This document shows, one piece after another, positions 1-64,000 of a stretch of DNA of 64,000 nt. The number at the start of each line of letters is the position of its first letter. Position 1 is the first letter of the stretch. The notes under the pieces were generated by a model that saw only the letters and a program-made list of their open reading frames with translations, searched no databases and had not been told where the DNA came from. Source of the DNA: an uncultured Pelagibacteraceae bacterium (GTDB taxonomy: Bacteria; Pseudomonadota; Alphaproteobacteria; Pelagibacterales; Pelagibacteraceae); NCBI GenBank assembly GCA_902623735.1, contig CACNUU010000004.1, positions 1-64,000 of the forward strand, written 5' to 3'. Both the position numbers and the translations under genes were made by a program.

Positions 1-1
1 C

Positions 2-484
2 ATTAAACTCAAAAATAAACATACACTTGAAGTAGATGAATTTCAATTTAGATGTTCAATTGGAAAAAATGGGATTACTAGAAGAAAAAAAGAAGGTGAT
101 CTCAAAACTCCAGAAGGAATATTTAAACTAAAAAAAGTTTTTTATAGACCAGATAGGGTAAATATTAATAAACTTAAAATTAAAAAAACAAAAATCACAA
201 AATTTATGGGATGGTGTGACGACATCAAAAGTCAGTATTACAACAAACTGATCAACTGCAAAACAAAGTGTAAGCATGAAAAACTCTATAGAAAAGATAG
301 TAAATATGACTATTTAATCGTATTAGATTATAATTTAAAAAAACCTGTTAAAGGAAAAGGAAGTGCAATATTTTTACATATAACAAAAAATTATAGACCT
401 ACTGCAGGCTGTATAGCTATAAATAAGAATAATTTTGAAATTTTGTTAAGATTAATAAAAAAAAATACATTTATCAAAATCTAA
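2..484 (+). CDS. L,D-transpeptidase (YkuD) family protein, 5' end outside window
   Basis: Frame stays open from position 2 through the listed ORF at 206; C-terminal GSAIFLHI...TAGCIAI matches the YkuD catalytic H...GC motif. Confidence 0.75.
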   Translation: MKLKNKHTLEVDEFQFRCSIGKNGITRRKKEGDLKTPEGIFKLKKVFYRPDRVNINKLKIKKTKITKFMGWCDDIKSQYYNKLINCKTKCKHEKLYRKDSKYDYLIVLDYNLKKPVKGKGSAIFLHITKNYRPTAGCIAINKNNFEILLRLIKKNTFIKI

Positions 485-1144
485 TTATTTTCTTGAACCA
501 AAAATTTTAGATCCAATTCGTAAAAATGTTGAATGAGTTTTTGCGGCATCAATATAATCATTTGACATCCCCATACTTAATTCACTGAGATTTAATTTTT
601 GATTTAATTCAAACATTTTTTCAAAAAATTTTATTGGTTTCTCAAGTTGCGGTGGCAAACACATAAGCCCAACAATATCTAGGCCCATATTTTTTGAACA
701 CTCATTATAAAACTTTTCAAGCTGATCAATATTAATTCCATTTTTTTGCTGCTCATTTCCAATATTAACTTGAATAAAAATCTTTAACTTTCTATTTTTT
801 TTTATTTGTTCACTTGATATTTTTTCTGCCAATTTCAAATTGTCGAGAGAATGAATATAATCAAAGAGCGGAATTAAAAATTTAACTTTATTTGTTTGAA
901 CTTTACCCAACATATGAAGTTGAATTTTAGGAAATCTTTCTTTAATGCCAGGCCATTTTTCAACTGCTTCTTGGATTTTATTTTCTCCAAAATGAACATG
1001 CCCACCATCAATTAAAGGCATAACTTTGGTGATAGGAAAGGTTTTGCTTACTGCAATAATTTTAGGTATTGTTAATTTTTCTGAAGGCAAAGAAAGGTTT
1101 AATTGGTTTTCAATATCTTTTAAGTTATTAACAACATTATGCAT
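485..1144 (-). CDS. YggS family PLP-binding protein (PLP homeostasis)
   Basis: IIAVSKTFP, HFGENKIQE, LHMLGKVQTNK, GLMCLPP, LSMGMSNDYIDAA motifs. Confidence 0.92.
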   Translation of the reverse strand: MHNVVNNLKDIENQLNLSLPSEKLTIPKIIAVSKTFPITKVMPLIDGGHVHFGENKIQEAVEKWPGIKERFPKIQLHMLGKVQTNKVKFLIPLFDYIHSLDNLKLAEKISSEQIKKNRKLKIFIQVNIGNEQQKNGINIDQLEKFYNECSKNMGLDIVGLMCLPPQLEKPIKFFEKMFELNQKLNLSELSMGMSNDYIDAAKTHSTFLRIGSKIFGSRK

Positions 1145-1693
1145 TTTAAAAATATTAAATTTTTTTGTTATATAAATTCTTTTGATTTAAAATTCATATC
1201 CAATTTATCAAAAAACACATCTATAATATATAGAAATTATCAAAATCCTGTTGATGAAAAATTAATTTTAAAAATCAAAAATTTTTGCAAAAAAAAAGGC
1301 ATTAAACTCTATTTAAGTAATAATATTAAACTTGCTATGAAATTAAATTTAGATGGAGCATATATACCTGCTTTTAATAAAAATATAGAACATAATACTT
1401 ACTCAATAAAAAAGAATTTTATGTTAATGGGTTCTGCTCATAATTTAAAAGAAATTAGAGAAAAAGAAAAACAAAGGGTAAAATATATTTTTATATCACC
1501 TTTGTTCTACTCAAAAAAGGATAACTCCTTTTTAGGTATTTATAGATTTCTGTTACTTAAAAAACAAACACTTGTAAAAACTGTTTGTTTAGGAGGTATT
1601 AATTTGAATAATATAAAGAAAATAAAACTACTTAATATTAATACAATTGCCGGTATAAACTTATTTAACGATGAAAATCTTAAATATTTGTAA
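1139..1693 (+). CDS. thiamine phosphate synthase-like (ThiE/TenI) protein
   Basis: TIM-barrel TMP-synthase-like pattern: LYLSNNIKLAMKLNLDGAYIP, YIFISPLFYSKK, CLGGINLNN. Confidence 0.7.
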   Translation: MHFKNIKFFCYINSFDLKFISNLSKNTSIIYRNYQNPVDEKLILKIKNFCKKKGIKLYLSNNIKLAMKLNLDGAYIPAFNKNIEHNTYSIKKNFMLMGSAHNLKEIREKEKQRVKYIFISPLFYSKKDNSFLGIYRFLLLKKQTLVKTVCLGGINLNNIKKIKLLNINTIAGINLFNDENLKYL

Positions 1694-1698
1694 AAATC

Positions 1699-3243
1699 AT
1701 GGATGTAGAATTTATAAAAAAAGAATTTAAAAAAATTCAAAATTTTTTTTATATTGGTGATTATGAAAAAGTTATCGAAAAAACCAAAGTTCTTTTAAAG
1801 AAAGATAATTCACAGATACCGTTTTATAACTTATTGGGTCTATCTTACAGACAATTAGGAAAAAATGATTTGGCAGAAGACATTTTTAAAAAAGGTCTTA
1901 AAAAATTTCCAAATAATATTTCTATTTTATCAAATATTGGCGCATTATGCCGTGTGCTTGGAAGATATAAAGAAGCAGAGGAGTTTCTAAAAAGAGCTCT
2001 TGAACAAAATGAAAAAAGTTTCATAGCTTTGTGCAACCTTGCAAACGTAAAGAGGGAGATAAATCAAAATGATAAAGCAATTGAATTGTATGAAAAAGCA
2101 TACAAGATAAACAACAGAAATGAGACTATTTTAAAAAATTTAGCTGGTGCATATCAAATTGGAAATAAATTCGAACAAGCTAAAAAATTACTTCTTGAAA
2201 TGAATGATCAGTTTCCGAATAATGCATCTGCTGATCAAATGTATAGCAGTATTCACACATATAAAGAAAATGACGATCATAGAACAAATATGATTAAAAA
2301 ACTTAATAACTCAGATTTGTCAAAAGAAAATTTAGCATTTTTAAATTTTGCAATAGCTAAGTCATACACAGACATAAAAAATCATTCAGAATCCGCTAAA
2401 TATTTTGTTAAAGCTAATGATATATATTTTAGTTTATTAAAGCATTACAATTTTGAAAAAGAAAAAAAATTGTTTGAAATCATAAAAAATCATTTTAATA
2501 ATTTTACTTTCAGGAACTTAGAACAAAATCATGAACCTAAATTAATTTTTATTGTAGGTTTACCAAGATCTGGAACAACCCTAACTCACCAAATTATTTC
2601 ATCACACTCTAAAGTTTATGGAGCAGGTGAGCTTACAATTCTAAATGATTTATTTAATAAAAGAATATTTGATAACGATTTTATAAAATTATTTAATGAA
2701 GAAATTAATAATAATTCAGATTTTAAAGAGTTATCAAATCAGCTCTATGGTAAATTTAAACAATTTAATGAAAAGATTATATTGGACAAAGCTCCTTTAA
2801 ATTTTAGATGGATAGGTTTTATTAAACTTCTTTTTCCATCAGCAAAAATTATTCATTGCAAACGAAATTTAAAGGATACCGCTTTATCAATATATAAAAA
2901 TGTTTTTGATGGAGGATCCTTGCCTTGGAGTTACAATCAAAAAACTTTAGTAGAATTCGTTAATATGTATAAAGATTTAATGGCTTTTTGGAGGGATAAA
3001 CTCCCAGAGCAAATTTATGATTGTGAGTATGAAAATTTAGTCAATGATCAAGTAAACGAAACAAAAAAGTTAGTCAATTTTTGTAACTTATCATGGGAAG
3101 AAAATTGTATCGATTATACTAAAAATGACACTGGTATTAAAACTGTAAGTATTTCTCAGGCGAGAAAACCAATTTATAAAACGTCTGTTAAACTTAGTGA
3201 TAAATATATTAACTATTTAGATTTCTTAAAAAATATTGATTAA
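1699..3243 (+). CDS. TPR repeat / sulfotransferase fusion protein
   Basis: N-terminal TPRs followed by PAPS-binding LIFIVGLPRSGTTLTHQIISSH and sulfotransferase C-terminal half. Confidence 0.88.
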   Translation: MDVEFIKKEFKKIQNFFYIGDYEKVIEKTKVLLKKDNSQIPFYNLLGLSYRQLGKNDLAEDIFKKGLKKFPNNISILSNIGALCRVLGRYKEAEEFLKRALEQNEKSFIALCNLANVKREINQNDKAIELYEKAYKINNRNETILKNLAGAYQIGNKFEQAKKLLLEMNDQFPNNASADQMYSSIHTYKENDDHRTNMIKKLNNSDLSKENLAFLNFAIAKSYTDIKNHSESAKYFVKANDIYFSLLKHYNFEKEKKLFEIIKNHFNNFTFRNLEQNHEPKLIFIVGLPRSGTTLTHQIISSHSKVYGAGELTILNDLFNKRIFDNDFIKLFNEEINNNSDFKELSNQLYGKFKQFNEKIILDKAPLNFRWIGFIKLLFPSAKIIHCKRNLKDTALSIYKNVFDGGSLPWSYNQKTLVEFVNMYKDLMAFWRDKLPEQIYDCEYENLVNDQVNETKKLVNFCNLSWEENCIDYTKNDTGIKTVSISQARKPIYKTSVKLSDKYINYLDFLKNID

Positions 3244-3249
3244 AAAAAA

Positions 3250-3274
3250 GGCCCTGTAAAAACAGGGCCCTTTT
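3250..3274. terminator. intrinsic, possibly bidirectional terminator between convergent genes
   Basis: GGCCCTGT-AAAA-ACAGGGCC perfect 8-bp stem flanked by A-run and T-run. Confidence 0.85.
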
Positions 3275-3296
3275 TAAATTTAATATTTGGTTTTAA

Positions 3297-4310
3297 TTAA
3301 AACGCAAATGATACGCTGATTTCAGTATGTTCAGAAGCGTTATTTGCAACACCTCCCATACCTTTACCTTCGTTATTATGCGCTTTAAGTGATATACCAC
3401 CCATTGAGTAAGCAATTGACATACCTTCTAGCTCTTGATCTACAGATACACCAGCTAGGTCTGTTTCTTGTTCACCATATGAAATCGATAGGCTTTCGTT
3501 TACGTTAAACGCAATACCCATGATTGTAGTGTCAGCATCTCTTGCTGTACCACTGTTAGCAGCTTCGTAATCGATTTCTGATACTTGGATACCAGCAGAA
3601 ACTGGTCCGTAAGTGTAAGTAGCACCGAAAGTTTCCATGTCGTCCATTTCATTTCCGTTTACTCTTTCACCTGTACCAGCAACGATTTTTAGGCCGTCCA
3701 TTGGAGTAAGTACAACGTGTACAGAACTATCAGATCCGTCACCATCAGTACCACCAGTACCACCGTCATCGTTTAAGTTGTCAACACCTCTTGGTGCCCA
3801 ACCAACTACTACAGTAGCCATATCTCCAGCTGGTAAAGTATAGTTGAAACCGTTACCACCTAAGTCAACTTCGTACGTGTTACCGTTTACTGCACCAGTT
3901 GCAGACTCAGTTGAGTTTAGTGATAGACCGTTTGATACTTCTTCTTCAGCTGTTGGAACGATATCATCGATTTGAGACATACCTACTTGGTATGAATCTT
4001 GTCCATAACCTAATGTTCCCATTGAACCCATATCAAGTGTAATTACTGATGTAGATCCATCTCCAGCTGATGTAGCGAAAGTATGAGTTAATGATACGCT
4101 CATACCATTATCTAGTTCACCTGAACCAGACATAGTAACTAATCTTTGCATACCAAAGTTGTTACCTGTATCGCTGTTATCCTCATTACCCTGTGCACCA
4201 GTGTAAGAGATTTTAGCACCACCACTTACAGATAATTCACCAGCGTTTGCTGAAAAAGCAACAAGTGAACCAGCTAAAGCAGATAGTCCTAGTTTTTTTA
4301 AGTTATCCAT
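3297..4310 (-). CDS. SAR11-type outer membrane porin
   Basis: Signal peptide MDNLKKLGLSALAGSLVAFSANA, Gly/Ser-rich beta-barrel pattern, terminal ...VSFAF. Confidence 0.85.
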   Translation of the reverse strand: MDNLKKLGLSALAGSLVAFSANAGELSVSGGAKISYTGAQGNEDNSDTGNNFGMQRLVTMSGSGELDNGMSVSLTHTFATSAGDGSTSVITLDMGSMGTLGYGQDSYQVGMSQIDDIVPTAEEEVSNGLSLNSTESATGAVNGNTYEVDLGGNGFNYTLPAGDMATVVVGWAPRGVDNLNDDGGTGGTDGDGSDSSVHVVLTPMDGLKIVAGTGERVNGNEMDDMETFGATYTYGPVSAGIQVSEIDYEAANSGTARDADTTIMGIAFNVNESLSISYGEQETDLAGVSVDQELEGMSIAYSMGGISLKAHNNEGKGMGGVANNASEHTEISVSFAF

Positions 4311-4492
4311 ATTTTCTCCTTGTTATATAGATTTATTATTAATAATTAATAACGGAGCGTTTTTAACACTCGTAGACGCTAAATTGACTAATTATCCATA
4401 AAAATAGCATTTTTTTTAATATATGTTGCAAAAATATCACAATTTATTGTTTTATAAGATTTGTATACTGTGTTAGTTAACCAACTCAAGAA

Positions 4493-5074
4493 ATGATAAC
4501 AAATCTAGTGAAAAATCTTAAATTTAGTCACTTTTTAATTGTATTACTATTATTCTCACTAACAACGGGATGTGGAATATATCGAAAAACAGATGCTAGA
4601 AAAGTTCCAGTTAATGTCCATGATAGAGTAGAAAAAAATATCCAAGAAGGTAGAGGTTTTAGGGTATTTGATAAAGCTAGACAAAGGGGCGGCTCAGGTG
4701 TTTTTGAATTTGCATCCTCAAATCCTATGTGGAGAGCTTCAATCGACTTGTTGGATTTTGCACCGTTCAGTAATGTTGATTATTCCGGTGGGATAATAAT
4801 CACAGACTGGTTTTCTGATGAAAACACTAAAGATGAATCTTTAAAAATTACAATAAAATTTTTATCAAACGAAATCAGAGCAGATGGATTAGATGTTATT
4901 ATTCATAAAAAAAAATGTGTAAATAATAATGAATGTTCAGTATCAAAAGTTAAATCTACTTTGGCAAATGAAATCAAAGTTGCAATTTTAAAAGAAGCGA
5001 CTATTTTAAAAACCCAAGATCCAAATCTTCCTAAGGACTTCAAACTTCCTGAAAGCATTAAAAGTGGTGAGTAA
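4493..5074 (+). CDS. DUF3576-like lipoprotein
   Basis: Lipobox LTTGC; GIYRKTDARKVPVN and WRASIDLLDFAPFSNVDYSGGIIITDWF, followed by leuS as is common in alphaproteobacteria. Confidence 0.75.
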   Translation: MITNLVKNLKFSHFLIVLLLFSLTTGCGIYRKTDARKVPVNVHDRVEKNIQEGRGFRVFDKARQRGGSGVFEFASSNPMWRASIDLLDFAPFSNVDYSGGIIITDWFSDENTKDESLKITIKFLSNEIRADGLDVIIHKKKCVNNNECSVSKVKSTLANEIKVAILKEATILKTQDPNLPKDFKLPESIKSGE

Positions 5075-5102
5075 GATATTTAGTTAAATAAATATACATC
5101 TA

Positions 5103-7643
5103 ATGGAAAAATATAACTTCAAAACAATTGAAAAATATTGGCAAGCATATTGGGATGATAATAAATCATTTAAAACAAATTTAGATAAAAATAAAAAGAA
5201 ATTTTATTGCCTAGAAATGTTTCCCTATCCATCTGGTAAAATACATATGGGTCATGTTCGAAATTATACGATTGGTGATGTACTGGCTCGATTTAAAAAT
5301 TTACAAGGTTATAACGTCTTGCATCCAATGGGCTGGGACTCATTTGGTATGCCTGCTGAAAATGCTGCAAGACAAAATAATTTAGATCCCAAAACTTGGA
5401 CTGAAAAAAATATTAAGGTGATGAAAACTCAGTTAAAAAAACTAGGTTTATCAATAGATTGGGATAGAGAAATCTCAACCTGTTCTCCTGATTATTACAA
5501 ACATCAACAAAAATTCTTCTTAGAAATGTATGACAAAGGACTTGTCTATCGTAAAGAGAATTATGTTAACTGGGATCCTGTCGACGAAACAGTTCTTGCA
5601 AATGAGCAAGTTATTGATGGAAAAGGTTGGCGATCCGGTGCTCCTGTTGAGAGAAAAAAATTAAACCAGTGGTTTTTTAATATTACAAAATTTTCAGAGA
5701 CTTTATTAAATAATTTAGAGGAATTAAATGAGTGGCCAAATAAAGTTAAAGTAATGCAGAAAAATTGGATAGGAAAATCTTATGGATGTGAAGTAAAATT
5801 CAAAATTGAAAACTCATCAGAAATAAAAGAGATAGAATGTTATACTACTCGGCCAGATACTCTTTTTGGAATGTCATTTTTAGCTTTATCAATTGATCAT
5901 CCTATTTCCAAACATTATGAAAATGATAAAAATTTTCTGAAATTCAAAAAAGAATGTTCTAAAACTGGAACAACAGAGGAATCTTTAGCTGCTGCAGAGA
6001 AAATAGGCTTTAAAACCAATTTGATCGCTATTAATCCTTTAGATGAAAAAATCAAAGTTCCTGTGTATTTCGCAAATTTTGTTTTGATGGATTATGGATT
6101 AGGAGCCGTTTTTGGATGTCCGGCTCATGATCAAAGAGATTTGGATTTTGCAAGAAAGTATAATTTAAATGTTAGAGTTGTTGTGGCACCATCATTAAAT
6201 GAAAAAAATTTTAATGTAGACAATGAAGCATATGTAGGGCCTGGTTTTATAATAAATTCATCCTTTTTGAATAATTTAAAATGCCCTGATGAGTCTATAT
6301 CTAAGACTATTGATTATTTAGAAGACAAAAAATTAGGAAAAAAAAAGACAAATTTTCGTTTGAAAGATTGGGGAATTTCAAGACAAAGATACTGGGGCTG
6401 TCCAATTCCAATCATTTATGACGAAAAAAATAAACCCCAAAAAGTTCCAGATGACATGCTGCCTGTAGAATTACCAAAAATTGATCAATTTAAAACTTCT
6501 GGAAATCCACTTGATTTAGATGACAGTTGGAAAAAAATAAAAATTGGAGGAAAAACTTTCACAAGAGAAACTGATACCCTTGATACGTTTGTTGATTCCT
6601 CATGGTACTTTTTAAGATTTTGCTCACCAAAAAAAACGGATTATGGTTTTAGCGAGGATGAAATTAATTACTGGATGCCTGTAGATCAATATATCGGAGG
6701 AGTAGAACATGCGATTCTTCATCTTCTTTATTCCAGATTTTTTATGAACGCTCTTTCTTTTGAGAATAAAAAATTTGATATTTTAGAACCATTTAAAGGA
6801 TTATTTACTCAAGGCATGGTTTGCCACGAAACCTATAAAGACAAAAGTGGTAATTGGATTAGTCCAGATGAAGTAATTTCGTTAGAGGGAAAAAAGGTTT
6901 TAGAAAATGATACTGGTCATGAAGTTAAAGTTGGGCCATCAGAGTCAATGTCTAAATCAAAAAAAAATACTATTGATCCAGAAAAAATAATTAATAATTA
7001 TGGTGCTGATGCAGTAAGACTTTTTATCTTATCTGATAGCCCCCCTGAAAGAGATATTCAATGGTCTGATGAGGGTATCTCGGCCTCTAATAAATTCATC
7101 AACAAACTTTGGAATTTAAATTTAAAAATTCTAGAAAAAATTAAATTAGGAAATAATGAAGATCCAGATAACTTGTTTGAAAAAAATACAAATCAATTTT
7201 TAAATGACGTTTCAAATAACTTGTTAAATTTTAGATATAACAAAATAATTGCAAACTTTTATCAGATCTACAATGATATGTTCAAATTAATAGATAAAAA
7301 TTATTCAAAAAAAACTCTCACTGAAAATTATAAAAAGATTTTAATTGCTATGAACCCTGTTATTCCACATTTTAGTAACGAATGTTTAAAATTAATTGAT
7401 AAAAATTTAGGAAACATTGAGTGGCCGAAAATTAATAAAAAATTAATAGAAGAGCAAATCCTAAACTATGTCATTCAGGTAAATGGGAAAAAAAGAGGTC
7501 TTGTCCAAGCAGAAAAGGATATCTCAGAGGAGAATTTAATCAATTTAGTTGAAAAGAGAGATGATCTCAAAAAATATTTTGTTGATAAAACAATAAAGAA
7601 AAAGATTTTTATTCCAAATAAACTTTTAAATATCATAGTATAA
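5103..7643 (+). CDS. leuS: leucyl-tRNA synthetase
   Basis: [21 protein letters not shown], editing domain, [11 protein letters not shown] (KMSKS). Confidence 0.98.
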
Positions 7644-7647
7644 TATT

Positions 7648-8112
7648 ATGAGTAAAAATTTTTTTGTTTTAATACTTGTCATTTTCTTTACGAGTAGCTG
7701 TGGATATACACCTATGTATTCATCAAATTTAAAAAATGATTTCAGTGTAGAAATAATAGATCTTAAAGGTGATAATGATCTGAATAATTTTATAAAACAA
7801 AGATTAATCGGAGCCACTAATAATGATAGTAGCTCTGATAAAACTTTTCAAATTTCAATTTCATCCAAATATACTAAAGAGGTACAAACAAAGGATAAAT
7901 CTGGAAAAATAACCCAGTATTCTCTGAATGCGAGCGTAGATTTTACAATAAAATTAAATGATGAATTAGAAGTTATTAGTTTTAACGAAAAAACAGCTTT
8001 GAATAAATTAAGTGATGATTTTGAAGAAACAAACTACGAAAGATCATTTAAAGAAAATATAAGTCAAATACTTACAAATAAACTCATAATGTACTTAACA
8101 AGAAAAAAATGA
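7648..8112 (+). CDS. lptE: LPS-assembly lipoprotein LptE
   Basis: Lipobox TSSCGYTPMY, position between leuS and holA. Confidence 0.85.
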   Translation: MSKNFFVLILVIFFTSSCGYTPMYSSNLKNDFSVEIIDLKGDNDLNNFIKQRLIGATNNDSSSDKTFQISISSKYTKEVQTKDKSGKITQYSLNASVDFTIKLNDELEVISFNEKTALNKLSDDFEETNYERSFKENISQILTNKLIMYLTRKK

Positions 8113-9101
8113 TCCTAAAATTTTATGAAATTAATAAGATTGATATTATTTCTCAAAATTTAATTTTATTTTATGGGAACAACGAGGGTTTAAAAAAAGA
8201 GGAAATCTTTAAGATTTATTCTAAAACAAATAGGAAAATATATAAGTATGATGAAAAACAGATATTAGAAAATTCTCAGAATTTTTTTGACAATTTATAT
8301 TCAGGATCTTTATTTGAAAATAAAAAATTTATAATAATAAATAGAGTAACTGATAAAATATTAAAAATTATTGATGAAATACTTGAAAAAAAAATTGAAG
8401 ATACAACTATTTTATTAAATGCAGATATTCTTGAAAAAAGATCTAAACTTAGATCCAAATTTGAAAGAGATAAAAATTTAGTTTGTGTTGCTTTTTACCC
8501 AGATAATGACGAAACATTAAGTAAGTTGGTAAATAATTTTATTAAAGAAAAAAATATTTCATTATCACAAATAAATGTAAATTTTATTATTAACAAATGT
8601 AATGGTAACCGTGAATTTTTAAATAATGAACTTGAAAAAATATATCATTTTTCAAAAAATAAAAAAAATATAAAACATGAAGATTTAGTAAAATTAATAA
8701 ATTTGAATGAAGACTTTAGTATTGCTGAATTAATTGATAATTGCTTGGCTAAAAATCAGAAAAAAACTTTCAATATAATCAATGAAAATAGCTTTAATAA
8801 TGATGACTGTATTCTTATTACGAGAATATTTATTAACAAATTAAAAAGAAATTTATATTTAGCAAAGCAGTATCAATTAAACAAAAATATAGAAAAAACT
8901 ATAAATGATGCTAAACCTCCCATTTTTTGGAAAGATAAAGAAATAGTCAAAAATCAAATCAAAAACTGGACAGCAAAAGGAGTTGAAGATTTAATCATTC
9001 AGATAAATGACATCGAACTTAAAATTAAGAAAAATTCGAATAATGCTATACAAATGGTTTTAGACTTTATTATACAAAGTTGTACAAAAACTAGTAATTA
9101 G
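8109..9101 (+). CDS. holA: DNA polymerase III subunit delta
   Basis: LILFYGNNEGLKKEEIFKIY, length, gene order leuS-lptE-holA-parB. Confidence 0.88.
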   Translation: MILKFYEINKIDIISQNLILFYGNNEGLKKEEIFKIYSKTNRKIYKYDEKQILENSQNFFDNLYSGSLFENKKFIIINRVTDKILKIIDEILEKKIEDTTILLNADILEKRSKLRSKFERDKNLVCVAFYPDNDETLSKLVNNFIKEKNISLSQINVNFIINKCNGNREFLNNELEKIYHFSKNKKNIKHEDLVKLINLNEDFSIAELIDNCLAKNQKKTFNIINENSFNNDDCILITRIFINKLKRNLYLAKQYQLNKNIEKTINDAKPPIFWKDKEIVKNQIKNWTAKGVEDLIIQINDIELKIKKNSNNAIQMVLDFIIQSCTKTSN

Positions 9102-9933
9102 CCTTAATAATTTCAATGATTTTGTTCAATTGGTTTAAATCATGATAGCTAAAAGTGATAGTGCCTTTATTCTTTTTTGAATTTTTTATCTTAACGTTAA
9201 GACCTACTTTTGTTTCTATTGATTTTTCTAAGTCAGTAATATTAGCATCCTTGCTCGTAGCACGAATTTTTTTATTACTTTTAAATAACTTAACAAAATT
9301 TTCGGTTTGTCTTACTGATAATTTTTTTTCTACGACTTTATTGGCTATAAAGGTTGCATTATCAAGTCCTACTAATATTTTCGCATGGCCGGCCGAAATT
9401 TTTTTCTTTTCAATTAATTCTAAAACTTCCAAAGGTAAATTTAATAATCTAAGAGAGTTAGTTATGTAGCTTCGACTTTTACCAATAAACTTTGAAACTT
9501 TGTCTTGATCGTATGAAAATTCATCAATTAGTCTTTTGTATCCTTGTGCTTCTTCGAGTGGATTTAAATCATTTCTCTGAACGTTTTCTACTATGGCAAA
9601 TTCTAAAGATTTTAAATCGTCAACTTCAGTTAAAACAACAGGTATCTCATGTAAACCAGCTCTACTTGCTGCTAGCCACCTACGTTCACCAGCAATAATT
9701 TCATATTTGGATTTATCATCTGTTGACTTTCTTACAATAATTGGCTGTATTACCCCCCTTTCTCTTATAGAATTTGTTAAATCATTCAAATTATCTTCAT
9801 CAAAATCCTTTCGTGGTTGGTATTTATTTGGAATTATTTCGCTTAATAATAATTTGTTAATATTAATCTCAACTTTTGTTTCTCCTATCAATGATGATAA
9901 TCCTCTACCTAGTCCTTTTTTAATAGTATTCAT
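9091..9933 (-). CDS. parB: chromosome partitioning protein ParB
   Basis: KKGLGRGLSSLIGE, IIPNKYQPRKDF, IIAGERRWLAASRAGL, VENVQRNDLNPLEEA. Confidence 0.97.
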   Translation of the reverse strand: MNTIKKGLGRGLSSLIGETKVEININKLLLSEIIPNKYQPRKDFDEDNLNDLTNSIRERGVIQPIIVRKSTDDKSKYEIIAGERRWLAASRAGLHEIPVVLTEVDDLKSLEFAIVENVQRNDLNPLEEAQGYKRLIDEFSYDQDKVSKFIGKSRSYITNSLRLLNLPLEVLELIEKKKISAGHAKILVGLDNATFIANKVVEKKLSVRQTENFVKLFKSNKKIRATSKDANITDLEKSIETKVGLNVKIKNSKKNKGTITFSYHDLNQLNKIIEIIKANY

Positions 9934-10727
9934 TAAGCTGCACTCCCCAGATTGTTCTCTTGATTAATAAATTCATCGGTAAAGCTGTAATATGATTTAC
10001 TCCCTGGACAATTTTTGTCATAAACTAAAACGGGTACGCCATGTGATGGAGCTTCTGATAATCTTACATTGCGAGGGATAACAGTTTGATAAACCTTTTC
10101 CTTAAAATAATTTCTTGCTTCTTCTTCAACTTGTGAGGAGAGCTTGTTTCTTCTATCATACATCGTTAGCAATATTCCCTGGATATTCAGGTTTGGATTT
10201 AGATTTACTTTTATTCTATCAATTGTCTTCATCAATTGTGTTAATCCCTCTAAAGCAAAAAATTCGGTTTGAAGTGGCACCAACAATGAATTAGAGGACA
10301 CCAATGCCATTACAGTTAGCAAGCTCAATGATGGGGGACAGTCTATAAGAATATAATCATATAATGCTCTAGAATCATTTAAATATGCGGTTAATTTACT
10401 CTTTAAGATGAAAGCTCTATCATTATCGCCAGCAGTTTCAACTTCAAGCCCTGACAAATCTACATTAGATGTTATAACATCTAAATTTTCAAATTTTGTT
10501 TTCTTAATTACCTTTGTAATTGACATTGTTCCATTAAGAATTCCATATATAGTTTGATCTGATTGTTCTGTGTTAGATAACCCTAAACCAGTTGTTGCAT
10601 TTCCTTGTGGGTCTAGATCAATTACTAAAATTTTTTTTCCTTGTTGGGATAATGCAGAAGCCAGGTTTATGACTGTTGTTGTTTTGCCTACCCCACCCTT
10701 TTGATTTATTATCGATATTATTTTCAT
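9933..10727 (-). CDS. parA: chromosome partitioning ATPase ParA
   Basis: IINQKGGVGKTTTVINLA deviant Walker A, DLDPQGNATTGLG. Confidence 0.97.
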   Translation of the reverse strand: MKIISIINQKGGVGKTTTVINLASALSQQGKKILVIDLDPQGNATTGLGLSNTEQSDQTIYGILNGTMSITKVIKKTKFENLDVITSNVDLSGLEVETAGDNDRAFILKSKLTAYLNDSRALYDYILIDCPPSLSLLTVMALVSSNSLLVPLQTEFFALEGLTQLMKTIDRIKVNLNPNLNIQGILLTMYDRRNKLSSQVEEEARNYFKEKVYQTVIPRNVRLSEAPSHGVPVLVYDKNCPGSKSYYSFTDEFINQENNLGSAA

Positions 10728-11371
10728 GAAATTTTTTTTTTAATTTTTTTTATATTTAATATAAATGAGTCATCATTAGTTAAACTTTTTTTTACCTCAT
10801 AATCTAAATCCCATACTTTGAGTGTATCGTTTAAAGTTTTATTTCCTGTCCTACCCATAAACAAAATTATGTTTTTATATTTTCTAAAATTTTGACTCAC
10901 TAAATCGAGAATTATTGGCAATGGTTTAAAGGCTCTTGACATTATTGTTCCTGTTTCAATATTTTTAACAGTAAAAATGTCTTTTTGAATTACATTGGTG
11001 TTCAAATTCATTTTTTTTGAAACTTCCATCAAAAAAACACTCTTATGATGGCTTTTTTCATATAGGTTAATTTTCATATCATTTTTTATTCTTTTCATTA
11101 CAATTGCTACTATGAGCCCTGGCATACCACCTCCTGTACCTAAATCGCAGGTTGTATTATAATTTAAATCAACAAAATCAATAATTTGTGCAGAATCTAT
11201 AATATGTCTCTCTCTTATTTGCTCTTTTTCAAATATTTCTCTGCTTATTATGTTAATTTTCCTGTTTTTTTCCATTATCATAGAAATCAAGCTTTCAAGA
11301 TCATTACAAGTTTCACGTGAAACATTCAAGTTTGGTATCTGAGAGTAAAAATTTAATATTTGATTATCCAT
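10724..11371 (-). CDS. rsmG: 16S rRNA (guanine527-N7)-methyltransferase
   Basis: NVSRETCNDLE, DLGTGGGMPGLIVAI, gene order mnmG-rsmG-parA. Confidence 0.95.
   Translation of the reverse strand: MDNQILNFYSQIPNLNVSRETCNDLESLISMIMEKNRKINIISREIFEKEQIRERHIIDSAQIIDFVDLNYNTTCDLGTGGGMPGLIVAIVMKRIKNDMKINLYEKSHHKSVFLMEVSKKMNLNTNVIQKDIFTVKNIETGTIMSRAFKPLPIILDLVSQNFRKYKNIILFMGRTGNKTLNDTLKVWDLDYEVKKSLTNDDSFILNIKKIKKKIS
11309..11324. promoter_or_regulatory. parS: parS centromere-like site inside rsmG
   Basis: AGTTTCACGTGAAACA; 14-bp perfect palindrome GTTTCACGTGAAAC, 15/16 to consensus TGTTTCACGTGAAACA. Confidence 0.9.
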
Positions 11372-13242
11372 TAAGCTATATGCTTAATAGACTTTCTTTT
11401 GACGTGTGACAACAAAATATATACAGCTGCAGGGGTAATTCCATCGATTCTAAGGGCTTGACCCATAGTTTTAGGCCTGATTTCTTTAAATTTAGCTTTT
11501 ACTTCATTAGATAGACCTGAAAATTGGTCATAATTAATGTTATCTGGTATGGTTAAATTCTCATCTCTTTTAAAAGCAAGAATATCTGCTTTTTGCTTTT
11601 TTAAATATCCTCTGTAATGCGAATTAATTTCTATTTGCTCATCGATATCAGCACCATGATCCAAGATTTCTGGCCATATATCTCTTATTTTACTCATATT
11701 TACGGCTTTTTGCGTTAAAATTTCTTCAGCAGATCGAAATACACCATCTTTAGCTATTTTTATCCCAAATTTTTGAGCCTTGGTGGGCGAAATATTCAAA
11801 TTAGACATCTGTAAAGATATTTTGCTTAATTTTTCGAATTTGTCCTCAAAAATTTCTTTTCTAATATTTGAAATTAATCCGATTTTAATACCTTTATGGG
11901 TAAGTCTTAAGTCTGCATTATCAGATCTAAGACTTAATCTATATTCAGCTCTAGATGTAAACATTCTGTACGGCTCCGCAACACCCTTAGTTACTAAATC
12001 ATCTATCATTACTCCAATATAAGCATCTGATCGATCAAGAATAAAAGGCTCCATTTTTTTAAGAGAAAGGGCAGCATTAATTCCAGCTATTAGTCCTTGG
12101 GCCGCAGCCTCTTCGTATCCTGTAGTTCCATTAATTTGACCGGCAAGATATAGATTCTTTATTTTTTTTGACTCCAATGTTAAAAAGAGCTCTCGAGGAT
12201 CAATATAGTCATATTCTATAGCATATCCAGGTCGTATTACTTTAACATTTTCTAAACCATTGATATTGTTGAGTATTTCATATTGTACAACTTCAGGTAG
12301 AGATGTTGATATACCGTTTGGGTAAATTGTATGATCATTAAGGCCTTCAGGCTCTAAAAATATCTGGTGTCTAGTCTTATCTGCAAACTTTACTACCTTA
12401 TCCTCTATTGAAGGACAATATCTTGGACCTACACCTTGTATGCTACCAGAATACATTGCACTTTTAGATAAATTCTTTTCAATAATCTTATGAACCTTTT
12501 CATTGGTATAAGTCATAGAACACGAGACTTGTTTGTTTAGATTTTTTTTGGTTAAGAAAGAAAAAAAATAAGGATCATCATCTGCAAATTGTTTTTCCAA
12601 TTTTTCAAAATTGATAGTTCTGGAATCTAATCTTGGTGGGGTTCCAGTTTTAAGTCTACCTATTTTAAAATTATATTTCTCTAACTGTTCACTTAAACCA
12701 GTGCTTGGCTTTTCATTAAATCGACCGGCAGGGGTTCTTTCATCACCAATATGTATCAAACCATTCAAAAATGTGCCGGTAGTAAGTATTAACTTATTAC
12801 AACTTACTTTATTACCTTTAAATGTTAAAAACCCCTTTATTTCATTATTATTAAAAATAAACTTAATTACAGGATCTGAAAAAATGCTTAAATTACAATA
12901 GTTTACAAGTTTTTCTTGCATAAATTTTCGATATAGTGATCTATCAGATTGAGTTCTCGGTCCTCTCACTGCTGGTCCTCTACTTCTATTTAACAATCTA
13001 AATTGTATTCCAGATTTATCTGCCACTTCACCCATAACTCCATCTAAAGCATCAATTTCTCTAACAAGATGACCTTTTCCTAGACCACCAATAGCTGGGT
13101 TGCACGACATTTCTCCTATGGTATTTTTATTATGAGTAAAAAGAGCAGTGTTAATTCCAAGTCGCGCAGATGCTGCAGCCGCCTCACATCCTGCATGTCC
13201 TCCGCCAATTACAACTACGTCAAATGATAAATCTTTTCTCAT
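11371..13242 (-). CDS. mnmG: tRNA uridine-5-carboxymethylaminomethyl modification enzyme MnmG (GidA)
   Basis: [46 protein letters not shown]. Confidence 0.98.
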
Positions 13243-13358
13243 GATGTGAATTTATATTCGATTGAAATATTTACAAGATTTGAGTTTTTTTTGGTAAATA
13301 AGCTTTATTTATCAACGAAAATTGCCAAAAATGGTCTAAAAATACAGCAAAATCATCA

Positions 13359-14690
13359 TTATTTTCCGATACAAAAATCGTTGAAAATACTGCCTAATAA
13401 CTCCTCTACATCAACTTTTCCAACAATCATGCCCAAATGCCTAGTGGCTAATCTCAAATCTTCTGCTGCTTTATCAAAATCTTTTTTATCGTTTTTGTCC
13501 AAAAAATTTTTCAAATGATCTGCACACTGTTCTAAATGTTGTCTGTGTCTTTCCCTTGTAATTAAAATATCTTCTTCAGATATTAATTGACTTTTCAAAC
13601 TGTTTTTAATTTTGGAAATAAGCAAATCAATATTAAGATTATCTTTTAATGAAATTAAAACGTGATTAAGTTTAAGTATTTCAGGATCTAATTTTTCTTT
13701 TAAGAGATCTGATTTGTTAATAACTAAAATAGCATCATTTTTAAGTAAATCATTTAAAAACCCGCTTAAATCAATACTTTTAGCATCAACAACTACTAAT
13801 TTTAAATCAGCATTTTCAGCTTTTTTAAGTGATAATTTTATCCCTTTCTTTTCAATTTCATCTTTTGAAACTCGAATTCCTGCCGTATCTGAAATAATAA
13901 CTGGATAACCATCTATATTCAAATGTGTTTCGATAACATCTCGGGTAGTGCCAGCGATTTCTGAAACTATAGCAACTTCTCTATTTGATAAATTATTTAG
14001 TAAACTAGATTTACCTGCATTGGTTGGTCCTACGATCGCAATTTTAAAGCCTTCACGAATTATCTCTCCAATTTTTTGATCATTTAAAATTTTGTTGATT
14101 TCTTTTAATGCATCTGAAGAATCTTGTTTAATTTTTTTTAAATTTTCTTCCGGGATATCTTCCTCAGGAAAATCTATTTTTGCTTCAACAAATGATAAAA
14201 TTTTCAATAATTTCTCTCTCAATTCATTAAATTTCTCTGAAGATTTGCCTTTCATTATTTTAACAGCTTGTAATCTTTGAATTTCGGTTTCAGCCGAGAT
14301 TAAATCAGCTATACTTTCAGCTTTTAACAAGTTTATTTTTCCATTTTGGAAAGCAAGCTTTGTAAACTCACCAGGCTCAGCTAATCTGCAATTTTTAATT
14401 TTTGAAATTTCTTTTTGGACAGTTAAAATTACAGCTTTCCCTCCATGTACATGGATTTCTGCCATATCCTCTCCTGTGTAGCTCTCAGGAGCTGGAAACC
14501 ATATAATTATACCTTCATCTATTAGCTCAGAAGTGTTGATATTGTTTATTTTCCGAAGGGTAGCCAATCTTGGCTTTGGAATTTCTTTTCCTGTAAGGGA
14601 TTTAATCACATTAGCTGCTTCAGGACCTGAAACTCTAATTATTGCAACCCCAGAAACGCCTGGGCCTGATGATAGAGCGTAAATAGTCAT
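13359..14690 (-). CDS. mnmE: tRNA modification GTPase MnmE
   Basis: MTIYALSSGPG, GPTNAGKSSLLN, C-terminal FCIGK. Confidence 0.98.
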   Translation of the reverse strand: MTIYALSSGPGVSGVAIIRVSGPEAANVIKSLTGKEIPKPRLATLRKINNINTSELIDEGIIIWFPAPESYTGEDMAEIHVHGGKAVILTVQKEISKIKNCRLAEPGEFTKLAFQNGKINLLKAESIADLISAETEIQRLQAVKIMKGKSSEKFNELREKLLKILSFVEAKIDFPEEDIPEENLKKIKQDSSDALKEINKILNDQKIGEIIREGFKIAIVGPTNAGKSSLLNNLSNREVAIVSEIAGTTRDVIETHLNIDGYPVIISDTAGIRVSKDEIEKKGIKLSLKKAENADLKLVVVDAKSIDLSGFLNDLLKNDAILVINKSDLLKEKLDPEILKLNHVLISLKDNLNIDLLISKIKNSLKSQLISEEDILITRERHRQHLEQCADHLKNFLDKNDKKDFDKAAEDLRLATRHLGMIVGKVDVEELLGSIFNDFCIGK

Positions 14691-14731
14691 AAAATATTAT
14701 AACTTTTATTCTGTAATATTGGAAAACTTAA

Positions 14732-16000
14732 TTAAGCTGGTTTGTTCATTGAATTAAAGAACTCAGCATTGTTCTTTGTATCTTTTAACTTAGAGCTAAT
14801 AAATTCTATTGCATCCATTGTGCCCATTGGAGCTATAATTCTTCTTAAAACATTCATTTTTTGTAAATCATTTTTATCAAACAGTAACTCTTCTCTTCTA
14901 GTTCCTGATTTTGTAATATCGATCGCTGGATAAATTCTTTTATCAGCAATTTTTCTATCTAAAACAGTTTCGCTATTTCCTGTTCCTTTAAACTCTTCAA
15001 AAATTACCTCATCCATTCTGCTTCCAGTATCAATTAATGCCGTAGATATAATTGTTAATGATCCACCTTCTTCAATATTTCTTGCAGCACCAAAAAATCT
15101 CTTTGGTCTTTGAAGTGCATTAGCATCCACACCCCCTGTTAAAACTTTTCCAGAACTAGGTATAACTGCGTTATAAGCTCGGCCTAATCTTGTTATAGAG
15201 TCTAAAAGTATAACTACATCTTTTTTATGTTCGGTTAATCTCTTTGCTTTTTCTATTACCATTTCAGCAACTGCTACGTGGCGCTGAGCCGGTTCATCAA
15301 AAGTTGAGCTTATAACCTCACCTTTAACGGTTCGCTGCATGTCAGTTACTTCTTCAGGTCTTTCATCTATCAGTAATACAATCAAGTAACACTCAGGATA
15401 ATTTTTTGCTATTGAATTTGCTATGCTTTGCAGGATCATAGTTTTTCCTGCCTTTGGTGGTGAAATAATTATTGATCTTTGTCCTTTTCCAATCGGGCTC
15501 ACCAAATCTATTAATCTTGGTGTCAAATCTTGTTTCTTGTCAGGTTTTAACGCTTCAACTTCCATCACCAATTGCTTATCTGGATATAATGGAGTTAGGT
15601 TATCAAAAGCTATTTTGTGTCTTGATTTTTCTGGTTCTTCAAAATTAATCTTGCTAACTTGTAACAAAGCAAAATATCTTTCACCCTCTTTGGGTGCTCT
15701 TACAGGTCCTTCAACCGTATCTCCAGTCCTTAGACCGAATTTTCTTATTTGACTTGGGCTAACATAAATGTCATCTGGCCCAGGAAGATAGTTTGATTCC
15801 ATTGCTCTTAAAAACCCGAAACCATCTTGTAAAAGTTGCAAGACCCCAGCTCCTGTAATCTCCTCTTTTTCAGCAACTTTTTTTAAAATAGCAAAAAGTA
15901 TTTCTTGCTTTCTTAGGGTGCTTGCATTTTCAATGCCTAACTCTTCAGCTTGTGTAATAAGCTGTTCTGAAGATTTTAATTTTAATTCTTGAATATTCAT
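14732..16000 (-). CDS. rho: transcription termination factor Rho
   Basis: [53 protein letters not shown]. Confidence 0.98.
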
Positions 16001-16114
16001 GATTTGTATTGAGGACTTAATAGATGGGTATAATATATATACTCTTACAACTATTACAAGAGTGTTAGTTAAAAATTTAGAAAGAACAAAAAAAGACCGA
16101 TTTTACAGACTTTT

Positions 16115-16642
16115 TTAAGTATTTTCCCTTATTTCTTTAGCAAAATTATCTACTTTTGACCAATCGGTAAATTCGTAAGACTGAGAAGTGTCTGTAGGGC
16201 CCTTTGTTATAAACATAATGAATTTAATTATATACTTATCAAAAAAATTATAATTTGGATAATCTACTCTCCCCGCAAAAACTGCTAATTTTTTTGGTCT
16301 CCAGCTAGATATTTTCAAAAATTTTTTAATGTAAGGATTTGTATTAGGAGTATTTTTTTCTAGTTTTCTTGCAACTACATTAACAGAGAAAAAAATTCCT
16401 TGTTTTTTATCTAAAACTTCTTTGTTTATTTTAATAAATCTATAAAGTTTATCTGAATGTTTGCCATATCTTATACTTGCACCAATTATAATTTTTGCAA
16501 AATCAGACAAATTAAATTTTTCGACTTCATCCAAAGATATTAATTTAATTTCGTCTTTATTATCCAGAAAATTTGCTATCCTTTCACAGATAGTCTTAGT
16601 GTGACCGTCAGTGCTAGAGTAAATTATCAATGAACCTGACAT
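16115..16642 (-). CDS. hemG: menaquinone-dependent (flavodoxin-type) protoporphyrinogen oxidase
   Basis: IYSSTDGHTKTICERIA, IIGASIRYGKHS, FFSVNVVARKLEKNTPNTNPYIKKFL, SWRPKKLAVFAGRVDYPNYN; next to hemH/hemE. Confidence 0.88.
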   Translation of the reverse strand: MSGSLIIYSSTDGHTKTICERIANFLDNKDEIKLISLDEVEKFNLSDFAKIIIGASIRYGKHSDKLYRFIKINKEVLDKKQGIFFSVNVVARKLEKNTPNTNPYIKKFLKISSWRPKKLAVFAGRVDYPNYNFFDKYIIKFIMFITKGPTDTSQSYEFTDWSKVDNFAKEIRENT

Positions 16643-16654
16643 TATAATATAATA

Positions 16655-17770
16655 TTATTTACTCATTATTTGTGGGGGCATTTTTTGATAATATTTTGAG
16701 TCAAGTTTATATTCAATGTCCTCTTTATCTTGCGCAGACCCCTCTGCTTGTACAAAAGTATATTTTGCAAAGTCCTTACACCAATTTTTATTAGTATTGA
16801 GACACTCAACAGGATAAATATTGCCACCTAATTCTTTTGCTTCATTGACAAGCTCATGACCAAGTTCGTCAGTAGTTTCAAGACAATCGGCTACAAAACT
16901 AGGTGAATATATCACAATCTCTTTTTTTCCCTCTGATATTAGTTTTTTTACAACATCATCTGTGTAAGGCGTTATCCATTCCTCGGAACCGAAACGACTT
17001 TGAAAACTCATCGTACACTGATCTGATCTAATATTTTTTAATTTATTTGTAATAAGACAAAAAGTTTCATAGCAATGTCTATAATAATCATCACCTTTGC
17101 TCACAACCCTCCTTTTTTGCATGCCGTGAAAAGTTATCACCAAACTATCAATTTTTTTTCCTTGTTTAATTAATTCATCTAATTTTAGATCAACTTGTTT
17201 AACAGAATTGTCGATGAACGCATGGGTTCTATGGAAGTTAGTAATCACCTCAAAAGTTGGGATCTTTACTCTTTTTGATAACTCTTTTGCAAGGGCATCT
17301 ATTCCAGAAGCAATGGTGCTTTCAGAATATTGGGGAAACATTGGTATAACAAGTAACTTTGTTGCGCCCACTCCATTTTTTAAATCTTCCTCCCAGCTGT
17401 CATAAACTTCATTAACATACGGAGGTGATAAAAGAAAAGCATGATTAACTTCTACATAACCTTGTGGGTCAATCTTTTTTAATTCCTCGCTTACATTTTT
17501 AGTAAAATCTCTAGTGTTTGTTATTAACGGAAAACTTTCTCCATCCCAAATTCTAGCATAAAGTTTTGCAGACTTTTTGGGTCTAAATGGTAACACAAAA
17601 AAATTTAAAATTATTTTCCAAAGCCAGGGGTTAATATCAACAACCCTTGGATCTCCCAAAAAGGCTCTGAGATATTTTCTTAACGCTTTTGGTGTTGGCT
17701 CAGAAGGTGATCCAAGTTGAACAAATACAACTTTTGTTTTTCTTTTTGGGTGGGTATAATTTTTTATCAT
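16655..17770 (-). CDS. hemH: ferrochelatase
   Basis: VVFVQLGSPSEPTPKALRKYLRAFLGDPRVVD, VITFHGMQKRR, SFQSRFG. Confidence 0.96.
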   Translation of the reverse strand: MIKNYTHPKRKTKVVFVQLGSPSEPTPKALRKYLRAFLGDPRVVDINPWLWKIILNFFVLPFRPKKSAKLYARIWDGESFPLITNTRDFTKNVSEELKKIDPQGYVEVNHAFLLSPPYVNEVYDSWEEDLKNGVGATKLLVIPMFPQYSESTIASGIDALAKELSKRVKIPTFEVITNFHRTHAFIDNSVKQVDLKLDELIKQGKKIDSLVITFHGMQKRRVVSKGDDYYRHCYETFCLITNKLKNIRSDQCTMSFQSRFGSEEWITPYTDDVVKKLISEGKKEIVIYSPSFVADCLETTDELGHELVNEAKELGGNIYPVECLNTNKNWCKDFAKYTFVQAEGSAQDKEDIEYKLDSKYYQKMPPQIMSK

Positions 17771-17772
17771 AT

Positions 17773-18774
17773 CTAATAATCTTTTACCATTTTAACCAAA
17801 TAATCCATCATGTTTGGGTCTGTTTCCGGCAAGACACCATGGCCTAAATTAAAAATATATGGGTGATCTTTAAATATATCTAGGTATCTTTTTGCCTCTT
17901 TTTTAACGGTCGCTCTATCAGTTAAAAGAATTTTAGGATCCAGGCCTCCCTGAACTGGTATTCTTATTTCATCACTAATTTTTAGTGGATCAGTATCGTA
18001 ATCTATACAAATAACATCTGGTTGAACAATATTACAATATTTTTTGTAATCTTTTATTCCTCTAGGAAAACATATAACTGGAACATTTAAAGATTTAACA
18101 TAATTTACTAATTCGTGGGTTGGATTAAAAACATATTTATTTAGATCATCTTCTTTTAATAATCCTGCCCAGCTGTCAAAGATTTGGATGATTTCAGCAC
18201 CGCTTTCAATTTGATTCTTAATATGAATTTTTAAAAATTTATTTAAAATAACTAAAATTTTTTCTATCAAAATTTTATCACTAAAAAAATTTTCTTTTAA
18301 ATTTAGTTTTGGAGATTGTTTATTAAGCATATATACTAGTAATGTCCAGGGTGCACCGACAAAACCGATTGTGCTCTTCTTTTTTACCAGTTCGTGGTTA
18401 CTAACTATTTTTATCGCGTTATAAATTGGATATATTTTTTCTACAAAATCATTTTCGTTAACGCTAGAAATTAACTCTAAATTTAAATCACTTAAGATTG
18501 GGCCAAAATTTTTTTTAAATTCTACACCTTGATTAAGACCATAAGGCACCATTAAAATATCTGAAAATATTATAGCTGCATCTAATTCAAATCTTTTTAG
18601 AGGCTGTAAAGTTATTTCTGAAGACAAATTTGGATTTAGACATAATTTAATAAAATCAGTATTTTTTTTTCGAATTTCCCTAAATTCAGGTAAATATCTT
18701 CCAGCTTGTCTCATTATCCAAATTGGATGAATGTTTGTTTTTTTATTTAAAATAACTTCATTGATAGGTGTCAT
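17773..18774 (-). CDS. hemE: uroporphyrinogen decarboxylase
   Basis: PIWIMRQAGRYLPEFR, IFSDILMVPYGLNQGVEF, FNLGHGVLPETDP. Confidence 0.97.
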   Translation of the reverse strand: MTPINEVILNKKTNIHPIWIMRQAGRYLPEFREIRKKNTDFIKLCLNPNLSSEITLQPLKRFELDAAIIFSDILMVPYGLNQGVEFKKNFGPILSDLNLELISSVNENDFVEKIYPIYNAIKIVSNHELVKKKSTIGFVGAPWTLLVYMLNKQSPKLNLKENFFSDKILIEKILVILNKFLKIHIKNQIESGAEIIQIFDSWAGLLKEDDLNKYVFNPTHELVNYVKSLNVPVICFPRGIKDYKKYCNIVQPDVICIDYDTDPLKISDEIRIPVQGGLDPKILLTDRATVKKEAKRYLDIFKDHPYIFNLGHGVLPETDPNMMDYLVKMVKDY

Positions 18775-19057
18775 ATAAATAATTAAATATAAAAAGGTTG
18801 TAATATTAGTATAGCTTGTGAATATTGATAATTAAATTTTCTGCACATTTTATTAACTTTTTATAAACATTTAAGATTTTAAATCTCTTAAATATATATG
18901 AAAAATTGAAGCCGATTGATAATTTATTCAAATATGTGATTAAAATTATACAAATGTTTATTTTTGTGAAGAAAAGCCTTGTTTTACAGTGTTAATTTTA
19001 AAATATTAAATTTATTCAATATGATTTAAATAATACAAAGTTATTAACATTTAATAC
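18775..19057. other. oriC: candidate chromosomal replication origin (oriC) between divergent hemE and ppsR
   Basis: Very AT-rich 283-bp gap in the hemE/RP001-homolog position used as origin in other alphaproteobacteria; several 8/9 DnaA-box-like 9-mers, direct and inverted repeats; transcription diverges from it; parS sites on both sides. Confidence 0.7.
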
Positions 19058-19882
19058 ATGACTAATACTTATCAAATATACCTTATTTCTGACTCTACCG
19101 GAGAAACCTTAGATAGAATTTTTATAGCCATTAAAGCTCAATTTAAAAATATAGATTATAAAGTTCATACCTGTTCTTTTACTAGAACAGAAAATCAAAT
19201 TCTAACCATTCTTTCAGAAGCAGAAAAAAATTCCAACGCAATAATTTTGTATTCTATAGTTGATAGTAATTTGGCAAAATACCTTGCACATATCAGTAAC
19301 GAAAAAAAGATACCGTGTTTTGGAGTTTTAGGAGATTTAATCTTGAGTTTTTCAAAGCTACTTAATCAAAAGGCTTCACATGAACCAAGTGGCCAATATA
19401 AATTAAATGATGATTATTATAAAAGAATTGAAGCAATTCAATTTACAATGAATCATGATGATGGAAATTTAATTAAAGAAATTAAAAAATCTGACATAGT
19501 TTTGTTGGGTGTAAGCAGAACGAGCAAAACACCAACCTCAATTTATTTAGCAAACAAAGGTTTTAAAACATCAAATATTCCATTAATTAACAAAAATTCA
19601 ATTCCAAAAATTTTAAAGGAGGATCCTAAAATTACATGCGTAGTTGGTTTAAACACTGAACCAGAAAGACTTGTGGATATAAGAAAAAATAGAATGAATT
19701 CACTAAAAGAGACTGAAAATAAGACTTATGTTGATCTAGAAAGAATTAAAAAAGAAGTAAATGAAGCTAAAAATACTTTCAAAAAATATGGATGGCCAAT
19801 AATCGATGTGACCAGGAAGTCAGTAGAGGAAACTGCCGCCTCAGTAATCAAAATATACGAAATTTATAGACAGAATGGTTAA
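19058..19882 (+). CDS. pyruvate, phosphate dikinase/PEP synthase regulatory protein (DUF299 family)
   Basis: YLISDSTGETLDRI, VLLGVSRTSKTPTSIYLANKGFKTSNIPL. Confidence 0.95.
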   Translation: MTNTYQIYLISDSTGETLDRIFIAIKAQFKNIDYKVHTCSFTRTENQILTILSEAEKNSNAIILYSIVDSNLAKYLAHISNEKKIPCFGVLGDLILSFSKLLNQKASHEPSGQYKLNDDYYKRIEAIQFTMNHDDGNLIKEIKKSDIVLLGVSRTSKTPTSIYLANKGFKTSNIPLINKNSIPKILKEDPKITCVVGLNTEPERLVDIRKNRMNSLKETENKTYVDLERIKKEVNEAKNTFKKYGWPIIDVTRKSVEETAASVIKIYEIYRQNG

Positions 19883-20459
19883 TTTAATTCTTGCATCAAA
19901 AAGTAAGGTTAGAAAAGAAATACTTCAAAAAAATAATATATCGGTGAGTGTTGAACCTTCTAATGTTGATGAAGATATCGTAAAAAAATCTTTATTAAAA
20001 GAAAATGCAACTCCAGAAATTATTTCAAAAAATTTGGCTGAACTTAAAGCTAATAAAATTAGTTCTAAAAACTTGAATTCGTTAGTATTAGGAGCTGATA
20101 GTGTTATAGATCTTAATGGTGAATTAATATCAAAACCAATAAATAGGGATAATGCTTTTGATATTTTAAAAAAGCTTAATAATAAAAAACATTATTTGAT
20201 CAGTTCAGTTTGTATATCAAAAGATGGATCTATGATATGGAATTATACAGATAAAGCAATTTTAACAATGAAAAATATGACTGATCAAGAACTTAAAAGA
20301 TATTTGTCTAAAATTACAGATGACGCTCTTTATGCGTATAATGTTTATCAAATTGAAGGAGAGGGAAGAAATTTATTTTCCAAAATAGAGGGTGATGAGG
20401 ATACAATTATGGGATTACCAATAAAAAAAATAAAAGAATATCTCAAAAATTATCAATGA
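19875..20459 (+). CDS. maf: Maf family nucleotide pyrophosphatase
   Basis: LILASKSKVRKEIL, VLGADSVIDLNGELISKP. Confidence 0.93.
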   Translation: MVNLILASKSKVRKEILQKNNISVSVEPSNVDEDIVKKSLLKENATPEIISKNLAELKANKISSKNLNSLVLGADSVIDLNGELISKPINRDNAFDILKKLNNKKHYLISSVCISKDGSMIWNYTDKAILTMKNMTDQELKRYLSKITDDALYAYNVYQIEGEGRNLFSKIEGDEDTIMGLPIKKIKEYLKNYQ

Positions 20460-21250
20460 AAAAATATTTAGTAATTGGCAACCCCATTAAACATTCATTG
20501 TCACCTAAGCTACATAATTTTTGGATGAAGGAAAATAATATTAATGCAAATTATGAAAAAAAAATAATGAATAATGATGAATTAAAAAATTTAATTTTAA
20601 AAGTAAAAAATGAAGAAATTAATGGAATAAATGTTACTGTGCCATTTAAAAAAACTATAATACCATTTATTGATATCTTAAGTGATGAAGCACAGAAAAC
20701 CCAATCTGTTAATACAGTCTATTTACATAACGGTAAAACAGTAGGCCACAACACTGATATAGATGGATTTATGATGAGCGTTAAAAATTCAAAATTCAAT
20801 ATTGATGGTAAAAAAATTTTCATACTTGGAGCGGGCGGGGTAGTATCATCACTGGTATATGCTCTAAAAAAAATGAAAGCATCTAATGTTATTATTAGCA
20901 ATAGAACACAAACAAAAGCCGAAGATTTAAAAAATTTATTTAATGATATTGAGGTTTTAAAATGGGGAAATATTCCTAACTTTGATATGATAATAAATGC
21001 GACGAGTTTAGGTTTAGATCCAAAAGATAGGATAGATTTAGATTTTTCTATGGTTGGAAAAGACAAATTTTTTTATGATGTAATTTATAATCCTATACAA
21101 ACCAATTTTCTTAAAGAAGGTGAAAAATTAGGACATAAAACAGAGAATGGTAAAATGATGTTTATTTATCAAGCGTCCCTATCTTTTAAGGTTTGGCACG
21201 GAATTCAGCCTCAAATAAACAAGGAGACAATTAATCTTTTAGATCAATGA
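20456..21250 (+). CDS. aroE: shikimate dehydrogenase
   Basis: VIGNPIKHSLSPKLHNFW, GINVTVPFK, GHNTDIDGF, ILGAGGVVSSLV. Confidence 0.96.
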   Translation: MKKYLVIGNPIKHSLSPKLHNFWMKENNINANYEKKIMNNDELKNLILKVKNEEINGINVTVPFKKTIIPFIDILSDEAQKTQSVNTVYLHNGKTVGHNTDIDGFMMSVKNSKFNIDGKKIFILGAGGVVSSLVYALKKMKASNVIISNRTQTKAEDLKNLFNDIEVLKWGNIPNFDMIINATSLGLDPKDRIDLDFSMVGKDKFFYDVIYNPIQTNFLKEGEKLGHKTENGKMMFIYQASLSFKVWHGIQPQINKETINLLDQ

Positions 21251-21816
21251 GAAGAATAGGTATCTTGGGAGATATAGGATCTGGAAAAAGCTTTGCAGCT
21301 AAGCAATTCGGTTATCCTATTTTCAACGCTGATCATGAAGTTCATGAACTGTACAAAAAAAACATTAAGGTTTTCAATAAATTAAAAAAAATTTTACCAG
21401 ACTTTATAAACTCTTTTCCTGTAGACAGGATTGAGATCTCAAAGGCTATATTAGCTGACAAAAATAATTTGAAAAAGATCATAAAAATTATTCATTGGGA
21501 AGTTAGAAAAAAAATGAATATTTTTTTAAAAAAGAATAAGAGAAAAAAATTTGTGATTTTAGATATACCTCTTTTATTAGAAAATAAGATTAATAAAAAA
21601 GGCGATATATTAATTTTTATTCAAGCACATAAAAAAGATATTTTAAAAAGATTAAAAAAAAGAAAAAATTTTAACTTAAAATTAACAAAAAAATTTAGAG
21701 ACATTCAACTGCCACTTGTTTATAAAAAAAAAAAATCAAATTTTATTATTAAAAATGATTTTACTGCTAGAAAATTGAAAAAATATGCTAAAAGTATATT
21801 AAATAAAATTCAATGA
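21247..21816 (+). CDS. coaE: dephospho-CoA kinase
   Basis: RIGILGDIGSGKSFAAKQFG, FNADHEVHELY, LDIPLLLEN. Confidence 0.93.
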   Translation: MRRIGILGDIGSGKSFAAKQFGYPIFNADHEVHELYKKNIKVFNKLKKILPDFINSFPVDRIEISKAILADKNNLKKIIKIIHWEVRKKMNIFLKKNKRKKFVILDIPLLLENKINKKGDILIFIQAHKKDILKRLKKRKNFNLKLTKKFRDIQLPLVYKKKKSNFIIKNDFTARKLKKYAKSILNKIQ

Positions 21817-22478
21817 AAGAAGTGGTATTAGATACTGAAACAACAGGACTTTCAACGAAGGAAGGTCATCGTCTTGTTGAAATTGGTTGCTTAGAATTAG
21901 AAAATTTAATTCCAACAGGTGAAAAATTTCATTGTTATCTTAACCCTGAAAGAAAAGTTTCTGAAAGCGCATTTAAAGTCCATGGATACACAGACCAATT
22001 TTTATCTAATCAGAAAAAATTTACAGACATTGTTGAAGAATTTATAAAATTTATTGAGAATAAAAGACTCATAATTCATAATGCAGAATTTGATCTTTCA
22101 CATATAAATAATGAGCTCAAAATTTTAGGAAAAAAAAATATAACTAACGATGTAGTTGATACGTTGGCTTTAGCAAGAGATAAATTTCCTGGCTCATCAA
22201 TAAGCCTTGATGCTCTGTGTAAACGATACAGAATTGATAATTCAAAAAGAACTAAACATACAGCTCTTATCGATTGTGATTTACTAACAAAAGTTTACAT
22301 AAATTTGATTGACCAAAAAGAACCTAAATTAAACTTTCAAAATTTTGATATTGAAGAAATTAGTAAAGACATTGGAAAAAGCGCATATTATAAAAAAATT
22401 GTTGATATCTCAGAAACTGAGCTAAAGGCTCATAAGAATTATTTAAAATCAGATCTCAAAAAAAATTTTTTTAATTAA
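21813..22478 (+). CDS. dnaQ: DNA polymerase III subunit epsilon
   Basis: VLDTETTGLSTKEGHRLVEIGCLEL, IHNAEFDLSHIN, LDALCKRYRIDNSKRTKHTALIDCDLL. Confidence 0.96.
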   Translation: MKEVVLDTETTGLSTKEGHRLVEIGCLELENLIPTGEKFHCYLNPERKVSESAFKVHGYTDQFLSNQKKFTDIVEEFIKFIENKRLIIHNAEFDLSHINNELKILGKKNITNDVVDTLALARDKFPGSSISLDALCKRYRIDNSKRTKHTALIDCDLLTKVYINLIDQKEPKLNFQNFDIEEISKDIGKSAYYKKIVDISETELKAHKNYLKSDLKKNFFN

Positions 22479-22899
22479 ATCTCTCATTATATAATTTGTT
22501 AAAATCAACTTTTTTTTCAAGCTTTATATTCGGATGTCCAGAGTTGTGTACTAAGCTTAAAAAAGTTTTTTCAAGATCAGGGTAAATTGCAGTTGGTACA
22601 TCACACAGAATAATCCTCTCCAAGTCTTTCTTTTCTTTAATATCTTCATTTACTCTAATTATTGTCGAATAAACAATTTCGTAGTAAGATTTTTTTTCAT
22701 TTGGCTCTTTATCCTCAAATTTTAAGGTTGTGTTTACTTCTATTAATTTATTCTTAAGAGCTTTTGATGTAATATCAATATTAAGTTGATATTTTGAAAT
22801 ATTATCTTTTACGAATAAGAATGTTTCAATATCTGGTGTTTCACTTGAAACATCTTTTATATATTTTGCTAAAATCTTAAATTTTTCTGTCATGATCAT
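22471..22899 (-). CDS. secB: protein-export chaperone SecB
   Basis: KYIKDVSSETPD, CDVPTAIYPDLE, gene order dnaQ-secB. Confidence 0.9.
   Translation of the reverse strand: MIMTEKFKILAKYIKDVSSETPDIETFLFVKDNISKYQLNIDITSKALKNKLIEVNTTLKFEDKEPNEKKSYYEIVYSTIIRVNEDIKEKKDLERIILCDVPTAIYPDLEKTFLSLVHNSGHPNIKLEKKVDFNKLYNERFN
22837..22852. promoter_or_regulatory. parS: second parS-like site inside secB
   Basis: TGTTTCACTTGAAACA, 15/16 to TGTTTCACGTGAAACA. Confidence 0.75.
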
Positions 22900-23308
22900 C
22901 TTCTATATCTTCAAATTCACCGTCAATAAATTGATTTTTTTCTTGTTGATTTTTTTTATTTGCGAACTTTTTAGAAAATTTTTTTAATATAAAACTTCTT
23001 GTTATTGGAAAAATGAAGAGAAACCCTAAAACATCAGTTGCAAATCCAGGAATTATTAAAAGTAAAGCTGCAAATGCAATCGCTGCACCGGATATTAATT
23101 CATAAGCTGGTATTTCATTTTTGATTAATTGAGAAAACCCAGATCGCAAAGTATTAAGGCCCTCATATCTAGCATAAAATACTCCTAAAATTGCAGTTAT
23201 AAATATTAACAATATTGTGTTTAAGGCTCCAATTTGAGATCCAACTTTAATGAATAAATAAATTTCAATAATTGGCACTAAAATAATTGATAAAAGCACT
23301 GTGTTCAT
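22877..23308 (-). CDS. fxsA: FxsA family membrane protein
   Basis: EIYLFIKVGSQIGALNTILLIFITAILGVFYARYEGL, LLIIPGFATDVLGFLF. Confidence 0.9.
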   Translation of the reverse strand: MNTVLLSIILVPIIEIYLFIKVGSQIGALNTILLIFITAILGVFYARYEGLNTLRSGFSQLIKNEIPAYELISGAAIAFAALLLIIPGFATDVLGFLFIFPITRSFILKKFSKKFANKKNQQEKNQFIDGEFEDIEDDHDRKI

Positions 23309-23365
23309 TTGTCTTTAATGTAATTGTTGGTTGAAATTATTCAACATAGTAATTACAATTAGGTC

Positions 23366-23962
23366 ATGAATTATAGTTTTGAATATATTGATATTATTCT
23401 TTTAGCAATGATTGCTGGCTTCATTTTTTTAAGATTGAGAGGCATTTTGGGTAAAAGATCAGGCTTTGAGGGTAAAGGTGCACCACAATTTGAAGAGATT
23501 TTGAAAAATGTACAAAATGAGCAGAATCCAAAGCAAAAAGAAACTTTTGATGAAAATGCCCAAAAAGATTTTATTAAAGGAGCGAAAATTGCCTATGAAA
23601 CAATTATAACTGATTTTAGTGATAGTGATAATAAATTGATAGCGAGCAAACCACTACTAAGTAAAAAAATTTATGATCAGTTTAATCAAGCTCTTCAAGA
23701 TAGAAAAAAAAGAGGTCATTTTGCTGAGATAACTTTTATTGGAGTAAATTCAGCGAATATTAAAGAACATAAAAAAATAAATAGTATTTTACAAGTCACA
23801 GTAAATTTTGTTGGAGAAGTGATTACTTGTATAAGAGATAAAGATAAAAAAATTATTTCAGGGAATCCAGAAAAGATAAAAAAAATATATGATACATGGA
23901 TCTTTTCGAGAGATATAAAATCAAATAATCCTAACTGGCAATTAGTTGAAACCATTAATTAA
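23366..23962 (+). CDS. Tim44/TimA family protein
   Basis: N-terminal TM, FLRLRGILGKRSGFE, FIKGAKIAYETII, C-terminal DTWIFSRDIKSNNPNWQLVET. Confidence 0.9.
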   Translation: MNYSFEYIDIILLAMIAGFIFLRLRGILGKRSGFEGKGAPQFEEILKNVQNEQNPKQKETFDENAQKDFIKGAKIAYETIITDFSDSDNKLIASKPLLSKKIYDQFNQALQDRKKRGHFAEITFIGVNSANIKEHKKINSILQVTVNFVGEVITCIRDKDKKIISGNPEKIKKIYDTWIFSRDIKSNNPNWQLVETIN

Positions 23963-24376
23963 TTGAACAGTAAAATTTCAGATAAAGATAAAAAAGATTG
24001 GGAAAACTTTTTATCTAGCAAAGATCATATTTTTGATAAAGATAAAAAAAATGATAAAGAAAATACAAGAGAAATTTTCTCATTTGATCTACACGGATAC
24101 TCGTTAGCTGAGGCTAATAACAAAGTTGAGGATATTATTAACAAGTGTTACCAAAAAAACGTATATAAAATTATTTTAGTTACTGGTAAAGGCCTACACT
24201 CAAAAAATGAAAAAAATCCTTATGTTTCAAAAGAATTAGGAATATTAAAGCATTCAGTTCCAAATTATATTAGAAACAATAAAGAATTAATGAAGCTAAT
24301 TCTTAGGATTGAGGACGCCTCAATTGAAGATGGTGGAAGCGGAGCTCACTACATATATCTAAAGAAAAAATTATAG
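23963..24376 (+). CDS. Smr/MutS2 domain protein (TTG start)
   Basis: [29 protein letters not shown], Smr motifs. Confidence 0.88.
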
Positions 24377-25744
24377 AATAAATTTCGATAAATCAGTATC
24401 TTTTACTAAATTGTCTAAATTTTTACTTATATAATCTTTATTAATAACTATTTTTTCTCCAGATCTGTCTGTTGCAGTAAAACTTATTTCATCAAGAATT
24501 TTTTCGATTATTGTATGAAGCCTTCTTGCTCCAATGTTTTCAACTGTTGAATTTACTTCTGAAGCGATATTAGCAATTGCATCAATACCATCTTCAGAAA
24601 ACTCTAGTTCAACATTCTCAGTTTTTAACAGAGCAATATATTGTTTAATTAAACTGTAATCTGGTTCTTTTAAAATTCTTTTGAAATCTTCGCTAGTTAA
24701 TGCTTCTAATTCAACTCTTATCGGTAATCTTCCTTGTAATTCTGGTAACAAATCTGATGGTTTAGCTAATTGAAATGCACCAGAAGCAATAAATAAAATA
24801 TGATCAGTTTTAATTGGACCATATTTGGTATTAACTGTTGTTCCCTCAATCAGAGGAAGCAGATCTCTTTGAACACCTTCCCTTGAAACATCACCACCAA
24901 CTCTATCTGTTCTACCTGAAATTTTATCTATCTCATCTAAAAATACTATACCGTTGTTTTCAGTCGAAACTTTTGCAGCTTTAATAATTTTATCCTGCTC
25001 GATTAATTTATCAGACTCATCATTTAGTAAAATCTCGTGAGATTCTTTTACAGTCATTTTTTTCTTTTTTTCTTTAGCACCCATAGATTTGCCAAGCATT
25101 TCACCAATATTAATCATTCCTACATTAGCGCCTGGCATTCCAGGTATCTCAAATGATGTACCGCTATTTCCTGCATTGCTAACAGCAATTTCTATTTCAT
25201 TATCATCTAAGTCACCATTTCTCAGCCTTTGCCTAAAACTCTCTCTTGTAGCTGCACTTGCTTTTTTTCCAACTAAAGCATCTAAAACCTTTTCTTCTGC
25301 AAGTTTCTGGGCTTTTGCTTTTACTTCTTTTCTTTTCTTAATTTTTTCCATTGAAATAGCAATTTCGACTAGATCTCTTACTATTTGCTCTACATCTCTT
25401 CCAACGTAACCTACTTCAGTAAATCTTGTAGCTTCAACTTTTACAAATGGAGCTTCAGCTAATTTCGACAATCTCCTCGATATTTCAGTTTTACCGACAC
25501 CAGTTGGACCAATCATTAATATATTTTTTGGTAAAACTTCATTTTTCATTTCACCCTTAAGGGCTTGCCTTCTCCATCTATTTCTTAAAGCTACAGCAAC
25601 AGCCCTTTTTGCTTTGTTTTGACCAACTACAAATCTATCTAATTCAGAGACAATCTCTCTTGGTGAAAGAGAACTTCCTAAAAAAGTTTCTTTTGATTTA
25701 TCTTTATCCTTTGGATGTAGTTGAGTTACGTTAGATTTATCCAT
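24371..25744 (-). CDS. hslU: HslUV ATPase subunit
   Basis: [49 protein letters not shown]. Confidence 0.98.
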
Positions 25745-26259
25745 TATATTTTTTCAATTTTAACATTATTATTTGTAAATACACATATTTCAGCTGCAAC
25801 TTCTATAGCTTTTTTTGCAAGTTCTTCAGCGTTCATTTCTGTTCCCATCAATACTTTGCCCGCAGCTAATGCATAGTTGCCACCTGAGCCAATACCAATT
25901 ACGTCACCTTCAGGCTCAAGAACATCTCCTGTACCAGAGATGATATAACTGTTATCTTTATCACCTACAGCCATTAAAGCTTCAAGTCTTCTTAAATATT
26001 TGTCTGTTCTCCAATCTTTTGCTAATTCAACCGCTGCTCTTGATAAATTACCAGCGTGCTTTTCTAATTTTGCCTCTAGTCTCTCGAATAACGTAAGTGC
26101 ATCAGCTGTTGATCCAGCGAATCCAGCAACTACACCTCTTTTTTCAATTTTTCTAACTTTTGAAGCAGTACTTTTAACAACAGTGTTACCCATGCTAACC
26201 TGGCCATCTCCTGCTACGACTACTTCTTTATTTTTTCTTACTAAAACAATTGTTGTCAT
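25744..26259 (-). CDS. hslV: HslV peptidase subunit
   Basis: [41 protein letters not shown]. Confidence 0.97.
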
Positions 26260-26350
26260 AGCTTATAAATGGATACTAATTTCAAGAGTTCAAGCCCAGG
26301 TTTAGTATTATTGCCATAATTGAATAATATATGTATACCTGTTTTTAATT

Positions 26351-26941
26351 ATGAAGCGTAAAGGTAAGATAAGTAGAAAAACGAAAGAAACTAGCATTAG
26401 TGTTGATTTAAATATTGATGGAAAAGGCAAATATAAAATTGATACTGGAATTGGTTTTTTAAATCATATGCTAGAGCAGCTATCAAAACATTCTTCAATT
26501 GATATAAACATTAAAGCTAAGGGAGATACTCATATCGACTTGCACCATACAACTGAAGACACTGGAATTGCTATCGGCGAGGCTCTAAAAAAAGCTTTAA
26601 AAAAATCTGTTGGTATTAGAAGGTACGCTCACGCGATGATACCTATGGATGAAACTTTATCACGTGTTGCAATTGATATATCAAATAGACCATATTTGAT
26701 TTGGAAAGTTAACCTTAAAGTTGAAAAACTTGGAGAGATGGATACAGAACTCTTTAAAGAGTGGTTTCAAGCTTTCTCTCAAGCAGCAGGTATTACATTG
26801 CACGTTGAAAATATTTATGGTGATAATAGTCACCACATTATTGAGTCTTGCTTTAAAGGATTGGCAAGATCATTAAGAACTGCATTAGAGATAGACCCTA
26901 GGAATAAAAAAACAATTCCATCTACAAAAGGTTCTTTATAA
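26351..26941 (+). CDS. hisB: imidazoleglycerol-phosphate dehydratase
   Basis: [50 protein letters not shown]. Confidence 0.97.
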
Positions 26942-26947
26942 AATTAA

Positions 26948-27574
26948 ATGAATGTCACAATTGTTGATTATAATTCGGGCAATATAAGCTCGGTAATAAA
27001 TTCTTTTAAAGAAGTTGCTAAGGGAAAAGTAAATATTGAGGTAACTTCAGATTTAAATAAAATTAAATCAAGTGATAAACTAGTATTGCCAGGGCAAGGT
27101 TCATTTAAAAGCTGCGTAGATGCTTTAAACAAGATAAATGGTTTAACAGACACTTTGAATGAATTTGCAATAAATAACAAAAAACCTCTTCTTGGAATTT
27201 GTGTTGGTTTGCAAATGTTTGCCGATGTTGGGTATGAAGAAACAGAAACAAAAGGGTTTGGTTGGATTTCAGGTAAAGTTTCAAAAATAGATAATAAAAA
27301 TGGAAAATTTAAACTCCCGCATATTGGTTGGAATCAAATAAATATTGTTAAAGACAGCAAAATTTTTCAAGATATAGAAAATAATTTTCATATGTATTTC
27401 GTACATAGTTATGAATTTATACCAAATGATAAAAATGTAATTTCTGCTACAACAGACTACTCATCAAATATTGTTTGTTCAGTTGAAAAAGAAAATATTT
27501 TTGGGACTCAATTTCATCCAGAAAAAAGTGATAAAATTGGGTTAAAAATTATTGATAACTTTTTAAGCTTATGA
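26948..27574 (+). CDS. hisH: imidazole glycerol phosphate synthase subunit HisH
   Basis: IVDYNSGNISSV, LVLPGQGSF, LGICVGLQMF, GTQFHPEKS. Confidence 0.96.
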   Translation: MNVTIVDYNSGNISSVINSFKEVAKGKVNIEVTSDLNKIKSSDKLVLPGQGSFKSCVDALNKINGLTDTLNEFAINNKKPLLGICVGLQMFADVGYEETETKGFGWISGKVSKIDNKNGKFKLPHIGWNQINIVKDSKIFQDIENNFHMYFVHSYEFIPNDKNVISATTDYSSNIVCSVEKENIFGTQFHPEKSDKIGLKIIDNFLSL

Positions 27575-28002
27575 TCAGAGATATAAAATTAAAAGATAAA
27601 GTAGAGTGGGAAGTTCTGTATAAGGGTTATGCAGATTTTTATAAAGTTGAAATGAACGCTAAAATCTTAAAAACTGTATGGGAATGGATACATGATAAAA
27701 ATCATGAAGTTTCAGGTTTAGCTTATGAACAAGATAATAAAATTATTGGAATAGCCCATTACAGAAAAATGCCAAGTCCATTAAGGGGTAAATATATTGG
27801 ATTTTTGGATGATTTGTATGTTGATCCAAAGTACAGAAGAAATGGAATTGGTGAAAAAATAATTAAAGAATTAAATCTTATTTCAAAAAAAAATAATTGG
27901 AATTTAGTAAGATGGATTACACGAGATGACAACATTACAGCAAAATCTTTATATGCAAAATTATCAAAAAAAACGAACTGGGAAGTTTTCGAGTTATCAT
28001 GA
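27571..28002 (+). CDS. GNAT family N-acetyltransferase embedded in his operon
   Basis: FLDDLYVDPKYRRNGIGEKIIKELN (GNAT motif A). Confidence 0.92.
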   Translation: MIRDIKLKDKVEWEVLYKGYADFYKVEMNAKILKTVWEWIHDKNHEVSGLAYEQDNKIIGIAHYRKMPSPLRGKYIGFLDDLYVDPKYRRNGIGEKIIKELNLISKKNNWNLVRWITRDDNITAKSLYAKLSKKTNWEVFELS

Positions 28003-28715
28003 AAATATTTCCTGCAATTGATATTAAAGATCAAAAGTGTGTAAGATTAATTAAAGGAGATTTTGAAAACAAAACTGAGTATCAAATGTCTCCAATTGAT
28101 CAAGCGGGAAAATATAGAGATTATGGTTTTAAAAATTTACATATTGTTGATCTTGATGGGGCGTTGACTGGTGAAACAATAAATCTTGATATTATTCAAG
28201 CTATAGTAGGTAAATTTGATCTTAAAGTCGAAATAGGCGGTGGTATTAGAAATCTAGAAAGTATCCAAAAGTACAATGATGCTGGTGCTGATAAAGTTAT
28301 TTTAGGAAGTGCTGCAATAAAAGATAAAATCTTTTTAAAAGAGGCGTGTAAAAAATTTCCAAATAAAATTGCTTTAGGTTTAGATGCTAAAAATGGATAT
28401 TTATCTATATCAGGATGGAGGGAAAATTCAAATCAATTAACTTTAGATTATTTAAAAGAAGTTAATGATTATGGTGTTAGTAGATTGATTTATACTGATA
28501 TAGATCGAGATGGTATGAAGCAAAGCCCAAATTTTGATGAAACATTAAAAGTTGCTAAAATATCTAATTGTCCTGTCATTATATCTGGAGGAGTTTCATC
28601 AATAGATGATGTTAGAAAAGCTAAAAATCTTAAAAATATTGAGGGTATAATAGTCGGTAAAGCTATCTATGATGGTGATATTAAATTGGAAGAATTGGTA
28701 AAAGAAGATGCTTAA
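27999..28715 (+). CDS. hisA: phosphoribosylformimino-AICAR ribotide isomerase
   Basis: [40 protein letters not shown]. Confidence 0.97.
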
Positions 28716-29463
28716 AAATAGAATAATTCCTTGTTTAGATGTTAAGAACGGCCGTGTTGTTAAAGGTATAAACTTTGTTGATCTAAAAGATGCAGGTGAT
28801 CCTGTTGAGCAAGCTAAGATTTATAGTGAAGGCGGAGCAGATGAAATTTGTTTTTTAGATATTACTGCTTCAAATGAAAATAGAGATACTATTTATGATG
28901 TTGTAGAGAAAACTTCAAAAAAATGTTTTGTTCCTTTGACAGTTGGGGGCGGTGTCAGAAGTGTTGAGGATATTAATAAATTACTTAATTTTGGGGCTGA
29001 TAAAGTTTCAATCAACACAGCAGCAGTTGAAAATTCAAAAGTAGTTCTTGAGAGTTCAAAAAAATTTGGGTCTCAATGCATTGTAGTTGCAATTGATGCA
29101 AAAAAAAATGGAGACAAGTGGGAAGTATTTACTCACGGAGGAAGAAATAATAGTGGTATTGATGCATTAGAATACGCAAAACAAATGGAGGAAAATGGTG
29201 CTGGTGAGTTGCTGGTAACTTCAATGGATAGAGATGGAACTCAAGTTGGTTACGATATTGATTTGATGTTAAAAATTTCCTCAAAAGTAAATATTCCTGT
29301 GATTGCATCTGGAGGTGTTGGTAATTTAGATCATCTAGTTGATGGAATTAAACTGGGTAAAGCTAGTGCTGTTTTAGCTGCATCTATATTTCATTATGGA
29401 AAATATTCAGTCAAAGAAGCTAAGGAATATTTGGATTCAAAAGGGATACCTGTTAGGATTTAA
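28708..29463 (+). CDS. hisF: imidazole glycerol phosphate synthase subunit HisF
   Basis: [44 protein letters not shown]. Confidence 0.98.
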
Positions 29464-29464
29464 T

Positions 29465-29737
29465 ATGCTAAAGATTTTAGAGGATCTAATTCTACTTGCA
29501 AAAGAAAGAAAAAAAAATCCAGTTAAAGACTCATATACTAATAGACTTTTAGAAAGTAGCACTCTAGCAAAAGAAAAAGTCTTAGAAGAGATTAATGAAT
29601 TAATTGAGGCTGTAGAAAAAGATTCAAATAAAATTCATGAAGCAGCGGATGTTTTTTATCACTTAATAATGTATCTTGAAAAAAATGAGATAGATGTTGA
29701 AGATGTGATGAAAGAACTTGAAAACAGGCGAAAATAG
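29465..29737 (+). CDS. hisE: phosphoribosyl-ATP pyrophosphatase
   Basis: SYTNRLLESSTLAKEKVLEEINELIEA, HEAADVFYHLIMYL; in-frame ATG at 29465 directly after hisF is the likelier start. Confidence 0.93.
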   Translation: MLKILEDLILLAKERKKNPVKDSYTNRLLESSTLAKEKVLEEINELIEAVEKDSNKIHEAADVFYHLIMYLEKNEIDVEDVMKELENRRK

Positions 29738-29879
29738 ATAAAAGTCCTCTTTTTTTGATTAAAGCTGTGTCAATTTTTAAAATTATATAAATCTAATTAA
29801 ATCTATATTTTGAAATATCTTTTTATTTAAAAATAATTGCGGAACTAAAAAGACTAAAAAATAAATTAGGAAGGCAATT

Positions 29880-30098
29880 ATGAAACACGTCGAAAAAAAA
29901 AGACATTTAGCAAAAACGATTACTTGGAGAATAATAGCTAGTTTAGATACATTCTTAATAGCATGGTTAATTACAGGAAAATTTGACTGGGCTGGAACTA
30001 TTGCTGGGATTGAGGTTTTGACCAAAATGTTTCTTTACTATTTCCATGAAAGAGCTTGGTACAGATATAGTAGATATGGTGTCTTAAAAAGGCGGTAG
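29880..30098 (+). CDS. DUF2061 small membrane protein
   Basis: KRHLAKTITWRIIASLDTFLIAWLITG, KMFLYYFHERAWYR. Confidence 0.92.
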   Translation: MKHVEKKRHLAKTITWRIIASLDTFLIAWLITGKFDWAGTIAGIEVLTKMFLYYFHERAWYRYSRYGVLKRR

Positions 30099-30124
30099 GC
30101 TAAAAGAAAATTAGCATTCAATAA

Positions 30125-30177
30125 ATACTTATAAAAAGAATAAGTATCTTATTGCTTGGGAGAATATATACTCCCAA
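30125..30177 (+). promoter_or_regulatory. two tandem hairpins in the 5' leader of mcl
   Basis: ATACTTAT-AAAAAGA-ATAAGTAT (8-bp perfect stem) then TTGGGAG-AATATATA-CTCCCAA (7-bp perfect stem), ending 5 nt before ATG 30183. Confidence 0.6.
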
Positions 30178-30182
30178 AAAAA

Positions 30183-31121
30183 ATGAGCCATAAATTTTAC
30201 AAGCCAGCAAAATCAAGATTACAAAGAAGTGAATTAGCTGTTCCTGGCTCATCTCCAAAAATGTTCGAGAAAGCACTAAATTCTGCTGCGGATTATATTT
30301 TTTTAGATTTAGAGGATGCGGTTTCTCCTAATGATAAGGTTGCAGCTAGAGCAAATGTGATTAAAGCGCTTAATGAGATGAACTGGAGAGAAAAAGGAAA
30401 AACAATTTCTGTTAGAATAAATAGTTTAGATACTCATTATATGTACAGCGATATTGTTGAAATAATTGAACAAGCCGGAGAAAACGTTGACACAATTCTT
30501 GTGCCAAAAGCAGGTACAGAAAGTGATGTATATATGGTTGATTGTTTATTGACTCAGATAGAAACACACAAAAAAATAAAAAATAAAATTGGAATTGAGT
30601 GCTTAATTGAGACTGCTCTAGGTATGTCTAATATAAGAGAAATTGCTAAATCTAGTGAAAGACTTGAGGCATTACATTTTGGAGTTGCTGATTACGCTGC
30701 AAGTTTAAGAGCAAGAACAGTTGTAATAGGTGGTCTTAATCCTGATTATCCAGGAGATCAATGGCATCACGGATTATCTGAATTAGTAATGACTTGTAGA
30801 GCATATGGTTTGAGAGCAATTGACGGACCATTTGGAGATTTTAATGATCCAGATGCTTATATAGCAGCAGCAAAAAGAGGAGCGGCAATTGGAATCGAAG
30901 GAAAGTGGGCAATTCATCCTTCACAAATCGAATTAGCCAACAAAGTTTTCTCACCACCCGAATCAGAAGTAAATAAAGCAAAAAGAATTTTAGAGGAGCT
31001 TGAAAAAGCTGCTAAAGAGGGAAAAGGTGCCGCTCAACTCGATGGAAGAATGATAGATGCAGCTTCAGCACGAATGGCCGAGAATATAGTTAATATAGAC
31101 AAATTAATTAATAAAAAATAA
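30183..31121 (+). CDS. mcl: HpcH/HpaI aldolase/CoA ester lyase, L-malyl-CoA/beta-methylmalyl-CoA lyase type
   Basis: RSELAVPGSSPKMFEKALNSAADYIFLDLEDAVSP, ECLIETALGMSNI, ALHFGVADYAASL; ATG 30183 preferred over the listed TTG 30156. Confidence 0.88.
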   Translation: MSHKFYKPAKSRLQRSELAVPGSSPKMFEKALNSAADYIFLDLEDAVSPNDKVAARANVIKALNEMNWREKGKTISVRINSLDTHYMYSDIVEIIEQAGENVDTILVPKAGTESDVYMVDCLLTQIETHKKIKNKIGIECLIETALGMSNIREIAKSSERLEALHFGVADYAASLRARTVVIGGLNPDYPGDQWHHGLSELVMTCRAYGLRAIDGPFGDFNDPDAYIAAAKRGAAIGIEGKWAIHPSQIELANKVFSPPESEVNKAKRILEELEKAAKEGKGAAQLDGRMIDAASARMAENIVNIDKLINKK

Positions 31122-31123
31122 TT

Positions 31124-32284
31124 ATGGATATACACGAATATCAAGCAAAAGAAATCTTATCAAGTTTTGGAGTAACAATACCAAGAGGCGGAATAGTTTA
31201 TAGTCCTGAGAATGCTGAGAATAAAGCAAGAGAAATCGGTGGCTCAAAATGGGTTGTTAAAGCACAGATTCATTCAGGAGCTAGAGGAAAGGCTGGTGGA
31301 ATAATCGTTTGTAATTCTCCTTTAGAAGTTGCTCAAGCAACAGACAAACTATTAGGAAAAAAATTAGTAACAAATCAAACAGGGCCTGATGGCAAAATTG
31401 TAAATAGAATTTACATTGAGGAAGCAACAGATATTGAAAAAGAGCTATACCTTGGTTTAGTTTTCGACAGAAGTTCAGAGAGCATAATGGTGGTAGCATC
31501 CACGGAAGGAGGCATGAGTGTTGAGGAAATTGCTAAAGAAAAACCAGAGACAATTATTAGATCTAAAATAGAAGTTGCTGTTGGAATTCAAAATTTTCAA
31601 GCAAGAGAACTAGCTTTTGGATTAGGTATTGAGTCTGATTTAATTTCAAGAGCATCGGATACGATTATTGGATGTGCAAAAGCTTTTAGTGAGCTAGATG
31701 CTACTATGGTTGAGGTAAATCCCTTGGTTATTTCAAAACAAAAACAGATACTAGCATTAGACTGTAAGATGAGTTTTGATAACAATGCAATGTTTAGGAG
31801 AAGCAAAGTTTCTGAGTTAAGAGATAAAACTCAAGAGGAGGAAAAAGAGGTGTACGCATCCGATCGAGGTTTAAATTATGTTAGTCTTGAGGGTAATATT
31901 GGAAATATTATTAATGGAGCTGGTCTAGCAATGGCATCAATGGATATGATCAAGCTAGCCGGGGGTGAGCCAGCAAATTTTTTAGATGTAGGAGGTGGAG
32001 CAACTCCGGAGAAAATAGTTAAAGCTTTTAGATTAATTACAATGGACAAAAAAGTAAAAGTAATTTTGGTAAATATTTTTGCAGGAATTAATAGGTGTGA
32101 TTGGGTTGCGGAGGGAATTGTTCAAGCATTAAAAAAAATTGACGTTAAGGTTCCTTTAGTAATTCGACTAGCAGGTACAAATGTTGAAAAAGGAAATAAA
32201 ATTTTAAAAGAAAGCAAAATAAATTTTATCGAAGCAAATACATTAGAGGATGCCGCAAACAAAGCTGTTAAGGCACTTAAATAA
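31124..32284 (+). CDS. mtkA: malate--CoA ligase subunit beta (SucC-like)
   Basis: MDIHEYQAKEILSSFGV, KAQIHSGARGKAGGI, NIFAGINRCDWVAEG; closely resembles methylotroph MtkA and follows mcl. Confidence 0.83.
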   Translation: MDIHEYQAKEILSSFGVTIPRGGIVYSPENAENKAREIGGSKWVVKAQIHSGARGKAGGIIVCNSPLEVAQATDKLLGKKLVTNQTGPDGKIVNRIYIEEATDIEKELYLGLVFDRSSESIMVVASTEGGMSVEEIAKEKPETIIRSKIEVAVGIQNFQARELAFGLGIESDLISRASDTIIGCAKAFSELDATMVEVNPLVISKQKQILALDCKMSFDNNAMFRRSKVSELRDKTQEEEKEVYASDRGLNYVSLEGNIGNIINGAGLAMASMDMIKLAGGEPANFLDVGGGATPEKIVKAFRLITMDKKVKVILVNIFAGINRCDWVAEGIVQALKKIDVKVPLVIRLAGTNVEKGNKILKESKINFIEANTLEDAANKAVKALK

Positions 32285-32287
32285 CAA

Positions 32288-33175
32288 ATGGCAGTAATTA
32301 TTAATAAAGATACAAAAATTATAATACAAGGCTTTACCGGGAAAATGGGAACATTTCATGCCGAAGAAATGATAAAGTATGGTTCAAATGTAGTTGGAGG
32401 AGTTACACCAGGAAAAGGCGGTATCAAACACTTGGACCGGCCTGTTTTTAATACAGTTAAAGATGCAGTAAAAGAAACTGGAGCTACAGCATCAATTTTA
32501 TTTGTTCCACCAGCATTTGCTGCTGACTCAGCAATGGAAGCAGCTGACGCAGGAATAAAAACTTGCGTAGCTATTGTAGATGGAATTCCTTCTCATGACA
32601 TGATTAGGATAAAAAGATATATGAGAAGATATTCAAGAACAGAAAAAATGACTTTAGTTGGACCAAACTGTGCGGGAATTATTAGTCCTGGAAAATCAAT
32701 GTTAGGTATAATGCCTGGACATATTTATAAAGAGGGTCGTGTTGGAATTATTAGTAGGTCAGGCACACTTGGTTATGAAGCAGCGCAACAGATGAAAAAT
32801 TTAAATATAGGTATTTCAACAAGTGTTGGAATCGGTGGAGATCCAATCAACGGAAGTTCATTTAGAGATATAATAGAAAAATTTGAAACAGATGATGAAA
32901 CAGATGCAATTCTAATGATAGGTGAAATAGGGGGCCCTCAAGAAGTTGCAGCTGGTGAATTTGCAAAAGAGAATATGAAAAAACCGGTAATTGGCTATAT
33001 TGCAGGCTTAACAGCACCAAAGGGTAGAGTTATGGGTCACGCTGGTGCAATAGTCTCAGCTTATGGAGAGAGCGCAATTGAAAAAGTTGAAATTTTAAAA
33101 GAATGTGGTGTAATTATATCTAAAAATCCGTCGGTGATGGGTGATACTGTTAAGTCAGTTTTAGAGAAAATTTAA
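32288..33175 (+). CDS. mtkB: malate--CoA ligase subunit alpha (SucD-like)
   Basis: IIIQGFTGKMGTFHAEEMI, VGPNCAGIISPGKSMLGIMP, GIISRSGTLGYEA, MGHAGAIVS. Confidence 0.83.
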   Translation: MAVIINKDTKIIIQGFTGKMGTFHAEEMIKYGSNVVGGVTPGKGGIKHLDRPVFNTVKDAVKETGATASILFVPPAFAADSAMEAADAGIKTCVAIVDGIPSHDMIRIKRYMRRYSRTEKMTLVGPNCAGIISPGKSMLGIMPGHIYKEGRVGIISRSGTLGYEAAQQMKNLNIGISTSVGIGGDPINGSSFRDIIEKFETDDETDAILMIGEIGGPQEVAAGEFAKENMKKPVIGYIAGLTAPKGRVMGHAGAIVSAYGESAIEKVEILKECGVIISKNPSVMGDTVKSVLEKI

Positions 33176-33541
33176 ATGGCCTACGATGAAAATAATATTT
33201 TTGCAAAAATATTAAAAGGAGAAATTCCTTGTAATAAAATTTATGAAGACGAATATGTTCTTTCATTTCATGACATAAATCCTCAAAAAAAAATTCATGC
33301 ATTGGTTATACCAAAGGGGAAATATATCGATTTGGATGATTTCAGCGAAAATGCCTCTAATAACGAAATTGTGGGTTTGATTAAAGGAATCCACATAGTT
33401 GCAAAGAAACTCGGCATGTCAGTAAATACTGGAAAAGGATATAGAGCTTTAGCTAATATTAATGAATATGGAGGTCAGGAAGTACCTCATCTACATTTTC
33501 ATTTATTTGGAGGTGAGAGAGTCGGTAAAATGGTAGAATGA
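33176..33541 (+). CDS. HIT (histidine triad) family protein
   Basis: NIFAKILKGEIPCNKIYEDEYVLSFHDI, GGQEVPHLHFHLFGG. Confidence 0.96.
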   Translation: MAYDENNIFAKILKGEIPCNKIYEDEYVLSFHDINPQKKIHALVIPKGKYIDLDDFSENASNNEIVGLIKGIHIVAKKLGMSVNTGKGYRALANINEYGGQEVPHLHFHLFGGERVGKMVE

Positions 33542-34041
33542 AAAAAAATATTGATAGAAACTACCTAGAAATTTATTCCCTTAATGAGTTAGTTGAACCA
33601 GAATGCCCTACAAAAGAATATGTAGTGAATTTGATTGATCCCCCAGATTTTCAATTAAATAAATTTTTTTACAAAACTATCGGTAAGAAACATCGATGGG
33701 TAGATAGATTAATTTGGACTGAAAAACAATGGGTAGGATATACAACAAATAAAAACGTAAAAACATACATTCTTAAAAAAGCTGACGATCTTGTGGGCTA
33801 TTTCGAACTAATTATTCATCAAGAAAATAATGAAATTGAAATTGCTTATTTTGGAATACTTGAGGAATATCATAATAAAAAATTAGGATCATTTTTACTG
33901 ACTAATGCTATAAAAAAATCGTTTATGTTTAGCCCAAAAAGAGTGTGGGTTCATACTTGTTCCTTGGATCATAAAAATGCTCTTAAGAATTATTTATCAA
34001 GAGGAATGAAAATTTTTAAAACAGAAACAATCTCAATTTAA
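33538..34041 (+). CDS. GNAT family N-acetyltransferase
   Basis: IAYFGILEEYHNKKLGSFLLTNAI, RVWVHTCSLDHKNALKNYLSRGMK. Confidence 0.85.
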   Translation: MKKNIDRNYLEIYSLNELVEPECPTKEYVVNLIDPPDFQLNKFFYKTIGKKHRWVDRLIWTEKQWVGYTTNKNVKTYILKKADDLVGYFELIIHQENNEIEIAYFGILEEYHNKKLGSFLLTNAIKKSFMFSPKRVWVHTCSLDHKNALKNYLSRGMKIFKTETISI

Positions 34042-34589
34042 TCTTGCAAAGGAATTTTAAATAGATTTTTTTTTAATTTTTGATTTTTAATAACTGAAGA
34101 CAAGTATGTGATGTTTAAATTTTGATAAATATCTAAAGTTTGCCAACCGATTAAATTATAGTTTTTGTTATCAAAAAAAATATTAATTTCATTTTCGTCT
34201 TTAAAAAAAGTATAATTAATAAATTTATTATCAATAACTCTTTCTTCAGCTTTTTTAATTTCTGAGATAATAAAATTTTTATCTAAAATATAGTTTAAAA
34301 CAGTCTTTTCAATTGGATATAGATAATAACTTCCAGCATTATTTTTAATTACAAGAGATTTACCATTTGAAATTAAAATTTTTTTATTTGCGTTATTATA
34401 TTTGCAATTTATTTTTAGAGGGTATTCAATTATACACATACCCTGTTCAGTTTTTCCATTAATATTTTGTTCAAAATCAAATTTTATATTTTCAATACTT
34501 TTAAGATTTTGGATTATATTTTCTTTATTAAAAGAAAATGCTTGGTTATTAAAAAAGAAAACTAAGATTATAAAAAAAAATTTTTTCAT
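34038..34589 (-). CDS. LolA-like outer membrane lipoprotein carrier protein
   Basis: Signal peptide; NIKFDFEQNINGKTEQGMCIIEYPLKINCKY; adjacent to ftsK. Confidence 0.78.
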   Translation of the reverse strand: MKKFFFIILVFFFNNQAFSFNKENIIQNLKSIENIKFDFEQNINGKTEQGMCIIEYPLKINCKYNNANKKILISNGKSLVIKNNAGSYYLYPIEKTVLNYILDKNFIISEIKKAEERVIDNKFINYTFFKDENEINIFFDNKNYNLIGWQTLDIYQNLNITYLSSVIKNQKLKKNLFKIPLQD

Positions 34590-36712
34590 TAGAGGACATC
34601 TCTTTTACCTACGTGATTGGCTTTACTTACTATACCCTCTGCTTCCATCATATCAATAATACGGGCTGCACGGTTATACCCAATCTGAAGTTTTCTTTGT
34701 AAAAAAGAAGTTGACGCTTTACCCTCCGATTTAATTATTTCAAGTGCAGTCTCATATAACTCATCTTTATCCCCATGATTTTTAGAATTTTCACTCATTT
34801 CTTTTTCATCAGCATAATTGAGTATTTCGTCAACATAATCAGGTTCTGCCTGCGATCTTAAAAAATTGTTTATTTTTTCAATTTCATTATCAGATACAAA
34901 AGGTGCATGTATTCTAACAATTTTATTTGCAGCTGACATATAAAGCATATCTCCTTTTCCTAATAATTGTTCAGCACCTTGCTCACCTAAAATTGTTCTA
35001 CTATCAATCTTCGATGTAACTTGGAATGAAATACGAGTTGGAAAGTTTGCTTTTATTGTTCCAGTTATTACATCCACACTAGGCCTTTGAGTCGCCATTA
35101 TTATATGAATTCCAGCAGCCCTTGCCATTTGAGATAATTTTTGAATATAGTTTTCGATTTCTTTACCTGCGACTAACATTAAATCAGACATTTCATCAAC
35201 AACTACCACAATATAAGGCATTGGAAGTTTGTGTTTAGCATTATATCCATCAATATTTCTCACACCCTCTTTTGTCATTAACCTGTACCTGCTTTCCATT
35301 TCTTTTACTACCCAACCTAAAACTGATGCAGCTTTTTTAGCTTCTGTAATTACTGGGCAAAGCAAGTGAGGAACACCTTCATAAGTAGAGAGTTCTAACA
35401 TTTTTGGATCTATTAAAATAAACTTACATCTTTCTGGTGAATGTCTATAAAGTAATGATAAAATAATTGTGTTAATACAAACAGATTTTCCAGATCCAGT
35501 AGTCCCAGCAATTAGCAGATGAGGCATCGAAGCTAAATCACCAATGATGGGCATACCAGAAATATTTTTTCCCAAGGCTATTGGTAATTTGATGTCTTTT
35601 TTTTTAAAATCTGAATGATTTAAAATTTCACTTAAATAAACATTTTCTCTTGATAAATTTGGTAATTCAATCCCAATAGTATTACTTCCTGGAATAATAG
35701 AGATTCTAGCAGATTCTGAACTTGTATTCCTAGCAATGTCATCTGAGAGATTTATTATTTTTGAAACTTTTACACCTGCGGCAGGCTCAAATTCATTTAG
35801 GGTTACTACTGGTCCATTGCTTATTTTTTTGACTTTTCCACTAACACCAAAATCTAATAATATTTTCTCTAAAAAATTTGGATCGATTTTCTCATTTTTA
35901 TTTAATAAACCTTTGTCACTCTTAGTAGCAACGTTTAAAAGATCAATTGATGGTAAATTAAATTTAGTCTTATTTAAATTTTGTGAAGATTCAGCTTTTA
36001 TAAATGGCAAATCTTCTTGTATTAAATTTTTAATTTCATCTTGGGGAATATATTCGTTAATAATCTCACTTCTGTTTGTATAATTCTTCTCTTTTTTCTT
36101 AAATATAAAAACATAAATTTTTTTACATGAATTTAAAAAGTTTTTAATATTAAAATTTATACTAATTAAAAAAAGAACTATAGAAGTTATTAAAAAAGAA
36201 TAATAAAAAAAATTGTTCAATGAATTGTTTATTTGGGTAGGAAAAAAATTACTAAAAAAGGTTCCAATAAAACCACCGCTTCCGTTAATATACAGTGTGA
36301 ATGTACTAGTATAAAATAAACTAAAAAAAAGTGATCCAATTATTAAATACATAACTGTAAAAAATGTGTTTTCTAAAATTAGAAAAATTTCTTTTTTTTT
36401 AAAAATATTTATTCCCGAAAAAAAGTAAGTAATTGGAATTAGATATGCAATAAATCCAACACTTTGAAAAAAAAAATCGGAGATATAGCTACCTTGAATT
36501 CCCAGTAAATTCTTAATTTTTGTATTTTCTGAAAATATAAAATTTGGGTCATCAGGAGAATAACTGATTAAAGCAATAAATAACAAAATCCCTATCAAAG
36601 AGATTATTATACCAAAAATCTCTATTAATTTTTTTATAATAAAAAATAATACTGTATTTGCTAGTTTTTTTATATCCATTTTCAATGAATCAAATTTACC
36701 ACTTTGTATCAT
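34589..36712 (-). CDS. ftsK: DNA translocase FtsK
   Basis: N-terminal TMs, HLLIAGTTGSGKSVCINTIILSLLY, VVVVDEMSDLM, C-terminal gamma winged helix ARIIDMMEAEGIVSKA. Confidence 0.97.
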   Translation of the reverse strand: MIQSGKFDSLKMDIKKLANTVLFFIIKKLIEIFGIIISLIGILLFIALISYSPDDPNFIFSENTKIKNLLGIQGSYISDFFFQSVGFIAYLIPITYFFSGINIFKKKEIFLILENTFFTVMYLIIGSLFFSLFYTSTFTLYINGSGGFIGTFFSNFFPTQINNSLNNFFYYSFLITSIVLFLISINFNIKNFLNSCKKIYVFIFKKKEKNYTNRSEIINEYIPQDEIKNLIQEDLPFIKAESSQNLNKTKFNLPSIDLLNVATKSDKGLLNKNEKIDPNFLEKILLDFGVSGKVKKISNGPVVTLNEFEPAAGVKVSKIINLSDDIARNTSSESARISIIPGSNTIGIELPNLSRENVYLSEILNHSDFKKKDIKLPIALGKNISGMPIIGDLASMPHLLIAGTTGSGKSVCINTIILSLLYRHSPERCKFILIDPKMLELSTYEGVPHLLCPVITEAKKAASVLGWVVKEMESRYRLMTKEGVRNIDGYNAKHKLPMPYIVVVVDEMSDLMLVAGKEIENYIQKLSQMARAAGIHIIMATQRPSVDVITGTIKANFPTRISFQVTSKIDSRTILGEQGAEQLLGKGDMLYMSAANKIVRIHAPFVSDNEIEKINNFLRSQAEPDYVDEILNYADEKEMSENSKNHGDKDELYETALEIIKSEGKASTSFLQRKLQIGYNRAARIIDMMEAEGIVSKANHVGKRDVL

Positions 36713-36742
36713 CTAATTTTTATTGTTAAAATTAAAATTATT

Positions 36743-37801
36743 ATGAATGTTTGTATATTAGGTGACGGCTTGACTAGTTTATCTTTAGCAAAAGCTTTGG
36801 TAAATTTGGAAATAAATGTTGATGTTATATCTCATAAAAAAATTGATAAATTAGATAATACTAGAACACTCGGTCTATCGCGGAGTAATATTGAATTCTT
36901 TAACAAAAATATCGTTAATATTGATAAATTATTATGGAAAATTAAAAAAATTGCAATTTTTAATGATAACTCAAAAAATAATGAATTAATTAATTTTGAT
37001 AATAGTAAAGAATATCTATTTGCAACAATTAAAAATAAGGAATTCTATAATCTTTTGTATTTAAGTTTGATTAAATCAAAAATTTTTAATTTCAAAAAAA
37101 AATTGATTTTATCGAAATACAATCTAATTATAAATTGTGATCCAAAAAATCTTATAACTAAAAAGTTTTTTTTCAAAAATATAAGGAAAAATTATGATAG
37201 TTTTGCTTACACCACAATTATAGAACATAAAAAATTAATAAATAATAATACAGCAATGCAGATTTTTACTAAACGGGGTCCTTTGGCATTTTTACCTTTA
37301 TCAGATACAAAAACATCAATTGTTTATTCTTATAAAGGAAAAAAGATAAGTAATATTTTCGAATTAGTAAATTTTTATAATAAGAAATACTCTATAAAAA
37401 AATTTAATGAATACAAAACTTTTGAATTAAGATCATCGAATTTACGAAATTACTACCATCAAAATATTTTAGCTTTTGGTGACTTATTGCATAGAATACA
37501 TCCACTGGCTGGACAAGGTTTTAATATGTCAGTAAGAGATATTAAAGAATTAGTTAAAATAATAAGATTTAAAATTAACCATGGTTTGAGTCTAGACAGT
37601 TCAGTTTGTATAGATTTTGAAAAAAATACAAAACATAAAAATTATATTTTTTCAAATTCAATAGACTTTTTATATGAATTTTTTAACTTTGAGCGAAAAA
37701 TTAAAAGTAATATTTTAAGCAAAACAATTAAACTTTTAGGTGCGCAAAAATCTACAAATAAAATTTTCACAGAACTAGCTGATAATGGAATAGTATTTTA
37801 G
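36743..37801 (+). CDS. UbiH/UbiF-type FAD-dependent hydroxylase
   Basis: ILGDGLTSLSLAKAL, AFGDLLHRIHPLAGQGFNMSVRDI; ATG at 36743 is the likely start. Confidence 0.85.
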   Translation: MNVCILGDGLTSLSLAKALVNLEINVDVISHKKIDKLDNTRTLGLSRSNIEFFNKNIVNIDKLLWKIKKIAIFNDNSKNNELINFDNSKEYLFATIKNKEFYNLLYLSLIKSKIFNFKKKLILSKYNLIINCDPKNLITKKFFFKNIRKNYDSFAYTTIIEHKKLINNNTAMQIFTKRGPLAFLPLSDTKTSIVYSYKGKKISNIFELVNFYNKKYSIKKFNEYKTFELRSSNLRNYYHQNILAFGDLLHRIHPLAGQGFNMSVRDIKELVKIIRFKINHGLSLDSSVCIDFEKNTKHKNYIFSNSIDFLYEFFNFERKIKSNILSKTIKLLGAQKSTNKIFTELADNGIVF

Positions 37802-38440
37802 TTATTGTACTGTTGTATTATTATAATTGTCAAAAGTGTATGTAGTTAATATTTGAGATATTTTAGACTTTCTAATATCTAGATTTTCTGCCTCTAGTAA
37901 AATTTGTTTTTCTTCGAGTGTAAAAGGAGAAGCCATAGCCAAAGCATTTATTGTTTCATCCAAACTTTGTTTTTCTAAAGCTTTCCAATTAATTATAAAA
38001 CCTCTTTTTTCAAACAAGTTTTTTAAATCTTTAAAAATTAATTCTAGGTCAGAAAATTTAATATTTTCTTTTTTTTCACCTAAATCATTCAAGAAATTTT
38101 TTGTATCAATTTTACATTCTCTATATTTTTTAACTGATTTTATTTCCTCAATTATTTGAAATCTAATTAAACCTTTGAGTTCAATTACATATCTTCCATC
38201 ATCAGTTTCTTTGAAAGCAGTAATTTTTCCTAAACATCCTATTTTGTAGAGTTCAGGAATTTGAACATTGCCTTTTGTCGTTTTAGGTTGAATCATACCA
38301 ATGTATTTATCTGACTTCATACTATCATTGATCATTTCAATATATCTTGGTTCAAAAATATTTAATGGAACAGTTGTCTTAGGAAAAATAATAAAATTAC
38401 TTAGAGGAAATACTGGTATTATATCAGGAAAGTTATTCAT
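37802..38440 (-). CDS. Lon N-terminal (LON substrate-binding) domain protein
   Basis: IPVFPLSNFIIFPKTTVPLNIFEPRYIEMI, GCLGKI. Confidence 0.9.
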   Translation of the reverse strand: MNNFPDIIPVFPLSNFIIFPKTTVPLNIFEPRYIEMINDSMKSDKYIGMIQPKTTKGNVQIPELYKIGCLGKITAFKETDDGRYVIELKGLIRFQIIEEIKSVKKYRECKIDTKNFLNDLGEKKENIKFSDLELIFKDLKNLFEKRGFIINWKALEKQSLDETINALAMASPFTLEEKQILLEAENLDIRKSKISQILTTYTFDNYNNTTVQ

Positions 38441-38487
38441 AACTTAATTTGTAACAAAAATTTAATTATTCATCTATAATAAATTCA

Positions 38488-39333
38488 ATGATTTTTTGGA
38501 TAGCATCATACCCAAAAAGTGGGAACACATGGCTTAGAGCACTAATAAGCTCTTACTATTTTTCAAAAGAAGGATTTTTTAAGAAAGAAATATTAAAAAA
38601 CATAGATCAATTTCCTGAAAAAATACATTTTTCTTATTTTAATTATGATCCTAAAGATATTACTGGTACAACACAATTTTGGATCAAAGCACAAGAAAAA
38701 ATTAACTCAGACAAAAAAGTAAAATTTTTTAAAACACATAATATTTTTGGAGAAATTAATAAACAACCATTTACAAATAAATTAAATTCTATTGCCTGCA
38801 TTTATATTGTTAGAGATCCAAGAAATGTGATAACATCTTTAAAAAATCATTACGAGTTATCTTACGATGAGGCATATGATTTTATTACTAATGAAAAAAA
38901 ATATATTTATGATCAACACAAACTAAATGATTATAGTGATTTTCAATTCATAGGTTCATGGAAAACAAATTTTCAATCTTGGAAATATCAAAAAGAGATA
39001 CCAATAAAATTCATTAAATATGAGAATTTATTAAATGAAACTTTTACTACTGCTTTAGGTGTAGTGGAATTTGTTAATAAAATACTTAAAAATAAAAAAA
39101 GTGTCGATAAAAAAAAATTAGAAAATGTAGTAAATTCCACATCATTTGAAAGATTAAAAAAAGAAGAGACCATTGAAGGTTTTTCAGAAGCGATTATTTC
39201 TAGACAAAAAGATAAAAAGATACCGTTTTTTTATTTAGGTCCTAAAAATGATTGGAAAAAAATTTTAGATAAAAAAATTCAAAACCAATTAAATAAGGTT
39301 TTTATGAAAAATTTAAAAGAACTTCTTTATTGA
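38488..39333 (+). CDS. sulfotransferase domain protein
   Basis: FWIASYPKSGNTWLRALI, CIYIVRDPRNVITSLKNHY. Confidence 0.92.
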   Translation: MIFWIASYPKSGNTWLRALISSYYFSKEGFFKKEILKNIDQFPEKIHFSYFNYDPKDITGTTQFWIKAQEKINSDKKVKFFKTHNIFGEINKQPFTNKLNSIACIYIVRDPRNVITSLKNHYELSYDEAYDFITNEKKYIYDQHKLNDYSDFQFIGSWKTNFQSWKYQKEIPIKFIKYENLLNETFTTALGVVEFVNKILKNKKSVDKKKLENVVNSTSFERLKKEETIEGFSEAIISRQKDKKIPFFYLGPKNDWKKILDKKIQNQLNKVFMKNLKELLY

Positions 39334-39382
39334 TACTTGCTAAATTTTTAAAAAGCTAATACTTTTGTTACTTATAAAACAA

Positions 39383-39457
39383 GCGGGCATAGCTCAGTGG
39401 TAGAGCGTCTCGTTGCCAACGAGAAGGTCGAGGGTTCGACCCCCTTTGCCCGCTCCA
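39383..39457 (+). tRNA. tRNA-Gly (GCC), CCA encoded
   Basis: GCGGGCA...TGCCCGC acceptor stem, TCTCG-TTGCCAA-CGAGA anticodon arm, GGTTCGACCCC T arm, TCCA 3' end. Confidence 0.97.
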
Positions 39458-39462
39458 ATATT

Positions 39463-39807
39463 ATGTCTGACTTATTAAATAAAAAATGTGTTCCATGTGA
39501 AGGTGGTGTAACAGCATTTGATATTTCTGAAATACACAAATATCAAAAAAAAGTAGATGGATGGGATGTTGTTAAAAATGAAAAAGATATCTATTTTTTG
39601 GAAAAAAAATTTAATTTTAAAAATTTTTTAGAGAGTCAGAAATTTGTAAATTTAGTCGGAAAAGTTTCAGAAGAAGAGGGCCACCATCCAGATATTATGT
39701 TCGGATGGGGCTATGCAAAAGTCAGTATAACCACTCATGCAATATCAGGTTTATCTGAAAACGATTTTATTTTAGCAGCAAAAATTGATAAAGGTGCTAG
39801 TGTCTAA
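39463..39807 (+). CDS. phhB: 4a-hydroxytetrahydrobiopterin dehydratase (PCD/DCoH)
   Basis: KCVPCEGGVTAF, EEEGHHPDIMFGWGYAKVSITTHAISGLSENDF; listed ORF start runs into the tRNA, ATG 39463 preferred. Confidence 0.93.
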   Translation: MSDLLNKKCVPCEGGVTAFDISEIHKYQKKVDGWDVVKNEKDIYFLEKKFNFKNFLESQKFVNLVGKVSEEEGHHPDIMFGWGYAKVSITTHAISGLSENDFILAAKIDKGASV

Positions 39808-41353
39808 AATGTCTAGTATTTGAAAAAATTAATACAGTTTTTGTATCATTTGCAAATTTTATAATTTCTTTATCATTGATTGATCCCTCGGGCTGAACAA
39901 CAGCTGTGACACCAGATTGTATTAATTTTTCAATTCCATCTACAAATGGGAAAAAAGCATCAGAGGCAGCAACTATATTCTCTTTAATTTTACTAAATTT
40001 TTTCATTTTTTTGACAGCAATCTCACAGCTATCAATTCTGCTTGGCTGGCCAGAGCCAATACCTACTATCGCTTCGCCAGCTGCTAGCACGATTGCATTT
40101 GATTTAACATATCGACAAACATTAAATGCAAAAATTAAATCATCAAATTGAGTTTTATTAGGCTTAATTTTAGAAACAATCTTAAAGTCTTTTTTTGTAA
40201 ATATTTTATCATCCTCAGATTGAACTAAAATTGACTCATTGATTGAATTAAATTTTAAATTTTTATTTAATTTATAATTAGTAGTATCAATTAATCTCAA
40301 ATTTTTTTTTTTCTTTAATATTTTTAGAGCTTCTTTCTCAAAACCATTTGCTGAAATTACCTCTAAAAAAATCTTGTTCATTTCAAATGCAACTTTTTTG
40401 TTTACCTTGAAATTACAAGAAACAACACCACCAAAAGCACTAATTGGATCACAAGCCAAAGCTGATTTATAACTTTCTAAATTATTTTTCTTAATAGAAA
40501 CGCCACAAGGATTTGCGTGTTTGACAATTACTGTACCACTATTTTTTTGAAAAGATCTTGAAATAGTTAATGCAGCAAATAAATCATTGTAATTATTATA
40601 ACTTAGTGGTTTTCCATGAATTTTATCTATTCCAATTTCCTTTCTATTTGAATAAATTGCACTTATTTGATGGGGGTTTTCTCCATATCTTAATTTTTCG
40701 ACGAGATTTCCATAAATAATTTTTTTTTGAGGAAAATCTGTCTTGGTAATTTTGTTGAAATAATTTGTTATAATGGAGTCATAGTGTGAAGTTTCCGTAA
40801 ATGCTAATTTTGACATTTTTTCTCTAAATTTAAGGGAAGTTGAACCATTATTTTTCTTTAATTCATCTATCAAATCAGGATATTGCGTTTTAGAAATAAT
40901 TACAGTTACATCTTCATAGTTTTTGGCAGCAGATCTAACCATTGTAGGGCCACCTACGTCTATATTTTCAATAATTTTTTTATGACTTTTTGTTGTCTCA
41001 AGAATTTCTTCAAATGGATAAAAATTAATAATTACTAAGTCTATATTTTCATAATTATTTAATTTCATTTCTTTATTATGAAATTTATTATTTCTTTTAT
41101 TCAAAATACCTGCATGAATTTTAGGATGTAAAGTTTTGACTCTTCCATTCAAAATTTCATTTGAACCAGTAAAATCTGAAACCTCTGTACACTTAAAATT
41201 AAGACGTTTTATCTCTTTATAAGTACCACCTGAACTAATTATCTTAACATTATTTTTTTTTAAAGTTTGTAATAAAATCTTTAAATTACTCTTATCATAA
41301 ACAGAAATTAGTGCTGTCCGAATTTTTTTCATTATATTTTTTCTAACTTCCAC
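39797..41353 (-). CDS. purH: bifunctional AICAR formyltransferase/IMP cyclohydrolase
   Basis: ALISVYDKSNLKILLQTL, GGTYKEIK, NGRVKTLHPKIHAGIL, LRYGENPHQ; start likely ATG 41332. Confidence 0.96.
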   Translation of the reverse strand: MEVRKNIMKKIRTALISVYDKSNLKILLQTLKKNNVKIISSGGTYKEIKRLNFKCTEVSDFTGSNEILNGRVKTLHPKIHAGILNKRNNKFHNKEMKLNNYENIDLVIINFYPFEEILETTKSHKKIIENIDVGGPTMVRSAAKNYEDVTVIISKTQYPDLIDELKKNNGSTSLKFREKMSKLAFTETSHYDSIITNYFNKITKTDFPQKKIIYGNLVEKLRYGENPHQISAIYSNRKEIGIDKIHGKPLSYNNYNDLFAALTISRSFQKNSGTVIVKHANPCGVSIKKNNLESYKSALACDPISAFGGVVSCNFKVNKKVAFEMNKIFLEVISANGFEKEALKILKKKKNLRLIDTTNYKLNKNLKFNSINESILVQSEDDKIFTKKDFKIVSKIKPNKTQFDDLIFAFNVCRYVKSNAIVLAAGEAIVGIGSGQPSRIDSCEIAVKKMKKFSKIKENIVAASDAFFPFVDGIEKLIQSGVTAVVQPEGSINDKEIIKFANDTKTVLIFSNTRHFRH

Positions 41354-42942
41354 TTAATATCTTCTATCTGATTATTTGAAATACCAGAAATGAAAATATT
41401 TTGGTTTTCAGTGTATAAATTTTTATTACCGAAATATAGACCATTATCAATATTAATATCAAAACTTTCACAAGTAAATTTCCATCCTTGATCATCCAAT
41501 TCAATTAATATTGATTTATTATCTTGAGTTTTCATTAATTTAATAGATGGTTCTAAATGAAATCTGATATCAAATTTGAAGTTATGATTATTTTTCTTTT
41601 TTATTATTTTATCGTAACCAATAAAAATCATACGATCAGGATAAAACTCAATCTCTCTTTCATGGATTGAATTAAATTTCTTCAGATAGCCGTCATGTGA
41701 TCCAATTATTTTCCAATAATTTTTTTCAAAAATTACTTGTCTTTTTAAAATTTTCAAACCTCTTTGTAAAAGATTGATATTTCTCGTCTTATGAAATTTA
41801 CATGAGGAATGATCATCAATTACTAATGTGTTTTGAGAGGCAGAGGACTTTGATATTTCATTAAGCTTTATGTTGTCTTTATTGTAGTATCCACAGTTAG
41901 TAATTAATTTTTTTTGATTAGAAAGTATCTCAAATGACAAAGATCCAGCCTGATAATCCTTTGTATATTTTGACACAGGAGGATTACCAGCATCCATAAT
42001 TAAGCATATTTTCTTATTTCTAAGAATAAAATATCCACCAAAATCTAAATTTTCGTTTTTAAACTTGTACCCCAACCTTTTTAGATAGTTGTCAAAATCT
42101 TTATTATTTGAGTTATTATTTCCATTAAATAAAAGGTCATAGTTAGTATTTTGCCAAGTAAAATTATATCCTTGACCAAGGTGAAAAATATTTTCATCAA
42201 TGTACTCTGGGATTGAAACTTGAGATTCTTTAAACCACTCTCTAATTAAAATAAAATATTTAAGATAGAATGTAAGTTGTTTTATATTCCTTGATTTTGG
42301 AAACCCTTCATTATCTAAAGATGATTTTGAAATTTTTTTCAAAATATCTAAACCAAAAGCTAGATAATTTTTTTCATCTTTGTAACTTAAGCCAACTAAA
42401 ATAATTGAGGCACAGCCTATTATTTTATCATCAATAGATTTTGATTTGTTTATTTCGTTAATTAAATGATTTGTCTGTTTTTTAATCATCATATTAAACT
42501 TATTTTTGTATTTGGTACTTCCTCCATCAAATGAAAGATTGTGACAAGATAACCAAGCTATTATTCGTTTAGCTGTTAAGTCAAAATCCCAACTTTTAGA
42601 ATTAAATTTGTAATTATAATGAATCCAATTTTCTATTACCGAATGTATTTCTGTGCTGGATGATTTTAGGTCAAGATTAAAAAACCAATAAAAACTATTT
42701 AAGTTTTTAAAGTCTTTTTTTTTTATTTTATTGTTTTTCCAAATTTCATCTAAAAAATAATCTTCAATTTTAAATCTTTTTTCCTGATATTTAATCAATG
42801 AACTTAATAAGTGGGGACTTGGCTTATAAATAAAATCTGTATCTAAAATTTTTGAAATTTTTCTATCATAAAATTTAGAGTTAAGGTAAAATTTTCTAAA
42901 TTTATTTAATATATTAGAAAAAAAAGAACCTATATAAATCAT
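41332..42942 (-). CDS. heparinase II/III family protein
   Basis: RIIAWLSCHNLSFDGGS, AGSLSFEILSNQKKLITNCGYY, position next to purH as in other alphaproteobacteria. Confidence 0.87.
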   Translation of the reverse strand: MIYIGSFFSNILNKFRKFYLNSKFYDRKISKILDTDFIYKPSPHLLSSLIKYQEKRFKIEDYFLDEIWKNNKIKKKDFKNLNSFYWFFNLDLKSSSTEIHSVIENWIHYNYKFNSKSWDFDLTAKRIIAWLSCHNLSFDGGSTKYKNKFNMMIKKQTNHLINEINKSKSIDDKIIGCASIILVGLSYKDEKNYLAFGLDILKKISKSSLDNEGFPKSRNIKQLTFYLKYFILIREWFKESQVSIPEYIDENIFHLGQGYNFTWQNTNYDLLFNGNNNSNNKDFDNYLKRLGYKFKNENLDFGGYFILRNKKICLIMDAGNPPVSKYTKDYQAGSLSFEILSNQKKLITNCGYYNKDNIKLNEISKSSASQNTLVIDDHSSCKFHKTRNINLLQRGLKILKRQVIFEKNYWKIIGSHDGYLKKFNSIHEREIEFYPDRMIFIGYDKIIKKKNNHNFKFDIRFHLEPSIKLMKTQDNKSILIELDDQGWKFTCESFDINIDNGLYFGNKNLYTENQNIFISGISNNQIEDIKWKLEKI

Positions 42943-43601
42943 TAATGAGATTTTAATAATTCAATATTTTTCTTTATATCTCCATTATTACTTTTGAATA
43001 TTGTTGTACCCGAAACAAGAATATTCGCTCCTGAGTCAATAGCTAATTTTGAATTTTCAAAATTTATGCCACCATCAATTTCGATATCAAAATTTAATTT
43101 TTTTTCATCTTTTAAAATTTTTAATTTTTTGACTTTTTCTAAAACTTCAGGCATAAATTTCTGGCCACCAAATCCTGGATTTACACTCATAATTAGAACC
43201 AAATCAATATCGTCAAGTAGGTCTGAGATTAAATCTATTTTAGATTCTGGATTTAAACACACCCCTGCTTTTTTTTTTAGTCCTTTGATTTTCAAAATGG
43301 AGGATTTTAAATTATCAGTTGCTTCTGGATGTATTGTAATAATGTCTGCACCAGCATTTGCAAAATCTTCGATATATTTATGAACGGGTGAAATCATTAA
43401 ATGTACATCAAATGTTAATGATGAATACTTTCTTAGAGCCTTAATAACTGGAGGACCAATCGTTAAGTTAGGAACAAAATGACCATCCATAACATCAACA
43501 TGAATCATGTCAGCTCCTGCTTGTTCCAGTTTTTTAATCTCACTGCCAAGTTCACTAAAATCAGCAGATAGAATAGAAGGTGAAATTTTAATTTTTTTCA
43601 T
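42942..43601 (-). CDS. rpe: ribulose-phosphate 3-epimerase
   Basis: ISPSILSADFSELG, MIHVDVMDGHFVPNLTIGP, IMSVNPGFGGQKF, EIDGGIN. Confidence 0.97.
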   Translation of the reverse strand: MKKIKISPSILSADFSELGSEIKKLEQAGADMIHVDVMDGHFVPNLTIGPPVIKALRKYSSLTFDVHLMISPVHKYIEDFANAGADIITIHPEATDNLKSSILKIKGLKKKAGVCLNPESKIDLISDLLDDIDLVLIMSVNPGFGGQKFMPEVLEKVKKLKILKDEKKLNFDIEIDGGINFENSKLAIDSGANILVSGTTIFKSNNGDIKKNIELLKSH

Positions 43602-43629
43602 TGATAGCTAAAACTACTAGTATCAATTT

Positions 43630-43986
43630 TTAAAATTTAATTGAATTAAAAAATTGATAAATTTGTCTAGAAATTTCACTTTCCAATGGAAAAGACAACA
43701 TACCCATCACTGAGTATCCTAAAATCCATGGCATTAAATAAAACCTTATCATAAAAAAAAACCAAGCCACATAAAGGGGCACCAAAGGTGGGATTATAAA
43801 TGTTGGCGTTATAGGCTTAAAAATAGCAATTAGTGGATTTGTGAATTTAACAAATACTTTCATAAAAAAAAATTGTGAGTCCTCCTTTTGAAAAATATTC
43901 ATGGCGACTCTACCAATCAATGTCCACATTATCACTCCCAAAATATAATCAATTATATATATTAACGGATGAAAATTAGCTGACAT
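43630..43986 (-). CDS. small YggT-like integral membrane protein
   Basis: Hydrophobic with MWTLIGRVAMNIF and VKFTNPLIAIFKPITP resembling YggT pattern. Confidence 0.5.
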   Translation of the reverse strand: MSANFHPLIYIIDYILGVIMWTLIGRVAMNIFQKEDSQFFFMKVFVKFTNPLIAIFKPITPTFIIPPLVPLYVAWFFFMIRFYLMPWILGYSVMGMLSFPLESEISRQIYQFFNSIKF

Positions 43987-44018
43987 TTAAAATTTATATT
44001 TTTAATTGAGAAAATTTA

Positions 44019-44042
44019 AAGGGGCGAAATTAATCGCCCCTT
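44019..44042 (-). terminator. intrinsic terminator after the symporter gene
   Basis: AAGGGGCGA/TCGCCCCTT 9-bp stem with 6-nt loop, T-rich on minus strand. Confidence 0.8.
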
Positions 44043-44053
44043 AAAAAATTTAT

Positions 44054-45868
44054 TTAGTGTTGTCTGCCAAGGATCGATTTACCTGACGGTACACGAACCT
44101 CGTCAACCATTCTTTGTGTTGCCGCATTAGGCTCTGATGTCATTAAACTTACGACAACCATAGCTACTAAGCTGACCGCTGAACCAAAGATACCAAATGT
44201 TAACTGTGTAATACCTAAGAATCCACTTCCGCCGTTTCTTACCCAAATTAGGTAACCAGCACCAGAAATTAGACCTAAAGCCATACCAGCTATAGCACCT
44301 TCTCTGTTAGCTCTCTTCCACCATACACCAAGTACAAGTGGGAAGAACAATCCAGACATCGCAAAGTCAAAAGCCCAGATTACTGAACCTAAGATACCTT
44401 GGATCTCCATTGCCGCAATAGTTGCTCCAGCAAAACCAATTACTACAAGTAGCACCCTTGCAACAACTAGTCTTTTTGCAGTTTCAGCTTTTGGATCAAT
44501 GATCTTATAATAAACATCATGTGAGATCGCATTAGCAATTGCTAGAATCAAACCATCAGCTGTAGACATGGCAGCAGCCATACCACCAGCAGCAACTAGA
44601 CCTGAGATTACGTATGGTAATCCAGCTATTTCTGGAGTTGCTAACACAACGGCTTTACCACCCATGAAAAACTCATTTAATTCAAGAGTTCCATTTCCGT
44701 TAAAGTCGCTTACAAACATCAAGTTTGCTTGGTTCCAGTTTTGATACCAATCTATCGATTGAACTTCTGCAATTGATTTACCGATAATACCTGTTGGTAA
44801 TGACGGATCAATCAATGACAATTTAGATAGCGTCGCTAACATTGGAGCAGAAGAATAAAGTAGGAAGATAAAGAATAATGACCAACCTACTGATTTTCTA
44901 GCTGCTTTTACACTTGGAGTAGTGAAATATCTCATCATCACGTGAGGCAATGAAGCTGTTCCCATCATCATCGCTAGTGCTAATGAAATAAATGCCCAAG
45001 GTGTAGCGTTAACTGCTGAGTGAGCTTTAGTTATTCCAGCTAAGCCTTTTGGCACCATCGCAAGATTCTCTTTCGAGTTTGCAACAAAACCAAATTGCTG
45101 TTCAAGTTCACCAATTCTAGCTACCTCATCAGCTAACATAAAGTGAGGAAAGAAACCCGCACCCATTTTGTTACTGATCCAGAATACTGGTAATAAGTAA
45201 GCTATGATTAGTACGATATATTGAGCTACCTGTGTCCAAGTTACTCCTCTCATACCACCAAGCATTGAACAAAGTAAAATACTTACTAGCCCAACGTATA
45301 CAGCGTATTGGAATGGAATATCAAGTGCAACAGATGCAATTGTACCTGTAGCGTTAATTTGTGCAGTCACATAGGTAAATGAAGCAACAGTTAAAACTAC
45401 TACTGCAAGAAACCTTGTTAAATTACCACCGTATCTTGTACCGATAAAATCTGGAACTGTGTAACAGCCAAATTTTCTTAGGTAAGGTGCTAATAAAGAT
45501 GCAACTAATACATATCCACCAGTCCAACCAACAAGTAGTGCCATATAACCGTAACCTTTAAAGTAAATTCCACCTGCCATAGCAACGAATGATGCACCAG
45601 ACATCCAGTCTGCTGCTGTCGCCATTCCATTGAATACAGTTGGAACCTGTCTTCCAGCCACGTAATATGCATCAGCTTGTGCTGTACGTGATAGATAACC
45701 AATTATAGCATAGATGGCTACTGTGAACGCAACAAAACAAATACCAATTGTTTTTGCTGTCATACCCATCTGCTCACAAATTGACATAATGATTATGAAA
45801 CCTAAAAATCCACCTGTGTAGATTCCATAAACCTTAGGCAAATTGTCTATAAAATTACCTTTAATCAT
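44054..45868 (-). CDS. sodium:solute symporter family protein (acetate/carboxylate permease-like, VC_2705-type)
   Basis: DAYYVAGRQVPTVFNGMATAADWMSGASF, GYVLVASLLAPYLRKFG, preceded by DUF4212 subunit. Confidence 0.92.
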   Translation of the reverse strand: MIKGNFIDNLPKVYGIYTGGFLGFIIIMSICEQMGMTAKTIGICFVAFTVAIYAIIGYLSRTAQADAYYVAGRQVPTVFNGMATAADWMSGASFVAMAGGIYFKGYGYMALLVGWTGGYVLVASLLAPYLRKFGCYTVPDFIGTRYGGNLTRFLAVVVLTVASFTYVTAQINATGTIASVALDIPFQYAVYVGLVSILLCSMLGGMRGVTWTQVAQYIVLIIAYLLPVFWISNKMGAGFFPHFMLADEVARIGELEQQFGFVANSKENLAMVPKGLAGITKAHSAVNATPWAFISLALAMMMGTASLPHVMMRYFTTPSVKAARKSVGWSLFFIFLLYSSAPMLATLSKLSLIDPSLPTGIIGKSIAEVQSIDWYQNWNQANLMFVSDFNGNGTLELNEFFMGGKAVVLATPEIAGLPYVISGLVAAGGMAAAMSTADGLILAIANAISHDVYYKIIDPKAETAKRLVVARVLLVVIGFAGATIAAMEIQGILGSVIWAFDFAMSGLFFPLVLGVWWKRANREGAIAGMALGLISGAGYLIWVRNGGSGFLGITQLTFGIFGSAVSLVAMVVVSLMTSEPNAATQRMVDEVRVPSGKSILGRQH

Positions 45869-46128
45869 TAGTCATCTCCTCTTTCGCTAAAGCCAAACTC
45901 TTCATCAATTTTTTCTTGTCTATTCGCAAACCAGAAAATTAAGATTACGAAAATTCCAAGAGAACCCTGACAAGTGAACCAATACGTTAACGGATAACCA
46001 AATGGTCCCGTAACTTCGTTCATTTCAGCCCCGAATAGGAAGATGCCAATTGAGAAAACAAACCAAATTGCTAAAGTCATTATTAGCAAACCTCTGGTTT
46101 TTTCCCAGTGTTGTTCTTGTTTTGACAT
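45868..46128 (-). CDS. DUF4212 small subunit of sodium:solute symporter
   Basis: Two TM helices, LTYWFTCQGSLGIFVILIFWFANRQEKIDEEFGF; directly upstream of symporter. Confidence 0.92.
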   Translation of the reverse strand: MSKQEQHWEKTRGLLIMTLAIWFVFSIGIFLFGAEMNEVTGPFGYPLTYWFTCQGSLGIFVILIFWFANRQEKIDEEFGFSERGDD

Positions 46129-46252
46129 TTATACCTCTCTCTTTTTAGTTATAACTGGCCAAAACCATAACCATTATCAGAGAGATTTAAAGTGTTAAAA
46201 TTGTTCATATTAGAGGGCTTTTTAGGGTATAAATTATAAAATAAGCTATTTT

Positions 46253-46876
46253 ATGGGAAAATACAAACTTACATGGAAAGACTTATCTTGGAATGATTTC
46301 AAAATTTATCTTTTTGCCCTTTTTAAAGCTTTTGTTCCTAAGAAAAAATTAGCTTCTTTAAATGATCTTGAGCATTTTATACAGACCAAATCAGCTTGGG
46401 TAAGTCAAGTCACACTTTATGGGTATTTAAAAACAAGAATGGGCACAAGATATGTACTTCACTTTGAAAACGATGAATTTATGAAGTCAGTTAATTTGGC
46501 TAAATGGAATATATATGCGGTTGCTCTTCAAGATTTAACATTTTTCACATTTTCTTATCTAAAGGCTAATAAGAATTACCAGGATGTTGATAAATCAAAA
46601 GAAATTTTCCTAAAAATTTTAGATGATGAGACTACAAATAATATGCCTCAAGATATAATTAAGGAAGCTCAAAAAAATTTCGAGGAAAAATTTCAAAATA
46701 TAGATTGGAATGATCATTATAATGATCTTCCTTTTAATCCAAGTGCATTATCATTATATAAGTGGGCTCCAATTGCTGATGAGTTAAAAGTTCTTGATCG
46801 AAGTATTGTTTTGAACTCTGTGATATTAAAGTGGGATGTTGTAAAAAAAGAGTTTAAAGAGAGAATAAAATTTTAA
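46253..46876 (+). CDS. conserved hypothetical protein
   Basis: Uninterrupted 207-aa ORF filling the space between two minus-strand genes; no family recognised. Confidence 0.8.
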
Positions 46877-48963
46877 ATATTTTTTCTATTGTTCACTAAA
46901 CTTTCTACAACACCTGGGTCTGCTAATGTTGTGGTGTCTCCTAGTTGATCATGATCATTTGCAGCAATCTTTCTTAATATTCTTCTCATAATTTTTCCTG
47001 ATCTAGTTTTTGGAAGTCCAGAAGTAAAATGTATTAAGTCGGGAGTTGCCAAAGGACCTATTTGTTTTCGTACCCAAAGCTTAAGATCTCTCTCTAGATC
47101 TCCAGTTTCATTTTCACCTGCATTAAGAGTCACATAGCAATATAATCCATTACCTTTAATATCATGTGGATATCCAACAACAGCTGCCTCAGCAACTTTT
47201 GGGTGAGCTACAAAAGCACTTTCTATTTCAGCAGTACCAAGATTATGACCTGATACTATTATTACATCATCAACTCTTCCAGTTATCCAATAGTATCCAT
47301 CTTTATCTCTTCTGCATCCATCTCCAGTAAAATATTTTCCATCAAATTGTGAGAAGTAAGTATCAATAAATCTTTGATGATCACCGTAAACAGTTCTCAT
47401 TTGACCTGGCCATGATTGAGTAATACAAAGTCTCCCCTCACCAGCACCCTTAATCTCTTTTCCATCTTTATCTACTATGCAAGGCTTTATTCCATAAAAA
47501 GGTTTTGTCGCTGATCCTGGTTTGAGAGGTATCGCTCCTGTTTGGGGCGCAATAAGTATTCCACCAGTTTCAGTTTGCCACCAGGTGTCAACAATTGGAC
47601 ATTTTGAATTTCCAACAGTCTTATAATACCACATCCAAGCCTCTGGATTTATTGGTTCTCCAACTGTTCCAAGCAATTTTAATGATTTCCTAGATGTTTT
47701 ATTTACCGGTTCATCCCCTTCTCTCATTAACGCTCTGATTGCAGTTGGAGCCGTGTAGAAAGTATTTACTTTAAACTTATCAACTATCTGCCACCATCTT
47801 GAACTGTCTGGGTAATTAGGAACACCTTCGAACATAATTGTTGTTGCTCCATTTGAGAGTGGGCCATAAATAATATAACTATGACCAGTAACCCATCCGA
47901 TATCCGCAGTACACCAATAAATATCTTTAGGTTTGTAATTAAATATGTATTGATGAGTCATCGAAGCATAAACCATATAGCCACCAGTTGTATGAAGTAC
48001 ACCCTTAGGTTTTCCTGTTGATCCAGAGGTGTAAAGAATAAATAATGGATCTTCTGCATTCATCTCTTCAGGTTCACAGTTACTGGAAACATCTTTAATT
48101 AGCTCATGGTACCAAATATCTCTATCACTATTCCAAAAAACGTAATTTCCAGTTCTTTTTACTACAATGCACTTCTTAACATTAGGACAGTTAGTGAGTG
48201 CCTCATCAGTCGTTGCTTTTAGAGGAATTGTTTTACCTCCTCTTACACCTTCATCAGCCGTAATAATATATTCAGACTCACAATCATTTACTCTTCCAGA
48301 GATAGACTCTGCAGAAAAACCACCAAAAATTATCGAATGGATTGCTCCAATTCTGGCACAGGCCAACATTAATATTGCTAGCTCTGGTATCATTGTTAAG
48401 TAAATTGTCACTCTATCACCTTTTTTGATTCCTAATTTTTTTAAACCATTTGCCGCTTTCGAAACCTTTTGGTGTAATTGTTTGTAGGAAATTTTTTGAG
48501 TATCTTTGGGATCATCTCCAACCCAAATAATAGCTGTTTTATCTTTTTTATCTTTAAGATGTCTATCAATACAGTTTGCAGATGCATTTAAAGTACCATC
48601 TTCAAACCACTTAATTTTTACCTCATCTTTACTATATTTTACATCTTTAATTTTTTTGTATGGCTTTATCCAAGAAATTCTTTTTCCTTCTTTTTTCCAA
48701 AAAGCATTATTATTTTTTATCGAGTCGTTATATCTTTTTTGGTATTGAGCCTTATTAGCAAGACTACTTTTTACCCAATCAGGCTTTGTTTTAAAAATAA
48801 GTTCTGAAGACGTCGAACTTTCATTTTTTGATATTTTCTTTGAAAGTTTTTTTGAACTTTTTCTTCTTATAACTTTTCTCTTATTAGGTTTTTTTCTATT
48901 TTTCTTTCCACTTTTCTTAGAAGATTTTTTGTTTTTTTTTAATTTTTTTTTTCTTTTTGGCAT
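46873..48963 (-). CDS. acs: acetyl-CoA synthetase with Lys/Arg-rich N-terminal extension
   Basis: [57 protein letters not shown]. Confidence 0.96.
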
Positions 48964-48974
48964 AAATTAATTTC

Positions 48975-49388
48975 TTAAATTTTACTCATCTTATTAAGAA
49001 TTTTCCAGCTTTTAGAATCAACTGGCATAACAGACAAACGACTTTGTTTAATTAAGGATAAATGGCTCAATTCCTTATTTTTTTTAATATTTTCAAGTGT
49101 TATTGGCTTATTTAGTTTTTTTAAAAATTTTACTGTAACAGCAACAAACCGACCAGATTGGTCTGTTTTATCGGGGTAAGCCTCTTTGATCACTTCTACA
49201 ATGCCAACAATTTCTTTACCAATATTAGAATGATAAAAAAAACACTGATCTCCTCTCTTCATATTTTTTAAATTTTTTGCAGCTTGATAATTTCTCACAC
49301 CATCCCAGGTAGCTCCTTTTGTGCCCTCTTTTTCTTGTTGGTCTATAGACCAAACATCAGGTTCTGACTTAAGCAACCAATACTTCAT
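48975..49388 (-). CDS. EVE domain-containing protein
   Basis: MKYWLLKSEPDVWSIDQ, WDGVRNYQAAKNLKNMKRGDQCFFYHSN. Confidence 0.95.
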   Translation of the reverse strand: MKYWLLKSEPDVWSIDQQEKEGTKGATWDGVRNYQAAKNLKNMKRGDQCFFYHSNIGKEIVGIVEVIKEAYPDKTDQSGRFVAVTVKFLKKLNKPITLENIKKNKELSHLSLIKQSRLSVMPVDSKSWKILNKMSKI

Positions 49389-49440
49389 AAGACTAAGTTG
49401 TTAATTTTATTTTTGTAAAGATTCAATGTATAACATAATT

Positions 49441-51414
49441 ATGGAAACAAAAATTGATTTAATTTCTAATTTAATTCAATCAAAAAAATTTAAGGAAGCA
49501 AAAATAAAATGTGAGGAAATTCTTGAGAAAAATATGAATAATTTTGTATTCTTAAATATTTTTGCAATAGTTTTATTTCAATTAAACGAATTTGAAGATG
49601 CTGAAAAAAAATGGAAACAATCAATAAAAATTAATTCACAATATATTGATTCGTATAATAATTTAATTAATGCTTATTTGAATTTAGAAAAATATGATGA
49701 TGCATTAAAATATGTTATAAAAGCAATTGAGATAGCCCCCGAAAATTATGAATTACATCATAAACTTGGAAGTTTATTTATAAAAAAAAATGAAGTTAAT
49801 AAAGCTTTAAAAGCTTTTGATAAAGTTCTTAAGATAAAAAAAGATTATATCCCGTCATTAAGAAGCAAAGTATTATTATTTAGAAGAATTAATAATTCTA
49901 TCGAGGCACTAAAAATATTAGACAAGTTACTGCTTTACGACAAAGAAAAGTTTAAAGTTTACTTACAAAAAGCATCAATTAATATTTCATTAAGAAATCC
50001 ATTGGAGGCTTTAAAAAATTTAAAAAAAGCCCATTCAATTGATCCAAATTTACCTTTTATTTGTGGAGATATGATACATGAAAAAACAAAAATGTGTGAT
50101 TGGTCAGATTTTGATAAAGAAATACGAGAAATAAAAGTAAGAATAAATAATAATGAAAAAGTCATTGCACCATTTATCGCAACAACTTTATTTGACTCAC
50201 CAGAGCTGCAACTAAAAATATCTCAAAAATGGGTTTCTAGACTTAACATAAATAATGAAAATTCAAATTTTTCAAAAAAAAAGAATAAAAAAATTAAGAT
50301 AGGATATTTCTCAGCTAATTTTAGATCTCATGCCAATGGTTATCTTATGAACAGAGTTTATGACTTTCATGATAAGTCGATATTTGAATTATATGGTTTT
50401 TATTTTGGTCCGGCAATTGATGACAAGGATAAGTTACAAAAAAAAATTATAAAATCATTTGATAAATTTATAGATGTAAGTCAATTCAATGACACTCAAA
50501 TATGTAAGTTATCAAAAGAGATGGATATTGATATTGGAATAGATTTAATGGGGCACACAGGTTCAAATACAAACCGTTTTGCAATATTTCAAAAAAAAAT
50601 TGCCCCTATTCAAATTTGTTTTTTAGGATTTCCTTGCACAACAGGATCTAATTCTATTGACTATTTAATTGCTGACAAAATTGTTATTCCAAAAAAATTT
50701 CAAAAATATTATTCAGAAAAGATTATTTATTTACCAGACGTATATCAGCCTAATGAGGAATTGAAAAATTTGGATAATTATTTCAAGGATAAAAAAAGTG
50801 TTGGTTTACCTGAGGGAAAATTTATTTTTTGCTGTTTCAATGGCCATCAAAAAATAAATCTAAAAATTTTTGAGACATGGATGAGAATTTTAAAAAATAA
50901 GCAAAATAGTATCTTATGGCTTTTAAAAGACAATGAATTGTCAGAAAATAATTTAAAAAAATTAGCTAGCAGTTTTGGAATTGATCCAGAGAGATTGATA
51001 TTCGCAAAAAAATTAGAAATTGGCCAACATTTATCAAGATTAAAATTTGCTGATATTTTTTTAGACACCTATCCATATGGTGCACATACTACGTGTAGCA
51101 ATGCTCTAAGAATGTGTTTACCCGTTATTACAATTATCGGAGACTCATTTGCAAGTAGAGTTTCTGCGAGTTTGTTAAATTCTATAAATTTAAATGAACT
51201 AGTTAGTGAAACCTTAAAAGATTACGAAAAATTAGCAATAAATTTATCGAATGATGAAAAGTTCTTAATAGATATAAAAGAAAAAATTAAATTACAAATA
51301 AGTAAAAGTAATTTATTTAAACCTAAGACTTTTACTAGAAATTTAGAAAGAGCTTTTAAGCAAATTTATGAAAATTATTTAGAGGGTCATCCTCCAAAAA
51401 ATATTGAATTATAG
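49441..51414 (+). CDS. TPR + SPINDLY/O-GlcNAc transferase-like (GT41) glycosyltransferase
   Basis: TPR N-terminus; IKIGYFSANFRSHANGYLMN, DIGIDLMGHTGSNTNRFAIF, IQICFLGFPCTTGSNSIDYLIAD, FLDTYPYGAHTTCSNALRMCLPVIT. Confidence 0.9.
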   Translation: METKIDLISNLIQSKKFKEAKIKCEEILEKNMNNFVFLNIFAIVLFQLNEFEDAEKKWKQSIKINSQYIDSYNNLINAYLNLEKYDDALKYVIKAIEIAPENYELHHKLGSLFIKKNEVNKALKAFDKVLKIKKDYIPSLRSKVLLFRRINNSIEALKILDKLLLYDKEKFKVYLQKASINISLRNPLEALKNLKKAHSIDPNLPFICGDMIHEKTKMCDWSDFDKEIREIKVRINNNEKVIAPFIATTLFDSPELQLKISQKWVSRLNINNENSNFSKKKNKKIKIGYFSANFRSHANGYLMNRVYDFHDKSIFELYGFYFGPAIDDKDKLQKKIIKSFDKFIDVSQFNDTQICKLSKEMDIDIGIDLMGHTGSNTNRFAIFQKKIAPIQICFLGFPCTTGSNSIDYLIADKIVIPKKFQKYYSEKIIYLPDVYQPNEELKNLDNYFKDKKSVGLPEGKFIFCCFNGHQKINLKIFETWMRILKNKQNSILWLLKDNELSENNLKKLASSFGIDPERLIFAKKLEIGQHLSRLKFADIFLDTYPYGAHTTCSNALRMCLPVITIIGDSFASRVSASLLNSINLNELVSETLKDYEKLAINLSNDEKFLIDIKEKIKLQISKSNLFKPKTFTRNLERAFKQIYENYLEGHPPKNIEL

Positions 51415-52482
51415 TTTAACACCTGCACCTTTCATATAACTTGCATTTTCATCAAGTTGCCATCTGGGAATTGCTTTATGATCTAAATTACTAAATCTTT
51501 TTAGTTTAAATTTTTCTAATCCAACCATTGCAATCATTGCTGCATTATCTCCGCACAATTCTTTAGATGGAAATATTGGAACAACATTTTTTTCTTTACA
51601 AAGATTGATTAACATTTCTCTAATTTTTTTGTTGGCCGCCACTCCTCCAGCGACTACAAATTTACTTAGTTTTTTCTTATTAGATTTCTCGAATTGTTCA
51701 AATGCAATCCTAGTTTTTTTGTATAGTATATCTTCCACAGTTTTTTGAAATGAAGCTGCAAGATCATATACATCTTGATTATTTTTTAAATTTTTAGAGG
51801 TTCTTAAAATGGCAGTTTTTAAACCAGCAAAAGACAAATTACATCCACCTTTATGAAAAATAGGCTTTGGTAATTCATATTTATCAGGATTACCTTTTGA
51901 AGCGAGAACTTCAATTTGAGGTCCACCAGGAAATTCAACTCCTAAAATTTTTGCAGTCTTATCGAAAGCCTCACCTAAAGCATCATCAATAGTGGTTCCA
52001 AGTCTTTCATATTTCCCAAGGCCTTTAACACTCAGATATTGTGAATGACCTCCAGAAATTAATAACAAAAGGTATGGGTAATCTAAGTTTGAATTTAGTT
52101 TTGGACTTAAGGCATGCCCTTCTAAATGATTGACCGCGATAAAAGGTTTATTAAGAGCTAAAGCTAAAGTTTTACCAAAACTTAAACCAACTGATAGACA
52201 AACGATCAAACCTGGTCCAGCAGTTGATGCAATAGCATCAATATCATTTATTTTTTTCCCACTTACTTTTATTGCTTTATCAACAATTAAATCAATTTTT
52301 TCAATGTGAGAACGTGCAGCTAATTCAGGAACTACTCCCCCAAATTCTTTGTGCACATTTTCCTGACTTGAGATTATATTTGATAAAATTAATGGAACGC
52401 CATCTTTATTTTCAGATATTATTGATGCAGCTGTCTCATCACAACTGGATTCAATACCAAGAATTATAGGTTTTTTGTTCAT
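51409..52482 (-). CDS. tsaD: tRNA N6-threonylcarbamoyladenosine synthase subunit TsaD
   Basis: ILGIESSCDETAASI, GGVVPELAARSHIE, NHLEGHALSP, LLISGGHSQ. Confidence 0.97.
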   Translation of the reverse strand: MNKKPIILGIESSCDETAASIISENKDGVPLILSNIISSQENVHKEFGGVVPELAARSHIEKIDLIVDKAIKVSGKKINDIDAIASTAGPGLIVCLSVGLSFGKTLALALNKPFIAVNHLEGHALSPKLNSNLDYPYLLLLISGGHSQYLSVKGLGKYERLGTTIDDALGEAFDKTAKILGVEFPGGPQIEVLASKGNPDKYELPKPIFHKGGCNLSFAGLKTAILRTSKNLKNNQDVYDLAASFQKTVEDILYKKTRIAFEQFEKSNKKKLSKFVVAGGVAANKKIREMLINLCKEKNVVPIFPSKELCGDNAAMIAMVGLEKFKLKRFSNLDHKAIPRWQLDENASYMKGAGVKL

Positions 52483-52536
52483 TAAAATAGTTTCTATTAA
52501 TAGTACAATCTTTATACAAGAAAGAAAAAAAATTCG

Positions 52537-53457
52537 ATGAAAAAAAAAATAGTTATTGGTTCAAGAGGAAGTAAATTAGCTTTAATTTACGCAAGAAGAG
52601 CAAAAAATGAATTGTTGAGGTTTTTAAATGATTTCGATGAAAGTCAAATTGAAATTAAAAAAATTTTTACAAAAGGAGATGAGATTCAAGATAAAAGATT
52701 ATCTGATTTAGGGGGCAAAGGTCTTTTTGCTAGCAGTATCGAAAGAGAGTTGTTGGAAAAAAAAATTGATATTGCTGTACATGCCCTAAAAGATTTACCC
52801 GCTTTGGAAACTAAAGGATTATTAACCGGATGTTTTTTAAAAAGAAATGATCCAAGAGAAGTTCTAATTAGTTTAAAAAAAAAAAAATTTAATGAATTAG
52901 AAAAAAATTCGATTATAGGAACCTCATCTTTTAGGAGAGAATTTCAACTAAAAAATTTAAGAAATGATTTAAAGTGTAAATTAATAAGAGGAAATGTTGA
53001 TACACGAATTAAAAAACTTAAAAATGGTCAATATGATGCAATCATTCTTTCAAGCGCTGGGATAAGTTCTTTAAATTTAGAGAATGAGATAACTCAATTT
53101 TTTTTAACGACAGAAATAATTCCAAGTGCTGGCCAAGGCATTGTAGCTCTTCAGTGTAGAGATGGAGATGATGAAATAATCAATTTATTAAATAATATAA
53201 ATCATTTACCTACTTATTATTGTGCAATAGCTGAAAGAGAAGTTTTGAAAATTTTAGAGGGAAGTTGTGATACCGCAGTTGGCGTTTTTGCAGAAATTCA
53301 AGATAATGAAATAAAGTTAGAAGCAGAACTCTTTTCAATTGACGGTAGTGAAAAATATTATGAAAAAAAAATAAAACCAATAGAATTGGCTGGAGAATTA
53401 GGAAAAGAAGTTGGAAAAATTTTGAAGGAAAAATCGAATAATTCGTATAGAAAATGA
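52537..53457 (+). CDS. hemC: hydroxymethylbilane synthase
   Basis: VIGSRGSKLALIYAR, DIAVHALKDLPA, IGTSSFRREFQL, GSCDTAVGVFA. Confidence 0.97.
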   Translation: MKKKIVIGSRGSKLALIYARRAKNELLRFLNDFDESQIEIKKIFTKGDEIQDKRLSDLGGKGLFASSIERELLEKKIDIAVHALKDLPALETKGLLTGCFLKRNDPREVLISLKKKKFNELEKNSIIGTSSFRREFQLKNLRNDLKCKLIRGNVDTRIKKLKNGQYDAIILSSAGISSLNLENEITQFFLTTEIIPSAGQGIVALQCRDGDDEIINLLNNINHLPTYYCAIAEREVLKILEGSCDTAVGVFAEIQDNEIKLEAELFSIDGSEKYYEKKIKPIELAGELGKEVGKILKEKSNNSYRK

Positions 53458-53458
53458 T

Positions 53459-54157
53459 ATGCATATTTTGTTGACTAGACCACTTGAAGATTGTTCAGAA
53501 ATAATTTTGAAGTTTACAAAATTAGGCCACAAGGTTTCACATCTTCCATTACTTAGAATTGAACCAGTAAATCATGATTTAATTAATTTTTCGCATTTTA
53601 AGGCAATTATTTTTACAAGTGCGAATGCAATTAAATTCTTAGATATAAGTAATTTACAGAAAGATATCTTTTGTTTTTGTGTAGGAAATGCAACAGAAAA
53701 AAAAGCCCGAAGTAAGGGGTTTCAAAATGTGATAGCAGCTGAAGGTAATGCTTCAAATCTAAAAGAAATAATCTTAAGAAATTTTAATTCCTCGGATGGT
53801 AAAATTATCTATATAAGTGGAGAACTTCTTTCAAGTGAACTGGATAAAGAATTAATTAATGAAGGGTATGATTTAAAAAGACTGGTTAATTATAAAACAA
53901 ACCATAATAAAACATTTGACGACAATTTTGTGAAGCAACTTAAATTGAATATTCCAGAAATTGTGTATATTTATTCACAAAATAGCGCACAAAGTTTCCT
54001 TAATTTTATTAAAAATTATAAGACAGAAAGCTTATGGATGAATACTAATTTGATGTGTATAGGTGAAAAAACCTCCTCTATTCTTAATGAAATTAAATGG
54101 AAAAAAATATTTCTTTTTAATCCTGGTGAAGAAGAGTTTTTGTTATATAAAATTTGA
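53459..54157 (+). CDS. hemD: uroporphyrinogen-III synthase
   Basis: ILLTRPLEDCSEIILKF, AIIFTSANAIKF, YIYSQNSAQSFLNFI; after hemC. Confidence 0.87.
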   Translation: MHILLTRPLEDCSEIILKFTKLGHKVSHLPLLRIEPVNHDLINFSHFKAIIFTSANAIKFLDISNLQKDIFCFCVGNATEKKARSKGFQNVIAAEGNASNLKEIILRNFNSSDGKIIYISGELLSSELDKELINEGYDLKRLVNYKTNHNKTFDDNFVKQLKLNIPEIVYIYSQNSAQSFLNFIKNYKTESLWMNTNLMCIGEKTSSILNEIKWKKIFLFNPGEEEFLLYKI

Positions 54158-55245
54158 ATATGGAACTAATAAATAATTTTTCAGAAATATTCCTGTCGGT
54201 TTGGGATAGAGGAATATTAGGGGTCGATATTTTTCAAATATTAATTGGATTAGGTATATTTTTAATTTTTTTAATATTTAGAGGTTTAATAAGTAAACTT
54301 ATAATCAAAAAGTTAGAAATTATTTCAAAAAGAACCACAAACAAGTTAGATGACACATTTGTATATGCTTTAACTGGACCAGCAAGATTTTTACCAATAG
54401 TTCTTGGTTTTTTTATTGCAAGTTACTATATGACCTTTTCAGTGGATGGAAGAGAAGTTGTTGATACTATAAACAGAACTTTAATCACGATTTTAATTTT
54501 TTGGGTCATTCATCAAATTATAGAACCAGTTTCATATGTACTAAGTGGTCTAGATAAACTTTTAACACGTGAGTTAATTGGTTGGATTATCAAATCATTA
54601 AAGATACTAATATTTATTTTAGGACTCGCGGCAGTTTTAGAACTATGGGGTATAAAAATTGGGCCAATTATAGCTGGTCTCGGTTTGTTTGGTGTTGCTG
54701 TGGCTTTAGGTGCACAAGACTTATTTAAAAATTTAATTTCTGGAATTTTAGTCCTTGTTGAAAAAAGATTTAAAATAGGAGATTGGATTTTAGTAGATGG
54801 AATAATAGAGGGTATAGTTGAAAAAATTGGTTTTCGTTCAACAACAATCAGAAAATTTGACAAGTCTCTTGCAATTATCCCAAATTTTCAATTTGCAGAA
54901 AATGCAGTTATCAACGTCAGCGAGACATCTAATTGGTTGATAAGCTGGGTTATAACTCTTCAGTATGACACAACAGTCGAGCAGTTAAAAACAATTAGAG
55001 ACGAAATAGAAAACCATATTAATAAAAGTGATGACTTTAATACAAGCATAGGTGTTGCTGTTAGAGTTGATAAGTTTTCAGATAGCTCCATAGATATGTA
55101 TGTTCGTTGCTTTACAAAAACAGATAGTTGGAACGAGTGGCTATCAGTTAAAGAAAGATTGGCAATTGAGATTAAGCAAATTGTAGAAAAAAATAATGCT
55201 TCTTTTGCATTTCCAAGCCAATCAATTTATGTTGAGAAAAAATGA
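54154..55245 (+). CDS. MscS-type mechanosensitive ion channel
   Basis: GLGLFGVAVALGAQDLFKNLISGILVLVEKRFKIGDWILVDGIIEGIVEKIGFRSTTIRKFD. Confidence 0.94.
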   Translation: MNMELINNFSEIFLSVWDRGILGVDIFQILIGLGIFLIFLIFRGLISKLIIKKLEIISKRTTNKLDDTFVYALTGPARFLPIVLGFFIASYYMTFSVDGREVVDTINRTLITILIFWVIHQIIEPVSYVLSGLDKLLTRELIGWIIKSLKILIFILGLAAVLELWGIKIGPIIAGLGLFGVAVALGAQDLFKNLISGILVLVEKRFKIGDWILVDGIIEGIVEKIGFRSTTIRKFDKSLAIIPNFQFAENAVINVSETSNWLISWVITLQYDTTVEQLKTIRDEIENHINKSDDFNTSIGVAVRVDKFSDSSIDMYVRCFTKTDSWNEWLSVKERLAIEIKQIVEKNNASFAFPSQSIYVEKK

Positions 55246-55529
55246 TCATCATCTATATAGTTAGCTGGACTCTATTAAAATATTATTCATATATTGTAAT
55301 AGCCAATGTAGTTATCAGCTGGCTGGTTGCTTTTAATATCTTAAATACAGGAAATAGATTTGTTTACATGGTTTTAGATTTTACTTACAGAATGACAGAG
55401 CCACTTTTAAACAAAATAAGAAGATTTTTACCGAATCTTGGAGCATTTGATATATCCCCAGTTATATTACTTATGTTGATATGGATCATACAAATGTGTA
55501 TGGAGTATTACATAAGACCAATTTTATAA
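55242..55529 (+). CDS. YggT family membrane protein
   Basis: VVISWLVAFNILNTGN, LDFTYRMTEPLLNKIRRFLPNLGAFDISPVILLMLIW. Confidence 0.9.
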   Translation: MIIIYIVSWTLLKYYSYIVIANVVISWLVAFNILNTGNRFVYMVLDFTYRMTEPLLNKIRRFLPNLGAFDISPVILLMLIWIIQMCMEYYIRPIL

Positions 55530-55537
55530 AAAAATTC

Positions 55538-56383
55538 ATGATACTAATTGATGGTAAAAAAGAAGCTGCACTATTAAGAGAAGAACTTAAAAAAGAAGTA
55601 ACTGACCTTAAAGCAAAACATAACAAAGTTCCTGGCCTTACAGTAATTTTGATTGGAGATTTAACTCCAAGTCAAATATATGTTCGAAATAAAGAAAAAT
55701 CAGCAAATGAGGTTGGATTAAAATCTGAAGTTATTAAGTACAAAGATAATATTGAAGAAAAAGTTATTTTAGACAAAATAAGGGAATTAAATAAAGATGA
55801 TACTGTCTCGGGTATTTTAGTTCAACTGCCACTTCCAAAACACATTGATAAACAAAAAGTTATTGAAGCAATAGATCCCTCTAAGGATGTCGATGGATTT
55901 CATCCAATGAATGTTGGTAATCTCTCTTCAGGATATGAAAGCTCCGTGCCATGCACGCCGTTAGGGTGCTATTTATTAATTAAAAAAATTGAGCCTAATT
56001 TGAATGGAAAAAAAGCGGTTATTGTTGGTAGATCAAATTTAAATGGTAAACCTATGACACAATTACTTCTTAAGGAAAATTGCACGGTTACTATTACCCA
56101 TTCAAAAACTAAAGATTTAAAAAAAGAATGTTTAGAGGCTGATATAATTGTTGCGGCTGTTGGTATTCCAGAACTTGTTAAAGGCGATTGGGTTAAAAAA
56201 GATACCATCGTAATTGATGTGGGAATAAATAAAACTGAAAAAGGTATTGTTGGAGATGTAGCATTTGATGAAGTTTCAAAAAATGCTAAAGCATTAACCC
56301 CAGTCCCGGGAGGTGTTGGCCCAATGACAATTGCGTGTTTGCTTAAAAATACGATTGACTGTTTCAAAAGATCGCAAATTTAA
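55538..56383 (+). CDS. folD: bifunctional methylenetetrahydrofolate dehydrogenase/cyclohydrolase
   Basis: SQIYVRNKEKSANEVG, GILVQLPLPKHID, KDVDGFHPMNVG, VPGGVGPMTIA; ATG 55538 preferred start. Confidence 0.96.
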   Translation: MILIDGKKEAALLREELKKEVTDLKAKHNKVPGLTVILIGDLTPSQIYVRNKEKSANEVGLKSEVIKYKDNIEEKVILDKIRELNKDDTVSGILVQLPLPKHIDKQKVIEAIDPSKDVDGFHPMNVGNLSSGYESSVPCTPLGCYLLIKKIEPNLNGKKAVIVGRSNLNGKPMTQLLLKENCTVTITHSKTKDLKKECLEADIIVAAVGIPELVKGDWVKKDTIVIDVGINKTEKGIVGDVAFDEVSKNAKALTPVPGGVGPMTIACLLKNTIDCFKRSQI

Positions 56384-56420
56384 TATTTAAACCATCAAAT
56401 ATAATTTGATAAGTTGGGTT

Positions 56421-56624
56421 ATGAAAAAACCCAAATACCCTTACAGAATAGCTATAATAATGGCTATTCTTACGATTCCCCCGATAGGCGCGACACAACT
56501 TGGTTGGTACCTTTATGATCAACAAACTGGTTTTGATTATGGTATGATTATTGGAACATTTTCAGTAATACTTGCAGCTTGGTTGATGTATGAAAAAAAT
56601 TGGAGAGAAGAAGATGAGGAGTAA
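56421..56624 (+). CDS. small two-TM hypothetical membrane protein
   Basis: Two hydrophobic segments, adjacent to SHOCT gene; ATG 56421 more likely than listed TTG. Confidence 0.65.
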   Translation: MKKPKYPYRIAIIMAILTIPPIGATQLGWYLYDQQTGFDYGMIIGTFSVILAAWLMYEKNWREEDEE

Positions 56625-56627
56625 TTT

Positions 56628-56891
56628 ATGGAAAAAATAATTTTTTTTAGTTTAGTAATACCGATATTAGGATTTGTTCTTTATCTTGGTGGATCTGCAA
56701 TCATGAATGGTTTTAGTGCTAAAAGCGCTAATAGAGAAGAGGAAAAGGTTGAGGATCAAGACTCTTCAAATTCATTTAATGAAGATAATAATTTAAGCGA
56801 TGAATTAGATAAATTGAACAATCTTTTAAAAGATGGAGTATTAACACAGGAAGAATTTGAAAAAGCTAAAAAAAAAATTTTAGGAGATTAA
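56628..56891 (+). CDS. SHOCT domain protein with N-terminal TM
   Basis: C-terminal LDKLNNLLKDGVLTQEEFEKAKKKILG. Confidence 0.85.
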   Translation: MEKIIFFSLVIPILGFVLYLGGSAIMNGFSAKSANREEEKVEDQDSSNSFNEDNNLSDELDKLNNLLKDGVLTQEEFEKAKKKILGD

Positions 56892-57964
56892 TTATAATTA
56901 AGTAATTTCTTCAGTGACCCAATTTCCCCTATTTTATAAATAATAGCATCCTCTTTTTTAAAACCATATTTTTCCGCACTAGCTTTAAATCTAACTGGTG
57001 GTTCCATGATGGGTTCTAAGGAAAGGACAAAAGTGCCCCAATGCATTCCAATTACTTTTTTACTTTTTAAATCACTGGCAATCTCTAATGCTTCCTCAGG
57101 GTTTGTATGGTAAATTGATTTATCCTTGTAAGGCATTATTGGATAAAAATTATATGCACCAATATTTATAAAAGTGAGATCAATAGGCCCGTACTTTGTA
57201 CCAATTTCCTTATAAATATTTCCAATACCAGTATCACAAGCAAATAAAATTTTTTTACCCTTATAGTTAATCAAAAAATTTCCCCATAGTGATTTATTTG
57301 TATCTGTAAGACTGCGCTTAGACCAATGAACTGCAGGTAAAAATGTTACCTTCAAATTTTCATTAATTTTAATCTCATCATACCAATCCATTTCATTGAC
57401 ATCCTTATATCTTCTAAAATATTTACTAAGATTAAGTGGAAGTAAAACCTTTGCATCTTTGAATGGAAACCGTCTTATTGTTGCGGTATCTAAGTGATCA
57501 TAATGATTATGTGTTAATAAGAATAAATCTATTTTTGGTAATTCATTTAAATTTAATGCAGGTTGAGTAAAACGTTTAGGTCCAAATATTAAAGGTCCAG
57601 CATTTTTAGAAAAAACAGGATCTGTTATAATTGTGGTTTCGCCAAGTTTAATTAAGAAAGTAGCGTGGCCAATCCAAGCAACATAATCACCTTCTTTAAA
57701 TTTTTCTAAATTTTTTTTTACCATATGTTTATCTATCACATGATTTTTGGGGACAGTCATATCTAATTTTTTTTTTTCTTTATTAAAAATTTTATAAGAC
57801 CATTTTATATTTGGATCTCGCTTAGGAGAACCTTCAGGATTTCTAAAAGTTCCATCTTGCAAATGATGATAAGGTTTTTCAGCCATAACTAAATTAATAT
57901 TATTAAATAAAAATATTATAAATAATAGATAAAGAATCCTAATTAACTTTTTTCCATCAGCCAC
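56888..57964 (-). CDS. MBL-fold metallohydrolase (NAPE-PLD/RomA-like)
   Basis: VAWIGHATFLIKLGETTIITDPVFS, LLTHNHYDHLD, GMHWGTF. Confidence 0.93.
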   Translation of the reverse strand: MADGKKLIRILYLLFIIFLFNNINLVMAEKPYHHLQDGTFRNPEGSPKRDPNIKWSYKIFNKEKKKLDMTVPKNHVIDKHMVKKNLEKFKEGDYVAWIGHATFLIKLGETTIITDPVFSKNAGPLIFGPKRFTQPALNLNELPKIDLFLLTHNHYDHLDTATIRRFPFKDAKVLLPLNLSKYFRRYKDVNEMDWYDEIKINENLKVTFLPAVHWSKRSLTDTNKSLWGNFLINYKGKKILFACDTGIGNIYKEIGTKYGPIDLTFINIGAYNFYPIMPYKDKSIYHTNPEEALEIASDLKSKKVIGMHWGTFVLSLEPIMEPPVRFKASAEKYGFKKEDAIIYKIGEIGSLKKLLNYN

Positions 57965-59004
57965 AGACTTTCACCTCCTAAAAAGTAAATTTTTCCACTA
58001 TTAGGATGTACTTGAATATCTCTTATTCTACCAATTTTATTTTCAAAAATTATTTCTTCTTTTACATCAGATAAATTACTAAAAATTAGTTTCCTTAAAG
58101 ATTGATCTTTAAGAGATGTAATTAAAGCATGACCGTTCCAATCATTAAATTCTTTTCCTTTATAGATTGTAATTGCGCTTGTTGCGATTGAAGGAACCCA
58201 ATATTGTATGGCTTTTGTAAAACCTGGTTTCCATTTTGGTCCAATCGGAATACCTGAATAATTAGTTCCTCCCCAGCCCAAAATTTTCCATCCATAATTT
58301 TCACCCTTCTTAGCTTCACCAAACCAATCTCCTCCTCTTGCTCCATGATTACTTAAATAAATTTTTCCATCAAATGGCGATAAAGTAAGGCCTTGAGGAT
58401 TTCTTACACCTATCTGATAAATTTCAGGCAGCCAATCAGACTTACCATTAAATTTTGGATTATCTTTTGGAATGCTTCCATCAATATTTATTCTAATTAT
58501 ACTTCCAGGATGCTTTGTTGGATCCTGGGCAATCATTCCTTCTCCTCTCTCGCCAGCAGACGCGAAAAGAAAATTATCCTTAATCGCAAGCCTTGATCCA
58601 AAGTGATATCCAGAATTAATTGGTGGCTCAGCTTGAAAAATATTTTCAAAATTTAGTTTTTTTTTATCGAATTTAGCTCTAGCAATCGATGTACTTGTTT
58701 TTAAATTACCTCTGTTTTCTGAGTAGGATATATAAACGTAACTGTTTTTAAAAAGTATATCTAAAAGACCACCTTGGCCATGTTCAAGGTAATTTAAATT
58801 ATGCTCAATATTTATTATATTTTTAGATTTAACATTTACTAATTTTATATTTCCACTTTTTTCAGTAACGATTAATCTATCTTCATCAATAAATGATGAG
58901 CCCCAGGGATTGTTAAGATCAATTATTTTTTTTAAAATAAATTCAGCTTTAGAAATTTGCGAAAAATTTATAAAAAAAATTAATAATATGAAAAAGATTT
59001 TCAT
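57943..59004 (-). CDS. PQQ-dependent sugar dehydrogenase-like (Glc/Sorb dehydrogenase) protein
   Basis: Signal peptide; LNNPWGSSFIDEDRLIVTEKSG, GQGGLLDILF, YQIGVRNPQGLTLSPFDGKIYLSNHGARGGD. Confidence 0.92.
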   Translation of the reverse strand: MKIFFILLIFFINFSQISKAEFILKKIIDLNNPWGSSFIDEDRLIVTEKSGNIKLVNVKSKNIINIEHNLNYLEHGQGGLLDILFKNSYVYISYSENRGNLKTSTSIARAKFDKKKLNFENIFQAEPPINSGYHFGSRLAIKDNFLFASAGERGEGMIAQDPTKHPGSIIRINIDGSIPKDNPKFNGKSDWLPEIYQIGVRNPQGLTLSPFDGKIYLSNHGARGGDWFGEAKKGENYGWKILGWGGTNYSGIPIGPKWKPGFTKAIQYWVPSIATSAITIYKGKEFNDWNGHALITSLKDQSLRKLIFSNLSDVKEEIIFENKIGRIRDIQVHPNSGKIYFLGGESLWLMEKS

Positions 59005-59008
59005 ATTA

Positions 59009-59311
59009 TTAAAAAACCACTTCAAAACCTTCAAAATCTGGTGGACCTAAGTATAAATCTCTGTGTTGAGCAGCATTCTTATGAGCAAGTCTGAAAGCAT
59101 CTGATTTTGTCCAATTTATAAAATCTTCTTTTGAGTCCCAAGTGCTATGAGATGAATATAGAGAATAATTATCATTCGTATCACCCTTTATTAAATTAAA
59201 ATTTTTAAAACCTTTTACACCATCAAGATGGGTATCTCTATTTTTCCATACATCTTCAAACTCTTTTTCTTTACCCAAAACAATTTTAAATCTATTCATT
59301 GCAATATACAT
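59009..59311 (-). CDS. antibiotic biosynthesis monooxygenase / heme-degrading-like protein
   Basis: MNRFKIVLGKEKEFEDVWKNRDTHLDGVKGF, SHSTWDSKEDFINWTKSDAFRLAHKNA. Confidence 0.87.
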   Translation of the reverse strand: MYIAMNRFKIVLGKEKEFEDVWKNRDTHLDGVKGFKNFNLIKGDTNDNYSLYSSHSTWDSKEDFINWTKSDAFRLAHKNAAQHRDLYLGPPDFEGFEVVF

Positions 59312-59318
59312 ATTTTTA

Positions 59319-60029
59319 TTAAGATAATTTTGATCTTCCTCCATCCACAGCAATTATTTGTCCAGTTACCCAAGAACTATCTGCCGTAATAAGAAATTTA
59401 GCAAGAGAAGCAGAATCTTTTCCTTCACCCAGTCTTTTTAAAGGATGAGCTTTTGCTATGCCATCTGCTAAAGCTTTATTTTTTAACATTGGTTCTGCAA
59501 TTTTTGAATTAGTCAAACTTGGTGCAATACAGTTCACTCTTATGTTTGGCGCAAATTCTGCAGCAAGAGAAACTGTTAAACCTTCGACAGCAGCTTTTGT
59601 TGAAGCAATTATTGCATGGTTTGTAAATCCTCGTTGAGCTGCAACTGTTGAAAACAAAACAACTGAACCTTTATTTTTTTTTAAACTTTCTTGATAACCT
59701 TTAATAACTTCAACTGCCGAATAGAGATTTAATTTCATACATTTATTAAAATCATTTTCATTGACCATTCTTAAAGGTTTTAAATCTATTGAACCAACAC
59801 AATAAGCAACTCCTTTTATATCTGAAATATCATTTTTAACCTTTTCTATAAATCCATCTTCTAAAACATCAGCAATGGTAAAAGTGCAACCAAGTTTTTC
59901 AGAAATACTTTTTGTTTCATTTTCGTTTCTTCCAACTAAATGAACAGAATTTCCTGAGTTTACTAGTTGTTCGGCTAAACTAGATCCGATTGAACCTGTC
60001 GCACCAAAAATGAGATATTTTTCTGACAT
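59319..60029 (-). CDS. SDR family oxidoreductase
   Basis: IFGATGSIGSSLAEQL, STKAAVEGLTVSLAAEFAPNIRVNCIAPS, VTGQIIAVDGG; catalytic Tyr position not obvious. Confidence 0.92.
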   Translation of the reverse strand: MSEKYLIFGATGSIGSSLAEQLVNSGNSVHLVGRNENETKSISEKLGCTFTIADVLEDGFIEKVKNDISDIKGVAYCVGSIDLKPLRMVNENDFNKCMKLNLYSAVEVIKGYQESLKKNKGSVVLFSTVAAQRGFTNHAIIASTKAAVEGLTVSLAAEFAPNIRVNCIAPSLTNSKIAEPMLKNKALADGIAKAHPLKRLGEGKDSASLAKFLITADSSWVTGQIIAVDGGRSKLS

Positions 60030-60056
60030 AAAAAATTTTATTAGTTATATTTAATT

Positions 60057-61547
60057 ATGAAGTTATTTTTTATACTGGGTAATCAATTATTTCCATCAAA
60101 ATACTTGGACCGCTTCAAAAAAGACCACCTATTTTTTATGGCTGAAGATTACCAATTATGTACATACGAAAAACATCATAAACAAAAAATACTACTTTTC
60201 TTATCATCAATGCGCTCACATGCAGATAGTCTTAAAATTGGTAAATTTAAATTAGAGTACATTAAAATTGAAGATAAAGAGTTTAAAGATGATTACTTAA
60301 AAAAATTAAAAAAAATAATTAGCTCAAAAAAAATTAAGGAGATTTCGAGTTTTGAAATTGAAGATAAATTCTTTGAAAAAAAAATAAATCAATTTCTTAA
60401 AAAGGAAAAAATAAAATGGAATGTTATACAAACTCCAATGTTTTTAAATTCAAGAGAGGAATTTAAACAATATCTATCTAAATCGAAAAAACCTTTTATG
60501 GCAACTTTTTATAAAGATGTCAGAAAAAAATCAGGAATATTGATGGGTTCAGATGGAAACCCAATTGGAGGTAAATGGAGTTTTGATGAAGATAATAGAA
60601 ATAAATTACCAAAAAATATTTCAATTCCAAAATTTCCAAAAATAAATGAAACTAATCATACTAAAAAGTTAAAACCAATTATTGAAAAATTATTTAAAGA
60701 TCATCCAGGCAAAACTGATAATTTTTGGTTTGCTACCGAATATAATGATGTCATCAAGCTTTTAAATTTTTTTATCAAAGAGAAATCAAATTTATTTGGG
60801 GATTATGAAGATGCAGTTGATCAAAAAGATAATATTTTATTCCATAGTGCATTAAGTCCATATATTAATTTAGGTTTAATCACTCCAGAATTTATTATTA
60901 AAAAAGTTTTAGAATTCCACAAAAGTAAAAAGATAAGATTAAATTCACTAGAAGGTTACGTACGTCAGGTAATTGGTTGGCGAGAATTTATGAGAGGAAT
61001 TTATCAAAGTTATTCAAATGAAATGGAAACTGGAAATTTTTTTAAACAAAATAGAAAAATGAAAAAATCTTGGTATGAAGGCACAACCGGATTACCTCCT
61101 CTTGATTATGCAATTAAGAATGCTTTAAACCATGGATGGTCTCATCACATTGAAAGGTTAATGATTTTATCTAACATCATGAATCTTTGTGAAATAAAAC
61201 CAACTTTTGTTTACAAATGGTTCATGGAAATGTTTGTAGACTCTTCTGACTGGGTAATGGTTCCAAATGTTTATGGAATGGGATTATTCAGTGACGGAGG
61301 AATATTTGCAACTAAACCCTATATCTGCGGATCTGCTTATTTTATGAAAATGATGGATTTTAAAAAAGGCGAGTGGTGTAACACAATGGATGGATTGTAT
61401 TGGAGATTTATTGATCGTAACAGAAAATTTTTTTTAAAAAATCCAAGACTGTCTATGATGGTAAGAATTTTTGATAAAATGAAAACTGAAAGAAAAAAAT
61501 TAATTTTATCTGCAGCAGATAAATTCATAAAGCAAAATACTATTTAG
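60057..61547 (+). CDS. cryptochrome/photolyase-related protein (CryB/PhrB, FeS-BCP-like family)
   Basis: MKLFFILGNQLFP, EGYVRQVIGWREFMRGIYQ, NHGWSHHIERLMILSNIMNLCEIKP, FVDSSDWVMVPNVYGMG. Confidence 0.94.
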   Translation: MKLFFILGNQLFPSKYLDRFKKDHLFFMAEDYQLCTYEKHHKQKILLFLSSMRSHADSLKIGKFKLEYIKIEDKEFKDDYLKKLKKIISSKKIKEISSFEIEDKFFEKKINQFLKKEKIKWNVIQTPMFLNSREEFKQYLSKSKKPFMATFYKDVRKKSGILMGSDGNPIGGKWSFDEDNRNKLPKNISIPKFPKINETNHTKKLKPIIEKLFKDHPGKTDNFWFATEYNDVIKLLNFFIKEKSNLFGDYEDAVDQKDNILFHSALSPYINLGLITPEFIIKKVLEFHKSKKIRLNSLEGYVRQVIGWREFMRGIYQSYSNEMETGNFFKQNRKMKKSWYEGTTGLPPLDYAIKNALNHGWSHHIERLMILSNIMNLCEIKPTFVYKWFMEMFVDSSDWVMVPNVYGMGLFSDGGIFATKPYICGSAYFMKMMDFKKGEWCNTMDGLYWRFIDRNRKFFLKNPRLSMMVRIFDKMKTERKKLILSAADKFIKQNTI

Positions 61548-61678
61548 TGAAAAAACAAAATCTTCCCTCAAAAATTTGTCCTGTCTGTAAAAGATCTTTT
61601 GTATGGCGCAAGAAATGGAGGTTAAATTGGCAGGGAGTAAAATACTGCTCAAAAAAATGCTCTAATAAAAGAATTTAA
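61547..61678 (+). CDS. DUF2256 family small protein (43 aa, GTG start)
   Basis: My translation: VKKQNLPSKICPVCKRSFVWRKKWRLNWQGVKYCSKKCSNKRI; CxxC...CxxxC and FVWRKKW pattern; not in supplied ORF track. Confidence 0.85.
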   Translation: MKKQNLPSKICPVCKRSFVWRKKWRLNWQGVKYCSKKCSNKRI

Positions 61679-61680
61679 AA

Positions 61681-62208
61681 ATGAATTTAGAAAAATATAA
61701 ATGGAAGAGTAGAATTTTATTAGTAATTACTCCAAATTTTAAAGATAAATCATATCAAAAAGCGAAAAAAATATATCAAAGCAAGATTAAGGAATTTCAT
61801 AAAAGAAATGTAAAATTAATATGCAAACCAAATAGAAACAAAACTTTTTCAGTAAATCTTATTGGGTTCGATGGTAAATCAAAAAAAGTGATGAATTATT
61901 TAAACTACAAACTCGTTTTTCAAATTATTGACAAGATGCCATTAAATAAAAAGATTAAACCAATTAATCTATCTTTATATTCAGATTATAATCCCAAAAC
62001 CACTACACATGGATTAGGTTTTAAAAATAAAGAAAAAGCTTTATTTACTATTAATACTATTAAAAATAGACCTATCAAATATCAAGTTAATGTAGTTTCG
62101 ACCATGTTAGGCAGAGCCAAAAATCATCCAAATAAAACTAAAGATATGGGGGGCGCCATAAAAGTATTTGATGGCTGGATGAAAAAATATAAGAGTAAGA
62201 AAAAATGA
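61681..62208 (+). CDS. DUF4174-like N-terminus with uncharacterised C-terminal domain
   Basis: LEKYKWKSRILLVITPNFKD start pattern; C-terminal TTTHGLGFKNKEKALFTI..YQVNVVSTMLGRAKNHPNKTKDMGGAIKVFDGWM. Confidence 0.6.
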   Translation: MNLEKYKWKSRILLVITPNFKDKSYQKAKKIYQSKIKEFHKRNVKLICKPNRNKTFSVNLIGFDGKSKKVMNYLNYKLVFQIIDKMPLNKKIKPINLSLYSDYNPKTTTHGLGFKNKEKALFTINTIKNRPIKYQVNVVSTMLGRAKNHPNKTKDMGGAIKVFDGWMKKYKSKKK

Positions 62209-63647
62209 AAAGTAAGTTATCGAATTTTTTAAAAAAAATAATTCTTTTTTCAATTTTAATAATACCTAACATTGTTAATGCTGATTTTTTTGAGAATATA
62301 TCCAATAAAATTGTTAATAATCCAAAAAGACTTAGTTACGGTATTTCTGTTGCCGACATAGACCAAAATGAAAAATATGAATTTATAGTTACAGGATTTG
62401 GCTATCCTAATTTGGCCTTATCTTATGACAAAGGAAAATTGATTAATGTTAATAGTCAAAAAATATTTTCTGATAAATTTAGAAAAACTATTGGGGTTGC
62501 TGCGTGTGATGTTGATAGAGATGGATATGAGGAAATATATTTTTTAAACACTGATACTTACAGTGGAACAAAAAAATATTCTGATAGATTAATAGATTTA
62601 GAGGGAAAAAAGTTTTTAGATATGTTTGAAATTGAAAAAAATAAAGAGGAATTAAATCTAACAGCAGGAAGATCGGTTGCTTGTGTGGACAGAGAAGGTA
62701 ATGGCGAATATGGTATTTATGTATCAAACTATGGAGGGCCAACAAGATTTTATGAGATTGAAGATAATAAGATTAAAGACAAATCTGCTGATTTAAATTT
62801 AGATAAGGTCACAGGTGGAAGAGCGGTTGTTTCAGGACATATTTTAACCAATAGATCTGATATTTTTGCAGCAAATGAAAGAGGCGCAAACTTTCTTTTA
62901 AAAAATAACAATGGACTTTTTGAAGACGTAGCGTTTGATTATCGAGTAGATGATGTGATCCAGAACGGTAGAGGAACAACATTATCAGATATACTTTATA
63001 GAGGAAGGCTGGATATAATAAGTGGTAATTGGCTGGGTTATCATAGAGCTTATGTGTTGAGAGATGAAAAATTTAAAGACATAGGTAATATTAAATTTGA
63101 TAAACCTTCTAGAATAAGAACCATTATATCTGCTGATTTTGATAATGACGGTTATGATGAAGTTTTTATGAATAACATAGCAGAGCCTAATAAGCTATTT
63201 AGAATAAAAGAGAATGGAATTTTCGAGGAAATAATTCTGGAAACCGGCCTTGAACCAGATGGGTTTGGCACAGGAGCTGCAGTTGCTGACATTGATGGAG
63301 ATGGTATTTTAGAATTACTAATTTCTCGGGGTGAAAGTAAAGAACAACCATTAACTCTTTATAAAGCAAAAGTTAAAAAAGATAGTAAATATTTAAGAAT
63401 AAAACCCTTAAATAAATATGGTGCACCAGCAAGAGGAGCTACTGTAACGTTGATAACTGATCAAAGAAAACATTCAAAAACTATTGATGCTGGTTCAGGT
63501 TACTTATGTCAAATGGAGCCTGTGGCACATTATGGAATTAGAAAAAATGAAAAAAATTTTAAATTTGAAGTGATGTGGACTAATGGCAAAAAAGAATTAT
63601 TTAATATAAGTGAGTTAAATAAAACAATTACAATAACGCAAAAATGA
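62205..63647 (+). CDS. secreted FG-GAP/VCBS repeat protein with ASPIC/UnbV domain (CRTAC1-like)
   Basis: Signal peptide; DVDRDGYEEIYFL, DFDNDGYDEVFM, DIDGDGILELLIS repeats; C-terminal GAPARGATVTL...GSGYLCQMEPVAHYG. Confidence 0.9.
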   Translation: MKSKLSNFLKKIILFSILIIPNIVNADFFENISNKIVNNPKRLSYGISVADIDQNEKYEFIVTGFGYPNLALSYDKGKLINVNSQKIFSDKFRKTIGVAACDVDRDGYEEIYFLNTDTYSGTKKYSDRLIDLEGKKFLDMFEIEKNKEELNLTAGRSVACVDREGNGEYGIYVSNYGGPTRFYEIEDNKIKDKSADLNLDKVTGGRAVVSGHILTNRSDIFAANERGANFLLKNNNGLFEDVAFDYRVDDVIQNGRGTTLSDILYRGRLDIISGNWLGYHRAYVLRDEKFKDIGNIKFDKPSRIRTIISADFDNDGYDEVFMNNIAEPNKLFRIKENGIFEEIILETGLEPDGFGTGAAVADIDGDGILELLISRGESKEQPLTLYKAKVKKDSKYLRIKPLNKYGAPARGATVTLITDQRKHSKTIDAGSGYLCQMEPVAHYGIRKNEKNFKFEVMWTNGKKELFNISELNKTITITQK

Positions 63648-64000
63648 AAAAAATTTCTAACATATTAGTATTTATAATTATTATACTATTTAATTTTAAT
63701 TCATTTGCTGAGGAAAAAAATTATCATAAAGAGTTAATTACTGATTGGTCTAGAATATTTCCTGATCAAAATCGAAATGCAGCAGGTCCTAAATTTTTCA
63801 AATATATTATAGATAAAAAAATTACATATAAAGATTTCATTGAATTTAACAAATTATATTGCGCAGTTTCAGGATCATTAATTGATCCTGGTAGTGAACC
63901 AGATTTTTTATTTGTTAATGAAAGTGAAACTAATATGAAAATTTGCGGAAATTATTACAAATGTTGCATCCCTTGTTCATGTGATATCATGAAATATTCT
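63644..64000 (+). CDS. secreted Cys-rich hypothetical protein, 3' end outside window
   Basis: My translation from ATG 63644: MKKISNILVFIIIILFNFNSFAEEKNYHKELITDWSRIFPDQNR...CGNYYKCCIPCSCDIMKYS, open to window end. Confidence 0.75.
   Translation, partial: MKKISNILVFIIIILFNFNSFAEEKNYHKELITDWSRIFPDQNRNAAGPKFFKYIIDKKITYKDFIEFNKLYCAVSGSLIDPGSEPDFLFVNESETNMKICGNYYKCCIPCSCDIMKYS

Follow-up and report, generated by a model that had tools for sequence, protein, structure and literature searches.

A probable chromosomal replication origin between hemE and a COG1806 gene in SAR11 bacteria

The window analysed here, a stretch of 64,000 nucleotides, comes from an uncultured member of the Pelagibacteraceae (SAR11, one of the most abundant bacterial groups in the ocean) whose genome assembly is composed of 23 contigs and is 73% complete. 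At positions 18775-19057 it holds an intergenic gap of 283 bp with a GC content of 16.3%, flanked by divergent genes: the main open reading frames are all on the minus strand from 9091 to 18774 and all on the plus strand from 19058 to 22478. The AT content of the gap is 83.7%, as against about 63-76% across 4-kb segments of the window, and its stability ranks 46 of 63717 among all 283-bp stretches of the window. The neighbours on the hemE side are hemH, a hemG-type gene, rho, mnmE, mnmG, rsmG, parA and parB, with holA in the opposite orientation, and those on the COG1806 side are maf, aroE, coaE, dnaQ and secB. This hemE/COG1806 neighbourhood has been retained across 110 compared gaps, the exception being genus g9, where rho replaces hemE (genome G009). 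The first-pass annotation of this DNA had proposed the gap as a candidate oriC between hemE and the gene of a PPDK regulator; the gap, its AT-richness, its divergent neighbours and all of the strings quoted could be located in the sequence, and the synteny was borne out by the matches of both boundary genes to their protein families.

9091 to 9933, minus strand: parB (TIGR00180)
9933 to 10727, minus strand: gene of a ParA-family partition ATPase
11309 to 11324: parS-like site AGTTTCACGTGAAACA, one mismatch, 7.5 kb left of the gap
17773 to 18774, minus strand: hemE, left boundary gene (TIGR01464, 315 bits)
18775 to 19057: putative oriC, the complete hemE-COG1806 intergenic region (110 orthologous gaps, top DnaA-box cluster, skew switch in relatives)
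19058 to 19882, plus strand: COG1806/DUF299 PpsR-type regulator gene (PPDK/PEPS regulator), right boundary gene (PF03618/NF003742)
22837 to 22852: parS-like site TGTTTCACTTGAAACA, one mismatch, 3.8 kb right of the gap

The gap has eight sites that differ from TTATNCACA by at most one letter, where 0.80 would be expected, and none of 2000 dinucleotide shuffles reached eight. The set of such 9-mers is well above chance, and the earlier caution that near-matches arise by chance does not hold for the set as a whole. When an exact TTATNMACA was scored as 3 and a one-mismatch site as 1, the gap was the top DnaA-box cluster of the window (score 15, the next being 8) and also of the complete 1.2-Mb genome of the congener G003 (16, next 12). 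Sequence conservation was analysed in 110 orthologous gaps of 266-291 bp, the named relatives being Pelagibacteraceae whose COG1806 protein is 78-88% identical. Here TTATNCACA was found 84 times against 3.8 expected and TTATNAACA 273 times against 18, counts which are inflated by kinship among the gaps and weigh less than the positions of the boxes; TTATNTACA (17 against 18), TTATNGACA (2 against 1.7) and TTATNCAAA (13 against 14.3) were at chance in the same gaps. Exact boxes cluster at -241 (minus strand), -208 (plus), -197 (plus), -93 (minus) and -17 (plus) from the COG1806 start codon. Altogether seven DnaA sites, S1 to S7, occupy conserved positions, three of them (S2-S3-S4) spaced 11 bp start to start, which leaves 2 bp between the 9-mers. 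Even in G005, which belongs to a different genus and has a COG1806 protein 54% identical, sites fall exactly at -219, at -208 and, with a single mismatch, at -17. No match to the COG1806 protein was obtained from those members of the sister family, in the same order, that were sampled. Conservation of spacer length was rejected as proof of an origin since other spacers also keep their length.

18817 to 18825, minus strand: DnaA box S1, here ATATTCACA; TTATTCACA in 55/86 genus members
18839 to 18847, plus strand: DnaA site S2, here TTCTGCACA; genus consensus TTATAAACA; opens a trio of sites on one strand at 11-bp spacing
18850 to 18858, plus strand: DnaA site S3, here TTATTAACT; genus consensus TTATAAACA
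18861 to 18869, plus strand: DnaA box S4, here TTATAAACA; genus consensus TTATTAACA; at most one mismatch from TTATNMACA in 92% of the genus
18904 to 18912: genus-conserved block AATTGAAGC, candidate element; TGAAGCTT in 66/110 gaps against 0.3 expected, the window keeping TTGAAGC
18946 to 18954, plus strand: DnaA site S5, here TTATACAAA; genus consensus TTATACACA, weakly conserved
18965 to 18973, minus strand: DnaA box S6, here TTCTTCACA; TTATTAACA in 69/86 genus members and exact TTATNMACA in 93%; best conserved of all positions
18981 to 18988: conserved block GTTTTACA, candidate element; in 60/110 gaps against 5 expected
18993 to 19052: candidate unwinding element (low confidence), the least stable 60-bp stretch of the gap (-0.959 kcal/mol per step, nearest-neighbour)
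19041 to 19049, plus strand: DnaA box S7, TTATTAACA, 17 bp before the COG1806 start codon

Alignment of the gap across SAR11 relatives, one of the checks proposed at the outset, returned conserved positions and sorted the 9-mers that had been quoted. Those at 18817 (TGTGAATAT), 18861 (TTATAAACA) and 19041 (TTATTAACA) are at conserved positions, as is TTATACAAA at 18946, more weakly than these three; TTATTCAAA at 18924 is not. The 18924 box was rejected and is incidental, its position not being conserved in relatives and its class, TTATNCAAA, not being enriched. The quoted list was also incomplete, given that 18839, 18850 and 18965 belong to the conserved set, and the box type has to be corrected: the dominant conserved box is TTATTAACA, with A at position 6 (A6), alongside TTATTCACA. 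Exact TTATNCACA is indeed absent from the gap, and of the seven sites only S4 and S7 are exact TTATNMACA in the window; no perfect box had been found because S1 and S6 have here moved away from the consensus of the genus. S7 has at most one mismatch in 94% of genus members and in 79% of other genera. The DnaA of the window genome retains the RPRQ and RDHTT segments of domain IV, so that ordinary box recognition would be expected, with A6 boxes presumably binding DnaA more weakly.

Neither of the two conserved blocks outside the DnaA boxes (18904-18912 and 18981-18988) could be matched to a known site. Among the repeats noted previously, the palindrome at 18870-18892 is present in a poorly conserved stretch and was set aside as incidental rather than an origin element; the block TTTATTCAA belongs to a longer repeat of 11 nt, AATTTATTCAA, whose copies at 18921 and 19009 fall in variable columns; and the direct repeat ATTGATAAT does occur in the window at both 18824 and 18915. 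Nearest-neighbour stability showed that the unwinding propensity of the gap is not unique, other stretches of the window being equally weak, and it was therefore rejected as proof of an origin.

The strand bias of relatives was addressed with a logistic model of third-position G versus C that accounts for both gene strand and replication arm, applied to the whole of G003 and to sampled stretches of G009, G005, G026 and G040, all closed genomes. This strand-corrected model was used because gene strand dominates the raw cumulative skew of G003 (lowest at 98 kb and highest at 675 kb, with the gap at 67 kb), which was discarded as a locator. With the terminus at the antipode, the peak was 0 kb from the gap in G009 and at +5 kb in G005, with dnaA, at +72 and +70 kb respectively, 11.2 and 12.7 units below the optimum; peaks at -20 kb in G003 and +10 kb in G026 were both shallow, and G040 gave no skew signal. 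With a free terminus the peaks were at +10 kb (G003), 0 kb (G009), 0 kb (G005), +60 kb (G026) and -100 kb (G040), the last two flat or broad. The joint fit of the five relatives had its optimum at +5 kb, offsets between 0 and +10 kb costing no more than 2 log-likelihood units, and preferred an origin at the gap over one at dnaA (63-72 kb away) by 27.1 log-likelihood units, most of which are carried by two genomes; the localisation rests mostly on these two, which are of other genera, with G003 weak and G026 broad. The GC-skew location proposed as a check was thus obtained on relatives, with a switch within about 10 kb of the gap (0-10 kb) and not at dnaA. As a terminus marker, dif had no convincing match in G003, and no dif has been reported in Pelagibacter (PMC2731167).

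Comparison of gene order between genera revealed inversions around the gap. Between G003 and G009, 126 reciprocal-best orthologues no more than 150 kb from the gap lay on opposite sides of it, 125 of them strand-inverted, and between G003 and G005 all 124 such orthologues were strand-inverted. The gap is contained in an unmoved core of 18 kb, from about -3 to +15 kb, while the position of dnaA relative to the gap shifts from -63 kb to about +70 kb between genera. Inversions symmetric about the origin are a usual form of bacterial rearrangement, and for this reason the pattern is independent support for an origin here; the core is too wide for symmetry alone to single out the gap. The partition system points to the same region. 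By themselves the two one-mismatch parS sites of the window are only suggestive, as 11 of 100 shuffles gave as many parS matches with up to three mismatches allowed. The whole of G003 yielded a single parS match with at most two mismatches, at a distance of 8.3 kb from the gap. One perfect parS was present in each of the sampled portions of G009, G005 and G040, 16.7-19.5 kb from the gap, and G026 has one at 9.5 kb in addition to a weaker match at 128 kb. A parS less than 20 kb from the gap was present in all five genomes examined. Cori, the origin of Caulobacter, likewise has a parS nearby.

Genus g9 offers a case in which the gap and hemE are separated. The gap of G009 is bordered by rho, and hemE is represented there by a single divergent match at C1:718091-719053 (718 kb), 577 kb from the gap and near its antipode. 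The hemE matches of the genus score no more than 184 bits, short of the family cut-off, which suggests that hemE may have been replaced in this genus. The spacer nonetheless has exact boxes at -226 (minus strand), -183 (plus) and -14 (plus), with the skew switch at 0. Boxes and skew switch stay without an adjacent hemE, and therefore the origin follows the element and not hemE.

On the strength of box conservation and skew in relatives, symmetric inversions, parS proximity and the g9 case, the gap at 18775-19057 is very probably the single chromosomal replication origin (oriC) of this SAR11 bacterium, as had been proposed when synteny carried most of the weight; box conservation, strand bias and genome rearrangements now stand beside it. 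If the gap served instead solely as a promoter region for the divergent hemE and COG1806 genes, with the conserved blocks as promoter or operator elements, the divergence of its neighbours would be explained, TAGTATA near hemE and TATGAT near the COG1806 gene could be -10 elements, and the conserved length would be of the kind common to other spacers. Promoter-like matches are, however, no commoner than in shuffles; DnaA-box enrichment and the top cluster genome-wide would be unexpected of a promoter; skew and inversion symmetry centre on the gap; and G009 keeps the boxes though hemE is not its neighbour. We thus consider a promoter-only function unlikely, and promoters probably coexist with the origin in the gap.

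The width of the joint skew interval, which extends to +10 kb, and of the inversion core (-3 to +15 kb) would also accommodate an origin in another intergenic region of the same 18-kb core, an option we regard as very unlikely given that no equal DnaA-box cluster occurs elsewhere in the window or in G003, where the nearest strong clusters are about 15 and 17 kb off. Least probable of all is an origin beside dnaA, as in many other bacteria: dnaA is the default origin marker and G003 on its own rejects it weakly, but the joint likelihood is 27 units worse, dnaA switches side of the skew switch between genera, and in G009 and G005 the switch is 70 kb from dnaA.

The origins of Caulobacter and Rickettsia lie at the hemE/COG1806 boundary (PMC1914354), and the gap appears to be a compact origin of this type in which most boxes are A6 and CtrA sites are not enriched. 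It resembles Cori of Caulobacter crescentus (hemE/CC0001) in boundary genes, DnaA boxes and AT-richness, and the origin of Rickettsia prowazekii in the same boundary genes and an AT-rich genome. It differs in length, 283 bp against more than 400 bp in Caulobacter and R. prowazekii (PMC1914354), and in its boxes, which in SAR11 are mostly TTATNAACA, unlike those of Cori. Five CtrA sites are present in Cori, whereas TTAA-N7-TTAA is at chance level in the 110 SAR11 gaps (33 against 31 expected) and absent from the gap of the window; Rickettsia origins also have predicted CtrA sites (PMC1914354). Such sites are common to the hemE/COG1806 type and not defining, because origins which lack them, e.g., that of E. 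ruminantium, are still classed in it (PMC1914354) and no ctrA orthologue was found in Pelagibacter (PMC2877005); direct CtrA control would be absent here. The IHF site (WATCAANNNNTTR) occurs 25 times against 8.4 expected in the 110 gaps, scattered over many positions, with none in the window; there are three HU/IHF-family genes. GANTC is rarer than expected both in the 110 gaps (2 against 11) and across G003 (1771 against 3206). Each of the nine genomes tested carries a gene of the GcrA family and a single strong N6/N4-methylase match, presumably CcrM, and GANTC methylation has been reported in Pelagibacter, lower near the origin placed by GC skew (PMC9516812).

These features would be consistent with a mechanism in which DnaA first binds the canonical-type box S1 and the well conserved S6 and S7 and then spreads along the head-to-tail array S2-S3-S4, whereupon AT-rich DNA of the gap would melt, DnaB would be loaded and replication would proceed bidirectionally; ParB on parS, 4-20 kb away, would segregate the new origins. 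The array is reminiscent of the low-affinity arrays of E. coli oriC, with their 2-bp site separation and few consensus boxes among many weaker ones (PMC6070618), and differs from them in having three sites of the A6 class. We tentatively suggest, with somewhat more doubt than confidence, that SAR11 origins in general could be driven by DnaA through mainly A6 boxes (TTATTAACA) arranged in a fixed geometry, with CtrA sites lacking and CcrM (GANTC) sites nearly so though GcrA and a CcrM-like methylase are kept, i.e., a stripped-down alphaproteobacterial origin timed by weak DnaA sites alone.

One paper located the SAR11 origin by GC skew only (PMC9516812), and our full-text searches of a library of papers returned none tying it to a sequence. 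The GRiD rule places the origin at the dnaA contig (PMC7852909), and tools using it would misplace the SAR11 origin by 63-72 kb. A defined origin would be the correct anchor for peak-to-trough growth estimates, and the mapped box positions are a target for DnaA binding tests and origin plasmids. Two further observations concern the boxes themselves. G003 carries secondary TTATNAACA clusters at C1:81940-82215 and C1:49703-49977, some 15 kb and 17 kb from the gap, one on each side, which are possibly DnaA-titration or reactivation sites, or due to chance. In the window, S4 and S7 together with their 3' flanks make up a 14-nt direct repeat, TTATWAACATTTAA (93%), at 18861-18874 and 19041-19054, hinting that the DnaA site may be longer than 9 bp.
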